Assembly (NCBI RefSeq): GCF_003113895.1
Contig: NZ_BDUD01000001.1
Location: forward strand, 186,001-250,000
From: Nostoc commune NIES-4072
GTDB taxonomy: Bacteria; Cyanobacteriota; Cyanobacteriia; Cyanobacteriales; Nostocaceae
Length of the DNA stretch: 64,000 bases
Direction: 5' to 3'
Below the pieces are notes generated by a model, which was not told the DNA's origin, did no database searches, and saw nothing but the letters and a program-made list of their open reading frames with translations. Below are positions 1 to 64,000 of this stretch, one piece after another (position 1 is the stretch's first letter; each line of letters opens with the position of its first letter). Position numbers and translations under genes: made by a program.

Positions 1-221
1 GCGAGATTCCTAGAATATTTGACCGATTTTATCGTGTGCGTACAACAGCAAATGAAGATTATGGTGGTGCTGGGTTGGGGTTAACAATTGTACAGCAATT
101 GCTGGTGCGCTCTGGCGGTTCTATTTCTGTGAAAAGTAAATTATATGAAGGTTCCACATTTACAGTGCAACTGCCAAGCGTTGGCGATACCCCAAAAGCG
201 ATCGCAATAGAAAATGAGTGA
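1..221 (+). CDS. sensor histidine kinase, C-terminal end (partial)
   Basis: Open in frame 3 from the left window edge. The visible part is the end of a HATPase_c domain: IPRIFDRFYRV (F box region) followed by GGAGLGLTIVQQLL (G2 box, ATP lid) and a final strand ending in TVQLP. This is the ATP-binding end of a two-component histidine kinase. The sensor part and the phospho-accepting His lie outside the window, so the signal cannot be named. A GTG at 36 is an internal codon, not a start, because the F-box residues lie upstream of it. Confidence 0.85.
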   Translation, partial: EIPRIFDRFYRVRTTANEDYGGAGLGLTIVQQLLVRSGGSISVKSKLYEGSTFTVQLPSVGDTPKAIAIENE

Positions 222-421
222 TCATTTACAATTATCCCCTGAGTTAACTTTGTGATGCTATAGCAATCCTATTTGAGTTATGAAAATTTTAGTTATTAGT
301 CATTAGTACCAATGGCTAATGACTAATAACTAGATTTACCCACGGCAATTCAATAAAACGAGCGTAGGCGTAGCCCGCCGCAGGCATCGCACAAGCGTGT
401 CACAAAGACTTACGATGATTC
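222..421. other. intergenic region with short repeats
   Basis: No gene is visible. It holds a TTAGTCATTAGT / ACTAATGACTAA type inverted repeat near 290-332 and a GCGTAGGCGTAGCCCGCCGC palindromic dispersed repeat near 362-390, both of kinds common in Nostoc intergenic DNA. Confidence 0.6.
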
Positions 422-1090
422 TTAGCTAGAAGTTTTTGGTAGCGCGGCGCTAATTTGGCGGAGCATCATAACTTGCCAATAAGGTACAGGAGCCAGCAAT
501 ACAGTACCAGTTCCCTCAAAAGTATTGACGATAAACTCACCAGAAGTCATCGAACCTAAAAGAGATTTGGTAGCTTTTTCAACGCGATAATTTAAGGTAC
601 TTGTGCGAGCTATGGCAAAATTTCCATCCACAACTAATCGGTCATTTCGCAAATTTATTACTTCTACAGGGCCTTGTGCTGCCATCACTACTGTACCCCT
701 GCCTTTAACTTTTGTTTGAAACAATCCCTCGCCACCAATTAAGCCTGATACAAATTTGTTGCGTTCAACTCCTACTTCTACAGTGCCATCACTAGCCCAA
801 TAAGCGCCACTATCTAAAATCCATTCACTACCGTCTAATTCTAAAATGTGATATCCCGATAACGAAGGCTCTAAATATAATTCACCAGTGCCTGTATATG
901 TAGGACGGAAAATATTTTCTCCCGTGGCTAGGGATTTTAAAAACCCGCCTGCTGAAGGAGCTTTAGATTGCATCTGAATGTTGCCACGTATATAGTACAT
1001 AGCACCAGATTCAGTTCGGACTGTTTCGTTTTGTAAAGTTACCTTGACTAAACGTAAGCTTTCTTTCTCTATTACTTCAAAACCTGCCAT
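422..1090 (-). CDS. AIM24 / TIGR00266 family protein
   Basis: 222 residues, close to the usual length of the AIM24 (formerly DUF124) family. The sequence is a glycine-rich beta-strand repeat protein with typical elements: ESGAMYYI near residue 27, GGFLKSLATGENIF near 48, GTVVMAAQGPVEVINL near 130 and a C-terminal GTVLLAPV. In bacteria the family is cytoplasmic, trimeric and of unknown biochemical role; in yeast AIM24 supports mitochondrial inner membrane organisation. There is no signal peptide or membrane segment. It is transcribed alone; the downstream side is the repeat-bearing gap at 222-421. Family call is firm, function is open. Confidence 0.85.
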   Translation of the reverse strand: MAGFEVIEKESLRLVKVTLQNETVRTESGAMYYIRGNIQMQSKAPSAGGFLKSLATGENIFRPTYTGTGELYLEPSLSGYHILELDGSEWILDSGAYWASDGTVEVGVERNKFVSGLIGGEGLFQTKVKGRGTVVMAAQGPVEVINLRNDRLVVDGNFAIARTSTLNYRVEKATKSLLGSMTSGEFIVNTFEGTGTVLLAPVPYWQVMMLRQISAALPKTSS

Positions 1091-1520
1091 AATTTTCCTT
1101 TTAATGTTTGCAGAAAGGTGTTCTTGGCTCTTAACTAGAATTTATATACATTGTTGCCATCTATTTTTACAGATGGCAAGTCAGAAAAATTTAATCAGAT
1201 TGTTAAACAAAGTCTATTTGATGAAAATGAATTATCTGTGTTCAAAAAAAATAGGTCAACCTAATTAAACATAAAATCCTTAGTAAATAGATCCCCGAAT
1301 TCTCTGAAAAGTTGGGGATCTATTGTTGTGTTTTATATCTACTCATCTACTGTTTAATTTAGCGTGAGTTCTACGGGTTATATTGTGTCCGCATAAATTA
1401 GTCGAATAAAAAGATATCTCCCTAGCTTTACTACGTAAAACCAGGGAGAGGTTTGTCGAACTCAGGTTAATTTAGAGTGAATATTTATAATTTTGAAAAA
1501 TAGTTGATGAATCTTCACTC
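1091..1520. other. intergenic region with a hairpin and AT-rich DNA
   Basis: Lies between two minus-strand genes. Contains an inverted repeat AGATCCCC / GGGGATCT (1289-1321) that resembles hairpins at 18869 and 50448, and a second hairpin at 1408-1449 listed as a terminator. The short plus-strand reading frame 1044-1268 overlaps the AIM24 gene start and has no recognisable features. Confidence 0.5.
1408..1449 (-). terminator. probable terminator of the histidine kinase gene
   Basis: On the minus strand a stem TCTCCCT/AGGGAGA closes a 19-nt loop and is followed by a short T-rich run (the As at 1408-1412). It lies about 70 bases past the stop of the upstream kinase gene. The loop is long, so strength is uncertain. 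Confidence 0.4.
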
Positions 1521-2981
1521 TTAAGCTTTAGCTCCAAATTGATGTTTATTGCTAACTTCTAGAGGGAGGAAAATCGTCAAAACTTCCCCATAGTGTGGAC
1601 GCTGGCGCACAATCAATTTACCGCCGATCGCTTGAAACAAATGCTTGGTTGCGGCGATATTCAAACTAATCGTACCCGTTTCTGGTTGGAACATCAGCAA
1701 TTGACCTAGAGCTTTGCGAATTGGTGGGGTTGCAGGTATAGCGGCTTTACTTGAATCTTTGCATCCAAATTGGGGTGATAATTGTAACTTTAGTTGATCT
1801 CCCGCCGGAATGACTTGTACTTGAATATGGCTACCAGCAGGTAAGCTGCGAGTGAAATTCTCTATCAAACCAGTGAGTACCTGATCTAGTATCATGGGAT
1901 TACTCACCACAGTTGGTAGTTGCTGGGGTAAAACGACATTTAAAGTTAAGCTCCGCCGATGCGCGGCTTGTTCCCAACGGGGAATGCTCTGTTGCAACAC
2001 TTGATCCAAAGACATCGGCGTAAGTTGAGTTTTTGGCGATTTTGCTGAAGTAGTAGTTTCCAATTCTGCTGCCTTAAACAGCAACTCCATGCGGTCAATT
2101 TGTTCGGTACACTCGTGATCGATAATTTTTAAACGATTGATCACGCTAGCATCTAAGTCTCGCCGCTTCAGCAGCAGACGAGTCATGGTGCGAATAGTTG
2201 TTAAAGGTGTGCGGACTTCGTGAGCGAAAGCTTGGAGTAATTCTACATCAGGATTTGGGCATTGGGCATTGGGCATTGGGCATGGGTTATTTTCTTTGTC
2301 TTCCTTGTCTCCAGTTCCTACTAAAGATTCCTTAGTTTCTTCTGCTTCTGTTAATTCTTGAAGCAACAACTGGCTAAACTGAATCATGATGCCGCAATCT
2401 GGCGCAACCATAGAATACTTTTGTACTAAAGTATCTAGACGGGCAAAAAAGTCTGGATTAGCCAGCATTACCCTTGCTCCTAGCGATCGCCAAGCTTGCT
2501 GCACTACCTCTGGTTCAAAAGAGAATGAAAAAGTTTTTTTACCGTTTTTGTGGGTTGCTAAAACCAGTACTAAACTAAATTTATCTGTAAAAACCAAGCA
2601 AAACTGCTCTGCACCTAGTGGATCGGCAGGTAATAAAGAAAGTACCGATTCATGGGGAGCGATTTCTTCATTTACAGACGCGATTGCATCTGGCATCTGA
2701 AATGGCATCAGCGCCAAAGGGTTAAATGGTTTTGCGGTAAAAGTTACTGTTTGTAATCTTTGAGTCAGTTTTGGCTGACTAAACAAAGGTGCTGGTGCAG
2801 CTAAAACTAATCCTTGGCTTGTATCAACCCAAGCAGATGCTAAAGTATTTAATAGCAAATGTTCTGTCGCTGCTAGGCTGACACGCCACTGCCGCTCTGC
2901 TTTAGCAGGTGAACATTCAGCTACACTTGATTGATTTTCAGCCAAGATTTCGCTCAGACTTGGCAACATCCATTTATACAC
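1521..2981 (-). CDS. sensor histidine kinase
   Basis: 486 residues. The N-terminal 230 residues have no recognised motif apart from GAF-like features (inference). A HisKA domain follows with the H box AFAHEVRTPLTTIRTM, putting the phospho-accepting His at about residue 254. The C-terminal half is a HATPase-like fold whose G boxes are weak: the usual DNGxG and GxGLGL motifs are not evident, and the last strand region reads TISLNIAATKHLFQAIGGKL. It may therefore be a degenerate kinase. No membrane segment is seen, so it is probably soluble. Residues ~232-245, just before the H box, are encoded by an intergenic-type heptamer repeat (see 2251-2286). The neighbour upstream is a second kinase in the same direction. 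Confidence 0.8.
   Translation of the reverse strand: MYKWMLPSLSEILAENQSSVAECSPAKAERQWRVSLAATEHLLLNTLASAWVDTSQGLVLAAPAPLFSQPKLTQRLQTVTFTAKPFNPLALMPFQMPDAIASVNEEIAPHESVLSLLPADPLGAEQFCLVFTDKFSLVLVLATHKNGKKTFSFSFEPEVVQQAWRSLGARVMLANPDFFARLDTLVQKYSMVAPDCGIMIQFSQLLLQELTEAEETKESLVGTGDKEDKENNPCPMPNAQCPNPDVELLQAFAHEVRTPLTTIRTMTRLLLKRRDLDASVINRLKIIDHECTEQIDRMELLFKAAELETTTSAKSPKTQLTPMSLDQVLQQSIPRWEQAAHRRSLTLNVVLPQQLPTVVSNPMILDQVLTGLIENFTRSLPAGSHIQVQVIPAGDQLKLQLSPQFGCKDSSKAAIPATPPIRKALGQLLMFQPETGTISLNIAATKHLFQAIGGKLIVRQRPHYGEVLTIFLPLEVSNKHQFGAKA
2251..2286. repeat. TTGGGCA heptamer repeat inside a kinase gene
   Basis: Four to five copies of the 7-base unit TTGGGCA, the same unit that occurs between genes at 34740-34765 and 58367-58385. 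Here it lies inside the histidine kinase coding sequence and is translated (minus strand) as a Pro/Asn/Cys-rich stretch, NPCPMPNAQCPNP, in the linker before the HisKA domain. The frame is kept. Confidence 0.85.
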
Positions 2982-3174
2982 AGGCTTTCACCCCTTAATT
3001 CAAGAGCGACTAACAGCGTCTAGGGTAGACATTTCACTACTACCTAAGAGGTTATAGCTATTTGCGTAGTGGCGACAGTGGTAGAACCGAACAATTCGGG
3101 CGCAATTTCCCCTCTAAGTGCGATGTCTACTACGGGCTACGCCTACGCAGTTATAGGTTGAAAAACAGTTGTAC

Positions 3175-4896
3175 TTATTTTGTTACCGAATTATGGCGAT
3201 CGCAGGTTAATGATTCTGCTGATTTCGCTTCTCGAATCGGGATTGCAATTACAAACTCTGCACCCTGTCCCAGTGATGAAATGCATTGCAAAGATCCACC
3301 ATGCTTTTCAGTAATTATCTGGTAGCTGATCGATAATCCCATACCAGTTCCCCTACCAACTGGTTTTGTAGTGAAAAAAGGATCAAATAAACGCGACTGG
3401 ATTTCTTCTGGAATTCCTGCTCCATTATCAGCAATCCGAATGACGGCATTTTCATTTACCTGTTCAGAATAAATGCGAATCAAGGGATATGGACAAAGTT
3501 CTTTTTGGAAACACTCTTCTAAAGCATCGATTGCATTTGCCAAGAGGTTCATAAATACCTGATTCATTTGCCCTGCAAAACACTGAATCTTAGGTATTTC
3601 ACCATACTCTTTGACCACTTGAATTTGAGGGCGATTATTTTGTGCCTTAAGACGGTGTTGCAAAATTAACAGGGTACTGTCGATTCCTTCATGCAAATCA
3701 GCCGTTTTAAACTCAGCTTCATCCAAGCGAGAGAAAATTCGTAAACCGAGAACAATTTCCCGGATGCGTTTAGCCCCCATCTTCATAGAGGACAACATCT
3801 TAGGTAAATCTTCTATTAAGTACTCAATATCTGCTTCTTCGTGAGCATTTTTAATTTCTGGCTCTGGGTTGGGATAATAATTTTGATAAAGCTTAATTAA
3901 CAATAGCAACTGTTGAATATAATCATCAGTGTACTGAATGTTACCGTAGATAAAATTAACCGGATTGTTGATTTCATGGGCAACTCCCGCCACTAATTGA
4001 CCCAGACTCGACATTTTTTCAGATTGAATTAATTGAATTTGGGTTTTTTGCAGGTCTTTCAGAGCTTGCTGAAGTTCTGCTTCTGCTTGCTGACGCTCAA
4101 CAATCTCGTCTCGCAATTGTTCGTTGGCATTGACCAACTCATCTCTGGAATGTTGCAGATCATCTGCCATTTTGTTGAAGGAAGTCGCTAACTCGCCAAT
4201 CTCATCCTGGGAGTGAATATAAACTCTGGTATCCAGCTTACCTTCAGTCAGATTTACCACAGCTTGCTGGAGTTGTTTAATCGGTTTTGAAATGCTTCTA
4301 GAGATCAAATAGCCTACTAATAGTGCCAGTATGCCACATACCAAACTGATAATCGACGTGGCAACAATATTTTTATAGGCTGTTGCTAGGGCTGCTTTAT
4401 AAAGCGGTGTATATTCTAGAATGACTGCACCAATTGTTTCACCCTTGCCAGTTTTAAAAGGAACAGCAATCAATCGAATCCCCTTTGGGTACTCAGGGCT
4501 GAACTCAATATATGATCTTGGTATATCATCTTGAATAGTTTTACCAACTTCATTATTACGATCGTGATCTAATCGCGTACCAATGTCTTCTGGAACTACA
4601 TCTGCCAAAATGATTTTATTGCGGTCTACAATCTCCAGATCGCGCTGACGTTTCTTGTGTAGCGAGATAACATGCTCTTGCAATTCGGCTAGCATTTTAT
4701 CTCGCGATCCAATTTCGTGGTATTCATCAAGTTCATGACTTACGAAATATCCCACTAGTCCAGCAACTTCTTCAGCCTCTTGTTGAGCAATATACTTAGC
4801 TATCTTCAATTGTTGATGAGCATTAATCGCACCAGTAATTACTGAGAGAGCAGCTATTCCTAGAATTCCCGAAATTAATTTCTGACTAATTTTCAT
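3175..4896 (-). CDS. membrane sensor histidine kinase with HAMP domain
   Basis: 573 residues. Order: an N-terminal membrane segment (about 8-28), an extracytoplasmic sensor region to about 170 (PAS/dCache-like by position), a second membrane segment ([17 protein letters not shown]), a HAMP linker starting at [15 protein letters not shown], a coiled coil, then HisKA with [18 protein letters not shown] (His ~307) and HATPase_c with [10 protein letters not shown] (N box), DNGAGIP (G1) and [14 protein letters not shown] (G2). All catalytic boxes are intact, so this should be an active kinase. The HEINNPV form of the H box is typical of cyanobacterial multi-sensor kinases. No response regulator is adjacent; the signal is unknown. 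Confidence 0.92.
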
Positions 4897-5116
4897 TCTT
4901 TGCTCGAAACCTCAAGTGCTGACTACTGCGCTAATTCAGTTTTGGGGAGTTTGCCCTGATTTTAAAATTCCCAGATATGTGCCTGAAAGCTACAGAGTCA
5001 ACAGCCATTAGTCAAATCTTTAATCTAGAGCTATCCGCCGTCGGCGATGCCTACGGCTGGCTACGCCTACGCATTTTTTTGAGTAGATTAACAATAGACC
5101 ATCTCAAAGGCAGTTT

Positions 5117-5935
5117 ATGAATTCTTTTGATTCAGTTGAAGATTTGGTACTAGTTGCTGGTGCGACTGGTGGAGTGGGGCAACTCGTAGTAGGCAAGTTA
5201 CTAGAAAAGGGTTTGAAAGTTCGTGTCCTAACACGCAATGCCGCAAAAGCCGAAGAAATGTTTAATCGGAGAGTAGAAATTGCCGTTGGTGACATCCGCC
5301 AGCCAGCTACACTACCAGCCGCAACACAAAATGTCAGCCACATCATCAGCTGTACTGGAACCACTGCCTTTCCCTCTGCGCGATGGGAGTTTGAGCAATC
5401 CCCAAACTTGATTGAATGGGGAATTACTTTCCTTAACCCCAAATCTAGTGAAGCAAAAGCAAAGAATAGTCCGGCAAAGGTCGATGCCGAAGGTGTGAGC
5501 AACCTAGTGGCAGCAGCACCCCGCAATTTAAAGCGGTTCGTTTTCGTCTCTTCTTGCGGAATTGAGCGTAAAAATCAGTTTCCTTTTAGTGTTCTTAATG
5601 CTTTTGGCGTGTTGGATGCCAAACAAAAAGGCGAAGAGTCCATTATTAACTCAGGATTACCCTACACCATTATCCGCCCAGGACGCCTGATTGACGGGCC
5701 ATATACCTCATACGACCTCAACACCCTACTGAAAGCAAAAACTGGAGGTAAATACGGTGTTGTCGTAGGCACTGGGGATACGCTTTCAGGTGATACCAGC
5801 CGAATTGATGTAGCAAACGCTTGTGTAGAATGCCTTTTACACCCAAGTAGTTCCAGGAAAATTTTTGAAATAGTCAACCAGGGACAAAGGCCGCCTGTAA
5901 TTAACTGGGAAACTCTTTTTTCTAAGATTGAGTAA
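5117..5935 (+). CDS. atypical SDR / NmrA-like NAD(P)-binding protein
   Basis: 272 residues. The N-terminal Rossmann motif LVAGATGGVGQLVVGKLL (about 12-30) binds NAD(P), with VRVLTRNAAKAEEMF giving the following basic NADP-type loop. The middle reads RFVFVSSCGIE and the later PYTIIRPGRLIDGP is typical of atypical short-chain dehydrogenases (NmrA / SDR_a5 group, relatives of plant At5g02240). The classical YxxxK is not evident in the usual place. Substrate unknown. A second member of this family, fused to a CIA30 domain, lies at 36604. The ATG at 5117 has the Rossmann motif at the expected distance. Confidence 0.85.
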   Translation: MNSFDSVEDLVLVAGATGGVGQLVVGKLLEKGLKVRVLTRNAAKAEEMFNRRVEIAVGDIRQPATLPAATQNVSHIISCTGTTAFPSARWEFEQSPNLIEWGITFLNPKSSEAKAKNSPAKVDAEGVSNLVAAAPRNLKRFVFVSSCGIERKNQFPFSVLNAFGVLDAKQKGEESIINSGLPYTIIRPGRLIDGPYTSYDLNTLLKAKTGGKYGVVVGTGDTLSGDTSRIDVANACVECLLHPSSSRKIFEIVNQGQRPPVINWETLFSKIE

Positions 5936-6459
5936 GTGCTGAGTCGTATTTTCTCCAATGCCCAATGCCCAATACCAAAATATTGACGATTAATACAGAA
6001 TTCCTGAGGCAATGCTTGCGGTGGGCTATGACGCTCGATGACTCGCTAACGCTTCGCTATCGGCGTCGCACCCTTTAGTTTTGTTCTATTTTCGGTACTT
6101 TTGTAACTTATTACCTCTAAAGGCGGCAAACACGACTCTACCGTTACGGTTCACCCTAATTACTGAAAGTATTAATTCCCATACATTAGACAGAGTGAAG
6201 GCAATAAATCCATGAAATAACTAAAAAAACTATTTAGTTAGTTTAACCGTCCTAAGCAAGGTTCGGGAAACCACCCTTCATGGACTGGCTAACACTAAGC
6301 TTCAGTATATATATCAGCATATCTGGAGTTTTAACCCCAGAAAAGCCAAAACAAAGGTATTCATGCTGAACTGGCTGATTTATTGACCTTATTGGTTCAA
6401 AATTTAGTCCTTTATATTCTCATTCATTCATTTGTAGTTATACGGAGCCAGCACCTAAA
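5936..6459. other. dnaK upstream region
   Basis: Begins with CAATGCC heptamer repeats (5955-5975) and a dispersed palindromic repeat around 6030-6070. From about 6120 the DNA is unique and probably holds the dnaK promoter and a long leader, including an inverted repeat AACTAA/TTAGTT near 6217-6241. A CIRCE operator (TTAGCACTC-N9-GAGTGCTAA) was looked for and not found. Confidence 0.5.
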
Positions 6460-8364
6460 ATGGCAAAAGTAGTTGGAATTGACTTAGGAACAACGAACTC
6501 CTGCGTAGCAGTAATGGAAGGTGGTAAACCCACAGTAATTGCTAATGCTGAAGGTTTTCGGACAACGCCATCAGTAGTCGCATTTGCGAAAAATGGCGAC
6601 AACTTGGTTGGTCAAATCGCCAAGCGCCAAGCGGTGATGAACCCCGAAAATACGTTTTACTCAGTCAAACGCTTTATCGGACGCCGCTTCGAGGAAGTGA
6701 GTAACGAAGCTACGGAAGTTTCTTACAAAGTCCTCAGCAGCAACGGCAATGTCAAATTAGATTGTCCGATAGCTGGTAAACCGTTTGCTCCTGAAGAAAT
6801 TTCTGCAAAAGTTCTTCGCAAACTAGTTGAAGACGCCAGCAAATACCTGGGTGAAACTGTAACCCAAGCTGTAATCACTGTTCCCGCATACTTCAACGAC
6901 TCGCAACGCCAAGCAACAAAAGACGCTGGTAAAATTGCCGGGATTGAAGTTCTACGGATTATCAACGAGCCTACAGCTGCTTCTCTGGCTTATGGATTTG
7001 ACAAGAAGAGTAACGAAACCATCCTCGTGTTTGACCTTGGTGGTGGTACCTTCGACGTATCCGTGCTGGAAGTAGGAGATGGAGTTTTTGAAGTACTAGC
7101 CACATCTGGTGATACCCACCTTGGTGGTGACGACTTCGATAAAAAAATAGTTGACTTCTTAGCTGAAAAGTTCAGAAAAGCCGAAGGTATTGACCTGCGG
7201 AAAGATAAGCAAGCTTTACAACGTCTGACTGAAGCGGCAGAAAAAGCCAAAATTGAGCTTTCTAGCGTTAGCCAAGCAGAAATCAACCTACCATTCATCA
7301 CTGCTACCCAGGATGGGCCCAAGCACCTGGATACAACCCTGACTCGCGCTCAGTTTGAAGAACTTTGCTCTGACTTAATCGACCGTTGCCGTATTCCTGT
7401 GGAAAACGCCCTTCGGGATGCCAAGTTAAACAAAGGCGATATTGATGAAGTGGTGTTAGTTGGTGGTTCTACGCGCATTCCCGCAGTCCAACAGATTGTG
7501 AAGCAGGTATTGGGTAAAGACCCCAACCAAACCGTCAACCCTGATGAAGTCGTAGCAGTTGGTGCAGCTATTCAAGCTGGGGTACTAGCTGGTGATGTAA
7601 CTGGCATCTTGCTGTTAGACGTGACACCGCTATCTTTGGGTGTTGAAACATTGGGCGGCGTGATGACCAAAATTATCCCCCGCAACACTACAATTCCTAC
7701 CAAAAAATCGGAAGTCTTCTCCACTGCTGTGGATGGACAGACCAACGTAGAAATTCATGTCCTTCAAGGTGAACGCGAATTCTCTAACGATAACAAGAGC
7801 TTAGGAACCTTCCGTCTGGATGGTATTCCTCCTGCACCACGTGGCGTTCCTCAAATTGAAGTGGTGTTCGACATTGACGCCAACGGTATCCTAAACGTTA
7901 CCGCTAAGGATAAAGGTACTGGTAAAGAACAGTCCATCAGCATAACCGGCGCTTCCACCCTGGATAAATCTGACGTTGACCGGATGGTTAGAGAAGCTGA
8001 ACAAAACGCTTCATCTGACAAAGAACGGCGTGAGAAGATTGAACGCAAGAACCAAGCCGACTCTTTGGCATACCAAGCTGAGAAGCAGTTACAAGAATTG
8101 GGCGATAAAGTTCCCGATGCTGACAAGACCAAAGTCGAAGGTTTGGTGAAAGAACTGCGAGAAGCAGTTGCTAAAGAAGACGATGAGCAAATCAAAAAGC
8201 TCACCCCAGAATTGCAACAAGCGTTATTTGCTGTTGGTAGCAATATTTATCAACAAGCTGGTGGCGGTGCTACACCTGGTGCTGAACCCCAAGATGGTGG
8301 TTCCACATCTAGTTCTGGTAGCGGCGACGATGTAATTGACGCTGATTTTACAGAGAGCAAATAA
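6460..8364 (+). CDS. dnaK: molecular chaperone DnaK (Hsp70)
   Basis: 634 residues, full length. Signature elements: [19 protein letters not shown] at the N-terminus (phosphate 1), [20 protein letters not shown] and [31 protein letters not shown] (phosphate 2), [15 protein letters not shown] (adenosine) and the substrate-binding domain start [17 protein letters not shown]. The lid ends in [12 protein letters not shown] after a Gly/Ser-rich linker, as in cyanobacterial DnaK paralogues. It refolds proteins with DnaJ and GrpE, neither of which is adjacent. It stands alone with its own terminator. Cyanobacteria carry several dnaK genes; this one has the general DnaK2-like form, but which paralogue it is cannot be settled here. 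Confidence 0.98.
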
Positions 8365-8410
8365 TTCCCCTACTTCTTTTGGGAAGATTATTTAGTCCCA
8401 CCTCATATTA

Positions 8411-8447
8411 CCCACTCAGGCAAATCCCTGAGTGGGGATTTTTTTTT
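8411..8447 (+). terminator. dnaK intrinsic terminator
   Basis: Perfect 10-bp stem CCCACTCAGG/CCTGAGTGGG with a 6-nt loop CAAATC, followed by GA and nine Ts. It starts 47 bases after the dnaK stop. A textbook rho-independent terminator. Confidence 0.95.
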
Positions 8448-8451
8448 AGGA

Positions 8452-8469
8452 GACGCGATTAATCGCGTC
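8452..8469. repeat. 18-bp perfect palindrome
   Basis: GACGCGATTAATCGCGTC is a perfect palindrome directly after the dnaK terminator, followed by TGTACAGG. This unit is of a dispersed repeat type seen in Nostoc genomes. Confidence 0.7.
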
Positions 8470-8570
8470 TGTACAGGAGTTAGGAGTTAGAGTAGAACTA
8501 ATATTGGTAACTCTTAATCTTAATTCTTAACTTTATTCCTAACTCCTCACTCTCAACTTCTAACTCCCTT

Positions 8571-9206
8571 ATGCCATATCCACAAGCACCTTGGACACTT
8601 CAGGGCTATGCTATCCAAACTCTACATTTGGTAAATGTTGACCAAGTGCGCCCTTTGATTCCCTTAGAGTTAGAAATTATTTCTGTCTGGCCTGGTAAAA
8701 CTCTCGCTAGCGTGTATTTATCTCATTATGGGTCAGGCTCGGTACTGGAGTACAGTGAGTTAATTGTTGCCCCATCTGTAGTTAATTACCAAAGAAAAAT
8801 TGGTGGTTGGGTTTCCCACATTTATGTAGATAATGTTGATTCAGTGGCTGGTGGCCGAGAAATTTGGGGACTACCAAAGGAACTAGCTGAGTTTACCTGG
8901 GAACAAGAAAAGTTTGTTACTGTGCATCAGGAAAACCGGAAGCTGTGTAGTCTTAACTATAATCAACAAAGCTTGGCATGGAGACAGTGGTTAACTGCTT
9001 CTGCTTTCAGCGCCAAGGGTGGTGATTTGCTGATATTCCCTGCTGAATTTGAGTCTGTGTTGGGTTTGATTAGTTCTAAGTTAGAAATCCCTCCCGAAAG
9101 TCCTTTTTTTGGAATAGGTTTAGGTCAGCCTTGGTTAACTGTGCGTTGTGAGCAGATGAGTTTGCGGATTGATGCGCCAAAGGTTGTAGGACAGATGGCT
9201 ATCTAG
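8571..9206 (+). CDS. acetoacetate decarboxylase-like (ADC superfamily) protein
   Basis: 211 residues. The segment AGGREIWGLPKELAEFTW (about 91-108) matches the active-site region of the acetoacetate decarboxylase superfamily, in which the Lys of the GxPK motif lies near the Schiff-base lysine. The protein is shorter than true acetoacetate decarboxylase (about 245 residues), and cyanobacterial members have no demonstrated substrate. No signal peptide. It stands alone between dnaK and a membrane protein. The superfamily is supported by the motif; the reaction is not established. Confidence 0.75.
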   Translation: MPYPQAPWTLQGYAIQTLHLVNVDQVRPLIPLELEIISVWPGKTLASVYLSHYGSGSVLEYSELIVAPSVVNYQRKIGGWVSHIYVDNVDSVAGGREIWGLPKELAEFTWEQEKFVTVHQENRKLCSLNYNQQSLAWRQWLTASAFSAKGGDLLIFPAEFESVLGLISSKLEIPPESPFFGIGLGQPWLTVRCEQMSLRIDAPKVVGQMAI

Positions 9207-9291
9207 TCCACTGTGGCGGAAGTTTGCCTACTTTTGTTATTTGGAAGTTCCTAAATAAGAAAAAAGTCAGAAAAATCTTTCTACCCAAACC

Positions 9292-9366
9292 GGGGTATGA
9301 GTAGCATTCGCGCAGAAAACCGGGTTAAGAAATATTACATGGTTAATACAAGTATGTTTAAAAGCT
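9292..9366. repeat. 75-bp inverted repeat, left copy
   Basis: The 75 bases starting GGGGTATGAGTAGCATTCGC recur as the reverse complement at 10601-10675 with about 4 differences (roughly 95% identity by eye). The two copies bracket the membrane-protein gene at 9531-10433. The surrounding gap 9207-9530 shows nothing else. Confidence 0.85.
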
Positions 9367-9530
9367 GAAACCCTTATTTTCTCGTTGTAGTAGTGACTTG
9401 ATGATAAGCAGAGCGTCAATGACCTTAGTTATGGATAAAATCTTTATCTGATAAAGCCTTCAAGCTTATCCCAGTTTTCGGTTCGCCTGTTACTCAAGCC
9501 CCTTTCCTTAGTCTCTAGTCCCTAGCTCCT

Positions 9531-10433
9531 ATGCTTCCAAATCTTACGCAGCAGTTTAATATTGGTAATATTGTTAGCCTTGCTAGCTATTTATATCGTT
9601 CAAATTTCAAAAGATTTTCTCGCTTATCATTATTTGCCCATTTATGGCTAATAGTCCCTATTTATGGATGGGCAAAATTTTATGCGTTCGCTGGTTTAAT
9701 TTCCCGTTTAGCGTTTAGTGAAATTAATGGTGAGCCTGAAAGCTCAAAAGTTGCAAAAATTCAGATTAAAAAAAGATTTTGGCAGTTTCTCATAACTGCA
9801 ATTCTAGTTATATTAATATGTTTACTACAATTTTTTCTTTTTTACATTGCAATTTCAATAATTGCCGGAATAATCTATGGAATATTAGCAACAGTTTTTG
9901 GTGCCATATCTCAACCAATCAATAAAGCAAATCCCTTTGAAAATACTATATTTAGAATCATCATTATTCCGATAGCTATAGCTATTTATTCCAGCCCTCT
10001 GTGGTTTTACTCACGTTTCTTCATTACTGATTTACCTCTAGCAATAGAAGATGATACTAACTCCATTGGCGCAATTAAGAGAAGTAGACAACTAAGCAAG
10101 GGTTTAACATGGCGGATTATTGCCATTATACTCGTATCATTTGTAATTACTTTACCTATACAAATTTTAGGATGGTTGATTTATAGTATAGGATTCAATA
10201 TTTTAATACGACTAATCTCCCTATTTTTATCTGGAACTTGGGCTAATGAAAATAAAATGTTTATCAGTATATTACCACTGATGATTTCAATTTTAATCAA
10301 TGGCACTATATTGATGCCCTTTTGGCAATCTATTAAATCTGTAGTTTACTATGACATTATTTGTTGTCGAGAAGGTTTTGATTTAAAAATACGCGATCGC
10401 ACTATTGAACTAACATCTGATTGGAATAAATAA
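9531..10433 (+). CDS. multi-pass membrane protein of unknown function
   Basis: 300 residues with about five to six hydrophobic segments (for example LFAHLWLIVPIYGWAKFYAF, ITAILVILICLLQFFLFYIA, IIIIPIAIAIYSSPLWFY, IIAIILVSFVITLPIQILG and ILPLMISILINGTILMPFW). The end reads YYDIICCREGFDLKIRDR, which resembles the tail of GDPDase_memb/YciC-type membrane domain proteins (YYD-x-R-x-EGFDL). AT-rich codon use compared with dnaK. It sits between two inverted 75-bp repeats. Function unknown. Confidence 0.75.
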   Translation: MLPNLTQQFNIGNIVSLASYLYRSNFKRFSRLSLFAHLWLIVPIYGWAKFYAFAGLISRLAFSEINGEPESSKVAKIQIKKRFWQFLITAILVILICLLQFFLFYIAISIIAGIIYGILATVFGAISQPINKANPFENTIFRIIIIPIAIAIYSSPLWFYSRFFITDLPLAIEDDTNSIGAIKRSRQLSKGLTWRIIAIILVSFVITLPIQILGWLIYSIGFNILIRLISLFLSGTWANENKMFISILPLMISILINGTILMPFWQSIKSVVYYDIICCREGFDLKIRDRTIELTSDWNK

Positions 10434-10600
10434 ATTGTAAAAAATGTATTTAATTGTAGTAAAATAGGGGTATAATTATCATCGGAATATAAAACTGAGT
10501 TAAGCTTAAAAGCTTTATTAAATAAGTATTCTACTGATAACGAAGGTCGTTGACTAATGCTGATCATGGAGTCACTACTCAACCATAAAACAAGGATTTT

Positions 10601-10675
10601 AGCTTCTAAAAATACTTGTATTACCCATGTAATATCTCTTAACCCGGTTTTCTGCGCGAATGCTACTCATACCCC
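10601..10675. repeat. 75-bp inverted repeat, right copy
   Basis: Reverse complement of 9292-9366, about 95% identical; ends in TGCTACTCATACCCC. Confidence 0.85.
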
Positions 10676-10692
10676 AAATACAACAAAAAGTA

Positions 10693-10735
10693 GGAATTGG
10701 TTCGCGAATGTCATTCGCGAACCAATTCCTTTTTT
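10693..10735. terminator. 18-bp perfect hairpin with T-run
   Basis: GGAATTGGTTCGCGAATG and its exact reverse complement are separated by a single base, then six Ts follow. It has the form of a strong terminator for plus-strand transcription from the membrane-protein gene, but it also looks like a dispersed repeat unit. The minus side has only an interrupted A-run (CAACAAAAAG), so action toward the WD40 side is less likely. Confidence 0.5.
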
Positions 10736-10803
10736 CCACATCCCGTGAAAAGTCAGGTTTGGAATAGTTACGACAGCGCAAGAAGAGTGCGCTCAGTTGT
10801 GCA

Positions 10804-11456
10804 TCAATTCACTTTTAACGCCCCCAAAGCTTTTAAAGTTCCTACCTCTGCTTCAGTCAACCCCATCACTTCAGTAATAATCATGCCTTCATACGGGCGG
10901 ACTGGTCTGAAAGTTTGCCGACATTGCCCGGTAGTAATATCCCAACAGTTGATTGTTTCATCCCAGCTACCACTGAGAAGAGTTTGAGCGTCGTGGCTCA
11001 GATTAAGTGACCATACCCAATTGAGATGATTCTGTAGTGTAGCAAGGCAGTCTCCAGTAACTACATTCCAAATTTTGATATTACGATCGCTACTACTGCT
11101 AATCATGCGATCGCCATTGGCGGTGAACAGAATACTGAGTACCTGGCTGGTATGTCCAGAGAATGTACGCAGACAAACCCCTGTGTGGATGTCCCACAAG
11201 CGCACCAAGGAGTCATCACCACCAGTAGCAACGTATTGAGTATCTGGACTCACCGCAACTGCCCAAACACGGTTTGAGTCTGCCTCCCAACTATAAAGAC
11301 AGGTTCCTGTTTCAATATCCCAGCGTTTAGCTATCTTTTCATAGCCACTGCTGAAGAGAGTCTTTCCGTCAGGACTCCATGCGATCGCTAACACAGAGCC
11401 AGGATGCCCCTGCCTTTTCCGACCGTCAAACTTTATACCAGGCTGTAGAGTATTTA
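10804..11456 (-). pseudogene. WD40-repeat protein, C-terminal remnant cut by an IS
   Basis: The minus-strand frame encodes about four WD40 blades (GHPGSVLAIAWSPDGKTLFS, WAVAVSPDTQYVATGGDDS, SILFTANGDRMISSSSDR, LNLSHDAQTLLSGSWDE) and the tail EVMGLTEAEVGTLKALGA, a tail typical of large cyanobacterial NACHT/NB-ARC-WD40 proteins. The start codon of the 232-residue reading frame (to 11502) lies inside the adjacent IS, so its first ~15 residues are IS-encoded. Rejoining the DNA across the IS gives the in-frame extension CRLLAKTAYLNTLQPG, but a stop lies a few codons further upstream, so the gene was probably already truncated before the IS arrived. Likely non-functional. Confidence 0.8.
11451..11456. 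repeat. 6-bp target duplication of the IS (left)
   Basis: TATTTA directly before the IS terminal repeat; the same six bases follow its other end at 12525-12530. Confidence 0.85.
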
Positions 11457-12524
11457 ACCCAAGTTGCTGGTTATCGACTGATATGCACTTGTTATCACTC
11501 AATTCATGCGATCGCGTACAACAAAGTTGGTGCCTAGCGCCAACGTGCCGATGCCATTGTTGCCAGCATTCAGCTACTTAAATGCCTATTAGTTGTATAA
11601 ATTACTTATTCAATAAAAGCTTGTTGAAGAGTAAAAGAAAAAATGAATGCTTGTAGCTTAAGTAAAAACCCTTGATAAGTGACTGCATGTATTGATTTTG
11701 GAAAAACACAAGTGATACTACTAAACACAGTTTCGATATAATGCCGAGTATGTTGTTTAATATATTGATTCCAAGGCTGGTCTTGACGCTTGGAGTTCTT
11801 TTTCCTCATGACTTTTAAAGAAATGTGACTTGTTTGTTCCAAGTCATCCTCAATCGTGTAGTCGGTGTAAGCTGAATCACCATAAATTTCACTACCAGGT
11901 GGTAGATTCAAGGGTAAGGCATTTAAAGCACGTACATCGTTGGCACTACCAGGCATAAACACAAATTCGACAGGAATACCATTTTTGGTTGTTAATAACT
12001 GAACTCGAACCCCGTAAAAATATCGTTTTTTCGATGCGATGTAACCTCTATACTGCGCCGACTGTATTATTTTTACATTAAAGATACGGATGTTATCGCA
12101 GATGGGCACTGGGAACGAGTCTAAAAGATATTCAGTGGAATCACTAATTTCCTTCAGTGCCATTCCCACTTGATGAAACAAGTCGTTGATTAACATTGAG
12201 ACACTGTGTAATCTCCGGTTAAATCGTGACTTTTCTAACATATTAGATATCAACTTATGTTCTTTCATATAGGTACAAGCCTTACTATGATTACCATTAA
12301 AGAACATCGCCGATGTTATTGCCGTTGTAATAATTTCTGCGTCATTCATCTCTCGACGACAATCTTCATTATGCCCAATCGCCTTTAACAGGTCGTCTAT
12401 GATAGCATATATGGAAATTATTTCGTTTAGCATTTAGCCCTCCTAATTTTCTCTTCTTGGAGGGCATTTTATTGCTTTACTGTCCCAAAGCGATCGCCCA
12501 TAAGAGTAACTAGCAACTTGGGTT
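11457..12524 (-). mobile_element. IS982-family insertion sequence, complete copy
   Basis: 1068 bp. The terminal inverted repeats are ACCCAAGTTGCTGGTTA at 11457 and its complement (one mismatch) ending at 12524; ends starting ACC fit the IS982 family. Perfect 6-bp direct repeats TATTTA flank it. It holds one transposase gene. A second copy begins at 63251 and agrees with it over the whole 750 bases visible. The intact frame, matching ends and clean duplication suggest recent movement. Confidence 0.92.
11606..12433 (-). CDS. IS982-family transposase
   Basis: 275 residues, normal length for the family. Features: an N-terminal MNDAEIITTAITSAMFFNGNH, RFNRRLH near residue 72, and a DDE catalytic core with LLDSFPVPICDN (first Asp ~109), YFYGVRVQLL, GDSAYTDY (second Asp ~185) and the ETVFSSI Glu near the C-terminus. 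It catalyses cut-and-paste of the element. A strong ribosome site AGGAGGG lies 4 bases before the ATG. The gene is complete. Confidence 0.93.
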   Translation of the reverse strand: MLNEIISIYAIIDDLLKAIGHNEDCRREMNDAEIITTAITSAMFFNGNHSKACTYMKEHKLISNMLEKSRFNRRLHSVSMLINDLFHQVGMALKEISDSTEYLLDSFPVPICDNIRIFNVKIIQSAQYRGYIASKKRYFYGVRVQLLTTKNGIPVEFVFMPGSANDVRALNALPLNLPPGSEIYGDSAYTDYTIEDDLEQTSHISLKVMRKKNSKRQDQPWNQYIKQHTRHYIETVFSSITCVFPKSIHAVTYQGFLLKLQAFIFSFTLQQAFIE

Positions 12525-12530
12525 ATTTAG
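12525..12530. repeat. 6-bp target duplication of the IS (right)
   Basis: TATTTA directly after the right terminal repeat, matching 11451-11456. Confidence 0.85.
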
Positions 12531-12600
12531 ATAAGCAGTTTTAGCAAGAAGTCTGCACAATAATTAAACGCTTACATGAAATAGCAAAGGAGCGCATCTC

Positions 12601-13086
12601 ATGAACTTAAACAAGTCTTGTTTATTTAAATTAGCAAGTGTTTTAACTTTAACCTCTGCTCTACAGATAACAGGTTTTCTCATACCTACAGAACCTATTG
12701 CTCACGCAGCTGAAAGAAATGGTCCCGTAAAGCTCTGTAACGGTGATGTAAGAGAAGATACTGTGACTGCTGCAATTATGTATTACAGCTTTGAAAAAAA
12801 TGGTTGGATTGCACAGGGGTGGTACAACATTGCACCTGGTAAATGTGCTTATGTACTAAATTATCGTGGCGCTATGTTTGTTTATGGAAAAACTTCAAGT
12901 ACAGTTTATAGTAGCTCAGGAAATACAGGTTTCTGCGGCCCAGTTTCTGATGGTTTTTATGGTTATCAGAAAACAAAGTGTAGAAGAAATGAAAAATTTT
13001 ATCAAGGTATTGAAATCGCTGTTCCGTCTGATGGGGGTGGATTTAATTTCACATTTGGAGATCCCGATTTAGTTAGAGATATTTAG
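12601..13086 (+). CDS. exported DUF1036-type protein
   Basis: 161 residues. A signal peptide is clear: Lys-containing N-terminus, hydrophobic core FKLASVLTLTSALQITGFLI and a probable cleavage at AHA|AE (about 37). The mature part reads KLCNGDVREDTVTAAIMYY, then NGWIAQGWYNIAPGKCAYVL, which fits the DUF1036 family (pattern: N-glycine-W-x-x-x-G-W-W/Y-x-I-x-P-G-x-C). Six Cys residues in the mature protein could form disulphides. The role of the family is unknown. AAAGGAGCGCATCTC-ATG gives a good ribosome site. Its promoter region is shared with the IS right flank. Confidence 0.82.
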   Translation: MNLNKSCLFKLASVLTLTSALQITGFLIPTEPIAHAAERNGPVKLCNGDVREDTVTAAIMYYSFEKNGWIAQGWYNIAPGKCAYVLNYRGAMFVYGKTSSTVYSSSGNTGFCGPVSDGFYGYQKTKCRRNEKFYQGIEIAVPSDGGGFNFTFGDPDLVRDI

Positions 13087-13284
13087 TAAATTGACACAAT
13101 GATTTTGTGTGATCCCGATTATTTCGAGTTGTGGTGAAATAGGTAAGAGCGTTCGCACTTTTGGCTACATGATAATTTCCGGCATTGCATAGTCTACTGT
13201 TTATTGCTAACAAAGTTTGAGCGATTGCTTGGGTAATTTTTTAGTTGATAGCGATGTTGTCAGCTGCATGAAAAATCGGCGTGA

Positions 13285-13781
13285 TGCTGCCTGTGCTACT
13301 CTTTCTACGATGAAAAAGAAAACCGACCCCAGTCCCAGCCCTCAGATGCCAATTACCGTTATGGCTGGAAATATATTGGTCTGTCAGAGCAAAAAACTTT
13401 TACTTGCGAAAATGGGGAGAGTGGCAAACAGGGACGCAAAGGAACAGATGGTCAACCAGGCAGTTATGGTCAGGTTTGGTTAGTCCAGGGTGATGACATT
13501 CCCAAAGAACAAATCAGTTATAGCGATCGCGTCAGCCTGTTAACTGATAAAACTATTCCTCTGCTCAAAAACAACTGGTTGGAAAAGACAGGATTACGGA
13601 GTTTACTTGGTACTGGTTCTGATGTTCGGGATACTTACGACTTGTTACAAACTGTCCAAGGTTCTTTTAAAGTGGCTTGGCAAGCGAAGCGGCTAAACGC
13701 CCACAAGAGTTAGGAGATCCTGAGATGAAAGCTGTGATTGCAGAATCAGGGCAACTGCAATTTTATATTCCAGGCGATTAG
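13285..13781 (+). pseudogene. frameshifted collagen-like exported-protein remnant
   Basis: Frame 1 reads DANYRYGWKYIGLSEQKTF, then a short collagen-like Gly-x-y run (GESGKQGRKGTDGQPGSYG), then VWLVQGDDIPKEQISYSDR and LKNNWLEKTGLRSLLGTGSD, ending at a stop at 13711. The sense continues in frame 3 from about 13698 as RPQELGDPEMKAVIAESGQL to a stop at 13779-13781; the junction has an apparent 8-base insertion (near CGGCTAAA, about 13690). Upstream a stop at 13282 leaves no start codon. So this is a broken gene. The 88-residue reading frame 13217-13483 on the same strand is a shadow of it. Confidence 0.65.
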
Positions 13782-13831
13782 AAATCGCATCTACACAAAC
13801 GAAGTCCGCCTACGCGGACTCAAAGAATTTG

Positions 13832-13858
13832 AAACCCACGGAGGTGGGTTTTGTTTGT
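13832..13858 (+). terminator. hairpin with T-rich tail
   Basis: AAACCCAC/GTGGGTTT stem with GGAG loop, followed by TTGTTTGT. Just upstream is a second small hairpin GTCCGC/GCGGAC (13804-13819). Both are of a repeat type common in Nostoc; the first could end transcription of the remnant. Confidence 0.5.
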
Positions 13859-13922
13859 ATAGCCGCGAATTCCATTCGCCAGGACAGGCGTGTTTTTACT
13901 TTCTATGATCCGATAGTTTTGG

Positions 13923-13980
13923 GCGATGCCTACGGCGGTAAACTACGCGCTTTCCATTACACGATGATTTTGGGCGATCG
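13923..13980. repeat. dispersed repeat GCGATGCCTACGGCGG, copy 1
   Basis: Unit GCGATGCCTACGGCGGTAAACTACGC plus a tail TTTCCATTACACGATGATTTTG. Three further copies lie at 14750, 14801 and 14938. Confidence 0.75.
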
Positions 13981-14046
13981 CTCTTTCTGAATAAGCTAAA
14001 AACCCAGAGCGATGCCTATGGCGAGTGAAGCCATCAATGAATATAA

Positions 14047-14256
14047 TTAATCTTGCCAATTTTGTTTTGATCTAGTAAAAATTTCATCTATGGTCTGATC
14101 TTGATATATTGTTCTAGAAATTTCTACATAATCAGTAGGGGTTTTGTGTAGCAATGTCAAGAACCTCATTGCTGCTGCGGAACCAAGAGATTTATATAGG
14201 GCATTTATGCCTTTTACTCTAATTTCTGTATCATCCATAATATTATTTATTTCCAT
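14047..14256 (-). CDS. small protein paired with a PIN-domain gene
   Basis: 69 residues from the ATG at 14256 (MEINNIMDDTEIRVKG...), preceded by AGGAATAACG. It overlaps the end of the PIN gene by 14 bases, so the two are translationally coupled. It is acidic/polar with TPTDYVEISRTIYQDQTIDEIF and no recognised DNA-binding motif. By position it could be the partner of the PIN protein, but antitoxins usually precede the toxin; here the order is reversed. A further in-frame ATG at 14238 is an alternative start. Function not known. Confidence 0.6.
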   Translation of the reverse strand: MEINNIMDDTEIRVKGINALYKSLGSAAAMRFLTLLHKTPTDYVEISRTIYQDQTIDEIFTRSKQNWQD

Positions 14257-14698
14257 AATTTTCGTTATTCCTAATATAGTCAATTGGGTTCATGATTGCT
14301 ATTTCTAATTCCAACTTCTGAGCTTGTTTTCTGAGACTGTCATCACAAGTTAAGAAAAAATCAGCTTGAATATAAACAGCACAGGCTAAGTGTAGGGCAT
14401 CTTTGCTCGATAGATTAGCTAACTGCTGGAACAAACGGGCTTGTTCTGCTATTTCAGTTTTTGGAACTACCTTTATTTTGCACAAACTCACCATGCCCAA
14501 GACTGAATATTTACGATCAACAAAGGGGCATAATTCAGTTTCATCTTGGTGCATAAAAGACCACACCAGACTTACTTGTTCTGTTTGAGCTTGAGTAAAT
14601 ATTTCTTGGCAGGCTACAGCCTCCATTTGAATTCTAACTTGTCTTGGATCATCAAAGCCACGTTGAAAGCAGTTATAGTCTAGATAAATCAGAGTCAT
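14243..14698 (-). CDS. PIN-domain protein
   Basis: 151 residues. N-terminal IYLDYNCFQRGFDD supplies the first acidic residue, LSSKDALHLACAV (about 105-117) the middle ones and FFLTCDDSLRKQA the last, which is the order of the PIN-like metal-dependent RNase fold. The form LDYNCFQRGFDD is that of the cyanobacterial PIN group rather than classical VapC. Probably an RNA-cleaving nuclease, possibly a toxin. It is followed by an overlapping 69-residue gene. Confidence 0.75.
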   Translation of the reverse strand: MTLIYLDYNCFQRGFDDPRQVRIQMEAVACQEIFTQAQTEQVSLVWSFMHQDETELCPFVDRKYSVLGMVSLCKIKVVPKTEIAEQARLFQQLANLSSKDALHLACAVYIQADFFLTCDDSLRKQAQKLELEIAIMNPIDYIRNNENYGNK

Positions 14699-14749
14699 GT
14701 TTCATTTTTAGCAACTGCACTACTGCTTTTTTATATTAATTGGTTATGG

Positions 14750-14800
14750 CGATGCCCACGGCGGTAGACTACGCACTTTTTATTACACGATAATTTTGTG
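14750..14800. repeat. dispersed repeat, copy 2
   Basis: GCGATGCCCACGGCGGTAGA form followed by CTACGCACTTTTTATTACACGATAATTTTGT trimmed to the next copy; directly abuts copy 3, forming a tandem pair of about 51-52 bp units. Confidence 0.75.
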
Positions 14801-14852
14801 CGATGCCTACGGCGGTAAACTACGCGCTTTCTCATAACACAAGATTTTTGTG
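14801..14852. repeat. dispersed repeat, copy 3
   Basis: GCGATGCCTACGGCGGTAAA form with tail CTCATAACACAAGATTTTTGT; tandem with copy 2. Confidence 0.75.
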
Positions 14853-14937
14853 CGTCGTGTTTGTCGGATGCAGGGTTTAACCTCTTCAGTCACGTCAATA
14901 AACTGAGAGTTTTCTGTTAAATTTTCTAGGATTTTGT

Positions 14938-14999
14938 GCGATGCCTACGGCGGTAAACTACGCATTTCTCATAACCTCAAAAGTGATAGCGATCGCTGT
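14938..14999. repeat. dispersed repeat, copy 4, ending in HIP1
   Basis: Same GCGATGCCTACGGCGG core with tail ATTTCTCATAACCTC, running up to a GCGATCGC site at 14989-14996. The gap 14699-15029 holds these repeats and no gene. Confidence 0.7.
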
Positions 15000-15029
15000 T
15001 TCCTACTTTCAGATTATTCTGAAAATATC

Positions 15030-16910
15030 TTAAGTTCCCAACATCTGCAAGTTATGTAAAGTGGCATAAAGCCCTCCTTCTTGGATTAGTTGCTCGTGAC
15101 TTCCCTGTTCGATTAATTCGCCACGTTTGAGAACAAAAATCCGGTCTACATTGCGAATTGTAGACAGGCGGTGAGCAATAATAATCGCAGTACGTCTGAG
15201 CAAAAGCTGGTTTAATGCTTCTTGAACTAAAGCTTCTGTGCCAACATCTAAACTAGCGGTAGCTTCATCTAGTACCAATATTTGGGGATTGCGAATGGCA
15301 GCCCGCGCAAAGGCTAAAAGTTGCTTTTCACCACTAGAAATATTTGTACCCCGTTCTCGCAGTTGAGTATCATACCCTTGGGGTAGTTGTTCTATAAACT
15401 GGGCAATGTTGGTTTGCTCTGCTGCTTGTTGAATCTGTTCAATGGTATAACCATCTCCTAAAGAAATGTTGCTTTTAACATCACCAGCAAACAAAAAGCC
15501 TTCTTGGAAAATTACTGACATGTAGCGCCGCAGTTCTGCCTGTGGTACTTCCCGAATATCTACGCCATCTATGAGAATGCGTCCTTGAGTGGGTTCGTAG
15601 AGGCGGCACAAAAGACGGATGATTGAACTTTTACCCGCACCTGTGGGGCCGACTAATGCAATTTTTTCACCTGGATGAATGGTGAAGTCTAAATCTTTAA
15701 TTACGTAATCATCATTTTTGTAAGCAAACCAGACGTGATCAAAACGGATTTCTCCCAGTTCAGGGGGGGAAGTGACGTCTGGAGATTCTAGATTGGCAAC
15801 GATCTCGTCTATGTAGCCAAATTTCGCATCAAATATTGAGAAGCGGACATTGGCGCGATCGCGGATTTCTATCGGTTCATCTAATATATCGCCTACGCGT
15901 TCAATGGCAGTAAAACCTGCTTGAATTACTGTAAATTTTTCCGCAAAATCCCTTAAAGGATCAAATAATCGCTGGGCATACAAGATAAATGCAGATAATG
16001 TCCCAAAAGCTAAACTTTTTCCTAATAGTAACGAACCACCCAAGCACAAAACAGCTGCGATCGCAATCAGACCAATCCATTCCAAGGTGGCTGAAATAAA
16101 TGAATCATAAAAGATGGTTTTATCCATTTGCTGAGTGTAGCGGCTGTTTGTGGCGCGAAACAATTCGGCATTAAATTTTTCCCTACGGAACAACTGCACT
16201 ACGTTAATGCCAACCACATTTTCTTGTAACTGTGAGTTCAATATAGAAAGTTCTTCCCGCCCTTTGTAATTGGCTTTGCGGTACTGTTGCTGAATGTAAA
16301 CTATTAACCAGCTAATTGGTAACAACATCACTAGCAGCAAGCAAGTAAGTTGCCATTCAAGGGAAAGCATTAAACCCAAAATCACCAGCATGGAAAACAA
16401 ATTGGACACAATGCCAATCGCTCCAGTCGAAAAGACATCGCCTAACATTTCCACATCGCTGGTGATTCTGGTGATTAATTTACCTACGGGTGTACGGTCA
16501 AAAAAGCGTACTGCTAACGATGTCACATGTTGGAATAAGTCTTGGCGAATTGCTGCGGTGATTTTTTGCCCTAGCTTTTGTACTAAATAACCCTGATAGC
16601 CTGTTAAAATCAGTCGGCTTGCGATCGCAACTAACAATAATCCCTCCAGGATATTTAGCCCTTCGGACATGGGGCGATTCCTGAGAAATTCGTAAGTGCT
16701 TGGTTCATGGCGAATTAACGAGATAGCTTGGCCAATCAACAGTGGTTGTACGGCATTAGCTAAGGCTAGCGGCACAAGTAAGCCCATTGATAGCGCCAAC
16801 AGCCGTCCACTACGACGGGCGTAAGGCACTAAACGCAAAAACAACCGCCAGTCATTTTCACTCCGACGATCTTGCGTATAAGATTTTTTGAGAGATTGAT
16901 AGATGCTCAT
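15030..16910 (-). CDS. ABC transporter, fused membrane and ATPase domains
   Basis: 626 residues, the usual length of a half-size type IV (MsbA/MdlB-like) exporter. The membrane domain spans about 35-340 with six segments; the ATPase domain has Walker A GPTGAGKSS (~420), Q loop MSVIFQEGFLF, signature ISSGEKQLLAFARA (~522) and Walker B ILVLDEATASLD (~543) with the switch His in IIIAHRLSTI. All motifs are intact. It should work as a homodimer or with another half transporter, moving a lipid, peptide or drug outward; substrate unknown. It is a single-gene unit, divergent from the GNAT gene. Confidence 0.95.
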   Translation of the reverse strand: MSIYQSLKKSYTQDRRSENDWRLFLRLVPYARRSGRLLALSMGLLVPLALANAVQPLLIGQAISLIRHEPSTYEFLRNRPMSEGLNILEGLLLVAIASRLILTGYQGYLVQKLGQKITAAIRQDLFQHVTSLAVRFFDRTPVGKLITRITSDVEMLGDVFSTGAIGIVSNLFSMLVILGLMLSLEWQLTCLLLVMLLPISWLIVYIQQQYRKANYKGREELSILNSQLQENVVGINVVQLFRREKFNAELFRATNSRYTQQMDKTIFYDSFISATLEWIGLIAIAAVLCLGGSLLLGKSLAFGTLSAFILYAQRLFDPLRDFAEKFTVIQAGFTAIERVGDILDEPIEIRDRANVRFSIFDAKFGYIDEIVANLESPDVTSPPELGEIRFDHVWFAYKNDDYVIKDLDFTIHPGEKIALVGPTGAGKSSIIRLLCRLYEPTQGRILIDGVDIREVPQAELRRYMSVIFQEGFLFAGDVKSNISLGDGYTIEQIQQAAEQTNIAQFIEQLPQGYDTQLRERGTNISSGEKQLLAFARAAIRNPQILVLDEATASLDVGTEALVQEALNQLLLRRTAIIIAHRLSTIRNVDRIFVLKRGELIEQGSHEQLIQEGGLYATLHNLQMLGT

Positions 16911-16985
16911 AGTAAGAGCATTATATTAATGTTTATAAAAAAATACGCATGTTTAAAGTAGCGTTTGTCCTGTACCTCTAGTACT

Positions 16986-17519
16986 ATGCCTGAGATAGAA
17001 ACTGCACGATTGCGACTAAGGCACTTCAATCTAAATGACTTTGATTACCTATTTCGCCTCTACAGCGATGCAGAAGTCATGAGGTATCTGTTGCCAAGAA
17101 CAAGGGAACAAACCCAAGCAAGTTTAAACAAGCATATCCAACAGTGGCAACAACACAACTTTGGGATGTGGGCAGTAATATACAAAGAAACTGGTGCAAT
17201 GATTGGCCGTTGCGGACTTGGATTTCTAGAAAATACGCCAGAAGTTGAGCTTGGCTATGTGTTTGACAAGTCCTATTGGAACATGGGACTGGCAACTGAA
17301 GCATCTCTTGCAACTTTAAAGTTTGGATTTTGGGAAGTGAAGCTAGATCGGATAGTAGCGATTGCACATCCAGAAAACATCGCTTCAGTGCGGGTGATTC
17401 AAAAGGTAGGAATGAAGTACGAAAAGAATGCTAGCTATTACGGTCATAGTGTAGTATACTACGCCGCCTCAAACTCAGAATGGCAAACGGATGATTCCCT
17501 TTACATTTCGCAATCTTAA
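16986..17519 (+). CDS. GNAT N-acetyltransferase (RimJ/RimL type)
   Basis: 177 residues from the ATG at 16986; a TTG seven codons earlier is possible but has no ribosome site. The N-terminus IETARLRLRHFNLNDFDYLF is the classic Acetyltransf_3 start, followed by EVELGYVFDKSYWNMGLATEA (acetyl-CoA loop region, with MGLATEA in place of Q/R-x-x-G-x-G/A) and IVAIAHPENIASVRVIQKVGM (motif B). It probably acetylates a protein N-terminus or small amine; the substrate cannot be told. Divergent from the ABC transporter. Confidence 0.88.
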   Translation: MPEIETARLRLRHFNLNDFDYLFRLYSDAEVMRYLLPRTREQTQASLNKHIQQWQQHNFGMWAVIYKETGAMIGRCGLGFLENTPEVELGYVFDKSYWNMGLATEASLATLKFGFWEVKLDRIVAIAHPENIASVRVIQKVGMKYEKNASYYGHSVVYYAASNSEWQTDDSLYISQS

Positions 17520-17825
17520 AACTATCAGATCACAGAATGATCGGCGAACAAACTGCTACATACAAAAACTAGTGCTGCGAACTCAATAAAGCTATAGAGA
17601 ATATATGCTTTAGGTCTTTAGTAGAGGCGTGTAGCTGTGCGTTACTACTAAGTTATTTGTATTAATTACTTCACACATATTCTCTAAGTATGAAACTATA
17701 CCATATTTTTATCTTAAAGTCTTATATCTAAAGATAGATGATTAAGGTTAAAATTTGGGAAACCTAAGAGAGGTTCATTCCTAAAAGATGTCCTGCCATT
17801 TATCGCAGAATGCAACTGAGGCCAG
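17520..17825. other. intergenic region
   Basis: AT-rich DNA before the TPR gene. It holds no convincing hairpin, repeat or reading frame; presumably the TPR gene promoter. Confidence 0.4.
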
Positions 17826-18848
17826 ATGACGCAACCTTTAAATCAAGTCAAAGAGTGGGAACAACGTCGTGACGAAGCAAGCCGCTACTACCAACGGGGG
17901 AGATTCCAAGAGTCTCTCGATCTGGTAACCAAGAATTTACACTTGGCTAGATCAATTCCAGACAGAGCCAGAGAAGGTCATACATTAAACGATCTTGGTT
18001 TAGCTCACCTCAGTTGCTGGCAACCTCAAAAAGCATTAGAACGCTTTAATCAGGCGCTTTCGGTTGCTGTTGAAATTGGCAACGCGTCAGCACAAGCAAC
18101 TGCACTTAGCAATCTGGGTTCTACTTACAGCCGTCTTGGACGCTTTTCGCAAGCGTTAGAATATTTTGAGCAAGCACTACCAATCTTTAGGCGATCGCAA
18201 GATACTCAAAGCGAAATTTCTACTCTTAATGATGTAGCACTAATTTATACCCGGTTAGGAGAACCGAAACGGGCACTGTTGCTACAACACCAAATCTTGA
18301 GGATGCGCCGATTGTTGGGTGACTTTTCTGGTGAGGCAACAACCCTAAATGGTATTGGGTTTGCTTACAACGTCTTAGGCAAGTTTGAGGAAGCTCTAGA
18401 ATTTTTTCAAGCAGCGCTTCCAATTCAACGAGCAGTCAAGAATTTGGTTGGTGAAGCAACCACCTTGAATAATATTGCCTCAATCTATAGTGATTTAGGA
18501 AAACCGAAACAAGCGCTATTGCTCTACTATCAAGTTCTTTTGACACGTCGAGAAATCAGCGATCGCTCTGGTGAGGCAACAACACTTCATAACATTGGTT
18601 ATACCTATAGCACTCTGGCAGAGCATCGCCAAGCAATGAAGTTTTATAAGCAAGGCATTGCGATTTATCAACAACTCGGCGATGGCCTGGGAGAAATTTC
18701 AACCTTGCTGAATATGGGAAGCCTGTACGCCGCAACGAAACGCAAAAAAATGGCGCGATCGTGCTACCAAAACGCCCAAGAGTTAGCAGAGCAAATCGAA
18801 CATCAGCCACTCCTGGAAAAAGTACAGCAGTTTATAGATTCTCTGTAG
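17826..18848 (+). CDS. TPR-repeat protein (Rapsyn/LGN type)
   Basis: 340 residues made of about seven 40-residue tetratricopeptide units of the TPR_12 kind: GHTLNDLGLAHLSCWQPQKA, TALSNLGSTYSRLGRFSQAL, STLNDVALIYTRLGEPKRAL, TTLNGIGFAYNVLGKFEEAL, TTLNNIASIYSDLGKPKQAL, TTLHNIGYTYSTLAEHRQAM and STLLNMGSLYAATKRKKMA. The 40-residue spacing is that of LGN/kinesin-light-chain TPRs. It has no signal peptide, no membrane segment and no attached enzymatic domain, so it is probably a cytoplasmic scaffold. Partner unknown. Confidence 0.88.
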   Translation: MTQPLNQVKEWEQRRDEASRYYQRGRFQESLDLVTKNLHLARSIPDRAREGHTLNDLGLAHLSCWQPQKALERFNQALSVAVEIGNASAQATALSNLGSTYSRLGRFSQALEYFEQALPIFRRSQDTQSEISTLNDVALIYTRLGEPKRALLLQHQILRMRRLLGDFSGEATTLNGIGFAYNVLGKFEEALEFFQAALPIQRAVKNLVGEATTLNNIASIYSDLGKPKQALLLYYQVLLTRREISDRSGEATTLHNIGYTYSTLAEHRQAMKFYKQGIAIYQQLGDGLGEISTLLNMGSLYAATKRKKMARSCYQNAQELAEQIEHQPLLEKVQQFIDSL

Positions 18849-18868
18849 GTTGATGCAGCAGACTCAGA

Positions 18869-18902
18869 TTCCTGACTTCTCCTTAAAGAAGTCGGGAATT
18901 TT
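18869..18902 (+). terminator. TPR gene terminator
   Basis: Stem TTCCTGACTTC / GAAGTCGGGAA (one G-T pair) with an 8-base loop and four Ts, 21 bases after the TPR stop. Similar hairpins occur at 1289 and 50448. Confidence 0.75.
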
Positions 18903-19021
18903 GTCGTTCGAGTTGAAGCTCAAAAAATTAGCAACTTCTTTACCGTCAACCATATATTGCTCAACAGGTTACGATCAATTAAGAAGTAATAATTTTTTAT
19001 GGCATCGCCAGGAGTCTTTAA

Positions 19022-19240
19022 ATGTTCATTAGTGAATTATCACCTATATTCAAAGAATTTATCCAGCATCCAGTTTCATTTGTCGGTGGGTTATTCTCTG
19101 GTGTGCTTCGGCTCAATCTTGCAGAAGATCCTGTAAAAAGCTGGCTGGAGCAACAGACCCGCTCCAATAGTTACATCAGCACCACAACAGATGCAAATAA
19201 TGGCAAAGCAAGTGGGCCTCAACAGATTTCGATTGACTAA
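19022..19240 (+). CDS. small conserved protein, unknown function
   Basis: 72 residues. The stretch FISELSPIFKEFIQHPVSFV, then GGLFSGVLRLNLAEDPVKSW, has the look of a conserved small cyanobacterial protein: a weakly hydrophobic helix followed by an acidic, Trp-containing tail. The C-terminal third is polar and probably disordered. The ATG at 19022 is the only sensible start. No function is claimed. Confidence 0.6.
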   Translation: MFISELSPIFKEFIQHPVSFVGGLFSGVLRLNLAEDPVKSWLEQQTRSNSYISTTTDANNGKASGPQQISID

Positions 19241-19329
19241 ATTTTTGGGTAATCGTAAATCAGGCTAATCATTTTACTCGGATAGCCCCCCATTGTTGCA
19301 GTTTAGATAAGATCCCCCCGCCTGCGGCG

Positions 19330-19382
19330 ACCCCCTTAAAAAGGGGGTAAATATCAGAAAAAGTCCCCCTTTTTCAAGGGGG
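19330..19382. repeat. paired C-run/G-run hairpins
   Basis: Two hairpins in a row: ACCCCCTTAAAAAGGGGGT (19329-19347) and CCCCCTTTTTCAAGGGGG (19365-19382), a dispersed Nostoc-type repeat unit. It sits between the small protein and the PAS remnant. Confidence 0.7.
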
Positions 19383-19477
19383 TTGGGGCAGGGTGGTTTC
19401 ATACAAAGAAAGAAAAAACTTTATCGAGTTGGTTGGAGAGGGCGCGTTGTGCTTGAGGAATAGTTCGGAAACCAAGT

Positions 19478-20698
19478 TTGCGAGCGATCGTAATAAAGAA
19501 ATTGTGTAGTGCTACCAGTAATGGAATTATTATTGCCGATGCTAGACTCGCCCATCATCCAGTTATTTACGTTAACCCAGCTTTTGAGCAAATAACAGGC
19601 TACAGTACTAATGATGTGATTGGGCAAAACTGTCGATTTTTGCAACGCACAGATAATCAGCAACCAGCACTCAATGAACTGCGCTTATCTATTCAATCTG
19701 GAACAAGTTGCAAAGTTGTTCTCCGCAACTATCGCAAAGATGGTACTGAGGGGATTTGTGAAACAACCATAATCTCTTTACAGGATGAACAGGGGCAAAT
19801 TGCTACTGTGAGCATTAATCACGATATTACCGAAAACAAACGAGCAAAAGTTGCACTGCAACGGCAATTGCATCGAACTCTACTACTTGAACAAATTACT
19901 CAATAAATTCGTCAAAGTCTTGATAGCAAAAAAATATTTGAGACGGCTGCTACCCAAATTGGCAAAGCATTTGGAGTTGAGCGCTGTCTGATCCATTCTT
20001 CCATTAGCGACCCCACACCCCAAATTCCCCTCGTAGCAGAGTATAGTACACTCCCTGGTGATTGCTCCATGTTGAAATTGGAAATTCCCATGAGCAATAA
20101 ATTTACTGAAAATGGAGAAGTGCTACTCTCTGTTGATTTGGGGACTTGGGATCGGGGATTGAGGATAAAAAGTAATCGGGATTTGAATCATCAGCTTCAA
20201 GAGTTAGCTGAGGCACTTAGCAAATGCCCACCCCAAAGAAGTTCTGAATTAGCTTCCAGGGGAAAACAAGGTAAGGTGATGTGCTTAGAATTGCAACCTT
20301 CGCCAAATATCCTACAATCAGAGCAAAAGCAGACATCAAAAACCGCCAAAATCGATGCCAAAATTCTCCAATCTTTGCAGAATATGCTGCGAGGAGATCG
20401 TGTGGCATTTGTTGAACTGATTGAGTGTTATCTTACAGAGACACCGAGATTGGTGCAAGATATTAGCACAGCTATCACAACTCAGGATGCCCAGACTCTA
20501 TTGAACACAGCCCATCAACTTAAGTCTAGCAGTGCTTCTGTTGGAGCGATCGCCCTGTCACAGCTTTGCAAGGTGTTAGAAATACAGGGATACAGCAGTA
20601 AATTAGAAAACAGCCTAGAATTAATCTCACAACTACATCAGGAATATGAACAAGTTAAAGCTGCCTTAGAACAAGAACTTGCGAAGGATGTACCATGA
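19478..20698 (+). pseudogene. decayed PAS-GAF-HPt signalling gene
   Basis: One frame (frame 2) encodes a PAS domain (IYVNPAFEQITGYSTNDVIG, then GQNCRFLQRTDN), a PAC tail, then LLLEQITQ-stop-IRQSLDSKK, where the TAA at 19904 replaces the Glu codon usual in this PAS-GAF linker. The frame goes on through a GAF start (FETAATQIGKAFGVERCLIH) but then jumps to a short SVDLGTWDRGLR region and an HPt domain with NTAHQLKSSSASVGA (phospho-His near 20513). The second half of GAF and the whole HisKA/HATPase core are missing, and no ATG or ribosome site precedes the PAS. The HPt part (ATG at 20069) may still be made, since its stop overlaps the next gene. Confidence 0.75.
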
Positions 20699-21663
20699 AA
20701 GCTGATGCTCAAGAAAGCCAATCTTTAGTTCTAATTGTTGATGATGAACCTTTTATCCGCCTGATATTGCGGCATTTCTTGGAACGGGAAGGCTATCAAA
20801 TAGCGGAGGCTCAAAATGGTATAGAGGCAATAGAAGTTTTTAAGCAATTGCATCCTAATATAGTACTTCTTGATGCCATGATGCCAGATATGGATGGGTT
20901 CGAGTGTTGCACCCAGTTACAGAATTTTGAATGTAGCAAGTACACTCCGGTTTTAATGGTTACAGGGCTTGAAGATCAAGTGTCAGTTGACCGGGCATTT
21001 GAAGTGGGGGCAATGGATTATGTTACCAAACCTATCCATTGGGCAGTTTTGCGACAACGGGTAAAACGTTTAATTGAGCAATCTCAGTTACAGCAAAAAC
21101 TGGAAGCTGTTAATGTGGAATTGCAGCGATTAGCTACTATCGACGGATTAACTCAAGTAGCTAACCGCCGACGGTTTGAAGAGTATTTTAACCAAGAGTG
21201 GCAGCGCATGAAACGGGATAAATGCCCCCTTTCGCTGATTCTTTGCGATGTTGATTTCTTCAAATTATATAACGATACTTATGGTCATCGGGTAGGCGAT
21301 CGCTGTCTTCAAGAAATTGCTAAAGCGCTCAAAGATATTATTAAACGTCCCGGAGATTTAGTTGCCCGTTATGGCGGGGAAGAATTTGCTGTTATTTTAC
21401 CTAACACAGACACCGAGGGGGCGACTCATGTTGCCGAAAAAATTTGTCATGCTGTCCGAACACTAGCAATTCCTCATAAAAATTCCCAAGTTAGTCCTTA
21501 TGTTACCCTGAGTGCCGGGTTTACAACAGAAATTCCTCAGCCAGATTCTAATATAGAAGAAATGATTTCCGTCGCCGATCGGGCGTTGTATCAAGCAAAA
21601 GCAGCAGGACGCGATCGCTTTGTGCAAAATATTCAACTACCCAAAAGTAAAAATTCCTGCTAG
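20695..21663 (+). CDS. response regulator with GGDEF domain (diguanylate cyclase)
   Basis: 322 residues. The REC domain (1-125) has VDDEP (Asp16/17), LLDAMMPDMDG (phospho-Asp60) and TKPI (Lys112). After a short coiled coil, the GGDEF domain (about 145-315) has DVDFFKLYNDTYGH and ARYGGEEFAVILP (227-231), the active form that makes cyclic di-GMP from GTP. An RPGD inhibitory site stands exactly five residues before GGEEF, so product feedback is likely. The ATG overlaps the upstream HPt stop (ATGA), so it was built as the output of that sensor. The enzyme itself looks intact. Confidence 0.95.
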   Translation: MKADAQESQSLVLIVDDEPFIRLILRHFLEREGYQIAEAQNGIEAIEVFKQLHPNIVLLDAMMPDMDGFECCTQLQNFECSKYTPVLMVTGLEDQVSVDRAFEVGAMDYVTKPIHWAVLRQRVKRLIEQSQLQQKLEAVNVELQRLATIDGLTQVANRRRFEEYFNQEWQRMKRDKCPLSLILCDVDFFKLYNDTYGHRVGDRCLQEIAKALKDIIKRPGDLVARYGGEEFAVILPNTDTEGATHVAEKICHAVRTLAIPHKNSQVSPYVTLSAGFTTEIPQPDSNIEEMISVADRALYQAKAAGRDRFVQNIQLPKSKNSC

Positions 21664-21722
21664 TGAGCCAAACTTCACACATTTCCACTATTTTCAACGC
21701 ATCGGCTGGGATTATTGTCTGT

Positions 21723-22541
21723 TTATTCTATGCTTTGAAAATCCAAACTCAGCTTTAAATTATTTATCCAAGACCGATCAATTAGATGATCGTGTTGCAG
21801 CCGACCTACAACTATACCAGGATGAATACCGATACGTTCCGCAAAATCAATTACATCAGTTTCAGATTTAAGCTTCACTAATTCTCCCTCATACTCAGGT
21901 GGAATCAAAAATTCCCGCGACCATTGATCTGCTTGGCGTTCCTGCTCCGATTTCAAACTGTCCCCACTATTCCATTCATCAAGGAAAATATTTTCTTTAT
22001 CATGTAGGAAAATATGTGCTGCTTCATGGAAAAAATCAAACCAAAAGCGGTCATTAGTTTTACCATAAAGCGAAAGTTGAATCAGTGCCTTATGCGGATT
22101 TAACCACCGTGCAACACCACTAACGTGCGCTTTCTTTATTGATGGTATTAAAACAAGGACAACCCCTGCTTCCCAGCACAACTTTTGCATCTGTGGTTTA
22201 AACTCCTCTGGTAGTAACACCGTCAAAGTCCGAATTTGCCGCACCGCCTTTTCAAATTTTGGCTTACTGTACTTGGGACAATCTAGTTGTTCTGCTCTTA
22301 TTTCCCCCAACCGTAACCAAGTGGAAATAGCACCAACATCACTTTGCTCTTCGCGTGTACGGCGAAAAGCAACTTCCATACCTGCATAATAATTCTGCCA
22401 ATCTTCCGGCGAGGCAACACCGAAAAATTGTAGTAACTTTTTTACCAAATCAGGCTTATTCTTGGCAATTAAACGGCACTTAGGAATTACACCTTGGTTC
22501 ATCAAGTCTTTGACTGGTAACTCATCTAACCAAGGGAGCAA
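21723..22541 (-). pseudogene. ImmA/IrrE metallopeptidase half of a split higA-immA gene
   Basis: The frame reads WLDELPVKDLMNQGV, then FFGVASPEDWQNYYAG and VAFRRTREEQSDVGAI, and carries the zinc motif FHEAAHIFLH (HExxH) followed by an Asn/Asp/Glu-rich segment and EQERQADQWSREFLIP with the third ligand. This is the C-terminal part of the HTH-ImmA fusion family. It has no ATG of its own near the left edge (the frame opens with a TTG inside the MITE). Deleting the MITE and one 9-bp duplication joins it in frame with 22649-22987 (305+802 = 1107 bases, 368 residues). Probably not made as a full protein now. Confidence 0.85.
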
Positions 22542-22682
22542 CGCGATTTTGTGAGGTGCTAAAATCTGGGACGTATATAGCTTGTTTCAGGATGCGATCG
22601 CAACTAAAAAACCAGATTTTGTTGAGAATATAGGGGTGTAATTGAGAACTAAACCCCGATCTCACTTTTTCGCGTTGCTCCC
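22534..22682. mobile_element. 149-bp MITE with perfect 9-bp target duplication
   Basis: Ends are GGGAGCAACGCGATTTTGTGAG (22534-22555) and the inverted form at 22661-22682; the two 22-bp ends differ only in a central AAAA/TTTT block. The flanking direct repeats TCTAACCAA at 22525-22533 and 22683-22691 are identical. Inside, AAAATCTGG and CCAGATTTT form a second inverted pair, so the whole unit can fold. It has no reading frame and contains a GCGATCGC site. It splits the higA-immA gene. Confidence 0.9.
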
Positions 22683-22987
22683 TCTAACCAACATGTCCAT
22701 CCCTTTAAGCGGTTTTCTTCTTCTATTCGTGCTAAAGCGGCGCGATATTGGGCTTCACGATTGAGCCAAAATGCTGTTGTACTCCCTAAAACTCGTTCTA
22801 GTTTCAGGGCTGTTTCTTCATTGATGGGTGCTTTGCCGTTGATCAACTGGCTAATATGTTTTGTGGTGTAGCCTAATCGCTCTGCTAACTGTACTTGTGT
22901 CCAATCACGCTCTTCTAATATATCAGCAATGGTATCACCGGGAGGAGATACCCAATCTGGAGTAAAGGTACGGGTTGTCTCAATCAT
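22649..22987 (-). pseudogene. higA: HigA-type HTH antitoxin half of a split gene
   Basis: 112 residues from the ATG at 22987. An XRE/HigA helix-turn-helix fills residues 15-75: IADILEERDWTQVQLAERL, TTKHISQLINGKAPI and ERVLGSTTAFWLNREAQYRA. The last ~15 residues (after GWTCWL) are encoded by the inserted MITE and end at a chance stop. The DNA-binding part is whole, so the shortened protein could still act as antitoxin and autorepressor. The ATG overlaps the stop of the toxin gene by 8 bases. Earlier ATG codons in this frame lie inside the toxin gene and are unlikely starts. Confidence 0.85.
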
Positions 22988-23309
22988 GGTAATCTCCAAT
23001 AAAAACAATACAAATAGCAGTAACTTTTGACCAATCAATGCTCCCATCCTCGGTAAGGGTTATGGGGTCGTTGTCTGGCTTAAATACAAGTCGTTTACCA
23101 CCTTCTAGGTCTACTGCAAATTCACCCGCTCGATCTCCTTTTAAGGGATGGGGACGACCTGCAAATAATTCCTTGACACAGCTAACAGCTGCAAGGTCAG
23201 CCAATCGGGCTGTCAATTTCTTAGCACAGTTTGCACCCAATTTTCTTTGCGCTAAGTTTTGTTGTTCGCATAGCTTTTGCAGTTGGCGGTCAGCGAAGGT
23301 GATTTCCAT
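22980..23309 (-). CDS. higB: HigB/RelE-family toxin
   Basis: 109 residues, normal for the family. ITFADRQLQKLCEQQNLAQRKL gives the two N-terminal helices, GRPHPLKGDRAGEFAVDLEGG the central strands and GKRLVFKP the RelE-like strand; ICIVFIGDYHD is the typical C-terminal end. The family cleaves mRNA on the ribosome. The gene order toxin-then-antitoxin is that of HigBA. It overlaps the antitoxin start, so the pair is coupled. With the antitoxin gene damaged by a MITE, the toxin is either still held by the surviving HTH part or is inactive. Confidence 0.85.
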   Translation of the reverse strand: MEITFADRQLQKLCEQQNLAQRKLGANCAKKLTARLADLAAVSCVKELFAGRPHPLKGDRAGEFAVDLEGGKRLVFKPDNDPITLTEDGSIDWSKVTAICIVFIGDYHD

Positions 23310-23398
23310 GCGTTACTAGACTAATATAAGTTTACCATTTTGGTAAATAAATTTGTTATGTTTCTAGATAATTTAGCAGATCAACTAATCAGCAACGC

Positions 23399-24535
23399 TT
23401 AAAAATCTACCCCTCGTTTAAGCTCTACACCTTGATTGGCATAGTGTTTGTGGCAATAAACCTCTGAGTGGACGCTAGCCAAGTCGAAGTACGCAGGTGG
23501 ATTTTGGCAGCGACCAGTGATTATAATTTCGGTATCGCGGGGTTTGCGGAGTAAAGCTTGCACAATCGGTTCAACGGGGAGTAATTCTAAATCAACAGTG
23601 GGATTTAGTTCATCGAGAATAATAGTTTTATACAATCCAGAGGCGATCGCAACTTTAGCGATTTCCCAACCCCTTTCGGCTTCTACATAATCTAATTCTT
23701 GCCTAGAATTTCGCCAGACGATCGCATCTCCACCGCAGCGCTGATGATCCACCACTTCTGGATATGACTGTTGTAAGGCAGCGATCGCAGCGTCTTCTGT
23801 GTAGCCACTACCACCTTTAAGCCATTGCATAATCAGCACACGGGTAGACCCTGGATGATTGATTCCCCTACCAATAGCCTGTAAAGCTTTGCCCAAAGCA
23901 CTAGTAGACTTGCCTTTACCAGCACCAGTATAAATTTCAATGCCTTCAAGAAAGAGAGCTTTAGCTGTTGGGTGGTGATGAGGTTTCATTTCTGAGTGCA
24001 AATCTGCAATATCAAGCAACTTTTGCGGTGCGGCGCGTCCGGTGGCGATGATTTCCAACTCTTGGGGTTTAGATTTTAATGTCCGTACCACTTCATCTAC
24101 TGGTAGCAAACCCAAATCCAGAACCGGGTTAATCTCATCCAAGACAACAACTGAATATAAACCACTAGCGATCGCGCCTTTAGCTACATCCCAACCCCGC
24201 ATCGCTTCATCTCGGTCAAAAGTGGTAATTTCCTCATGACCAAAAAATTCGGCTCTCCCGGTGCGAACTTGGTCAATTAAATGAGGAAACCCACGTTGCA
24301 AAGCTGCGATCGCCCCATCTTCGTCATAATCACGTTCAGGCCCTTTTAAAAACCGCAGTAATAAAACGCGGTTAGAATTGCTAGGCGTATTGATCCCTAA
24401 GCCAATAGAGCGCAAAACCACCCCTAAAGCTGCTTGAGACTTACCTTTACCCAGACCATCGTAGACGTGAATTTGACCGACGAGCCGTTCTTGACGCACT
24501 TGCGCCGTGCGAATACCAATACCGTTCCTTGTCAT
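23399..24535 (-). CDS. cobO: tandem-duplicated CobO-type corrinoid adenosyltransferase
   Basis: 378 residues, about twice the ~200 of CobO/BtuR. Two P-loop domains: GQIHVYDGLGKGKSQAALG (about 20-38) and IEIYTGAGKGKSTSALGKAL (about 199-218). Each is followed by the same family pattern: VLLLRFLKG / VLIMQWLKG, YDEDGAIAALQ / YTEDAAIAALQ, SGLYSVVVLDEINP / SGLYKTIILDELNP and IATGRAAP / IITGRCQNP. CobO uses ATP to adenosylate cob(I)alamin. Both P-loops are present, so both halves could bind ATP. It stands alone before fraCDE, divergently. Confidence 0.85.
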   Translation of the reverse strand: MTRNGIGIRTAQVRQERLVGQIHVYDGLGKGKSQAALGVVLRSIGLGINTPSNSNRVLLLRFLKGPERDYDEDGAIAALQRGFPHLIDQVRTGRAEFFGHEEITTFDRDEAMRGWDVAKGAIASGLYSVVVLDEINPVLDLGLLPVDEVVRTLKSKPQELEIIATGRAAPQKLLDIADLHSEMKPHHHPTAKALFLEGIEIYTGAGKGKSTSALGKALQAIGRGINHPGSTRVLIMQWLKGGSGYTEDAAIAALQQSYPEVVDHQRCGGDAIVWRNSRQELDYVEAERGWEIAKVAIASGLYKTIILDELNPTVDLELLPVEPIVQALLRKPRDTEIIITGRCQNPPAYFDLASVHSEVYCHKHYANQGVELKRGVDF

Positions 24536-24748
24536 TTCTCGAAAAGCTATAAGTGGCAGTCTTTAATCTTACCTAACGTCTTGTAATCTTAGGTAGAGAA
24601 ACTGCTCCTCTCATGCATCCGTATAATGTATAAATAATATCGACAATATCATATTGGCACACCAAACAAAAACAATCAGATAATTTCCACCATCACCCTC
24701 ACTATCCCAGTTATACTCTCTACAGTTAACCCTTACCCTTGACCATTT

Positions 24749-25288
24749 ATGCCTGAAAATTGGATGCTTCCGAGGATTTTTCCTATTGGTGGAATTCTAT
24801 TTGACTTTTTATTTGTATTGATTGCCATCCCTATCGAAGCCTATGTTTTGCACAATCGACTAAAATTTGACAAAAAAACTAGCATTTTTTATGCTATTTC
24901 TATGAATCTGTTTTCTAGTGTAATTGGTTGGGTCATATTTTTTATAGCAGAACCAATGTTGCCAATACATTTGAAATCAGAATTAATTAGCTATATGTTT
25001 TTTAATAATTTTAAATCAGCAAATACACAAAGCTTATTAATTTTAACTGCTTGTATAATTTTCTTTGCTACTTTTATAATGAAGTTTTTCATTTTAAGAG
25101 TATTACTACTATCATTGAGTGAACCAGTTGCTAAAAAAGAAGAGGAAATTCAAGTATTTCAAAGGCGGCGATGGCGTAATTTTAGCAGTGCTAAATTACA
25201 AAGTACTAATTTAGTGATTACTACATTAATTGCTAACTCTCTAAGTTTTAGTGCTATAACCGTTATTTTATTATTTCGCTCCAAGTAG
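24749..25288 (+). CDS. fraC: filament integrity protein FraC
   Basis: 179 residues, the length known for FraC, and first in a three-gene set whose products match FraC-FraD-FraE in size, type and order. It is an integral membrane protein with segments near 10-33, 47-68, 98-120 and a C-terminal one ([16 protein letters not shown]). FraC is known to be needed for filament integrity and for septal junction formation between cells in heterocystous cyanobacteria. AT-rich. Identification rests on operon layout and size as well as sequence character. Sixty bases separate it from the next gene. Confidence 0.85.
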
Positions 25289-25348
25289 CAAGAATTTACT
25301 TCATTTAAAGGAACACTAGTGATTGATTAATCAGGTGGGAAGAAGAAT

Positions 25349-26383
25349 ATGAATACGTTACTTAAAGATGTATTTGGAGTTTTTAAATTTGCTGAAGGGC
25401 TTTATGCTGGAATTAGAAAAGTATTAGTCCCGCCTAAAGCTTATTCTTGGCAAACATTTATTTATTTAAGTGTTTTTTCTTGGGTAGTTTCATTTTTTGC
25501 TATAGGTTATATAAAAGATATAATTGCCTTTTTCGGTTGGTTATTTTTAATTGCTGGCACAGCTTGGTATACAACTGAAGATCCTTTGAGGGTTCCTGGG
25601 ACTTTTATGCCAGTTGGGGCAGTGATCACTGGATTCTTAGTGAGTGTTTTTGCATTTGGAAATCAACAAGATGTCGTTACACCAAGAACAATCGTTTTTT
25701 GGCCGACAATCTCAGCGCTAATTACGGCAATACCAGAATTTATTGAAGGAAATGATACCGATGCAAAAGCTCGAATTCCTAAACCACAAGACCGCCAAAG
25801 AATCATAATTTTAGTTGCTAGTAGTATGCTACTAAGTTGCTGGATTCAGTTTCACTTTGTGATGAATAATTGGTTTGAACAATATCCTAGTTTGCAGGCA
25901 GATACTTTTAAAGGTAGTACCGTTCTTGTCACTACAGAAAAACGCCTAAAAATCCCACGAAACGGCGCTATAATTTTAGAAAAACTTCAACCACTAGTAA
26001 TACAAGAAATAGCTAAAAGACCTTGGTCGGAAGTGGAGAAATGGCTGATACCGAAAAAAGATGTCGAACCTCGGGTAGTAACTCTGGGTAGGGAAGTAAT
26101 TCAAAAGAACTTGGGTAAATATGAAGAGAAAGAACTATGGCGTGTTGAACCGCGCGTAGCTAATACTAAGTCTGGATATATATTAAATTTATTAAGTATT
26201 TGGATGGGCCCGAGTTCTAACCCACGGGGCTATTATTTGAAAAAATCTTGTCGCATTGAACCAGTGGCTGCAACTAGCAATTCAGACAATAAAATTACAG
26301 TTGCAGAAATTGAATGCGATCGCGGTAGTAAACTTTTTGCTGGATCGCCACCTCCGCAAGCGGGGGAGGAGCAGGGGAGATGA
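25349..26383 (+). CDS. fraD: septal junction protein FraD
   Basis: 344 residues, as expected for FraD. About five membrane segments fill the first 190 residues (FIYLSVFSWVVSFFAIGY, IIAFFGWLFLIAGTAWY, FMPVGAVITGFLVSVFAFG, IVFWPTISALITAI and IIILVASSMLLSCWIQFHF), followed by a soluble C-terminal domain facing the periplasm. FraD is the plug component of septal junctions in Anabaena. The last residues (SPPPQAGEEQGR) and the stop are encoded by the GGGGAGCAGG-type repeat that follows, so the tail is locus-specific. Second gene of fraCDE. Confidence 0.87.
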   Translation: MNTLLKDVFGVFKFAEGLYAGIRKVLVPPKAYSWQTFIYLSVFSWVVSFFAIGYIKDIIAFFGWLFLIAGTAWYTTEDPLRVPGTFMPVGAVITGFLVSVFAFGNQQDVVTPRTIVFWPTISALITAIPEFIEGNDTDAKARIPKPQDRQRIIILVASSMLLSCWIQFHFVMNNWFEQYPSLQADTFKGSTVLVTTEKRLKIPRNGAIILEKLQPLVIQEIAKRPWSEVEKWLIPKKDVEPRVVTLGREVIQKNLGKYEEKELWRVEPRVANTKSGYILNLLSIWMGPSSNPRGYYLKKSCRIEPVAATSNSDNKITVAEIECDRGSKLFAGSPPPQAGEEQGR

Positions 26384-26583
26384 GGGAGCAGGGGGAGCAG
26401 GGGAAGAGGCAGAGGGGCAGAGGGGCAGGGGAGACAAGGGGACAAGGCGACTTAAATCAGAACTTGCAAGAAGTGTTTCCCCTTGGCCCCAATTCTCCTT
26501 GTCCCCAAGTCCTCTTTCCCATGCCTAATTCCCAATGACTAATGACTAATGACTAATGACCAATGACTAATGACTAATAACAA
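26345..26583. repeat. G-rich and TGACTAA repeat tract between fraD and fraE
   Basis: Low-complexity purine-rich DNA (AGCAGGGGGAGCAGGGG type, to about 26450), a mixed part, then seven or so TGACTAA heptamers (26536-26577). A second TGACTAA/TAACTAA tract follows fraE, so fraE is bracketed by the same repeats. The frames in it are not genes. Confidence 0.85.
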
Positions 26584-27363
26584 ATGGCTATTAACAGAAT
26601 TTTTGTATTGGCAAAGAATGTGTTTCAGGAAGTGGTACGCGATCGCATCCTATTTATTATTGGTTTTTATGCGCTGATAATCGCCATTGCTTTCCGTGTC
26701 CTTCCTGAATTTGCAGCAACGACTGAAGACAAAATGTTTTTAGACTTTGGGATGGCGGCCATGAATGCCATCGGGTTAATTGTGACGATATTTATTGGTA
26801 CGGGACTGGTTAATAAAGAAATTGAAAAACGTACTATTTTGGTGTTAATTGCTAAACCTGTCAGTCGCAGCGAAATTATCGTCGGCAAATACTTGGGTTT
26901 ATCCGCAGTCTTAGCTGTGCTTGTCGCCACGATGACAATAATTTATCTATTATTTGTGCAATTTGGTAACATTTCTCATTCAACGACCAGCATTTTAATT
27001 GCTGCAATTTTCTTATTTTTACAGTTGTCATTAATCACGGCTGCGGCTATTACCTTCGGTGTTTTCACTGCTTCTTTACTGGCGACTGTTTTAACCTTTG
27101 CAGTATATTTAATCGGAAACATTACTCAAGATTTACTACAACTTGGTCGCCTGAGCCGCAACCCTGGTATGGAACGTCTAACTCAAGGTTTGTTTCTCAT
27201 CTTACCAGATTTATCTCGATTAAATTTAAAAAACGATGCCGTTTATGGTCTGCAAGCACTACCTGACACAACTGCATTGATTACAAATGCTGGCTATGGC
27301 TTACTTTATAGTGCTATGTTGTTAGCGATCGCTATTTTTATCTTTTCACAACGTGAATTTTAG
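26584..27363 (+). CDS. fraE: ABC-2 type permease FraE
   Basis: 259 residues with six membrane segments (ILFIIGFYALIIAIAFRVL, FGMAAMNAIGLIVTIFIGTG, YLGLSAVLAVLVATMTIIYL, IAAIFLFLQLSLITAAAITF, ASLLATVLTFAVYLIG and YGLLYSAMLLAIAIFIF). The GLVNKEIEKRTILVLIAKPV stretch is typical of ABC-2 permeases. It matches FraE in order and type; FraE is needed for filament integrity and heterocyst maturation in Anabaena. No ATPase gene is adjacent, so the partner must lie elsewhere. Third gene of fraCDE, 200 bases after fraD. Confidence 0.87.
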   Translation: MAINRIFVLAKNVFQEVVRDRILFIIGFYALIIAIAFRVLPEFAATTEDKMFLDFGMAAMNAIGLIVTIFIGTGLVNKEIEKRTILVLIAKPVSRSEIIVGKYLGLSAVLAVLVATMTIIYLLFVQFGNISHSTTSILIAAIFLFLQLSLITAAAITFGVFTASLLATVLTFAVYLIGNITQDLLQLGRLSRNPGMERLTQGLFLILPDLSRLNLKNDAVYGLQALPDTTALITNAGYGLLYSAMLLAIAIFIFSQREF

Positions 27364-27399
27364 TCATGGGGCATTAGGGCGAACAGAAACTTCTTTCCT

Positions 27400-27462
27400 A
27401 ACTAATGACAAATGACCAATGACTAATGACTAATAACTAATAACTAATAACTAATAACTATC
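27400..27462. repeat. TGACTAA/TAACTAA heptamer tract
   Basis: About nine 7-base units between the convergent fraE and pentapeptide gene, running into the stop codon of the latter (minus-strand codons for VISY). Confidence 0.85.
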
Positions 27463-28112
27463 TGAGGTTGCTCAATTGTGCCATCAGGCATAATAGTATC
27501 TCGGAGCTTGGCATAAATCAGGTTTGTCTCCCAAAGATTTGCCTTATTCAAGTTTGCCTTGGTTAAATTTGCCCATGTCAAGTCTGCACCAGTTAAGTTG
27601 GCCTCAGTTAAATTAGCTTCTAGTAATTTTGCTCCACATAGCTTTGCTCCTGTGAGATTTGCTCTGACTAAATTAGCTTCAATCAGTGATGCTTCAATTA
27701 ATTTGGATTCGCTTAAGTCTGCTTCTCTCAAATCTACATCACATAAAGAAGCACCCCAAAGATTACTACCTGTAAATTTTGCCCGCCATAAGAAAGTTCC
27801 GCACAAATTTGCTCGTGTTAAATCAGTATTAATCAAATTAGCTTCGCACAAAGATGCTTCATACAAATTAGTTTCGCGTAGGCTAGCTTGCATCAGATTC
27901 GCGCCACTTAAATTAGCACGAGTGAGGATACAGCCAGATAAATTTGCATCACGCAAATCCGCTCCGATGAAGTTAACACCACTTAAATCAATTCCTTTCA
28001 AGTCGATTCCACGCAAATCACATCCACTGAAATCTCGGCGCTGAAAATATTTATTTGTGATTTGACTTAATATAAATTCCTGTTGAGCAGCATAATTTTT
28101 CATGGTATTCAC
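27444..28112 (-). CDS. pentapeptide-repeat protein
   Basis: 222 residues, of which about 170 are pentapeptide repeats of the A(D/N)LxX form (for example GADLRDANLSGCILTRANLS and GANLMQASLRETNLYEASLC). Such repeats fold as a right-handed quadrilateral beta helix. The N-terminal 30 residues (AAQQEFILSQITNKYFQRRD) are a short non-repeat cap. No signal peptide. The function of such proteins in cyanobacteria is mostly unknown. The last codons lie in the heptamer repeat. The long plus-strand frame opposite is only its antisense. Confidence 0.87.
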   Translation of the reverse strand: MNTMKNYAAQQEFILSQITNKYFQRRDFSGCDLRGIDLKGIDLSGVNFIGADLRDANLSGCILTRANLSGANLMQASLRETNLYEASLCEANLINTDLTRANLCGTFLWRAKFTGSNLWGASLCDVDLREADLSESKLIEASLIEANLVRANLTGAKLCGAKLLEANLTEANLTGADLTWANLTKANLNKANLWETNLIYAKLRDTIMPDGTIEQPQIVISY

Positions 28113-28579
28113 CTCTGGGTGTAATTTATCTCAAAGGTCGAGTGTGATAGTTACCGTATATTGAGAGTACACCGCAAATGGAGATCATCTGAGTAAATAA
28201 TCAGAGATAAATTCCCAAAAAATCGCTAGGAGCTTGAAAATGCGTTTTTTAACTGGTTTTTAAAACAAAAAATGCTGACATAGGTCAGGAAACATTGATA
28301 AGTCAAGTAGAATCAATTAGGTCGATGAGAATAACTCAAAATCACCATTACTTCTGTCAGCACCCCACCTACACTCTTTAGTCTGCCAATTTTGGTTTTT
28401 TCATCAGGGATTAGTCATTACCAATGCACAATGGGCAATTAATAAATATCTTTATGAGTAGCTTAGTCTTCTTATTAATTGGGTTAGCGACTTTCTTCTT
28501 TGCTTTGAGGACTGTTGATTGTTATTACAAAAAAAGCGTAGGCTGTACCCACGCTGATTTTTAGATTACAAAATACATC
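28113..28579. other. intergenic region
   Basis: Between two minus-strand genes. No gene found. It shows a possible remnant around 28454-28520 (MSSLVFLLIGLATFFFALR frame, unsupported) and a terminator at 28529-28555. Confidence 0.4.
28529..28555 (-). terminator. terminator of the DUF3386 gene
   Basis: On the minus strand AGCGTGGG-loop-CCTACGCT forms an 8-bp stem with one G-T pair and is followed by seven Ts. It lies 25 bases beyond the stop of the DUF3386 gene. Confidence 0.85.
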
Positions 28580-29236
28580 TTAAGCAGCAACAGGTTCCAA
28601 CAACTTAATATCAGAGAAGATAAATTCTTGAATAGAAACTTGTCCTGCTGTCTCGGTGCGAATCTCCCGACGATTTAGAATAAAATAGTCACCAACTTTT
28701 TCATACTCATCGGTAAATTCGCTTCTACCGCCCTTTTGTTCGCCAGTCTTGGGGTCATGGTACACAGAGTCATAGCGGTGCGATAAGTAGCCTTCCCCAG
28801 TGTCGTGACTGCTGAAGGTGTCAATTGTCACATAAGTACCGTGAATTAAACGGTGAACATGGCATACTTCATTATTGCGGACTTTGTATTTATCGCCCTC
28901 AGCCTTACCACCAATTAAAAGCTCAACCGCACCAGTTTCGTCAGTTTTACCATAGCTAAAGGTATTGGCGCTGTGGGTATCTTCAAAGCTGCGGCGGATG
29001 CGGTGAATTGCTATCTCCCATGCTTGACCATGAATTGCTTTCTGGGCCGACTCGTCATCTACATCCAAAACTTCCGCTTTGAGATTGGCGTTGATGATTA
29101 CTTTGCCTGTAAACACTTTATCATCATGCTTAAAGGTAATATTTGCGGTATAACCAGGGAAATTCTTGTCCCAGGTGTAGCGGTTCTCATAAGCAGCCCG
29201 GAAAAGTTCCTGAGCAGAGAGTTGTGTAACTGTCAT
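28580..29236 (-). CDS. DUF3386 family protein
   Basis: 218 residues. It reads as the DUF3386 family of cyanobacteria and plants: AAYENRYTWDKNFPGYTANI at the N-terminus, AIHGQAWEIAIHRIRRSFED (about 68-87), ETGAVELLIGG, YVTIDTFSSHDTGEGYLSHR and a beta-rich C-terminus. Soluble, no signal peptide. Function unknown. It is divergent from a GAF-LuxR regulator, the two starts being about 100 bases apart, so the pair may share a control region. Confidence 0.8.
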   Translation of the reverse strand: MTVTQLSAQELFRAAYENRYTWDKNFPGYTANITFKHDDKVFTGKVIINANLKAEVLDVDDESAQKAIHGQAWEIAIHRIRRSFEDTHSANTFSYGKTDETGAVELLIGGKAEGDKYKVRNNEVCHVHRLIHGTYVTIDTFSSHDTGEGYLSHRYDSVYHDPKTGEQKGGRSEFTDEYEKVGDYFILNRREIRTETAGQVSIQEFIFSDIKLLEPVAA

Positions 29237-29337
29237 GTGCTTCTCCTAGTCGCTACTGTAAATTAGCGTTTTAGTTTCCTTGGTATTAGCATAGAAGTAA
29301 TTGTTGAGGCTTGGATAGTCCCCAACTGGGTACACTT

Positions 29338-30009
29338 ATGGTTAATTCTCTTCACGCCGTATTTGATGCGATCGCCAATGTCCAAAATGAGCAAGAATTA
29401 AGGCTAGCTCTCACGGATAAAATTGGTGAGCATTTTGGTGTGCAAAATTGGGGCATTTATTTCCTAGATGAGCAACCAACGGCCCAAATCGATGTTCAGG
29501 GCATTCCGGCAGTATGCTTAGAAAGTAATCCAGTCGGGCGCTACGTGGTTGAGCGTCACGCTCCCGCCCATGAACAGTTATTATTATCGCCAGGAGACTG
29601 GAAGCATTTTTGCTCACGTTCTGATCACGAACACGTAATGACTGGGCCAATTGTTTGCGATGGTCGTCTTGTGGGAACGCTTAACTTAGCTCGTGATAAG
29701 GGAAATCCGGCTTTTAATGGCAACGATTTAGCTGATTTGAGTGCCTTATGCATTCATTTATCAGCAAAAATGGCAAATCTACGGACAAAACCAAAAATAT
29801 CCCATTCTCTTTTAGTAAATCCTCTAACAGCGCGTGAGTTAGAAATTGCCGAATTAGTGGCGCAGGGGTTAACGAACGCGGAAATTGGAGAAAAACTTTG
29901 GATTACCCAAAATTCCGTTAAACAAGCTTTGAAGAGGATGTTTCGTAAGTTGAAGGTTTCGGCGCGTGCAGAAATGGTGGCAAAGCTACAAGAGATACAA
30001 GTTTCATAA
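29338..30009 (+). CDS. GAF-domain LuxR-family transcriptional regulator
   Basis: 223 residues from the ATG at 29338 (a TTG nine codons earlier also opens the frame). An N-terminal GAF-like region (about 15-140: FDAIANVQNEQELRLALTDK, then GQNWGIYFL-type strand and GPIVCDGRLVGTLNLARDKG) is followed by a LuxR helix-turn-helix: LTARELEIAELVAQGLTNAE, IGEKLWITQNSVKQALKRMF. The HTH residues are complete. No phospho-Asp receiver, so it likely binds a small ligand or senses redox through GAF. The target is unknown; the divergent DUF3386 gene is a candidate. Confidence 0.88.
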   Translation: MVNSLHAVFDAIANVQNEQELRLALTDKIGEHFGVQNWGIYFLDEQPTAQIDVQGIPAVCLESNPVGRYVVERHAPAHEQLLLSPGDWKHFCSRSDHEHVMTGPIVCDGRLVGTLNLARDKGNPAFNGNDLADLSALCIHLSAKMANLRTKPKISHSLLVNPLTARELEIAELVAQGLTNAEIGEKLWITQNSVKQALKRMFRKLKVSARAEMVAKLQEIQVS

Positions 30010-30500
30010 AAAGATGCAGTTTCGTTAATTCACATGAGCATGTAAGTGGGAAGTGGGGAATGTTGTACGGACTTTTTTCAGAAATCAAATGTCTTTTACT
30101 GCTTGCAAATAACAAGCTTTAATAGTTCTCTTTATTTATGCTAACTTACAAGGATATTGCTTAAAGTTATTTCTTTAGGACTTACGCACACTCTACGAAT
30201 TCTCGGCGCTCTTGGCGTCTTGGCGGTTCGAGAAATTAAGCTTTTTAGCAATTTTTGCGTAAGTCCTATTCTTATCTTGTATTAATCTGAATATTGCAGT
30301 AGGGGCGCACAGCTAACTGTACGCCCCTACTAAAGGACTATATTTTATGCAACTGAGAAAGACTACAATCTATGATCAGCGAGGGTAAGCGCGTTACCCA
30401 AGTATTAGAATTCGGTGGTTAGACACCAGCGCCCCTATTATTACTGTTTTATTGGCGAAAAGTTATTAGTACTTGCTGCCAATAGGCTATCGTAACGCAT
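30010..30500. other. intergenic region with MITE and hairpin
   Basis: Contains a TA-flanked MITE (30176-30268) and the hairpin GTAGGGGCG/CGCCCCTAC (30299-30330). Otherwise nothing is seen. Confidence 0.5.
30176..30268. mobile_element. 93-bp MITE with TAGGACTTACGCA ends
   Basis: Perfect 13-bp terminal inverted repeats TAGGACTTACGCA and TGCGTAAGTCCTA; both ends begin or finish with TA, as for elements moved by IS630/Tc1-type transposases that duplicate TA. No reading frame. Confidence 0.8.
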
Positions 30501-30902
30501 TTAGCGTCCAACTTTATTTGAGACATCTCTGGCTGCCTCTGCTGCACTGTCGCCTACATCACTAGCAGTTTCTTTAGCACCCTTTACGTATCCACCTCCA
30601 AACTCTTTAAAGGCTTCTCCTGACTGTTGCCCAATCTTCTGAAGTCTTTCACCAGGAGAATCTTCGGTTTCACGAGCATCTTTAAACCACTGCCCTACTG
30701 TTTTCGGTCTTTGGGCATCATTTTGCTCTACCTGTTGGCGAACTCTTTCCTTTAACCCTTCATTATTCTGCCCCTGGCCATAATTGACATTCGTTGTCAG
30801 CACTAGAAAACCAACTACGACAACAGCCAAAAAAGATTTTACCTGAAGTCCTTTAAGTAGGGAACTGATGTTAGCAATCGTCCTAGAAATCAAATTTATC
30901 AT
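30501..30902 (-). CDS. small exported or anchored protein
   Basis: 133 residues. A membrane segment near residues 22-38 (FLAVVVVGFLVLTTNVNYG) may be a signal peptide or anchor. The rest is polar: NEGLKERVRQQVEQN, GQWFKDARETEDSPGERLQK and a Gly/Ala-rich end (GGGYVKGAKETASDVGDSA). That end resembles stress-type amphipathic helices (LEA-like) but this is only a resemblance. Function unknown. Confidence 0.6.
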   Translation of the reverse strand: MINLISRTIANISSLLKGLQVKSFLAVVVVGFLVLTTNVNYGQGQNNEGLKERVRQQVEQNDAQRPKTVGQWFKDARETEDSPGERLQKIGQQSGEAFKEFGGGYVKGAKETASDVGDSAAEAARDVSNKVGR

Positions 30903-31902
30903 GCCAATTAGCTTTTTTTTTGACTACAAATAAAGATTAACTATAGAAAGGTAATTATCCTTCTAGCAAAAGGCATATTTTAGTTATAAAAAAGAAATAT
31001 ATTTTAAATCTTTGGGAAGAGGTGATTTTTTTGACGCTAATTGGTCATTGCAAGCGTAACACAGTGAAACAAAGCGATCGCAAAGTACAGATGTTGCGAT
31101 CGCTTTATTTTACAACTCTTAGAAAAGCTAGCTTGTTAAGCGAAGCTATACGCTTCATTCGCAATTGACTTGGAACGATTTTGGTAAATTCGCTTGCATT
31201 GGAATGCTCCCATTTTTTCACTCTACTAAAGAAAATCATTATCTTCAAAAAGCTACAACAACTCCAAGCGATTATCATTTACAAGAACTCAGAAAACTTG
31301 GGTGATATTGAGTCATTAGTCATTAGTCATTTGTGTTTACCAATTGGACTTTGGACAAATGACTTAGGACAACCTCACCAGTTGATATGCAACTTAAATG
31401 CCTATCTACTTAGGCAAGAAACCTGATTTTCTGTTGGGCTACCGCTTTGAAGACCATTGGAAAGAACCAATTGAAAATGTGAGAAAACGGTTGGGATTAG
31501 CATAAATTTCCCCAATTAATCCGAAAAAAGCTTTTTAATGCTCAATAACAGCTTTTTTAGGAGTCTCTCTTTCTATTTATAAATGATGCTTGAGATTACT
31601 TCGGCTGACAAATGTAGCACTAAATACATTTTTAATGCTACATTTGGTCTTTAATACAGATATAAATTAAGAAAACATGTATCTTTGGGTAGAAAAATTA
31701 TCTATCTTAAGAAACAGATACTTGATGAATAAAAATAAATAGCTACTAATAACAATCAATAGTAAGACGACTTTTAAGCTAGAGACATTTTGTCTAAATG
31801 AGTGGATTGATACCGTAATCCTTAGATATTAAAGGGCTTGCAGACGGCATAATCCACATTTTTTCCTCAACACGAGAACTGGTTCAAGTGGAAAGCCAAA
31901 GG
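30903..31902. other. 1-kb region without a firm gene
   Basis: Contains a hairpin built from two HIP1 sites (31071-31106), a TTAGTCATTAGTCAT repeat (31313-31330) and fragments of reading frame: MVNSLALECSHFF... (31181-31426) and, in another frame, LGKKPDFLLGYRFEDHWKEP (31398-31505). The second looks like the end of a coding sequence but has no start. These may be decayed gene pieces. The last ~300 bases are AT-rich and precede the metalloprotease. Confidence 0.45.
31071..31106. terminator. hairpin formed by two HIP1 octamers
   Basis: AAAGCGATCGCAA and TTGCGATCGCTTT are perfect complements 10 bases apart, followed by ATTTT. Each arm is itself a palindromic HIP1 site. Terminator role is possible but no plus-strand gene precedes it. 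Confidence 0.5.
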
Positions 31903-34653
31903 ATGAAATACTGGATAAGGAAATTCGCAATCTGTATAGTATTACTGTATAACTTGCTCATATCAAGTGATTACGCAGGAGCAAACCAACTTTCAAATAT
32001 TGATGTGCAACAATTAAATGCACTCCCGACGGTTGAAAACCTAGCAAGTGCTGACAATAATCTTGCTAAAAATAAAAAAGAAGATTTTTGCCAATTTAAT
32101 GAGATTGTCAAAAGAATAGATAAACTAGAGGGACTCTTTACCCTTTATTGCAGTGGCGATTCGGGCAAAATTTACTTAGAAATTAAACCAGAGCAGCTAA
32201 ATAAAGATTATTTAGCTATAGTTACATTGGAATCAGGCGTTGGGGAAAAGGGAATTTATAGTGGATTACCTCTATCTGATTTTATCTTCTACTTCCAACG
32301 AGTCAAGAATAGATTGCATTTTGTTGTTCGTAATGTGAAATTCCGCGCAGAAAGTAGACCAGAACAGCGATCGCTTGCTCGTTCATTTAGCGACTCAGTT
32401 CTTTATTCGCTCGAAATACACACTATTAAACCAGACGGTAAAAATATTCTAATCAGCCTAGATGAACTGCTAATGCAGGATTTCCCCGGCTTAACTACCT
32501 TATTAAAATACTCTTTGCAGGCTGATTATCACTTGGATACAAGAAAGTCTTATTTAGGTGATGTTAACAGCTTCGCAGAAAATGTAGAAATTGATTCTAT
32601 TTATGGTTTTTCATCATTAGAAGGAGCAAATTTAGTCACCGTACCCGATAGCAGGGCACTCACTCTGAAGGTACACTACAGTTTTTCTCAGCTTAGAGAA
32701 AACACTGGTTATATTCCTAGACTTGCAGATGACAGAGTAGGATATTTTATTACTGCTTTCCAAAATTTATCTAATAATAATGCTCACGAATCATTTGTCC
32801 GTTACATCAATCGTTGGCATCTAGAGCCATCAGATCCTAACGCCCCCTTATCTCCACCCAAAAAGCCAATTGTGTTTTGGATTGAAAATGCTGTGCCGCT
32901 AGAGTACCGCGATGCGATTCGTGAAGGTGTTTTGATGTGGAACAAAGCGTTTGAAAAAGCTGGATTTCAAAATGCTATTGAAGTGCAGCAAATGCCAGAT
33001 GATGCTGATTGGCAACCCGCAGATGTACATTACAATACTATTCGCTGGTTTAATTCTTTAGATGCAGGTTTTGCCAGAGGCCCAGTACGCGTTAACCCAC
33101 TCACCGGAGAAATATTGGATGCAGATATTATTGTGGATGCCAATATGGTGCGTTCAATTCAGCAAGAATATCATGCACTGATGGAAGCAAATTCATCTTT
33201 TACGAATGGACATTTTTCTCAACTGGACAAAAATCCATGCCCAGGTAATTTATCTGCAATGTTCTCGAAAGGTTTTAAAGCTTTTCCTGAACAACATTTA
33301 GTAGACAATGACTTCTGCTATAGCATGGAGTCTTCAGATCAAGCCGCAATGGGGGCATTGGCATTATCAATTTTGCCAAACACTACACCCAGTAGTGAAA
33401 CCATGAAAAAGTATGTGCATCAATATTTGCGTTCTCTAATTGCTCACGAAGTCGGGCATACTCTCGGTTTGCGCCACAACTTTCACGGCAGCACCATGTT
33501 AGCGCCCGAAGAATTAAATAATACTGAAATCACTCGCACTAAAGGTTTAGTGGGTTCGGTGATGGACTATCTACCCGTGAATATTGCACCACAGGGAATA
33601 CAACAAGGTGACTATTTCCCAGGAGTTGTTGGCCCTTACGACGAATGGGCAATTGAGTATGGTTATAAAAGAAGCCCATCAGTAGCACTTGAGGGAATCA
33701 TTCCAGAATCAGAAAAAACTTTTTTGGAACAGATTGCCCTGGTGTCGCCTCAACCAGAATTATCTTATGCAACTGATGAAGATATCTGGGATATTAATCC
33801 TTTGGCAAATGTCTGGGACATGAGTAGTGATGTGCTACTTTATTCGCAGTGGCAAATGGATAATGCCCGTTTTATGTGGCAGCGCCTTGACAAGGGTTAT
33901 CTATCGAAAGGCGAAAGTTATAGTAACCTGCGCGTCTCATTCAATAGAGTTCTTAAATACTATTTTCGCAACGCCACCTTACTTTCTAAATACATTGGTG
34001 GACAATCATTTCGGCGTCTCCATGCTAGTGATGATACTTCTTGGACATTTGTACCAGTTTCACTTTTAAAACAACGTCAAGCATTGACAAAGCTGCAAGA
34101 ATATGTATTTGCTGAGAATGCTTTCAGTTTTTCACCACAATTGTTGAATCAACTAGCACCATCGCGCTGGGAACACTGGGGTAGTTCTGTACCTAACAAC
34201 CGCCTTGATTATCCAATTCACGATCGCATTCTGGGTTTCCAAAGTGCTGTACTGCGATCGCTATTAGACAGCGATCGCCTGAATCGTTTACAAGACATAG
34301 AATTAAAAACTCTCCCTGGAGAAGCACTTTCCATCCCGGAACTGTTCGACACCTTGCAAACAGGCATTTGGACAGAAGTTTTAACCCCAGGAGAATCAAA
34401 GCCAATTTCTAGCATCCGCCGTTCATTGCAACGGGAACATCTGAATATTTTACTAGAGATGATGTTGGATACTAATGATACACCTGAAGATGGTCGAACA
34501 CTGGCTTGGTATGAATTGCGCCAACTGCAAAAAGCCATTGATGTCAGGCTCAAACAACTTAGTGAAAGCCTTGATATTTATACCCTAGCCCACTTAGAGG
34601 CTTCTGGCGATCGCATCGCTAAAGCATTAAATGCACAGTTAATTTCTAAGTAG
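31903..34653 (+). CDS. exported zinc-dependent metalloprotease (DUF4953/DUF5117 type)
   Basis: 916 residues from the ATG at 31903; a GTG five codons earlier is the alternative. A signal peptide is clear ([21 protein letters not shown]). The centre has the metzincin zinc motif [16 protein letters not shown] (HExxHxxGxxH, first His ~515) with the Met-turn candidate SVMDYLPVN downstream. The N-terminal region ([38 protein letters not shown]) fits DUF5117 and the region after the zinc site DUF4953. Such proteins are secreted or periplasmic peptidases; target unknown. Full length, single gene. Confidence 0.9.
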
Positions 34654-34677
34654 ACATAGGGAGTGGGGAGTAGGGAA

Positions 34678-34763
34678 TAGGGAATTGGGAATTGGGAATT
34701 GGGAATTGGGAATTGGGAATTGGGAATTGGGAATTGGGAATTGGGCATTGGGCATTGGGCATT
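34678..34763. repeat. AATTGGG/GCATTGG heptamer tract
   Basis: About ten 7-base GGGAATT units then three GGGCATT units, followed by C-rich (CTCCCCCTGC) repeats that supply the 3' end of the next gene. Confidence 0.9.
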
Positions 34764-35706
34764 AGTTATTCTCCCCCTGCTCCCCCTGCTTCCTCATCCC
34801 CCACTCCCTACTCCCCACTCCCCCAAGATACTTTTGCAATAAACCAATTACAACTTCGGGTATTTCCAAATGAGGTAATATTCCTGCATCTGCGATCGCA
34901 TAAAAATCTCGAATTGCACTTGGATTTAAATTTGCCAAGCGTCGTCCTAGTTTGATGCTGGTAAATTGTGCCTTTTCTCCCCAAAAAATGACTGTGGGAA
35001 TTGTCAGTTGTTTAATATATAAACTTAGATCAAAGTAAAGATCGCCCCGCAAAAATGACAAAGCGGCAAACTTGGCATTAGTCTGTTGTGCAGAGGTTAA
35101 ATAAGCCTCCACCATTTCTTGAGAAACTCGTTGTGATTTGGCAAACAAAAAACTTTGCAGAAAATTTCGGACTGCAATTTCATTTTCAGCACCAAGCATA
35201 TAAATAAAATTGTCCAACAGAGGCGCATTGATCACCGAAAGCGGAAGTCTGCGTCCAGCACCCTGCCCAAAATCATCAAATCCAGAGGGGGACACCAAAT
35301 ACAGTGCTTTGAATAAATTGGGTTGAACAATAGCTAAACGAATAGCAAAAGCGGCTGTTAGAGATGAGGCTACCACCGTCACAGGCTGACGACAAGTTTC
35401 AATGATAAACTCTGCGATCGTGCTGAGATAATCCCTAATTTTATAATCCCGGACTGGATGAGCCGATTCTCCCCAGCCGATTAGATCGGCAGCTAAAATG
35501 TGGTAATTAGAGGCAAAAGCCGGGTAAACTTTAGACCATTCATACGCAGACGCCCCACCACCAAAGTTATGGAGAAACAATAGTGGAGGTAAATCTTCAG
35601 TATCAGAAAACGCCCAAGGTGCATTCGTTTGGGTATAGTAAACCATTGCCCCCAAGGATGTATGGATAAGCTTATGTCCAAAGCCAGGAGGTTGAAACTG
35701 AAGCAT
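34762..35706 (-). CDS. alpha/beta hydrolase
   Basis: 314 residues. [20 protein letters not shown] (oxyanion region, HNFG in place of HGxG), [13 protein letters not shown], the nucleophile strand [18 protein letters not shown] (Ser in ASSLT rather than GxSxG), [14 protein letters not shown] and the His region [13 protein letters not shown] make up a complete hydrolase fold. The unusual nucleophile elbow is typical of one cyanobacterial subgroup. Substrate unknown. The last ~20 residues ([20 protein letters not shown]) are encoded by intergenic repeats. Confidence 0.87.
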
Positions 35707-35842
35707 AAAATTAAAAAGTATAGTTTAATGGCACTTTACCCGAAGGCAAAATTACGAGGTATAAAGTTAAGCTTACCGATAAATATCGGAGTAAGTAAAC
35801 TTTTTGTTTCCTAAGCTATTTCATATTTAATTTGCATACAAT

Positions 35843-36352
35843 TCATCCTTGTTTTTGATTACTATCTCCTGTGATCTGAACAAGTTGATTTAGGTTATCA
35901 CCACTGATGTGATAGGCTGCCCCAAAACCAACTACAAAACGACCTTCACTCGGAGTTAGCTGAAAAATCCGAAAGTCGGACAAGCCGCGCAAAACCTCGA
36001 TAATTTCACCAAACCGCCCTTGAAATTGCTCAACAATTTGATTCCACTTGTCAGTTTCACGCTCTATCAAATTTGCCGTACAATCAAAACTCAAACGACG
36101 ACGGGCAAAAATTAGATTACTCTTGGCTTCATCCTCGATAAACAAGACACTAACATGAGGATTGTCATAGAGATTTTTGGTATGAGTTGAAAGACCACTG
36201 ACGTAAATGTAGATGTTTTTAGAATCATCTATTACAAAGGGAGCATAACTAGCATTGGGTATTGCCTGTGCGTTCACGGTGCTAATAATTACACTCTCCA
36301 ATTCTTCTGGAAACTTTTCGTACTCAGCTTGAATGTCTTCAAGTTGGCTCAT
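35843..36352 (-). CDS. PNPOx/HugZ-like flavin-binding family protein
   Basis: 169 residues. The split-barrel pattern is seen in VIISTVNAQAIPNASYAPFV, YIYVSGLSTHTKNLYDNPHV and SVLFIEDEAKSNLIFARRRL, and a C-terminal GRFVVGFGAAYHISGDNL that matches the HugZ/HutZ heme-utilization relatives of pyridoxamine 5'-phosphate oxidase. It could bind FMN or heme; the exact reaction is not known. No neighbours of obvious relation. Confidence 0.8.
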   Translation of the reverse strand: MSQLEDIQAEYEKFPEELESVIISTVNAQAIPNASYAPFVIDDSKNIYIYVSGLSTHTKNLYDNPHVSVLFIEDEAKSNLIFARRRLSFDCTANLIERETDKWNQIVEQFQGRFGEIIEVLRGLSDFRIFQLTPSEGRFVVGFGAAYHISGDNLNQLVQITGDSNQKQG

Positions 36353-36603
36353 AAGTAAATTACCGTTTGATTAGGAACACCTCATTAAGTATCGTAACGT
36401 GATTGAGCGATGTCTACGACGGGCTATTTGGCGTTGCATGGAATGCCAAAGATTTGGCTTAAGGGAATAGGTTACAGGTTATAGTTTTCTCCTGTACCCT
36501 TTCCCCTAATTAAAGCAATTCAGCATTATCCAAGCTCTGAGTACCGGAGGATTTGGAGAAACAAACATTGGGCTAAACTGAAGAAAGTTATGAGGACGCA
36601 AAT

Positions 36604-38088
36604 ATGACTGAAAAAAATCGTTCTCAATGGGATTTAGGCAGGTTTATCGAAACCCTGACTTACTTTGAGGTAATTCCTTTCCTTAACTGGGTACAGCAGT
36701 TAATCCAAGGCCATCCTAAGGATAATCAATATAGACCCAATGGAGGAAGAAATGTGGGTGTAATATTAGTGGCAGGTGCAACAGGTGGTGTAGGTAAACG
36801 AGTAGTGCAGCGATCGCTCCAACAAGGTTATAAAGTTCGCGCTCTAGTTCGAGACATTGACAGAGCCAGGTCAATTCTTGGTAATGATATAGACTTAGTA
36901 GTTGCGGATATCACTCAACCAGAAACTTTAACTTCTTTAGTTATGGCTGATATCCAAGCTGTAGTTTGTTGTACAGCAGTGCGCGTGCAACCAGTTGAGG
37001 GAGACACAGCAGATAGAGCCAAATATTATCAAGGGGTTAAATTTTACCAACCAGAAATTGTTGGCGACACCCCAGAAAATGTAGAATATCAAGGTGTTAA
37101 AAATTTAGTCCAAGCGGCAGTAAAATATTTACCCCAAGCAAACGAAAAACCGATATTTGATTTCACCAAGCCATCAGTAGAATTAAAAGATTACTGGGGG
37201 GCGCTGGATGATGTCGTTATGGGTGGCGTAAGTGCCAGTAATATTCAATTAGTAGAAAATACAGCTTTGTTTGCTGGTAATGTCTCTACGGCTAACTCTG
37301 GCGGATTTGCTTCTATTAGAACCAAGAATTTTGATCCACCTTTCAATTTATCTGATTGGGAAGGTGTAAAACTGCGCGTCAAAGGTGACGGGCAACGTTA
37401 TAAAATATTCCTGCGGACAGATACAAAATGGGATGGTATTGGCTATAGCTATTCTTTTGACACCGTAGCTAATACCTGGATAGATGTTCACGTTCCCTTT
37501 GCAGATTTGATTCCCGTCTTTCGGGCAAAAGTTGTTAAAGATGCGCCGCCAATTGAGCAGAATAGAGTTTGTTCATTCCAACTGATGTTGAGCAAATTTG
37601 AATATGATGGCGCTTTGAATCCAAAATTTTCTCCCGGTGGTTTTGCTTTACAGTTGGAATCAATTAAAGCTTACGGCGGTGCTACTTTACCACAATTCAT
37701 CCTCGTCAGTTCAGCAGGCGTGACTCGTCCCGGTCGCCCCGGCATTAATTTAGATGAAGAACCGCCAGCAGTGAAATTAAATGACCAATTGGGAGGAATT
37801 TTAACTTGGAAGTTGAAGGGAGAAGATAGTTTAAGAGAAAGCGGAATTCCTTATACGATTATTAGACCTTGTGCTTTAACTGAAGAAGCAGGAGGGAAGG
37901 AATTAATATTCGAGCAAGGCGATAATATTAAGGGCAAAATCAGCCGTGAGGATGTGGCAGAACTTTGTGTGCAAGCTTTAAAGATAGCAAAAGCTTCTAA
38001 TGTCACGTTTGAAGTAAAACAGGGAGATAGTACTGTTAACTCTATCAATTGGCAGAAGTTATTTTCTGATTTAGTAAAGGATAAATAA
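36604..38088 (+). CDS. NAD(P)-binding SDR with inserted CIA30 domain
   Basis: 494 residues. An atypical SDR half with VAGATGGVGKRVVQRSLQQG (about 56-75) and VRALVRDIDRARSIL is interrupted from about 178 by a CIA30 domain (FDFTKPSVELKDYWGALDDV, VVMGGVSASNI, SGGFASIRTKNFDPPF, GYSYSFDTVANTWIDVHVPF), after which the SDR resumes (FILVSSAGVTRPGRPG, PYTIIRPCALTEE) to the end. CIA30 proteins take part in NAD(P)H dehydrogenase assembly in mitochondria; in cyanobacteria and chloroplasts the fusion is known but its job is not fixed. A C-terminal YxxxK is not visible. No signal peptide. Confidence 0.87.
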   Translation: MTEKNRSQWDLGRFIETLTYFEVIPFLNWVQQLIQGHPKDNQYRPNGGRNVGVILVAGATGGVGKRVVQRSLQQGYKVRALVRDIDRARSILGNDIDLVVADITQPETLTSLVMADIQAVVCCTAVRVQPVEGDTADRAKYYQGVKFYQPEIVGDTPENVEYQGVKNLVQAAVKYLPQANEKPIFDFTKPSVELKDYWGALDDVVMGGVSASNIQLVENTALFAGNVSTANSGGFASIRTKNFDPPFNLSDWEGVKLRVKGDGQRYKIFLRTDTKWDGIGYSYSFDTVANTWIDVHVPFADLIPVFRAKVVKDAPPIEQNRVCSFQLMLSKFEYDGALNPKFSPGGFALQLESIKAYGGATLPQFILVSSAGVTRPGRPGINLDEEPPAVKLNDQLGGILTWKLKGEDSLRESGIPYTIIRPCALTEEAGGKELIFEQGDNIKGKISREDVAELCVQALKIAKASNVTFEVKQGDSTVNSINWQKLFSDLVKDK

Positions 38089-38245
38089 GTGAAGTGACTA
38101 CTACCGCAAGGCGGAAGTCAAAAATCAAAAGTTTTGTATATCAAAGCTTTTGCAAGTTTTAAAACGGTAGCTTGATTTCCGCCATGTTGTACTACAGACT
38201 TATACTCTGTAGCGATCCCAACACATCTTGTCTAAATAGACTGTT

Positions 38246-38593
38246 ATGAAAAAAATCCAAGTGCTAATATTTGCCGGGATTTTAGCAGCAATTCTCTGGG
38301 GTGGATTATTTGGAAACACTGCTTCATCCCAGCAAGTAGAGTCTCGCATCTACAACCTGGAAGCAGACTTAAATCGTGTCGAGTCACGATTAAGCCAGAT
38401 AGAGTCTCAACTCGGTCGAAGTGGCCAGTCTCCATCCCCAAGAACAACACTTACCCCACGCCAGTCAACTGGTTCCAGAAGGAACTTATCACAGCAAGAT
38501 CCGATGTTTGATCGGCTGGCAACTTTGGTGGTTGAATTGAAGCAACAAGTCAACAAATTAGAGGCGCGAGTTTCTAAATTAGAAAGTCGCTGA
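38246..38593 (+). CDS. small coiled-coil protein with N-terminal anchor
   Basis: 115 residues. KKIQVLIFAGILAAILWGGL is a signal peptide or anchor; the body has two coiled coils, VESRIYNLEADLNRVESRLS and ATLVVELKQQVNKLEARVSK, joined by a Ser/Pro/Thr-rich linker. Likely exported or membrane-tethered; function unknown. It lies 157 bases after the SDR-CIA30 gene in the same direction. Confidence 0.65.
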   Translation: MKKIQVLIFAGILAAILWGGLFGNTASSQQVESRIYNLEADLNRVESRLSQIESQLGRSGQSPSPRTTLTPRQSTGSRRNLSQQDPMFDRLATLVVELKQQVNKLEARVSKLESR

Positions 38594-38672
38594 GTATTTG
38601 AATTAGTCTGTGTATTTTTCAAAACTTCTTACTAGTAGTCTGGCAAGTTGAAAGTGATGGATAAGCAAGTTC

Positions 38673-38721
38673 GTAGTAAGGACTTTAGTCCTTATTTTCT
38701 CAGAACTAAAGTCCTTACTAC
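38673..38721. repeat. hairpin GTAGTAAGGACTTTAG / CTAAAGTCCTTACTAC
   Basis: Perfect 16-bp arms with a 17-base loop. A dispersed Nostoc-type repeat unit, between two convergent genes and possibly terminating either. Confidence 0.75.
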
Positions 38722-38746
38722 AAAATCTTTAATTATTCACGTTTAC

Positions 38747-39565
38747 TTACATTGTATAAGCTGGCTTCAACTTCCGCAGGAAGTTAAGCATAGCTGAAAC
38801 CACAGCATCCGGGGACTCAATTAAGAAGCCATGACCCCCAGCGTTGAGGACTAAAAGTTCAGCGTTGGGAATGCCTTGAGCAAGTTGCTGGGAAAACTTT
38901 AACGGAGTGAGAATGTCTTGTTTACCAACTAGAACTAGGGTAGGACAATGAATTTGTTGAATGCGATCTATTGTGTCAAAGTCAAGCATGGCTCGGCTGT
39001 GATGATAGAGTGAATGAGCCGCAGGTGGAAAAGGATATCTGATTGCAAATTCAATTAGTCCTTCAATCATCCCAGGAATCGAGTAGAACGTATCTGTAAA
39101 TATCCAAGGTAATACGACTTTTTCATAAAGTTTCAAGTCTACGTTTTTGCAGAGGTCGCCCCAAGTCTCGATAATGCTGTTAAATAATCCATCACCCTTT
39201 GCCAAAGATGAAAGTAGTATTAGACTTTCTACCTTTTCAGGATGTGCTAACACTAACTCTTGGGCTATCTGACCACCCATTGAATGACCTACTAAATGCA
39301 CCTTATCGATCGCAATATAATCGAGCAATGCTGCAACATCACTAGCCATCTGCTTGAGGCTATAAGGGTTTTCGGGAGCAGAACTTCGCCCCATACCTCG
39401 GTTGTCTAAGCGAATGACTTGATAATGCGAAACCAGCGATGGCATAATCAACGACCAATAGGCATGATCGCAAAGGAAGCCAGCTATTAATAGCAAAGGC
39501 TCACCTTTCCCCTTAATGTCGTAGAACAAATCAATCCCGTTAATCTGAACTTTGGGCATAGTCAA
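38747..39565 (-). CDS. alpha/beta hydrolase
   Basis: 272 residues. Nucleophile elbow VHLVGHSMGGQIAQEL (Ser95), oxyanion GFLCDHAYW, RLDNRGMGRSSAP, LVGKQDILTP (acid) and NAGGHGFLIESPD (His). All parts of a classical esterase/lactonase-like hydrolase of the MhpC type. Substrate unknown. Followed 36 bases later by an AhpD-like gene and then a protease-like gene in the same direction. Confidence 0.9.
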   Translation of the reverse strand: MTMPKVQINGIDLFYDIKGKGEPLLLIAGFLCDHAYWSLIMPSLVSHYQVIRLDNRGMGRSSAPENPYSLKQMASDVAALLDYIAIDKVHLVGHSMGGQIAQELVLAHPEKVESLILLSSLAKGDGLFNSIIETWGDLCKNVDLKLYEKVVLPWIFTDTFYSIPGMIEGLIEFAIRYPFPPAAHSLYHHSRAMLDFDTIDRIQQIHCPTLVLVGKQDILTPLKFSQQLAQGIPNAELLVLNAGGHGFLIESPDAVVSAMLNFLRKLKPAYTM

Positions 39566-39601
39566 TAATTCTCTTAAGCAGGGATGGACAAAGCTAAATT
39601 C

Positions 39602-39997
39602 CTACGTCTTAAACTTCTCGTCCACTGGAATTTGATAGCCGTTAGCGAGGCGATTGGTCATGTTGGCAGTGGCTGCGATCGCCATTAGTTCCGCGAACAT
39701 GGTATCATTCATGCCCTTGGCCCGCGCCCCTGCTGTGTGCGAGGCGATGCAATACTCACAGCCATTCGTCGCACTCACGGCGATGTAAATTAGTTCGCGC
39801 ATCAGTGGATCAATCTCACCGGGGCCACTCATAACTTCCTTTACCGCTTGCCAAGTTCGTTGTAAGGTAGGGGGATGATTGGCTATAGCTTTCCAAAAGT
39901 TATTGATATAGTCATTCTGGCGTGTAGTGCGGATGTCGTCATATACTGCACGTATTTCGTCGCTGGCTTCTTCGTATTCAATCAGCTTAGTCATCAA
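39602..39997 (-). CDS. carboxymuconolactone decarboxylase / AhpD-like protein
   Basis: 131 residues. SATNGCEYCIASHTAGARAK holds the conserved CxxC (Cys80, Cys83) and His87 of the AhpD-like fold. The family includes peroxidase partners and decarboxylases. With the adjacent hydrolase it may form a small unit, but function is not settled. Gene order: retropepsin, this gene, hydrolase on the minus strand. Confidence 0.88.
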   Translation of the reverse strand: MMTKLIEYEEASDEIRAVYDDIRTTRQNDYINNFWKAIANHPPTLQRTWQAVKEVMSGPGEIDPLMRELIYIAVSATNGCEYCIASHTAGARAKGMNDTMFAELMAIAATANMTNRLANGYQIPVDEKFKT

Positions 39998-40066
39998 AAA
40001 TTTGGGTTATTCCCCGTCCTTTTATAGATACCAAAATGTAGGATACTACGTTTTTAGCTACGGACA

Positions 40067-40627
40067 TTAGCGGTGATGAAATTCGACCTCTTTTTCCAGA
40101 ATCTTGATATCATAGCTGCCAAAGAAATCGTGACCCAGTAAGCCGATGCTTGCTTTTGGTGCGATCGCTACTTGAAGATTATTGGTTGTAACTCCACCTA
40201 CTGCAATAGATTTTAGCTTACTGGTTAGAAATTCTACTTGGCTACCGTCGGCAATTTGGGCTTGCATTGTCCCAGTAGGCTGAAGTTCAAGTGTATTCGC
40301 CATCCCTTGAGTGATAATAGTTTCACTGGAACCTGTATCTACAATCATTTCAAAGGTTTTTTTGTCGTTAAAGGTGACATCAATCACAGGAGTTCCACCA
40401 AAGCGGCGTTTGATTGGGACTCGAAAAACTCTTTTGTCTGAAGCTACAGGTATATTGCCACAAAGCCTTCCCAATGCAACGGTTTTACCAGAGGAGGTTA
40501 TCATGTAACATGCTCCTGGATCGTCTGCTGTTGCTCGATGAGAGAATGCTAAAAATATCAGCGTCGGCATTAGTCCGATTGCAGCTAAGTTAACGGTTGT
40601 AATCCAACGCCTCCAAGCATTCTTCAT
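40067..40627 (-). CDS. retropepsin-like aspartic protease
   Basis: 186 residues. A N-terminal hydrophobic segment (VNLAAIGLMPTLIFLAFSH) suggests export or an anchor. The catalytic motif is TFEMIVDTGSSETIITQGMA (Asp97-Thr-Gly), then LGHDFFGSYDI near the C-terminus. One catalytic Asp is present per chain, so it should act as a dimer, as in clan AA retropepsins found in cyanobacteria. Substrate unknown. Confidence 0.85.
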   Translation of the reverse strand: MKNAWRRWITTVNLAAIGLMPTLIFLAFSHRATADDPGACYMITSSGKTVALGRLCGNIPVASDKRVFRVPIKRRFGGTPVIDVTFNDKKTFEMIVDTGSSETIITQGMANTLELQPTGTMQAQIADGSQVEFLTSKLKSIAVGGVTTNNLQVAIAPKASIGLLGHDFFGSYDIKILEKEVEFHHR

Positions 40628-41010
40628 GTTATATTTTCTCCAATTTCACTGAGTTTTTTTAATAGCTTAACTTATCATAATCGCTGTAATAATTGGTAGT
40701 GTAAATCCATCTTTTTAAGATAACAAGCTAATACTTATAAACCTTTATACAACAGAATATAAAATAATTGGCGTTGTTTTTGTTAGAATTATTGTCTATA
40801 TTAATCACACAGTTTTTGTATTTTTAAGTGATTTATTGATTTTTTACTTCACTGTTTATTGAAATGTCTCCAGAAGAGGAAATTACATTTAACTCAATAC
40901 ATTTTATCTATAATTACTGATTGATAAATTAAAGATTAAGTAAAGACCCGATAAAACTAGTTAGAGTATATTAAATATGGCAAACTAAGAAGTTAGATAA
41001 GATAAATTTG
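40628..41010. other. AT-rich intergenic region
   Basis: Upstream of the retropepsin and downstream of the phosphorylase, both on the minus strand. Strongly AT-rich; no gene, hairpin or repeat supported. Confidence 0.4.
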
Positions 41011-41787
41011 TTATTCTTCAAGGGTTTCTGCTGCATGTACAGCAGTTGCGATCGCATTTGTAACAGCAATATCCTTTTGTTCTAAGATGATATTTTCACT
41101 AACAGTACGCCCAGCAACAACAGCACAAACAGCAGCAGCAGTAAAATTATACACTCCTGCCATTTTAAATAATGTGCCGCATTCCATCTCATAATTCAAG
41201 ATATTTAATCGCCGATATTCTTCTGTAATACCATGCAGCGATCGCATTAAATTTGGATTCGCAGAATCAGTGCGTTCTTGTCCTTCGTAAAAAGTATCAA
41301 CTGATGCCGTAATTCCTATGTAATGTTCAACCTTTAATTGTCGCGCAGCTTTAACTAAAGCGACTGTCAGAAAAGGATCGGCTGCGGCTGGATACTCCAC
41401 AGGTGCAATATCATTTGCTGCACCTTGGCGACACAATGCTGCACTGCTAATAATAATGCTACCAACTGGTATATAAGGTTGAATGCTACCACAAGTTCCA
41501 ATGCGAATAATTTGCCGGATTCCTACTTGGATTAACTCATTGACAACAATACTTAATGAAGGCGCACCCATACCACTAGTAGCTGATAGAATGGTGCGAC
41601 CATTAGGCAAATATCCTACATAGCTATTGAGTCCGCGATTTTCTGACAACACGCGCACATCTTGTAAATAAGTTTGGGCAATTAGACGCGATCGCTCTGG
41701 ATCACCAGATAATAGGGCAATGGTGGGAGGCGATGAACCTAAATCGTCTTGTCCAAAGCCAATGTGATAAAAGCGTTGATTTAGCAT
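41011..41787 (-). CDS. nucleoside phosphorylase (uridine phosphorylase-like)
   Basis: 258 residues. LLSGDPERSRLIAQTYLQ, SGMGAPSLSIVVNELIQVG and RIGTCGSIQPYIPVGSIIIS are the phosphate- and nucleoside-binding loops of the PNP/UDP family; NYEMECGTLFKMAGVY is the substrate-specific MEC segment. It splits nucleosides with phosphate to base and ribose-1-phosphate. Family firm; pyrimidine or purine preference is suggested as uridine by the EMEC context only. Confidence 0.9.
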   Translation of the reverse strand: MLNQRFYHIGFGQDDLGSSPPTIALLSGDPERSRLIAQTYLQDVRVLSENRGLNSYVGYLPNGRTILSATSGMGAPSLSIVVNELIQVGIRQIIRIGTCGSIQPYIPVGSIIISSAALCRQGAANDIAPVEYPAAADPFLTVALVKAARQLKVEHYIGITASVDTFYEGQERTDSANPNLMRSLHGITEEYRRLNILNYEMECGTLFKMAGVYNFTAAAVCAVVAGRTVSENIILEQKDIAVTNAIATAVHAAETLEE

Positions 41788-42045
41788 AGAGTGACACTTT
41801 ATCTCAAATTATATGCTTGTCCTAACTATTACCAGCTAAATCCTGATCACGAATAAACATTAATGTATATGAGATATGTCAGAGTGTCCTAGTTAGTGAT
41901 ATGGACTTCAAAAGTAGTTAATCAATATCATTTAATTGCAATATCTCAACAGGGGTAAAAATATGGTTTATGGTAAGAGATCAATTGCGCGATCGCACCT
42001 GATAATATAATTTATAATGGCATACAGTCAAATAATCGAGACTAA
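41788..42045. other. intergenic region
   Basis: AT-rich, with one HIP1-type site near 41989; nothing else seen. It separates the phosphorylase from the toxin-antitoxin remnants. Confidence 0.4.
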
Positions 42046-42210
42046 CTAATGTTGAGTTTTTAAAGCAGAGTCCAGTTTTAATCCGTTAATGCGTTCGTAG
42101 TGACGAGTATTGTTTGTTACTATAGTGTAGTTTCCTCCAAGTGCAACACTAGCAATCAGTAAATCAAATTCAGCAATTGTTTGCCCGATTCTACAGAGTT
42201 CTGCCTTTAA
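42046..42210 (-). pseudogene. VapC-type PIN toxin, C-terminal remnant
   Basis: The minus-strand frame KAELCRIGQTIAEFDLLIAS, then VALGGNYTIVTNNTRHYERI and NGLKLDSALKTQ to a stop at 42046-42048, is the conserved C-terminal part of VapC (acidic D in EFDLLIA, the TNNTRHYERI end). The N-terminal two-thirds is missing; repeat DNA replaces it upstream. Too short to be recognised as a frame of its own. Confidence 0.75.
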
Positions 42211-42249
42211 CGAACTTTGGGGGTTTAAGTCCCCAGCAAGATAGGCAGC

Positions 42250-42288
42250 ACGTTTTGTGTCGGGGTCTAAATCCCCGTCACAAAACGT
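42250..42288. repeat. hairpin replacing the start of the vapC remnant
   Basis: ACGTTTTGTG...CACAAAACGT with inner CGGGG/CCCCG, a near-perfect hairpin, followed by AATTGCG heptamers (42289-42307). Nostoc-type repeat. Confidence 0.75.
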
Positions 42289-42316
42289 AATTGCGAATTG
42301 CGAATTGCAGAATAGG

Positions 42317-42640
42317 CTATACTTCTAAGTCTTCATCAAATATTAATTCAATGTCTCTTGCACCATGAATGACTCGTAGAATATCAATTGCTGATTCTGT
42401 GATGCGGTAAAAGATAAGATATCGTTGAAATCCTTTAATAGATATTTGTCGAATTTCTGCTAGATTGGGATGAGTAAATTGACATAGTTTGCCAATAGCT
42501 GGGGTTTTTGCTAATTGTTTAAATGTTGCTTCGGCTGCTGTTAAAAACCTGTCTGAAACATCTAAGTTATCTTGTGCTATGTACGTTGCTAAGTCTATTA
42601 AGTCCCGGATAACTTGAGGTCTTTTTTTTATTTCAAACAT
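42317..42640 (-). CDS. parE: ParE/RelE-family toxin
   Basis: 107 residues from the ATG at 42640. FEIKKRPQVIRDLIDLATYI, then AATFKQLAKTPAIGKLCQFT and IRQISIKGFQRYLIFYRITE match the ParE-like fold (helical hairpin, then strands; YLIFYRI strand and VIHGARDIE end). ParE toxins target DNA gyrase; RelE-type relatives cut mRNA, and the sequence alone leans to ParE. Starts 5 bases after the antitoxin stop, so coupled. Confidence 0.87.
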   Translation of the reverse strand: MFEIKKRPQVIRDLIDLATYIAQDNLDVSDRFLTAAEATFKQLAKTPAIGKLCQFTHPNLAEIRQISIKGFQRYLIFYRITESAIDILRVIHGARDIELIFDEDLEV

Positions 42641-42645
42641 CACGG

Positions 42646-42909
42646 CTAAATTGCATCTTGATGTTTGTTCATTCTTTCTCGGATTGTTTGACGGATATCT
42701 TCCCAATCTTCAACAGTCATTTCTGTTGCATTCCCAGAGTTTAATCCTTCCAGAAGCATTGTTTCTAGACGTTCTTTAGCTCTCTGTTTTTGGTCTTGCC
42801 GCACTAATTCACGAAAATATTCGCTGACACTGCTATAACTACCTTGAGCTACCTGTTCTTCTATATAAGTTCGCATGGCGTCAGGTAAGGAAATATTTAT
42901 ACTTTTCAC
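42646..42909 (-). CDS. parD: ParD-type antitoxin
   Basis: 87 residues. MKSINISLPDAMRTYIEEQV is the ribbon-helix-helix start of ParD, followed by SYSSVSEYFRELVRQDQKQR and the toxin-binding tail. It binds its own promoter as a dimer and neutralises the toxin. Antitoxin-first order as usual for ParDE. Five-base gap to the toxin. Confidence 0.9.
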   Translation of the reverse strand: MKSINISLPDAMRTYIEEQVAQGSYSSVSEYFRELVRQDQKQRAKERLETMLLEGLNSGNATEMTVEDWEDIRQTIRERMNKHQDAI

Positions 42910-42997
42910 AAGGGTTAGTTTTTGAATCTGTTTTTCTACATTATGGCAGTTTTTGCCATTTTATGCCATCAGTGTATCTGCGGCTAAAAATGAAACT

Positions 42998-43270
42998 TTA
43001 ATCTACTAAACGGATCGCACTTTTCCTCAAGTCTCCACATTCCCCACGCTTCCAGATAAAAATATCACCCTTCGTTCTAGCTACAAAAATCAAGTTTTGC
43101 GACTTGTAAACTAAGTTTCTGGCTTCAAAACCAGCTTTTGCGACATCAAAACCAGCTTTTGCGACATCAAAACCAGCTTTTGCGACATCAAAACCAGCTT
43201 TTGCGACATCAAAACCAGCTTTTGCGACATCAAAACTAGCTTTTGCGACATCAAAACCAGCTTTTGTCAA
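42998..43270 (-). CDS. heptapeptide-repeat ORF with a transketolase-like tail
   Basis: 90 residues. The first ~47 are nearly perfect seven-residue repeats (FDVAKAG), from a 21-base tandem repeat. The rest ends IFIWKRGECGDLRKSAIRLV, which aligns with the end of the next upstream gene (DTFAWKRGET...LTKRAIALVH). Over the last 33 coding bases the two DNA stretches agree at about 26. So the tail is probably a decayed partial copy of the neighbour, with the intervening coding part deleted. No ribosome site is evident, and expression is doubtful. Confidence 0.45.
   Translation of the reverse strand: MTKAGFDVAKASFDVAKAGFDVAKAGFDVAKAGFDVAKAGFDVAKAGFEARNLVYKSQNLIFVARTKGDIFIWKRGECGDLRKSAIRLVD
43115..43261. 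repeat. 21-bp minisatellite, seven units
   Basis: Units TTTTGCGACATCAAAACCAGC; six full ones from 43136 to 43261 and one degenerate unit before them. Since 21 is a multiple of 3 the reading frame stays open. No spacers of variable sequence, so not a CRISPR array. Confidence 0.92.
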
Positions 43271-43496
43271 AGAATTTCAGCAAATCTACTCCCATTTTTC
43301 CTGCCTGCTAAGTTCTCTTCAATAAAAAAACGCAAATATACGCATTCCGACGCAATTTTCAGCGTTTCTATACGTATAAATGCGATAAAAGTAGAAAGAA
43401 TTCCAGCTTTATTTAATGGGCGTTGCTAAATCTAGGGATGAATGTCTCACGCAAAAGAAAATTCAATAAAATCATCCCCCATTTATGCAATATCAT

Positions 43497-45710
43497 TTAA
43501 TGCACTAACGCGATCGCACGTTTCGTCAACGCTTCAGCAGTCAATCCATTAAACGCCATCAACTCGCCAGCACTGGCTGTAGTTTCCCCACGTTTCCAAG
43601 CAAAGGTGTCGCGCTTGGCTGTACTCCGTAACAAAATCGGTTCTAGCATCCCCGCCGCACCACCAGTAACAGCAATTAACGCATCACCATCAAATAATTC
43701 GGCAAATTTCGCATCATCCAAGAAACCGCCTTCGGGTTCAGAACAAGTATCCCAAGCAGTATCATGGCTACGGTACAATTGTCGAGGATTGATGACAGAA
43801 ACTATCTTCGCACCAATACCTTCAGTTTCTAAGAAAGCAGCAGCTTCAAATACTGGCATTAATGTCATATCGCCAATTACAGCAAATACAACTTGTCTAT
43901 CACCAGCAACTTCATGTAATAGCACTGCACCATCGCGCAACCCTTGACGAGTTTGTTCTAAAGTTGTGCGAATTGGCAATGGCGATTTACTCGCTGTAAT
44001 CACAATTCCCTTATTCTTAGTTTTCAACGCCCAGTCATAACAAGCTTGAATACTATTAGCATCAGGCGGAAATAATGGGAAAACATTTCCATTTCGCATC
44101 AACGAAGCAAAGTAAGCTTCAATTTCGGGACGTTGGTGAGTCCAACCGTTGCGCCCTTGCTCTAATGCGCCTGCTGTGAATAAAGTAATAGTTGAAGGAG
44201 TTTGACGGCGCAATTCTGCCATTGCTTGAGTCACAGTTTGCCAAATTGGTAATCCGTTGATGGCAAAAGATTCGTAAGAACACCACAAAGTTCTTGCACC
44301 CATTAACGCCAAACCGGCAGCTAAACCAGCACAAGCATCTTCACTCAATGGTTCATAAACTTGCCCATTTGGTGCTTGATTATATAAGTCGTCGGTTGTG
44401 GGGTGGATAATTTTTAATGCTTGGTTAATGTTGGCAATTCCTGATGCTTCGTTACCATCGGCGTTGGTGACGAGGAAATTCTGATCTTTATTTCCTACTA
44501 TTCCTACCAATCGTCCCATTGCGGTTGTGGAAACTTTGGGTTCGCCACCAACTGCATATTCTTCTAAAGGTAATTCGCCTAAATCTGGTAATGGAAATTC
44601 AAATTCTGTCACCACAGTTTTCGCTGCTGGGCCACCACCGGCGCGTTCTGCATTTGTTCTGACTAATTGCCAAGCTTCCGCAGATAAAGCACGGGTTTGC
44701 AATGCACTAACAATATGGGTTGCATCCAGCGTATCTTTAGGATACAGGTTGTGAGATTTTGCACCCCGCGCATGGACTCCTGCACCTTTGAGTTGTTTAA
44801 TAATGAAGACGGTAAGTTTACCACCCAATGCCGATCGCGCTGCTTTATCTACACCTGAAAGTACTGCTTGAGTAAATTCTAGGCGTTTCTCAAAGGAAAA
44901 GGCGGTACTATCAACGTAATCCCCTGGTTGATTTTGATCGTCAAAATCCTTGGCATCCACTAACACCACTTCATCAAAACCGTTACCTTGCCAATATGCT
45001 TGCATCTGTTCGTTAGTTTTCAGGGAAACCATGCTGTGATGTTCTTGGCTGTAACCGTTCCACACCAACACCGGTAAGAAGTTGGTGACAGCAGGATAAG
45101 CTGTATGGAAGTGAGCGATCGCACTTACAATATAAGGCTCACCCAATCCACCATCACCAACTGTAAAGGGGAACAACTTATCTTTGTGCAATAGTGCAGC
45201 CGCCATTGCAAAGTGTTGCCCTTGTCCCAAAGGCCCCGCAGGTGCGAGAATACCGGGGATGAAACCAGAAAGGTGTCCTAAAAGTCCGTGCTTTTCTCGG
45301 AAGCGATCGCGCAATTCTTGGACTGTAAAAATTCCCATGTCCTCTAGCGAACGATCCAAGAACATGGCACTATAAAATCCAGGGGCGTGGTGTCCCACTT
45401 CGGTAATAATGTTTTTGTATCCCAGCATGACAAGAGATGCGTAAGCTTCTGCTTGGCTGGCGAATCCGCCGGGATGCCCAGAAGCTTTACTAGCAGTAAC
45501 TTGCAAAGTTAGGTAGCGTAAGGCATCAGCAGCAAGTAAAGTTTGATATACAGCTGCTTTGTCAGTGGGAGATGCGATCGCTACTTTGCCCGATTCTATA
45601 GCAGGTGTTGCGCCATAAGTTTCAAAATCTGGTAGTGCTTCACCAAAATATTGAATTCCTTCAGAAAAATTAGGAAGCGCTGAAGATGCCTTTGGGGAGA
45701 TTGCAGTCAT
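43497..45710 (-). CDS. thiamine-diphosphate enzyme, transketolase/phosphoketolase-like
   Basis: 737 residues. The order is KASGHPGGFASQAEAYASLV (N-terminal thiamine-binding region), a VGDGGLGEPY...VLVWNGYS thiamine-binding motif (GDG, then Asn about 30 residues on, as in phosphoketolase VLPILHLNGYK), TNADGNEASGIANINQALKI (middle domain) and AVTGGAAGMLEPILL near the end. It is longer than housekeeping transketolase (about 670) and shorter than Xfp phosphoketolase (about 800), and does not have transketolase's usual KAxSGHPG LPMG form. It may act on sugar phosphates, but substrate and product are not fixed. Divergent from the P450 gene. Confidence 0.75.
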   Translation of the reverse strand: MTAISPKASSALPNFSEGIQYFGEALPDFETYGATPAIESGKVAIASPTDKAAVYQTLLAADALRYLTLQVTASKASGHPGGFASQAEAYASLVMLGYKNIITEVGHHAPGFYSAMFLDRSLEDMGIFTVQELRDRFREKHGLLGHLSGFIPGILAPAGPLGQGQHFAMAAALLHKDKLFPFTVGDGGLGEPYIVSAIAHFHTAYPAVTNFLPVLVWNGYSQEHHSMVSLKTNEQMQAYWQGNGFDEVVLVDAKDFDDQNQPGDYVDSTAFSFEKRLEFTQAVLSGVDKAARSALGGKLTVFIIKQLKGAGVHARGAKSHNLYPKDTLDATHIVSALQTRALSAEAWQLVRTNAERAGGGPAAKTVVTEFEFPLPDLGELPLEEYAVGGEPKVSTTAMGRLVGIVGNKDQNFLVTNADGNEASGIANINQALKIIHPTTDDLYNQAPNGQVYEPLSEDACAGLAAGLALMGARTLWCSYESFAINGLPIWQTVTQAMAELRRQTPSTITLFTAGALEQGRNGWTHQRPEIEAYFASLMRNGNVFPLFPPDANSIQACYDWALKTKNKGIVITASKSPLPIRTTLEQTRQGLRDGAVLLHEVAGDRQVVFAVIGDMTLMPVFEAAAFLETEGIGAKIVSVINPRQLYRSHDTAWDTCSEPEGGFLDDAKFAELFDGDALIAVTGGAAGMLEPILLRSTAKRDTFAWKRGETTASAGELMAFNGLTAEALTKRAIALVH

Positions 45711-46270
45711 GCTGAGTACCTTTTGACGATTAGATAAAACTGTAGATGCTTGTTGAATTTAACAAAAATTTTACATCTTGGAGGTTGTAACAGTTTATTG
45801 CTTTTTTGCGACGTTAGAATAAGTACTTTAAATGGTTACGCACGAAAATTATGTAGATTGATTTTCAATGCTTCTACATAATCCCCCATAGTACTCATTA
45901 AAAAAGGGCTATGGATGATTTGAATATATTGCAAGTGTAAAATAATGGATTTTAAGATTGCTATTATACACCAATACAGAATATTTGAATATAATCAAAA
46001 GATGTAATTTAACGGGGCATCTATCCAAAATATATTTAGTAAGTTTTTTTCGTAAATGCTTTTAAAGATTCAGAAAAAATACTATTATTATCCTTAGAAA
46101 AATTAATAGTATTTATTTGCCAATCTGTTTTAAGTAATAAAAGTATCATCTATAAAACTCCCTTAAAAACTTGCTTTAATTTTTTTAAAGAAAATTTATG
46201 GATAAATAAGCATTAGATAAAGCTTGTTAAATATTGTTAGCTTACTAAATCCTAAAAAATCGAACCAACA
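45711..46270. other. AT-rich divergent promoter region
   Basis: 560 bases between two divergent genes. Strongly AT-rich with no repeat or small gene noted. It must contain the promoters of the ThDP enzyme and of the P450 run. Confidence 0.5.
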
Positions 46271-47647
46271 ATGAAAGTACTTGATAAACTACGCACACCA
46301 GCATTACTACAAACTCTGCAATTAATTGCTAAACCCACAAAAACCTTAGAAAATTGTGCCGCCAACTATGGCGATATTTTCACAATGCGGGTAATGGGTT
46401 TAAAGTCACCACCAATAGTATTTTTTAGCGATCCTCAAGCAATTAGTGATTGTTTCGCTATACCTGCACAAAAGTTAGATTTTAAGAAAGCAACCCATGT
46501 ATTTAAACCCTTATTTGGAGAGAATTCTATTGTATTTCAAGAAGCGCGATCGCACCAACAACAACGGCAGTTATTATTACCAGCATTTCATGGGGATAAT
46601 TTAAAATCTTATGGACAAGTAATTTGTCAAATAACTGAAGAAGTTACACAAAATTGGACATCAGGTACAGATATTTGTGTACACAGCTTAATGTCAGATA
46701 TCACTTTAGAAATTATCCTAAAAGTGGTATTTGGTATTACTCATGGTGCGCGTTACCAAGAATTAAAAGAAAAATTGAGTTCTTTATTAGAAGATGTAAC
46801 TAAACCTTGGTATTCTAGCCTATTTTTCTTTCCTTTGCTGCAAAAAGATTTAGGTGCATGGAGTCCTTGGGGAATTTTCTTAAAAAGACGAGAGCAGATT
46901 GACAAACTCATCTATGCAGAAATTTATGAAAGACGTTCGCAAAATAATGCTGCGCGTACAGATATTCTCAGTATGCTGATGTCAGCGCGTGACGTAAATG
47001 GACAACAAATGACAGATGAGGAATTACGCGATCAACTAGTTTCATTATTGCTGTTGGGTTACGAAACTACATCTGGTGTATTAGCCTGGATATTTTATTT
47101 AATTCACTCTCATCCAAAAGTGAGACATCGGTTAATGCAAGAACTAAACACCTTGGCTGATCTCACAAATCCTGAAGCAATTACAGAGTTACCTTATCTC
47201 ACCGCCGTCTGTCAAGAAACACTGCGAATTCATCCTATTGCTTTAATTTGCACACCGCGAATGGTAAAAGATAGTGTGGAAATTATGGGGCATAAATTTA
47301 CATCAGAAACAGTTTTAGTTCCTTGTATTTATCTAGCACATCGCCGAGCCAATACTTACCCAGAACCAGAACAGTTTAGTCCAGAAAGATTTCTCAACCA
47401 AAAATTTTCACCTTATGAATATTTACCCTTCGGTGGAGGTTATCGCGGTTGCATCGGTGCGGCATTTTCGATGTATGAACTAAAATTAGTAACAGCGATA
47501 ATCTTATCCCATTTTGAACTAAGCCTTACTGATAAACGTCCAGTGCATCCAGTCCGTCGTGGTATTACCATTGTCCCTAGCGGCGGTGTAAAAATGGTTG
47601 TTACCAAAAAAGCAAAACTTAAAAAACAAACAATACTTTCTACTTAA
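46271..47647 (+). CDS. cytochrome P450 (CYP110-like)
   Basis: 458 residues. The I helix LLLLGYETTSGVLAWIFYLI (GYETT oxygen-activation motif), K helix ETLRIHP (ExxR) and heme loop FGGGYRGCIGAAFSMYELK (Cys394) are all present. The N-terminal region has no strong membrane segment. Form and host are those of CYP110, found across filamentous cyanobacteria; some members oxidise fatty acids or terpenes. First of three genes in one direction, ending with a carotenoid ketolase. Substrate not known. Confidence 0.93.
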   Translation: MKVLDKLRTPALLQTLQLIAKPTKTLENCAANYGDIFTMRVMGLKSPPIVFFSDPQAISDCFAIPAQKLDFKKATHVFKPLFGENSIVFQEARSHQQQRQLLLPAFHGDNLKSYGQVICQITEEVTQNWTSGTDICVHSLMSDITLEIILKVVFGITHGARYQELKEKLSSLLEDVTKPWYSSLFFFPLLQKDLGAWSPWGIFLKRREQIDKLIYAEIYERRSQNNAARTDILSMLMSARDVNGQQMTDEELRDQLVSLLLLGYETTSGVLAWIFYLIHSHPKVRHRLMQELNTLADLTNPEAITELPYLTAVCQETLRIHPIALICTPRMVKDSVEIMGHKFTSETVLVPCIYLAHRRANTYPEPEQFSPERFLNQKFSPYEYLPFGGGYRGCIGAAFSMYELKLVTAIILSHFELSLTDKRPVHPVRRGITIVPSGGVKMVVTKKAKLKKQTILST

Positions 47648-47749
47648 TTACTTAATCCTCCTATTTGCATATACCGCAATATAGATCCGCTCGTTAGCAT
47701 CTAGCCTTTACAGTAAATAGTAAGAGGACATTTAGGAGATTATTAATTC

Positions 47750-48505
47750 ATGCCTGATGAGCATCGGTTGGAGGAAACATTTCTATCCCAGGAAGCTGAA
47801 AGAAGAATATCCGAAAAGCTAGATAAAGTAGAAGAAATAGAAATAGATGTACAAACCGATCTGTTTAAAATAGTTCAGGGACAGGCGGATGGAGTTTCGA
47901 TTGCAGGCCAAGGATTAGTAATCGAAAAAGACGTTCGCGTACAGGAAATAAAACTGCAAACAGAAAGTATCAACATCAATCCCTTAAGCGCTCTTTTTGG
48001 ACAAATAGAACTCAATGAGCCAGTAAATGCCATTGCTCGGATTATACTCACAGAAGTAGATATGAACCGCACCTTGGCATCAGACTTTGTTCGCAGCAAG
48101 TTGCAAGATTTTGATTTGGATGTAGATGGCAGAATTGTGAGTTTTGAGGCACAAAAAATCGAAATATTTTTACCTGGTGATGGCAAAATAGAATGTAGGG
48201 GAAGAGTACTGTTAAAGGAAAAGGGAAATACTCGCCCTTTGGCTTACACTGCGATCGCCCGCCCACGGACTCATTCACAACCTGCGATGCTGGAGAGTTT
48301 TAACTGCACTGAGGGAGGCGGAATTTCCTTAGAAGTAGTTACAGCTTTAATGCAGAAAGCCAAAGAATGGATGAATATACCATTTTTTAAATGGGAAGAT
48401 ATGGTATTTCATATTAAAGATATAAAAGTAGAAACTGGTAGTTTAGTGCTTCTCGTAGAAACTCAAATGAGGCAAATACCATCATCAGAAATATTATCTC
48501 CTTAG
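47750..48505 (+). CDS. DUF2993 (LmeA-like) lipid-binding family protein
   Basis: 251 residues. SEKLDKVEEIEIDVQTDLFK, QGQADGVSIAGQGLVIEKDV and MNRTLASDFVRSKLQDFDLD are typical of DUF2993, whose mycobacterial member LmeA binds phospholipids and is related to the LEA2/TULIP type fold. No signal peptide. In cyanobacteria the role is unknown. It stands 102 bases after the P450 and 104 before crtO, in the same direction, so may be co-transcribed. Confidence 0.83.
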   Translation: MPDEHRLEETFLSQEAERRISEKLDKVEEIEIDVQTDLFKIVQGQADGVSIAGQGLVIEKDVRVQEIKLQTESININPLSALFGQIELNEPVNAIARIILTEVDMNRTLASDFVRSKLQDFDLDVDGRIVSFEAQKIEIFLPGDGKIECRGRVLLKEKGNTRPLAYTAIARPRTHSQPAMLESFNCTEGGGISLEVVTALMQKAKEWMNIPFFKWEDMVFHIKDIKVETGSLVLLVETQMRQIPSSEILSP

Positions 48506-48609
48506 TAGTATTGGCAATAGTTAAAGATAATTTTTGCTACTGAAGGATGATGTAAAAGTAGTAAAATGTTTCTAATATTTAGAAAGCTACTTATTTCTAA
48601 ATTCCAACT

Positions 48610-50304
48610 ATGCAAGAGTATGATGTTGTACTTATCGGTGCTGGACATAATGGACTAGTTTGTGCAGCTTATTTGCTGAAAGCTGGTTATAGCGTCCTGT
48701 TACTAGAAAAGCGTTCTGTTCCAGGCGGTGCAGCAACAACTGAAGAGTGTTTACCACAAGAGGCTCCTGGATTTAAATTTAACTTGTGCGCTATTGACCA
48801 TGAATTTATTCACTTGGGGCCAGTTGTTGAAGAATTAGAACTAGAAAAATACGGCTTGCATTATTTGGAGTGTGATCCAGTTGTTTTCTGTCCTCATCCT
48901 GATGGTAAGTATTTCTTAGCACATAAGTCGCTGGAAAAAACTTGTGCAGAAATCGCTCGTTATAATGAACGTGATGCCAAAAAATACGCAGAATTTGTAG
49001 ACTATTGGCAACGAGCGATCGGTGCAATGGTTCCGATGTTTAATGCACCGCCCAAGTCAATTATAGATATCGTTGGTAACTACGATATCAAAAAATTAAA
49101 AGATTTGTTTTCGATGATTGGTTCCCCGAATAAAACGCTGGACTTTATTCGCACTATGTTAACCAGCGCTGAGGATTTACTTAATGAGTGGTTTGATGAG
49201 GAATTTCTAAAAGCGCCATTAGCAAGACTTGCAGCAGAACTTGGTGCGCCGCCATCGCAAAAAACCCTTGCCATTGGTGCAATTATGATGGCAATGCGTC
49301 ACAACCCTGGAATGGCCAGACCACGCGGCGGAACTGGCGCACTAGTGAAAGCTTTAGTGAATTTAGTCACAAGTAAAGGTGGCGTTATTCTCACAGATCA
49401 GCATGTTGAAAAAGTTCTAATTGATGATGGAAAAGCTGTTGGTGTACGAGTGGCTGGTAACACCGAATATCGCGCTAAATACGGGGTTATTTCTAATATT
49501 GATGCCAAGCGGTTATTTTTGCAAATGACTGATAAAAGCGATATCGATGGAGCCGATCCTGACTTATGGGAAAGATTAGAACGCCGCATCGTTAACAATA
49601 ACGAAACTATCCTCAAGATAGACTTAGCTTTAGACGAACCACTGCGCTTTCCATACCACGCCCACAAAGACGAATATCTCGTTGGTTCGATCTTGATTGC
49701 TGATTCAGTGGCTCATGTAGAACAGGCTCATAGTAAATGCACCTTGGGAGAGATCCCTGATGCTGACCCATCAATGTATGTGGTCATGCCTAGCTACTTA
49801 GATCCCACATTAGCACCACCAGGTAAGCACACCGTATGGATTGAGTATTTTGCTCCTTACCAAATTGCTGGTGCAGAAGGTACTGGTTTAAAAGGTACTG
49901 GTTGGACAGATGAATTGAAAAACAAAGTTGCAGATAGAGTGGTTGATAAGTTGGCAGATTATGCACCAAATGTCAAGAATGCAACGATCGCCCGTCGTGT
50001 AGAAAGTCCAGCAGAATTAGGAGAAAGATTAGGTGCGTATAAAGGGAATTATTACCATGTTGACATGACTTTAGATCAGATGGTATTTTTCCGTCCCTTG
50101 CCAGAAATAGCGAACTATAAAACGCCAATTGAGAATCTATTTTTGACTGGTGCAGGGACTCATCCCGGTGGTTCGATTTCGGGAATGCCGGGACGCAATT
50201 GTGCCCGTGTATTTTTGCAGGCAAAGCATCCCATTAGCCAAACTTTGAAAGATGCACGCGATTCGATTAAGTCAACTGTCGAGTCAGTGTTTGGGATTAG
50301 TTAA
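48610..50304 (+). CDS. crtO: beta-carotene ketolase CrtO
   Basis: 564 residues. The FAD-binding start VVLIGAGHNGLVCAAYLLKA and LLLEKRSVPGGAATTEECLP is followed by IDHEFIHLGPVVEELELEKY, ARPRGGTGALVKALVNLV and the C-terminal PIENLFLTGAGTHPGGSISG-type end. These match CrtO of Synechocystis as I know it, nearly residue for residue in the conserved blocks. It adds a keto group to beta-carotene (echinenone formation). Membrane-associated flavoenzyme. Co-directional with P450 and DUF2993 genes. Confidence 0.92.
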   Translation: MQEYDVVLIGAGHNGLVCAAYLLKAGYSVLLLEKRSVPGGAATTEECLPQEAPGFKFNLCAIDHEFIHLGPVVEELELEKYGLHYLECDPVVFCPHPDGKYFLAHKSLEKTCAEIARYNERDAKKYAEFVDYWQRAIGAMVPMFNAPPKSIIDIVGNYDIKKLKDLFSMIGSPNKTLDFIRTMLTSAEDLLNEWFDEEFLKAPLARLAAELGAPPSQKTLAIGAIMMAMRHNPGMARPRGGTGALVKALVNLVTSKGGVILTDQHVEKVLIDDGKAVGVRVAGNTEYRAKYGVISNIDAKRLFLQMTDKSDIDGADPDLWERLERRIVNNNETILKIDLALDEPLRFPYHAHKDEYLVGSILIADSVAHVEQAHSKCTLGEIPDADPSMYVVMPSYLDPTLAPPGKHTVWIEYFAPYQIAGAEGTGLKGTGWTDELKNKVADRVVDKLADYAPNVKNATIARRVESPAELGERLGAYKGNYYHVDMTLDQMVFFRPLPEIANYKTPIENLFLTGAGTHPGGSISGMPGRNCARVFLQAKHPISQTLKDARDSIKSTVESVFGIS

Positions 50305-50737
50305 GCCTTAGACATAGGAGTGAAAATGAATGTAGAGACGTAGCAGTGCTACGTCTCTACAAGGGTTCTAGATAACGCATATTTAATTTCATGATGTCTA
50401 GTATATATAGCAATTCTATTTAATTGCCTCTCCACCTAGAGGCTCATATCCCCGACTTCTTAAAAAAGTTGGGGATCTTTTTGTTTGTAACTCCTGCACA
50501 GATTGCGATAGCAACACAAATGATTGTTTTTTGAGTGAAACAGGCTCTAAACAATTGCTTTATGTGTATTTAATATGATAATGTAACATACACTTGAGTT
50601 TGACCAGCTTATATGCATTATCAACAAAGTTATTTCTTAGAACATAAGGAAATTAATGGGTAAAAAGTAGTGTATTTTGATAATACTCAGAAAACAAACA
50701 GTTTTTAACATCATTTTATAAGTTTTGTAGGTACAGC
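50305..50737. other. intergenic region with two hairpins
   Basis: Holds the hairpin TGTAGAGACGTAGCA/TGCTACGTCTCTACA (50331-50361, 15-bp perfect arms, one centre base), a terminator (50448-50483) and AT-rich DNA before the TPR lipoprotein. Confidence 0.6.
50448..50483 (+). terminator. terminator-type hairpin
   Basis: ATCCCCGACTT / AAGTTGGGGAT around a short A/T loop, followed by CTTTTTG. Same family as 1289 and 18869. It could end crtO transcription, 144 bases upstream. Confidence 0.7.
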
Positions 50738-51481
50738 ATGGTTTTTCGGCGCTGCTTGGTTGCATCTAGCTTGATAGTTTTCTTCGCATTTGGCTGTAGT
50801 GGTGGGGCAAACTCATCAACAGAAAATACTACAAAAGTTGTGCAGGAAAGTAACGTAACCCAGCTTTTCATAGAAGCTAAGGCTACTCAAAAAGTAGAAG
50901 ATTTCTTTCATCAAGGGAATAATTTATTAGATAGACACCGTTACGAAGATGCAATAAAAGCTTATGATAAAGCGATCGCTATCAAAGTTGAGAGTCCTGA
51001 AGCTTGGATTAACCGTGGCATAGCTTTAACATCCTTACAACGTTACCAAGACGCGATCGCATCCTACGACAAAGCGATCGCTATCCAACCCGACAAATAT
51101 GAAGCCTGGTATAATCGTGGCATCGCTTTAACATCGTTGCAACGCTACCAAGACGCTATTGCATCATACGACAAAGCGATCGCTATTCAACCCGACAAGT
51201 CTGAAGCCTTAATTAACCGAGGCATTGCTCTGACAAAACTACACCGTTATCAAGATGCGATCGCGTCTTATAATAAAGCGATCGCCATAAAGCCGGATTT
51301 GCACCAAGCATATTACAACAAAGCTTGCTCTTATGCTTTACAAAGTAATCTCGAATTAGCAATTGAGAACCTAGATAAAGCAATCCAGTTTGTTCCTGAT
51401 AAATACAAGAAGTTAGCAAAAACTGACCCAGACTTTAGCAAAGTGCGTAGCGCAAAGCAATTTCAGGAATTACTGCAATAG
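50738..51481 (+). CDS. TPR lipoprotein
   Basis: 247 residues. The signal SLIVFFAFGCSGG has a lipobox-like A-F-G-C (Cys20), so it is probably a lipoprotein. Five TPRs follow, of which three are nearly identical (NRGIALTSLQRYQDAIASYD, then KAIAIQPDK), reflecting 102-base tandem DNA repeats. This suggests recent unit expansion. The last ~40 residues (KLAKTDPDFSKVRSAKQFQE) are the common C-terminal cap. Partner unknown. Confidence 0.85.
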   Translation: MVFRRCLVASSLIVFFAFGCSGGANSSTENTTKVVQESNVTQLFIEAKATQKVEDFFHQGNNLLDRHRYEDAIKAYDKAIAIKVESPEAWINRGIALTSLQRYQDAIASYDKAIAIQPDKYEAWYNRGIALTSLQRYQDAIASYDKAIAIQPDKSEALINRGIALTKLHRYQDAIASYNKAIAIKPDLHQAYYNKACSYALQSNLELAIENLDKAIQFVPDKYKKLAKTDPDFSKVRSAKQFQELLQ

Positions 51482-51569
51482 AATTCTGGAACCAGCAGTC
51501 AGTATAACAGTATAAAATGTAAGCTTACTGTAGCAATAAAGGTTTCTCTTGAGCGGTTTACAATTAGAC

Positions 51570-52439
51570 ATGAAAAAATTGTTAATTACCGGGGCAAGTG
51601 GTTTTTTAGGATGGCATATTTGCCAGCTTGCAAAACAAGAATGGGAGATTTATGGCACTTATTTTTCCCATTCTCTAGAGATTCCTGGCATCAAAATGCT
51701 AAAAGTGAACTTAACAGAATTTAAGGAATTGCAGCGTATATTTAGTGATATAAAACCAACAGCAGTGATTCATACTGCCGCACAATCACAACCAAATTTT
51801 TGTCAAACCCACCCTGAAGAATCGCACGCAATTAATGTTATAGCATCATGCAATATTGCCGGAATTTGCGCGGATAATTCTATTCCTTGTGCTTTTACCT
51901 CAACCGATTTGGTTTTTGATGGTTTAAATGCTCCCTATCGAGAAACAGATTCCGTGTGTCCTGTCAATCTTTACGGTGAGCAAAAAGTCATGGCGGAAGC
52001 AGGTATGCTAGAAAGATATCCCATGACAGCAGTATGTCGGATGCCGTTAATGTTTGGTGCAGAAACACCCACAGCTAAAAGTTTTATTCAGCCATTTATT
52101 CAAACTTTACAAGCAGAAAAAGAACTAAATTTATTTATTGATGAATTTCGCACCCCAGTAAGTGGAACAACTGCCGCCAAAGGACTTTTATTAGCATTAG
52201 AAAAAGTTAACGGCATCATTCACTTAGGTGGAAAAGATCGGATTTCGCGTTATGATTTTGGGCAGCTATTAGTTGAGGTATTTAAACTTCCCGCCACCAA
52301 GCTCAAATCCTGCCGTCAACAAGATATGAAAATGGCAGCGCCTAGACCAGCAGATGTTTCTTTGGATAGTTCCAAAGCTTTTGCATTGGGGTATCAGCCT
52401 TTATCTGTAAAGGAAGAATTGCAGGAATTAATTATTTAA
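51570..52439 (+). CDS. RmlD-like sugar-nucleotide reductase
   Basis: 289 residues from the ATG at 51570 (a TTG seven codons earlier opens the frame). KKLLITGASGFLGWHICQLA is the NAD(P)-binding loop, AVIHTAAQSQPNFCQTHPEE and STDLVFDGLNAPYRE follow, and YGEQKVMAE gives the YxxxK catalytic pair. This is the dTDP-4-dehydrorhamnose reductase (RmlD) group of extended SDRs. No other rml genes lie nearby, so the sugar substrate is not certain. Confidence 0.87.
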   Translation: MKKLLITGASGFLGWHICQLAKQEWEIYGTYFSHSLEIPGIKMLKVNLTEFKELQRIFSDIKPTAVIHTAAQSQPNFCQTHPEESHAINVIASCNIAGICADNSIPCAFTSTDLVFDGLNAPYRETDSVCPVNLYGEQKVMAEAGMLERYPMTAVCRMPLMFGAETPTAKSFIQPFIQTLQAEKELNLFIDEFRTPVSGTTAAKGLLLALEKVNGIIHLGGKDRISRYDFGQLLVEVFKLPATKLKSCRQQDMKMAAPRPADVSLDSSKAFALGYQPLSVKEELQELII

Positions 52440-52560
52440 TAGCCGTGAAGACAAATTTACGACCGACAAAATTATGGCTTTTGGCTTGAATGATTTGCTC
52501 AAAATCTGTGGGATGTCCTCTGGAATTGATTTTACTGGGTGGTTTAGGTGGTGAGTTCAT
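52432..52560 (-). pseudogene. STAND ATPase N-terminal remnant
   Basis: A 42-residue minus-strand frame reads MNSPPKPPSKI... and ends QAKSHNFVGRKFVFTAI before a stop. FVGRKFVF resembles the segment just before the P-loop in cyanobacterial NACHT/AAA proteins (FVGREFVF...). The rest of such a gene is absent, and the frame runs into the end of the convergent RmlD gene. Probably a fragment. Confidence 0.35.
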
Positions 52561-52605
52561 AATTTTGGACAATAATTAAAAGATAAGGCAACAGTGGAGG
52601 TGATC

Positions 52606-53169
52606 ATGACTGTACAATTGCTAAGACGGAAATTCACAGTTGAGCAATATCATAAGATGGTTGAGTCGGGGATTCTCACAGAGGATGACCGGGTGGAATT
52701 GATTGGGGGAGAGATTATTGATATGTCGCCTATTGGGACAAAACACGCTGCTTGTGTGAAACGGTTAAACAAACTCTTGTCTCAGAAGTTACGGGATAGA
52801 GTTCTCATCGCTATTCAAGACCCTGTGGAACTGAACAATAACTCAGAACCTCAGCCAGATGTCGCATTACTTAAACCCCGTGATGATTTCTACGCCACTG
52901 CACATCCCCAACCCCAGGATATTTTTTTATTAATTGAAGTATCTGATTCCACTGTGATGTATGACCGGGAAGAGAAAATTCCTTTATATGCAGAAGCAAA
53001 CATAATTGAAGTTTGGTTAGTAGATATTAACGAGCAAATTGTCGAAGTCTATCAACAACCAACAGCCGCAGGATATCAGTTTATGCAAAAGTTCGCTAGC
53101 AGTCAAAGTTTATCAATTAAAGCTTTCCCTAATGTAAACATTACCGTCAATGAAATCTTTGGCAGATAA
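52606..53169 (+). CDS. Uma2 (DUF820) family protein
   Basis: 187 residues from the ATG at 52606, chosen because GGAGGTGATC directly before it is a near-perfect ribosome site; a GTG at 52594 is the alternative. MVESGILTEDDRVELIGGEI, then ISPIGTKH-like and PDVALLKPRDDFYATAHPQP, DIFLLIEVSDSTVMYDREEK form the PD-(D/E)xK nuclease-like core (D in PDVALL, E and K in EVSDS...K). Such genes occur in many copies in cyanobacteria; no function is proven. Confidence 0.9.
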   Translation: MTVQLLRRKFTVEQYHKMVESGILTEDDRVELIGGEIIDMSPIGTKHAACVKRLNKLLSQKLRDRVLIAIQDPVELNNNSEPQPDVALLKPRDDFYATAHPQPQDIFLLIEVSDSTVMYDREEKIPLYAEANIIEVWLVDINEQIVEVYQQPTAAGYQFMQKFASSQSLSIKAFPNVNITVNEIFGR

Positions 53170-53344
53170 AATGACTTCTCCCTTCATTCCTCTCTCATCC
53201 CTTGAAGACGCAAAAATTTTTACTCCCCAACGCTAGTAGGAAAGGGGCTGGGGGTTAGGTCTGTATTCCACTCAACCGAAAAGTGGTATATAAATATTTT
53301 TATCTCAAGCAGAAGCGCCCAGACGCAAAAAGAGAGTTTATGCT

Positions 53345-53385
53345 AAAAAAATCCCCCCAACTTTCTGGAAACGACAGTTGGGGGG
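53345..53385 (-). terminator. gcvP terminator
   Basis: On the minus strand CCCCCCAACT and AGTTGGGGGG form a 10-bp perfect stem with a 13-base loop, followed by seven Ts (the As at 53345-53351). It starts 28 bases beyond the gcvP stop. Confidence 0.9.
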
Positions 53386-53412
53386 AGCAAGCTTTAACTA
53401 AACTGTATGGTT

Positions 53413-56406
53413 TTATGAGGAATAAGCATCCATTGGCAGACAAGAACAAACAAAATTCCTGTCGCCAAAGGCTGCATCAATGCGACCAACAGCAGGCCAG
53501 AATTTATACTCACGAGTCCAAGGCGCAGGATAAGCAGCTTGTTCACGAGAATAGGGATGATGCCATTCTCCAGTGATGAGACTTTCGGCAGTGTGGGGTG
53601 CGTTCTTCAAAACATTATCTTGAGCATCCACCTTACCTGATTCTATTTCGGCGATTTCTTGGCGAATAGAAATCAACGCATCACAGAAACGATCTAACTC
53701 TTGTTTAGATTCACTTTCTGTAGGTTCCACCATGATTGTACCCCCTACAGGCCAGGAGACAGTCGGCGCATGGAAACCGTAGTCCATGAGACGCTTGGCG
53801 ACATCATCAATTTCGATCGCAGCTGATTTTTTGAGCGATCGCAAATCTAAAATACATTCATGGGCAACTAGACCATTTTTCCCCTGATACAAAACCGGAT
53901 AGTACGATTCCAGTCTCTTAGCGATGTAGTTAGCATTGAGAATCGCCACCTTAGTTGCTTCGGTTAAACCATCTGCACCCATCATGGCGATGTACATCCA
54001 AGAAATCACCAAGATACTAGCACTACCCCAAGGCGCAGCCGCCACCGCACCAATATGCTGGGTACTGGGGATTAGGGATTGGGAATTGGAAGTTTCTTCT
54101 TTCCTAGTCCCCAGTCCCCAGTCCCCAGTTCCTACCACAGGATGTCCGGGAAGAAAAGGCACGAGATGAGAGGCTACGCCAATGGGCCCCATACCAGGGC
54201 CACCGCCACCATGAGGAATACAGAAGGTTTTATGCAAGTTTAAATGACAGACATCCGCGCCAATATCTCCAGGACGGCAAATCCCCACTTGGGCGTTCAT
54301 ATTTGCCCCATCCATGTAAACTTGTCCACCGTGACTATGGACAACAGCGCAGATTTCCTGAATTGGTTCCTCAAAAACACCATGAGTTGAGGGATATGTC
54401 ACCATTAAAGCAGCTAGTTCATTGCTGTATTTTTCTGCCTTACTCTTCAAATCATCAACGTCAATATTACCTTGTGAGTCACAGGCAACAGCCACCACCT
54501 TCATCCCGCACATCACGGCGCTTGCTGGGTTTGTTCCATGTGCCGAAGTGGGAATCAAACAAACATTACGGTGTGCTTCACCCCGGCTTTCGTGATATTG
54601 ACGAATTACTAAAAGTCCGGCGTATTCACCCTGAGAACCAGCATTTGGTTGTAGAGAAATACCAGCAAACCCGGTAATTTCAGCTAACCATGCCTCAAGT
54701 TGCTCAAACAAGATTTGATAACCCTGAGTTTGCGACGCAGGTGCAAACGGGTGAATCTTGCCAAATTCCTCCCAACTTACCGGAATCATCTCAGCAGTAG
54801 CATTCAACTTCATTGTGCAAGAACCCAAAGGAATCATCGATGTCGTTAGCGATAAATCCTTGCTTTCAAGCTTGTGCAGATAGCGCAACAACTCAGTTTC
54901 TGAGTGATAGCGGTTAAATACAGGATGGGTGAGATAAGTGCTTTGACGGCTAAATGGTTCACCGCTTAAACCTGATTGCTGAGTTATCCATTCCATCTCT
55001 TGGATATTCAAAGCAAACCGTAACTCATCTGTCCCTGCAAAAATCCGGCATATATCTCGCACATCATCCAATGTGGTAGTCTCGTCCAACGAGATACCAA
55101 CAGTAGATGTATCAAAAATACGCAGATTAATTTGACGGGCTTCAGCAGCTTGTAAAATTTCTTGCAGAGGTTTAGTTCCTAACTCCACCTGTAGCGTATC
55201 AAAGAAAGGTTTAGAACTAATGCTGTAACCTAGTCTCTGCAACCACTCTGCCAAAATCAAAGTCCGGGAATGTATCTTCTGAGCTATTGTCTTAAGTCCA
55301 TCTGGCCCATGATAGACGGCGTACATACTCGCCATTACCGCCAGTAGCACCTGTGCAGTACAAATATTACTAGTAGCTTTTTCGCGGCGGATGTGCTGTT
55401 CGCGGGTTTGCAAGGCAAGACGTAATGCAGGCTTACCTTGAGCATCTTTTGATACTCCCACAATTCGCCCTGGAACCAGCCGTTTATACTCTTCCTTCGT
55501 AGCAAAGTATGCCGCGTGAGGCCCCCCAAACCCCAACGGAATACCAAAGCGTTGGGTGCTACCCACAGCAATATCAGCGCCAAATTCCCCAGGAGGGGTA
55601 AGCAAGGTTAAACTTAGAGGATCTGCTGCTACCGTCACCAATGCACCCTTAGCATGGGCTTTCTCTATAAAAGCGCGGTAGTCGTAAATAGTCCCATCAC
55701 TAGCGGGGTATTGTAGAACAGCTCCAAAAATTGGTTGATCAAAATCAAATGTTTGATGATCGCCAACAATAACCTTAATCCCTAATGGTCTAGCGCGTGT
55801 TTGCAACACGTCGATAGTTTGGGGATGACAATCATCAGAGACGAAATAGGCATTTGCCTGATTTTTACAAACACCATAGCTTAGGCTCATCGCTTCAGCT
55901 GCGGCTGTGGCTTCATCAAGTAAGGAAGCATTGGCGATTTCCAAACCTGTTAAGTCGATAATCAGGGTTTGGAAATTTAGCAGTGCTTCTAGTCGTCCTT
56001 GGGCAATTTCTGGCTGATAAGGAGTGTAGGCAGTATACCAACCAGGGTTTTCTAGGATATTACGCCCAATCACAGGTGGGGTAATAGTGTCGTAATATCC
56101 CATACCGATGTATGAACGGAAAACCTGATTTTTGGCAGCAACTTTTTTTAATGATGTCAGTGCTGCATACTCACTTTCGGCTTCTGGTAACTTTAACGGT
56201 TGCTTCAGCCGAATTGCCTGCGGGACTGTTTGGTTGATTAGGGCATCCAGACTGGGAAACCCCAAAACCTTAAGCATTTGCTGGATATCGTCGGAGTTAG
56301 GGCCAATATGTCTTGGCACAAAACTACTTAACTTTTGACTTTTTTGACTTTTTTCGTCCAGCACTTGCTGCTCATTAGACTTGAGAATAGGGGCGTTTAT
56401 TACCAC
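53413..56406 (-). CDS. gcvP: glycine dehydrogenase (decarboxylating), P protein
   Basis: 997 residues. The enzyme decarboxylates glycine with pyridoxal phosphate and hands the aminomethyl group to GcvH. Two halves: N-terminal ([19 protein letters not shown]...) and C-terminal with the PLP lysine in [20 protein letters not shown] (Lys~726). Residues about 757-782 ([16 protein letters not shown]...) are an insertion of repeat-encoded sequence between PFLPGHPVV and [13 protein letters not shown], which are adjacent in other GcvP proteins. The frame is kept. Third gene of gcvT-gcvH-gcvP. Confidence 0.97.
54059..54136. repeat. intergenic-type repeat inserted in gcvP
   Basis: The DNA reads GGTACTGGGGATTAGGGATT, then GGGAATTGG and CCCCAGTCCCCAGTCCCCAG on the plus strand, which are the G/C-rich heptamer units seen between genes (e.g. 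at 34678, 56595 and 58480). About 78 bases, a multiple of three, so gcvP stays open. Confidence 0.85.
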
Positions 56407-56603
56407 AAATTACTCTCCAGATGGTACTATTTCATATTTTGCAATAAATACTCATGAGAAGTGAGTGTAACTTTTTAGTTCATCTAAATTTCATGAATTA
56501 TCTTCGGGTGGAGTAGGAGATTGGAGATATGGGAAAGACAAGGGAGAAAATTTTACCTTATCCTCCTTGTCCCCTTTATCCCCCATTCCCTACTCCCTAC
56601 TCC

Positions 56604-56993
56604 CTACTCCCCTTCTACTTGTGCGCGATACTCATCTGCTGTCAAGGCATCCTCAACTTCATCAGGGTCATTGACACGCACTTTCAAAAACCACCCTTCC
56701 CCGTAAGGGTCTTCTGATACGTCTTCAGGAGAATTAATTAAAGCTTCATTGCGTTCTATAACTGTTCCTGTCACTGGTGAATTCAGTTCTTCAACGGCTT
56801 TCACTGATTCAATTGTGCCAAAGTTTTCTCCCCTAGTAAGAGCGTCACCAATTTCTGGCAGTTCTAAAAAGACGATATCGCCCAATTCATGTACAGCAAA
56901 TTCAGTAATACCAATGGTGGCAATTTCACCATCTATTCGCACGTATTCATGAGAATCCAGGTATCTGAAATCTTGAGGATATTCAAAAGACAT
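56604..56993 (-). CDS. gcvH: glycine cleavage H protein
   Basis: 129 residues, normal for GcvH. It carries lipoyl on Lys65 within [17 protein letters not shown] and shuttles the aminomethyl group between P, T and L proteins. [20 protein letters not shown] and [17 protein letters not shown] complete the fold. The final codons (GE, stop) fall into the GGGGAGTAGGGAGTAG repeat. Middle gene of the operon. Confidence 0.97.
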
Positions 56994-57122
56994 ATCACTT
57001 CCTCTCCCTTATCAAAAAAATTATTGCCTTAACAGTCATCAAAGCCATATTTAGTAATGAACCTTACTGTATGTACATTGACTAACTCACAACACATTAT
57101 TCCTCAAAAACCTCGACGCTTA

Positions 57123-58301
57123 TCAGTTGGCGACACGATTTTTTGACCGATAAAAGGGACGTTTAACTACAACTCCTGGGTAAGCTTTGCCGCGAATTTC
57201 GACTTCTAGCTGTTGACCGATGGTTGCTAATTGAGTAGGAACGTAAGCTAAGGCAATGGGATAACCCAGTGTAGGCGACAGAGTGCCACTGGAAATTTCT
57301 CCCACAACTTTACCTGCTGATAACACTTGATAGCCGTGACGGGCAATGTTGCGTCCTTGGGTTTGCAAACCCACCAATCGGCGCTGCACTCCAGTAGCTT
57401 TTTGCTGTGCTAAAATTTCCCGACCAATAAATTCGCCTTTGGTATCTAAGTGAACTAGCCACCCTAAACCTGCTTCTAAAGGTGTGGTGGTGTCATCGAT
57501 ATCTTGTCCGTAAAGTGCCATCGCTGCTTCTAGCCGCAGAGTGTCTCTCGCACCGAGTCCACAGGGAATAACACCAGCATTATAAAGACTTAACCACAAT
57601 TCTACGCCCACATCTGGGTCTACCATCACCTCAAAGCCATCTTCTCCGGTGTAACCTGTGCGAGCCAGGAAAGCAGGTTTCCCTAGTAGGGTTGCTTCTA
57701 GATGTCCGAAGGCTTTGATTGGTTGTAAGTCTTCTTGCACTAAAGGTTGGAGGTATTTAATCGCTTTTGGCCCTTGCACGGCAATTAAGGCTTTATCTGG
57801 TGAAAGGTCTTGGAATTGCACTTTATCTAAGTCAAGGTGTTGCAATAGCCATGCTTTATCTTTAGCAGAGGTTGCCGCATTGACGATGATGAATGCCTTC
57901 TGTATACCAATGGTGTCTTCACCTTGGTAATAAACAATGATATCGTCAATAATTCCGGCTTGGGGATTTAACAATACGGTGTATTGTGCTTGACCGGGTT
58001 GCAAACGACTCAAGTCTGAAGGCACTAGAGGCTGGAGTTGGGAAATGAGGTTTTTACCTTGGAGGGTAAATTTGCCCATGTGAGAAATATCGAACATTCC
58101 GGCTGTATTTCTTACAGCTTCGTGTTCGCGGCTAATGCCACTGAATTGCACAGGCATTTCCCAACCGCCAAAGCTGGTAAAGCGTGCTTTAAGTTCTACA
58201 CCCAGTTGATATAAAGGGGTTCGCGCCAGAGATTGGGCGTTGTCTTCTTGATTAGCCACAGGTAATTTTGCGTAGATGCGGAGCAACTTGCCATTAGGCA
58301 T
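57123..58301 (-). CDS. gcvT: aminomethyltransferase, T protein
   Basis: 392 residues. [43 protein letters not shown] segment ([19 protein letters not shown]) and [15 protein letters not shown] (folate- and substrate-binding regions) are typical of GcvT. It releases ammonia and loads the methylene on tetrahydrofolate. First gene of gcvT-gcvH-gcvP; no gcvL is adjacent. The N-terminal ~20 residues ([20 protein letters not shown]) are longer than usual; the next in-frame start is not near the ribosome-site position, so this start is kept with some doubt. Confidence 0.96.
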
Positions 58302-58354
58302 CGCACCTCAACATCTATAATCCTACGAGATGCTTTCTGGTTTTACAGTCTTAT

Positions 58355-58525
58355 GTATTGAATTTGGGCATTGGGCATTGGGCATGGGAAAGAGGACTTG
58401 GGGACAAGGAGAATTGGAAACAAGGGGAAAGACTTGTTGGAAGTTCTAAACTTTTGTCACCTTGTCCCCAAGTCCCCTCTGCTCCTCCATCTCCCTCACT
58501 CCCCACTCCCTTATCCCCTTCCATA
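58355..58525. repeat. heptamer and G/C-rich tracts upstream of gcvT
   Basis: TTGGGCA units (58367-58385), GGACTTGGGGACAAGGAG and the complementary C-rich run CCCCAAGTCCCCTCTGC. No glycine riboswitch pattern was recognised in the gap. Confidence 0.8.
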
Positions 58526-58574
58526 AGCTTTAATAGTTAATGGTGCAAGTGTTGAGATTTATTAAGAAGACATT

Positions 58575-59072
58575 ATGAAATATTGGCGACTGTTAGCTAG
58601 CTTTGTCTTAGCGATGGTTCTTTTTTGGTTTCCCCTATCGGCGCAAGCTGCAAGTTCTTCTAGTATTACCCGTTCTGTGGGTAATGATGAACTCAAGGGC
58701 AAGGATTACTCTGGTCAAAGTTTAGTTGGTACTGAGTTTACCAATCTCAAATTAGAGAATGCTAATTTTAGCAATGCTGACTTACGTGGTGTCGTGTTTA
58801 ACGGTACTCTGCTGGAGGGAGTAAATCTGCATGGTGCTGATTTTAGTGAAGGCATAGCCTATCTAACACAGTTTAAGGATGCTGATTTAAGTGATGCTGT
58901 ATTGACTGATGCAATGATGCTGCGTTCTATTTTTGATGATGTAAATGTCAAAGATGCTGATTTTACGAATGCAATTTTAGATGGGACGCAAGTGAAAAAA
59001 CTTTGTGTTAAGGCAAGTGGTGTTAATTCTAAAACTGGTGTAGATACTCGCCAGTCTTTAGGATGTAAGTAG
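58575..59072 (+). CDS. exported pentapeptide-repeat (lumenal type) protein
   Basis: 165 residues. A signal peptide ([21 protein letters not shown]) directs export, in cyanobacteria likely to the thylakoid lumen or periplasm. The body has pentapeptides ([20 protein letters not shown], then [10 protein letters not shown]) and a C-terminal pair of Cys (KKLCVKASG...SLGCK). This matches the TL20.3/TL15-type lumenal pentapeptide proteins. Function not fixed. Divergent from gcvT, with a terminator downstream. Confidence 0.87.
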
Positions 59073-59076
59073 AATT

Positions 59077-59117
59077 TATCCCCTTCTTCGCTGGAGGAGA
59101 GGGGGATATTTTTTTTA
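59077..59117 (+). terminator. terminator of the lumenal protein gene
   Basis: TATCCCC and GGGGGATA pair around an 18-base part-paired loop, followed by eight to nine Ts. It begins a few bases past the stop. Confidence 0.85.
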
Positions 59118-59149
59118 TGAATTATGAATTAGGCGCAGCGATGTCTAAC

Positions 59150-59262
59150 GACAAGCCGCTGACGCTCCAACTCTTGGAGATGCTACGCGAACGTCGCTAC
59201 CGCTTCTCTACGAGAGGCTTGTCTGCGACACGCTCCGCGAACGCCAACGCTAATGCGTCTAC
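59150..59262. repeat. palindromic dispersed repeat cluster
   Basis: CGCTTCTCTACGAGAGGC and ACGCTCCGCGAACGCCAACGC type units in tandem; related sequence at 61320-61385. It runs up to the end of the TPR gene on the minus strand. Confidence 0.65.
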
Positions 59263-59263
59263 G

Positions 59264-61156
59264 CTAGTGATATGCTTCTCTTAAAAAGCTGGCATAATTT
59301 GCCCGAATCGTCATAGTAGTAGGATGACTTACACCTAAAGTTTGTTCACAAATTTTCAAAGCTTGCTCAAATAAGGGTTTGGCTTTCCTGTAGCGTCTTG
59401 TATTACGGTAGAGTGCTGCGAGATTGTTTAGACTAATGGCGACATCAGGATGATTATCTCCCAGCAAGCGTTTACTCACTTCTAAAGCTTCTTGATACAA
59501 GGGTTCGGCTTTGCTGTAGCGTTGTGTAGATTCGTAGAGTTGTGCTAAATTATTCAGGCTAGTAGCGACATCAAGATGGTTCTCTCCCAGCAAGCGTTTT
59601 CTCATTTCTAAAGCTTTTTTAAGCAAGGGTTCAGCTTTGCTATAGCGTCCTGTGTAACAGTACAATGCTGCTAAATTGTTCAAGGTAGTAGCGACATGGG
59701 GATGTTCTTCTCCCACTAAGCGTTTCCACAGTTTCAAAGCTTGCTGATACAAAGGTTCGGCTTGGTTATAGCGTCCTATCGATTCATAGAGTAATGCTAA
59801 ATAGCTTAGGGTAGTGGCGACATCAGTGTGTTCTTCTCCCAGCAGGCGTTTTCTTAGTTTTAAAGCTTGGTGATACAGAGGTTCGGCTTCGCTGTAACGT
59901 CCTGTAGAATCGTAAAGTTGTGCTAAATTATTTAGGCTAGTAGCGACATCAAGATGGTTGTCTCCCAGCAGGCGTTTGCTCAGTTCTAAAGCTTGCTGAT
60001 ACAAAGTTTCAGCTTCGCTGTAGCGTCCTGTAGATTTGTAAAATCCTGCTAAATTGTTCAAACTAGCAGCGACATTGGTATGTTCTAAACTAAGACGATT
60101 TTGAGTTAGTTCTACACACTGTTGCAACCAATATTCTGCTTGCTGATAAAGTCCTTGACCTTGATAAAACCAGGACAATTTGGTAAACAGAGTAATTAGA
60201 TTTTCATCACCTACATACTGGGATAGGTGGGTTGCAACTTCTATAATGTGCGGGATATGTGGAGTGAGGTTGAGAATATCTTCAGGGTTAGGCTGTTGCG
60301 GAATTAGCTTTGCTACCTCTAACATCATCGCTGCAAAGTTACTTTTTGCTTCATCCCCCTCATTTGACTTATCCAACTTCATTTTAAAAAGTTGTCGAAT
60401 GAGGGGATTTAGACAATAAATTCCTTTACTTTTCTGTTGTAGCAAGTGTAATTCTAGTAAATCGGCTATGGCTTTCTGCCAAAGTTCTTGTTTATTGTTA
60501 TCTTTTCTCGTCTCAAGAGATAAGGGAATGTCAGCTAAAGCACACAAACTTAGCAAACAGCCAAAGCTTTGTGCATTTTCATCCAACTGTTCCCAACTTA
60601 ATTCAAAAGCTTCAGCGACACCGTATTCATAAGACATCAATGAGTTAGTATTGAGTACTGATTCATGTTCCACTCGTTTTTTCTCTAGCCGCTTCAGCAG
60701 TGTTTCCAGAGACAAATCTGGCATTTTATCCAGATATCGCCCTACTAACTCTAGCGCTAAAGGCAAATATTCTAAAAATTTACAAATTCTTCTCGCAACC
60801 CAAGGTTCTTGTTGCAGTCGTTCCCGAACCACCAGCGCTTTTAATAATTTAATCGCCGCCGATGGTTTGAGGACATCCAATTCGCTATTATATTTCGCCC
60901 TCAGGTAAGCTTGTAACGTTTCTAGTTTGTCCCGATTGTTAGAAATAGCTAACTCAGGATAACTCTGAGCGAATTTTTCATATATCTCACTCATCCGCTT
61001 TCTGAAAGCAGCAACATCAACGTTTAATTCGCTGAGAAGTTTAGCTTCACTTTTACCTAAATTCTCATTATTATAATACTTTAAAAAAGCTGCTGTTTGC
61101 TCTAGAGATAAGCTATGATCAGCAGCTTCTTCGGCTAGAAAATTAGCCCATTGCAT
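59264..61156 (-). CDS. STAND-derived TPR protein lacking its P-loop
   Basis: 630 residues. The N-terminal ~90 (MQWANFLAEEAADHSLSLEQ...) is a helical domain found at the start of cyanobacterial NB-ARC proteins. It joins directly to ARRICKFLEYLPLALELVGR and the winged-helix region of NB-ARC; the Walker A/B part is missing, so no ATP binding is expected. The C-terminal half has seven 42-residue kinesin-light-chain TPRs (VAASLNNLAGFYKSTGRYSE, VATSLNNLAQLYDSTGRYSE and so on). The loss of the P-loop is in frame. It may act as a scaffold or be on the way to decay. Confidence 0.75.
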   Translation of the reverse strand: MQWANFLAEEAADHSLSLEQTAAFLKYYNNENLGKSEAKLLSELNVDVAAFRKRMSEIYEKFAQSYPELAISNNRDKLETLQAYLRAKYNSELDVLKPSAAIKLLKALVVRERLQQEPWVARRICKFLEYLPLALELVGRYLDKMPDLSLETLLKRLEKKRVEHESVLNTNSLMSYEYGVAEAFELSWEQLDENAQSFGCLLSLCALADIPLSLETRKDNNKQELWQKAIADLLELHLLQQKSKGIYCLNPLIRQLFKMKLDKSNEGDEAKSNFAAMMLEVAKLIPQQPNPEDILNLTPHIPHIIEVATHLSQYVGDENLITLFTKLSWFYQGQGLYQQAEYWLQQCVELTQNRLSLEHTNVAASLNNLAGFYKSTGRYSEAETLYQQALELSKRLLGDNHLDVATSLNNLAQLYDSTGRYSEAEPLYHQALKLRKRLLGEEHTDVATTLSYLALLYESIGRYNQAEPLYQQALKLWKRLVGEEHPHVATTLNNLAALYCYTGRYSKAEPLLKKALEMRKRLLGENHLDVATSLNNLAQLYESTQRYSKAEPLYQEALEVSKRLLGDNHPDVAISLNNLAALYRNTRRYRKAKPLFEQALKICEQTLGVSHPTTMTIRANYASFLREAYH

Positions 61157-61501
61157 AAACAGCTTATGATATTTATTTTTAATTCTACTTTGTCTTCATT
61201 TAGAAATCCCCTCTATTTTGGGTAAAAATACCATTTGTATAGAAACCTTTAAAAGCAATGGCTTTCCGTTAGGGATTGCCATTTGAGCTTGTGAACCTCA
61301 AGTTTGAGAATCGAACCGCGTTCGCGCAGCGTCTCGCAGAGAAGGGCGCAAAGGGCGCGTTCAGCGTCTCGTAGAGAAGAAATAAGTAAGAGAGAGCGAT
61401 CGCCATTTTAAGTTAGAATTGATGGGCGATCGCTGCTAAAATTTGAACTAAAACTGTTGTGTGGCATCCATTTGATGTGATTTTTTGAAAGGGTGCGATC
61501 G
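61157..61501. other. intergenic region with a palindromic repeat
   Basis: Holds a repeat of the CGTTCGCGCAGCGTCTCGCA type (61318-61385) and two or three HIP1 sites. No gene found. Confidence 0.5.
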
Positions 61502-61645
61502 TTAGCGATAAGGTTTTCTTAAAAAGATTGCATAATTTCTCCGAACTCTTATCGTATCGGGATGACCTACACCCAAAGTCTGCTCACAAATTGCCAAAGC
61601 TTGCTGATACAGGGGTTCGGCTTCGCTGTAGCGTTTTGTAGAAGC
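61502..61645 (-). pseudogene. TPR-protein C-terminal remnant
   Basis: The minus-strand frame ASTKRYSEAEPLYQQALAIC, then EQTLGVGHPDTIRVRRNYAI and FLRKPYR to a stop at 61502-61504 matches the end of the 59264-61156 gene (KICEQTLGVSHPTTMTIRAN...). Only the last ~48 codons survive. It is the tail of a duplicate, or of an earlier allele, of that gene. It is read in a different frame from the neighbouring 136-residue repeat ORF. Confidence 0.75.
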
Positions 61646-61756
61646 ATGGATACAGCCCTACTGAAATTATTCTGGCGGCGGCAATTTTAACTTCATTGTC
61701 GATTGGGGGAATTGCCTCTGTGATTGTGGCGATTACGGGTTTAGTTAAACCTGAAC

Positions 61757-62029
61757 GTTGAGCCTCTGAACCTGAACGTCGAGCCTTTTTACCCGAACGT
61801 CGAGCCTTTTTACTCGGACGTTGCACCTTTTTACTCGGACGTTGCACCTTTTTGCTCGGACGTTGCACCTTTTTGCTCGGACGTTGCACCTTTTTGCTCG
61901 GACGTTGCACCTTTTTACTCGGACGTTGCACCTTTTTGCTCGGACGTTGCACCTTTTTGCTCGAACGTTGCACCTTTTTGCTCGAACGTTGCACCTTTTT
62001 GCTCGAACGTTGAGCCTTTGAACCTCAAA
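61757..62029. repeat. 21-bp minisatellite, thirteen units
   Basis: Thirteen consecutive 21-base units at 61757, 61778, 61799 and so on to 62029, core GTTGCACCTTTTTGCTCGGAC. Being a multiple of 3, it opens long frames on both strands: minus VQRPSKK, plus LHLFART and RCTFLLG. The plus strand just before (about 61670-61755) codes a hydrophobic run, IILAAAILTSLSIGGIASVI, ending at GLVKPER-stop, and the minus ORF continues past it. No spacers, so not CRISPR. Neither frame is firmly a gene. Confidence 0.92.
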
Positions 62030-62095
62030 TTTGGGATTTGGTACTCAAAACAGTCAGGTAAATATTGTATTTATTATGCCTTCTGCTTTCTTAAA

Positions 62096-63250
62096 CTAAG
62101 GTGACTGATTCAACACCCACTTCAACCACTGCCTAAAAGAACTTATAGTATTCAAACGATGGACTCCAGGCGCACGGGTGGCGGCGAGTCCATCAACGGC
62201 GACTAATGCGGCGTATTGCAAGCCCAAAAAACTATCAACTGCTGCATAAGGCCCACCTAAAGTAATAGCCCCAGCAGCATACATTTGACCTCTATCACTA
62301 CGCATTTCTACTAATTCAAAATTGTTCGTTACAGTCAGTCGCCCCAAGTGATTTACTGGGAGGTTGTAATGTTTTACCAAATCTGCTATGAGGGGATTAG
62401 AATCTACCTTGGCATCCAGTCCAGTAGCATCAATAATAAAGTCAGCTAGCAATTTCATTTCCCCAAAGCTTTGTTCTCGAATACGGGTAATAGTCCGGTT
62501 TTGGGCATCTCGTTCTACATCCAAAACTTCACCGAAGGTAATTTGATACCAGCCTTCGCTTAACCCTTGGGCAGTAATTTGCTGCCAGTCTTGGCGGTCG
62601 GCGGTGGTAGTTCCACCCCAGTCTGCTAGTAAGCGTTTGCGTTCATCGGGGGTGGCTTTTTCTAACATTGCTCGGAGTTCGCCGCCCCAACAGGCTTTCG
62701 GCCAGTTAAAGGGTTGAAATTCGTAATGATTTTTGACTAGGCGCTGGGTATTTTGAAATTTGTTGCCTTGAGGTTTTGGCGATCGCATTAAATGCAAAAC
62801 TGCAATATTCCGATTTCTTTTTCTAGCTTCATAAATGCGCTGTACAATCCGCGAAGCCACAATTCCCCGCCCCCGAATCAATACCGTACCACCTTGTTGC
62901 TCTAGTTGCTCATAAACATGATCGTGTGCTTCATAAGCATTGACGACAGATTTAAAGTCTTGATATTTTTCCCTATAAGCTTGCAAATCTGGGAGAAACT
63001 GAATTGCTGGATACCCAGTAGCTAAATGTAAATAACGACTAACTAAAAAAGCATAATTTCCTGGGGCGCGAGAATAGGCTATACAATATCTGCCATCATC
63101 AGTTTTGCGAATTCCCCTAACTCGTCCATAGCGATAAATTTGATTCCAGCCAATGCGCTTCGCCTCCCTATCTATGGAATCAAAGACATTACCCGCACGA
63201 GGAGTATAAGTTTCTGCAAATGTAGGTTCAGCAAACACTTGCCACAAATA
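62096..63250 (-). pseudogene. FAD/NAD(P)-binding protein truncated by an IS
   Basis: A reading frame of 398 residues opens inside the IS; its first ~14 residues (MITSAYQSITSNLG) are IS-encoded. The real gene part starts YLWQVFAEPTFAETYTP and includes YAFLVSRYLHLATGYPAIQF, a Rossmann-like GGTVLIRGRGIVASRIVQRI (about 137-156), ADFIIDATGLDAKVD and AAGAITLGGPYAAVDSFLGL near the end, as in flavin/NAD(P)-dependent oxidoreductases. The N-terminal FAD-binding region should lie beyond the IS, outside the window. Likely inactive. Family called only to the superfamily level. Confidence 0.75.
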
Positions 63251-64000
63251 ACCCAAGTTGCTGGTTATCGACTGATATGCACTTGTTATCACTCAATTCA
63301 TGCGATCGCGTACAACAAAGTTGGTGCCTAGCGCCAACGTGCCGATGCCATTGTTGCCAGCATTCAGCTACTTAAATGCCTATTAGTTGTATAAATTACT
63401 TATTCAATAAAAGCTTGTTGAAGAGTAAAAGAAAAAATGAATGCTTGTAGCTTAAGTAAAAACCCTTGATAAGTGACTGCATGTATTGATTTTGGAAAAA
63501 CACAAGTGATACTACTAAACACAGTTTCGATATAATGCCGAGTATGTTGTTTAATATATTGATTCCAAGGCTGGTCTTGACGCTTGGAGTTCTTTTTCCT
63601 CATGACTTTTAAAGAAATGTGACTTGTTTGTTCCAAGTCATCCTCAATCGTGTAGTCGGTGTAAGCTGAATCACCATAAATTTCACTACCAGGTGGTAGA
63701 TTCAAGGGTAAGGCATTTAAAGCACGTACATCGTTGGCACTACCAGGCATAAACACAAATTCGACAGGAATACCATTTTTGGTTGTTAATAACTGAACTC
63801 GAACCCCGTAAAAATATCGTTTTTTCGATGCGATGTAACCTCTATACTGCGCCGACTGTATTATTTTTACATTAAAGATACGGATGTTATCGCAGATGGG
63901 CACTGGGAACGAGTCTAAAAGATATTCAGTGGAATCACTAATTTCCTTCAGTGCCATTCCCACTTGATGAAACAAGTCGTTGATTAACATTGAGACACTG
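63251..64000 (-). mobile_element. IS982-family insertion sequence, second copy (cut by window end)
   Basis: From ACCCAAGTTGCTGGTTA on, the sequence equals 11457-12206 at a constant offset of 51794 as far as the window goes. The other end is outside. The left flank CAAATA (63245-63250) should reappear as the target duplication at the far end. It interrupts the flavoprotein gene. Confidence 0.92.
63400..64000 (-). CDS. IS982-family transposase, second copy (partial)
   Basis: The C-terminal ~200 residues are identical to the copy at 11606-12433, including LLDSFPVPICDN and GDSAYTDY. The gene runs past the right window edge; by offset the start should be at 64227. An ATG at 63990 is internal. Confidence 0.93.
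   Translation of the reverse strand, partial: SVSMLINDLFHQVGMALKEISDSTEYLLDSFPVPICDNIRIFNVKIIQSAQYRGYIASKKRYFYGVRVQLLTTKNGIPVEFVFMPGSANDVRALNALPLNLPPGSEIYGDSAYTDYTIEDDLEQTSHISLKVMRKKNSKRQDQPWNQYIKQHTRHYIETVFSSITCVFPKSIHAVTYQGFLLKLQAFIFSFTLQQAFIE

What the first reader, a model, noticed from the sequence alone, without database searches (positions are those of the whole stretch)
21723..22987. A 149-bp MITE splits a higA-ImmA fusion gene, with a perfect 9-bp target duplication
The HTH half (22649-22987) and the ImmA peptidase half (21723-22541) are separated by a unit with 22-bp inverted ends and TCTAACCAA on both sides. Excision of the unit plus one duplication copy leaves 1107 bases, exactly 369 codons, and rebuilds GWTCWLDELPVKDL across the joint. 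This is a precise, checkable insertion event in a toxin-antitoxin locus, leaving a toxin gene beside a damaged antitoxin.
Basis: partly seen in the sequence, partly recalled or inferred. Interest (0 to 1): 0.75.

Follow-up and report, generated by a model that had tools for sequence, protein, structure and literature searches.

The report
MITE splits a HigA-peptidase gene
A tiny jumping DNA element has recently landed in, and cut in two, a toxin-antitoxin-type gene of a soil cyanobacterium; the event is real but ordinary in kind, and the more telling part is that the same element sits in dozens of identical copies across the genome and marks deletions on its plasmids.

Summary
A 149-bp MITE (22534-22682), flanked by the exact 9-bp repeat TCTAACCAA, interrupts one reading frame. 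Five Nostoc relatives have the uninterrupted site; 32 of 42 named homologues run through the joint in frame. The genome is Nostoc commune HK-02. It holds 56 copies, all 149/149 identical: a very recent burst. Full-length IS with matching ends and an ISKra4-like transposase exist in relatives.

'Toxin beside a damaged antitoxin' is doubtful: the HTH part left is as long as a whole HigA, and the nearest studied fusion, PD-lambda-2B, was itself toxic and neutralised by its HigB-like partner (PMC9519451 passages). The MITE may have disarmed the toxic side. Some relatives lost the peptidase half by other routes.

Unexpected: 27 of 46 plasmid copies, but 0 of 10 chromosomal ones, lack an exact TSD. 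Where both flanks could be compared, three TSD-less copies replace 292, 441 and 2580 bp; 8 of 9 TSD copies are clean insertions. The mechanism is open. New member of a known kind, with an interesting family-level pattern.

The parts
22534..22682 (.). 149-bp MITE, TIRs 22534-22555 / 22661-22682 (13 bp perfect, 18 of 22 overall); 1 of 56 identical copies in the genome
   Evidence: folded as RNA -53.5 kcal/mol, z -7.9
22525..22533 (.). target-site duplication copy TCTAACCAA
   Evidence: single copy in relatives
22683..22691 (.). target-site duplication copy TCTAACCAA
22649..22987 (-). HTH (HigA-type) half; native down to 22683, last codons and stop lie in the MITE
   Evidence: HTH_3 E 6e-13; TIGR02607 above cut-off
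21723..22541 (-). ImmA / Peptidase_M78 half with an HEAAH motif (by eye); ORF start (TTG) lies in the MITE end
   Evidence: PF06114 35.7 bits, cut-off 22; PADLOC PD-Lambda-2_B E 3.2e-27
22980..23309 (-). upstream HigB/RelE-like partner gene, 109 aa, no stop or gap against relatives
   Evidence: 91-92% identical over 109 aa to the partners in G017 and G032; YoeB 17.7 bits, below its cut-off 27

Best explanation
SHOWN: a non-autonomous 149-bp element, of a family whose full-length members encode an ISKra4-like transposase, inserted with 9-bp target duplication between the HTH and peptidase regions of a HigA-ImmA (PD-lambda-2B-like) gene on the chromosome of Nostoc commune HK-02, during a burst so recent that 56 copies carry no substitution. 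INFERRED: the product is now a HigA-sized HTH protein with a short MITE-coded tail, cut off from its zinc-peptidase domain, which is probably poorly made or not made. The main effect is loss of the peptidase arm. The HTH part may still repress the operon and bind the HigB-like partner, so the cell tolerates the insertion. If the fusion is the toxic side, as in PD-lambda-2, the insertion disarmed it.
For: TSD and TIR; uninterrupted site in L090, L092, L093, L094, L095, where the upstream flank aligns to base 305 and the downstream flank from 297 (298 in L090), four with the exact 9-mer once and L090 with one base different; joint contiguous at the same spacing with no stop in 32 of 42 named loci; 56 identical copies (no change in 8344 bp); full-length IS whose ends match the MITE's left 24 bases at 24 and 23 (L206, 9-bp TSD) or 24 and 24 (L205); model of an intact homologue with HTH helices and a long helix at 16-96, before the insertion at about residue 100-102; ImmA half lost with HTH and partner kept in G011/NMS9; an HTH-only protein of about 106 aa beside a 40%-identical partner in G055.
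Against: The transposase is below NCBIfam's ISKra4 cut-off (114.7 against 205). In HK-02 itself no intact transposase with matching ends was found: the C1 copy lacks its C-terminus and the intact C2 IS matches 20 of 24 end bases. The MITE's right end matches these IS ends less well (18-19 of 24). No expression data; no promoter-like site in 22400-23500. The tail could destabilise the HTH protein. dN/dS of 0.07-0.30 for the three parts reflects time before the insertion and says nothing of function now.
Confidence: 0.9

Rival explanations
1. One reading: the HigB-like protein is the toxin, the fusion the antitoxin, and the insertion leaves a toxin next to a crippled antitoxin.
For: HigB/RelE-like partner upstream (weak hits); HigA domain in the fusion; Makarova 2009 reports Zn-peptidase-Xre fusions in operons with RelE or PIN toxins (PMC2701414 passages).
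Against: In HigBA the antitoxin is the HTH protein alone (PDB HigA-type chains of 94-138 residues), and that part is kept; the partner gene is uninterrupted in HK-02 and in G011/NMS9 although the peptidase half is cut off or gone; PD-lambda-2B was toxic and its HigB-like partner protective.
Confidence: 0.3
2. The split is an old arrangement of two separate genes, not a recent insertion.
For: An HTH-only relative exists (G055 L197) and unfused Xre-COG2856 pairs are common (PMC2701414 passages).
Against: Contiguous in 32 of 42 named loci; exact TSD; element identical to 55 others.
Confidence: 0.01
3. Assembly error placed a repeat in the gene.
For: 56 identical repeats could mislead an assembler.
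Against: A misplacement would not create a 9-bp direct repeat at the joint; 29 of 56 copies have exact TSDs, nearly all of different sequence (C1:2717511 and C2:16511 share one).
Confidence: 0.02
4. For the TSD-less copies elsewhere: DNA was lost between two directly repeated MITE copies (recombination, single-strand annealing or slippage), each event leaving one MITE without a TSD.
For: In HK-02 all lie on plasmids, and C2 is 36 times denser in MITEs than the chromosome; both borders carry the target preference; recombination between two direct MITEPsy2 copies deleted 8.3 kb at 3.8e-3 in a Pseudomonas plasmid (PMC6354349 passages); annealing or slippage gives deletions only, fitting 0 of 27 reciprocal partners.
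Against: It needs many close direct pairs; a direct pair 184 bp apart (C2:15364/15697) persists; TSD-less copies also occur where density may be low: one MITE on the 8.2-Mb contig of G012 and the 1493-bp IS derivative on the HK-02 chromosome.
Confidence: 0.5
5. For the TSD-less copies: the transposase makes adjacent deletions, or joins the two element ends to two separate target sites, so the element itself removes the DNA between.
For: Target preference at both borders (mean score 1.88 left, 2.19 right; 2.57 for 9-bp TSD copies, from which the score was defined; 1.20-1.22 at random C2 positions); homology ends at the MITE edge; half of the full-length IS loci looked at (4 of 8) also lack a TSD.
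Against: 0 of 10 chromosomal HK-02 MITE copies and 0 of 5 chromosomal IS copies in G025 are of this type, which then needs strong selection; replicative models predict inversions too, and no reciprocal partner was found.
Confidence: 0.35

Closest known systems
PD-lambda-2 anti-phage system (Vassallo et al. 2022, PMC9519451, passages only)
   Same: HigB-like gene followed by a HigA-like HTH fused to an ImmA/IrrE peptidase; intact homologue hits PD-Lambda-2_B at E 7.2e-30 over residues 16-348
   Different: HigB-like partner gives no PADLOC hit; no third gene beside the pair in the window's ORF list; defence untested; here interrupted
RosmerTA (RmrA, HTH plus ImmA protease domain; PMC10440598 passages)
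   Same: domain order HTH then ImmA peptidase
   Different: weaker profile match (best E 8.8e-10, peptidase part); partner is HigB/RelE-like
HigBA (stand-alone HigA)
   Same: HTH domain and toxin-first order; HigA structures match the HTH part
   Different: HigA here was fused to a peptidase until the insertion
Prokaryotic MITEs; in cyanobacteria Nezha (title seen in the reference list of PMC10969869; that paper not read)
   Same: short, TIRs, TSD, many near-identical copies
MITEPsy2 deletions in Pseudomonas plasmids (PMC6354349 passages)
   Same: MITEs bound plasmid deletions
   Different: there shown by experiment between two known direct copies; here inferred from one genome, three deletions measured, mechanism open

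Membership tests
MITE | short unit with terminal inverted repeats and no transposase gene | tested here: met
   149 bp, 13-bp perfect TIR; six-frame translation shows no transposase (one frame is free of stops)
MITE | target-site duplication | tested here: met
   9 bp here; 8-9 bp exact in 29 of 56 copies, one more with 1 mismatch, none in 26
MITE | repeated copies and an autonomous element with the same ends | tested here: met
   56 copies; L205 and L206 ends match the MITE's left end at 23-24 of 24, its right end at 18-19; these lie in other species, not in HK-02
ISKra4 family | transposase above the NCBIfam NF033572 cut-off (205 bits) | tested here: not met
   114.7 bits over profile 67-422 for the intact C2 copy, 61.5 for the C1 copy: nearest family, not a member by this test
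ISKra4 family | 8-9 bp TSD (that this is typical of the family is recalled) | tested here: inconclusive
   9 bp in L204 (outer end), L206, L210, L212; none in L203, L205, L207, L209; HK-02 C2 IS flanked by AGGTTAAT
PD-lambda-2 | component B: HigA-like HTH fused to ImmA peptidase | tested here: met
   intact homologue L090 E 7.2e-30; in the window the gene is interrupted
PD-lambda-2 | component A matching the PADLOC model | tested here: not met
   no hit for the window protein at E 0.1, nor a PD-Lambda-2_A hit for four homologues at E 5; HigB/RelE-like only by weak Pfam hits
PD-lambda-2 | component C and anti-phage activity | not testable with these tools
   no third gene beside the pair by ORF list; activity needs an experiment
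HigA antitoxin (TIGR02607) | score above 47.7 bits | tested here: met
   51.6 bits for the window half, 48.3 for L090
HigB toxin (PF05015) | score above 27 bits | tested here: not met
   no hit for the window protein at E 0.01; 14.5 and 19.6 bits for homologues L090 and L099

The most novel reading that the evidence does not exclude
This ISKra4-like transposase regularly joins its two element ends to two separate target sites, so that miniature elements replace a few hundred to a few thousand bases instead of duplicating 9, and a swarm of 149-bp MITEs is actively trimming an 807-kb plasmid, while on the chromosome of the same cell only clean insertions such as the one in this window have survived.
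Probability: 0.2. Interest if true: 0.65.

Novelty: new member of a known kind. Interest (0 to 1): 0.4.

Why it matters
The locus is a clean natural experiment: a chromosomal HigA-peptidase gene cut between its domains, with intact copies in close relatives, in a family (PD-lambda-2B) where the division of labour between 'toxin' and 'antitoxin' turned out opposite to the naming. Other Nostoc have lost the peptidase half by other routes, which gives a way to ask what that domain is for. The wider pattern, 56 identical copies of which only plasmid ones lack a TSD in this strain, would make MITE-driven plasmid erosion testable in one strain.

Tried and rejected
Reciprocal partner flanks for TSD-less copies (exchange between copies): 0 of 27 found; the control gave 1 hit in 1080 comparisons. 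A parallel MITE insertion in a homologous HigA gene of G033 (C158) looked possible from a 3-mismatch pattern match; the flanks read as another protein by eye, so it was dropped; the other four 3-mismatch places were not examined. A promoter in the region: none of the sigma-70 type found. Structure search of the whole fusion: the 11 matches at E 0.001 or better are HigA-type antitoxins; among the 50 listed none covers the whole protein (CapP, rank 28, aligns 176 columns with poor scores). One search split the copies wrongly (8-bp test only) and is replaced. Literature searches by listing only: MITE-adjacent deletion; insertions in antitoxin genes; this strain; MITEs in Nostoc; no listed title or abstract start was about this element. 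That is not a claim that none exists.

Full report
WHAT IS THERE. The window is part of the chromosome (contig C1, bases 186001-250000) of Nostoc commune HK-02: a 20,000-base stretch of contig C8 is 100% identical to plasmid AP018331.1 of that strain, and both are 34,879 bases long. At 22534-22682 lies a 149-bp unit with imperfect 22-bp inverted ends (18 of 22; first 13 perfect), bounded on both sides by TCTAACCAA. On the minus strand the order is: a 109-aa HigB/RelE-like gene (22980-23309), a HigA-type HTH half (native to 22683, with a short tail and stop inside the unit), the unit, and the ImmA / Peptidase_M78 half (ORF from 22541 down to 21723).

IT IS AN INSERTION. Without joining the flanks, I aligned each to the uninterrupted gene of relatives. 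In L092, L093, L094 and L095 the upstream flank matches bases 1-305 and the downstream flank starts at 297, so they hold the target TTGGTTAGA (the minus-strand reading of TCTAACCAA) once; L090 has it with one base different, and its downstream match starts at 298. More distant relatives (L097, L098, L115) align only in part. HTH and ImmA are in one frame at identical spacing, without a stop, in 32 of the 42 named loci found in genome contigs (36 of 42 if other spacings are allowed; the other six have stops, a contig edge, or one half without a match). Among 53 genomes of the genus, own included, the junction of this target with the MITE end occurs without mismatch only here; five other places match with 3 mismatches, and the one I read is another gene.

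WHEN AND BY WHAT. The genome holds 56 copies by a 36-base pattern with up to 3 mismatches, all with none, and all 56 are 149/149 identical: 10 on C1 (7.15 Mb), 41 on C2 (807 kb), 4 on C3, 1 on C4. No change in 8344 bp gives an upper 95% bound of 3.6e-4 per site, unless gene conversion homogenises them. More diverged relatives of the unit also occur on C2 (e.g. 564046). In 59 genomes (own included) 38 have some match, many of them only the 24-26 bp end, with at most 14 candidates scored per genome; full-length copies at 93-97% are listed for seven others (G003, G004, G007, G012, G017, G023, G033). Full-length IS with nearly the same ends exist in relatives: L206 (G032, 1945 bp, 9-bp TSD, ends 24/24 and 23/24 to the MITE's left end) and L205 (G028, 1923 bp, 24/24 at both ends, transposase with a stop). 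The MITE's right end matches these ends at only 18-19 of 24. The transposase is nearest ISKra4 but below NCBIfam's cut-off. At E 0.001 HK-02 has three relatives of this transposase, the query included: C1:2829024-2830516, which lacks the C-terminal part and has no TSD; one on C4 that runs into the contig end without a second inverted end; and C2:316997-318924, with a full-length frame and an 8-bp TSD but only 20 of 24 matching end bases. Whether the C2 copy moves the MITE is unknown.

WHAT THE GENE IS. The intact homologue matches PADLOC's PD-Lambda-2_B over residues 16-348 (E 7.2e-30), RmrA of RosmerTA more weakly, and TIGR02607 HigA just above its cut-off. In the passages I read of PMC9519451, PD-lambda-2 has a HigB-like A, this HigA-peptidase B, and a third gene C; B alone was toxic when overexpressed, A rescued it, and C was needed for defence. 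Makarova et al. 2009 (PMC2701414 passages) describe Zn-peptidase domains fused to Xre in operons with RelE or PIN toxins. The HigB-like protein here has only weak matches (YoeB 17.7 bits, cut-off 27; RelK 3oei E 0.083) and no PADLOC hit, so membership in PD-lambda-2 is incomplete. HK-02 has a second, uninterrupted pair of this kind on C2:11263-12682 (HigB-like Pfam 36.9 bits, cut-off 27; PD-Lambda-2_B 167 bits).

WHAT THE INSERTION DOES. A model of the intact homologue from Nostoc sp. CCCryo 231-06 (27 sequences, mean pLDDT 85.7) has HTH helices within 16-67 and a long helix 71-96; the insertion falls at about residue 100-102, in a short helix before the peptidase part. The surviving HTH protein has 102 native residues, like stand-alone HigA (HigA-type chains of 94-138 residues in PDB). 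Close loci in the relatives set show other breaks: G011, and Nostoc NMS9 with the same sequence, lost the whole ImmA half from residue 98-99 and kept HTH and partner; G004 has an internal ImmA deletion and a match to only part of the partner; in G008 the gene is interrupted near residue 119 close to contig ends; in G024 (the same locus as CHAB 5784 by sequence) there is no match to HTH residues 1-66 or to the last 11 residues of the partner, and the spacing is about 90 bases short by my arithmetic. By my count seven of twelve close loci are intact (G017, G032, G015, G005, G025, G042, G053) and five broken, HK-02 included, four of these on the ImmA side. An ImmA C-terminal remnant in G002 is not counted. 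So losing the peptidase half is tolerated. That fits two readings which I cannot separate: an HTH-only HigA still controls a HigB toxin, or the fusion was the toxic side and has been disarmed. Codon comparison with four relatives gives dN/dS 0.07-0.30 over the three parts, i.e. constraint before the insertion.

A PATTERN BEYOND THE WINDOW. Of the 56 copies 29 have an exact 8-9 bp TSD, one (C2:475805) has one with a mismatch, and 26 have none (27 by the exact test). In HK-02 all TSD-less copies lie on C2, C3 and C4; all 10 chromosomal copies have a TSD (10/10 against 19/46 exact, Fisher p 8e-4). I compared the flanks of all 56 with seven fetched pieces of Nostoc plasmids, chosen from hits to six C2 stretches and so biased to those. 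For 33 copies no flank mapped next to the MITE. Both flanks mapped for 12. Nine of these had TSDs: eight are clean (overlap of exactly 8 or 9), one has a 33-base difference. Three were TSD-less: gaps of 292 bp (inside a type I restriction gene hsdR), 441 bp (in an IS630 gene that has more than one copy) and 2580 bp (conjugation region, about 97% identity). For the remaining 11, all TSD-less, homology is found on one side only, ending 0 bases from the MITE in eight; the other side may be deleted, or merely not in the pieces I fetched. So the TSD-less copies that could be tested mark deletions, and the rest probably do. No copy has a partner that would show inversion (0 of 27). Sites with 9-bp TSDs show a palindromic preference just outside the repeat (A 16 of 23 left, T 17 of 23 right), and TSD-less borders show it on both sides at intermediate strength.

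OTHER GENOMES, FOR AND AGAINST. Full-length IS on the G025 chromosome: 5 of 5 with TSD; on its smaller contigs 2 of 5; on G026 contigs of 122-469 kb, which I take for plasmids by size, 3 of 7. Against a simple plasmid rule: G033 MITE copies 14 of 14 with TSD; one MITE on the 8.2-Mb contig of G012 has none; the HK-02 chromosomal IS derivative has none; on contigs of unknown kind G004 has 2 of 4 with TSD, G017 0 of 1, G003 1 of 1 and G023 1 of 1 with a mismatch; G007's chromosomal copy has one. These are copies I picked from the listings, not all. Loss between direct copies or transposase-made deletion both remain possible; MITE-bounded plasmid deletions by recombination are known (PMC6354349 passages).

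VERDICT. The finding is real and correctly read as a MITE insertion; its consequence is less clear than stated and may be the reverse. The event is ordinary in kind; the family-level pattern and the repeated loss of the peptidase arm are what a specialist would follow.

Noticed in passing
HK-02 contig C2:11263-12682 (L049): A second, uninterrupted HigB-like / HigA-ImmA pair of PD-lambda-2B type, near type I restriction genes.
   Followed up: partly
HK-02 contig C2:15364-15845 (L049): hsdR of a type I restriction system broken by two MITE copies in direct orientation, 184 bp apart, the first replacing 292 bp.
   Followed up: yes
HK-02 contig C2, e.g. 221699, 274465, 312833, 361575, 704524: Further MITE-like units with related ends and G-rich repeats inside; a second family on the same plasmid.
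   Followed up: no
HK-02 contigs C1:2717511 and C2:16511: Two MITE copies with identical 20-base flanks, so the surrounding stretch is itself repeated on chromosome and plasmid.
   Followed up: no
L170 near 3270, and L191: In NMS9/G011 the ImmA half is deleted from within a few bases of the point where the MITE sits in HK-02, with no MITE copy found there.
   Followed up: partly
window 23399-24535: 378-aa ORF that reads like two copies of one cobalamin adenosyltransferase-type domain in a row (by eye, not searched).
   Followed up: no
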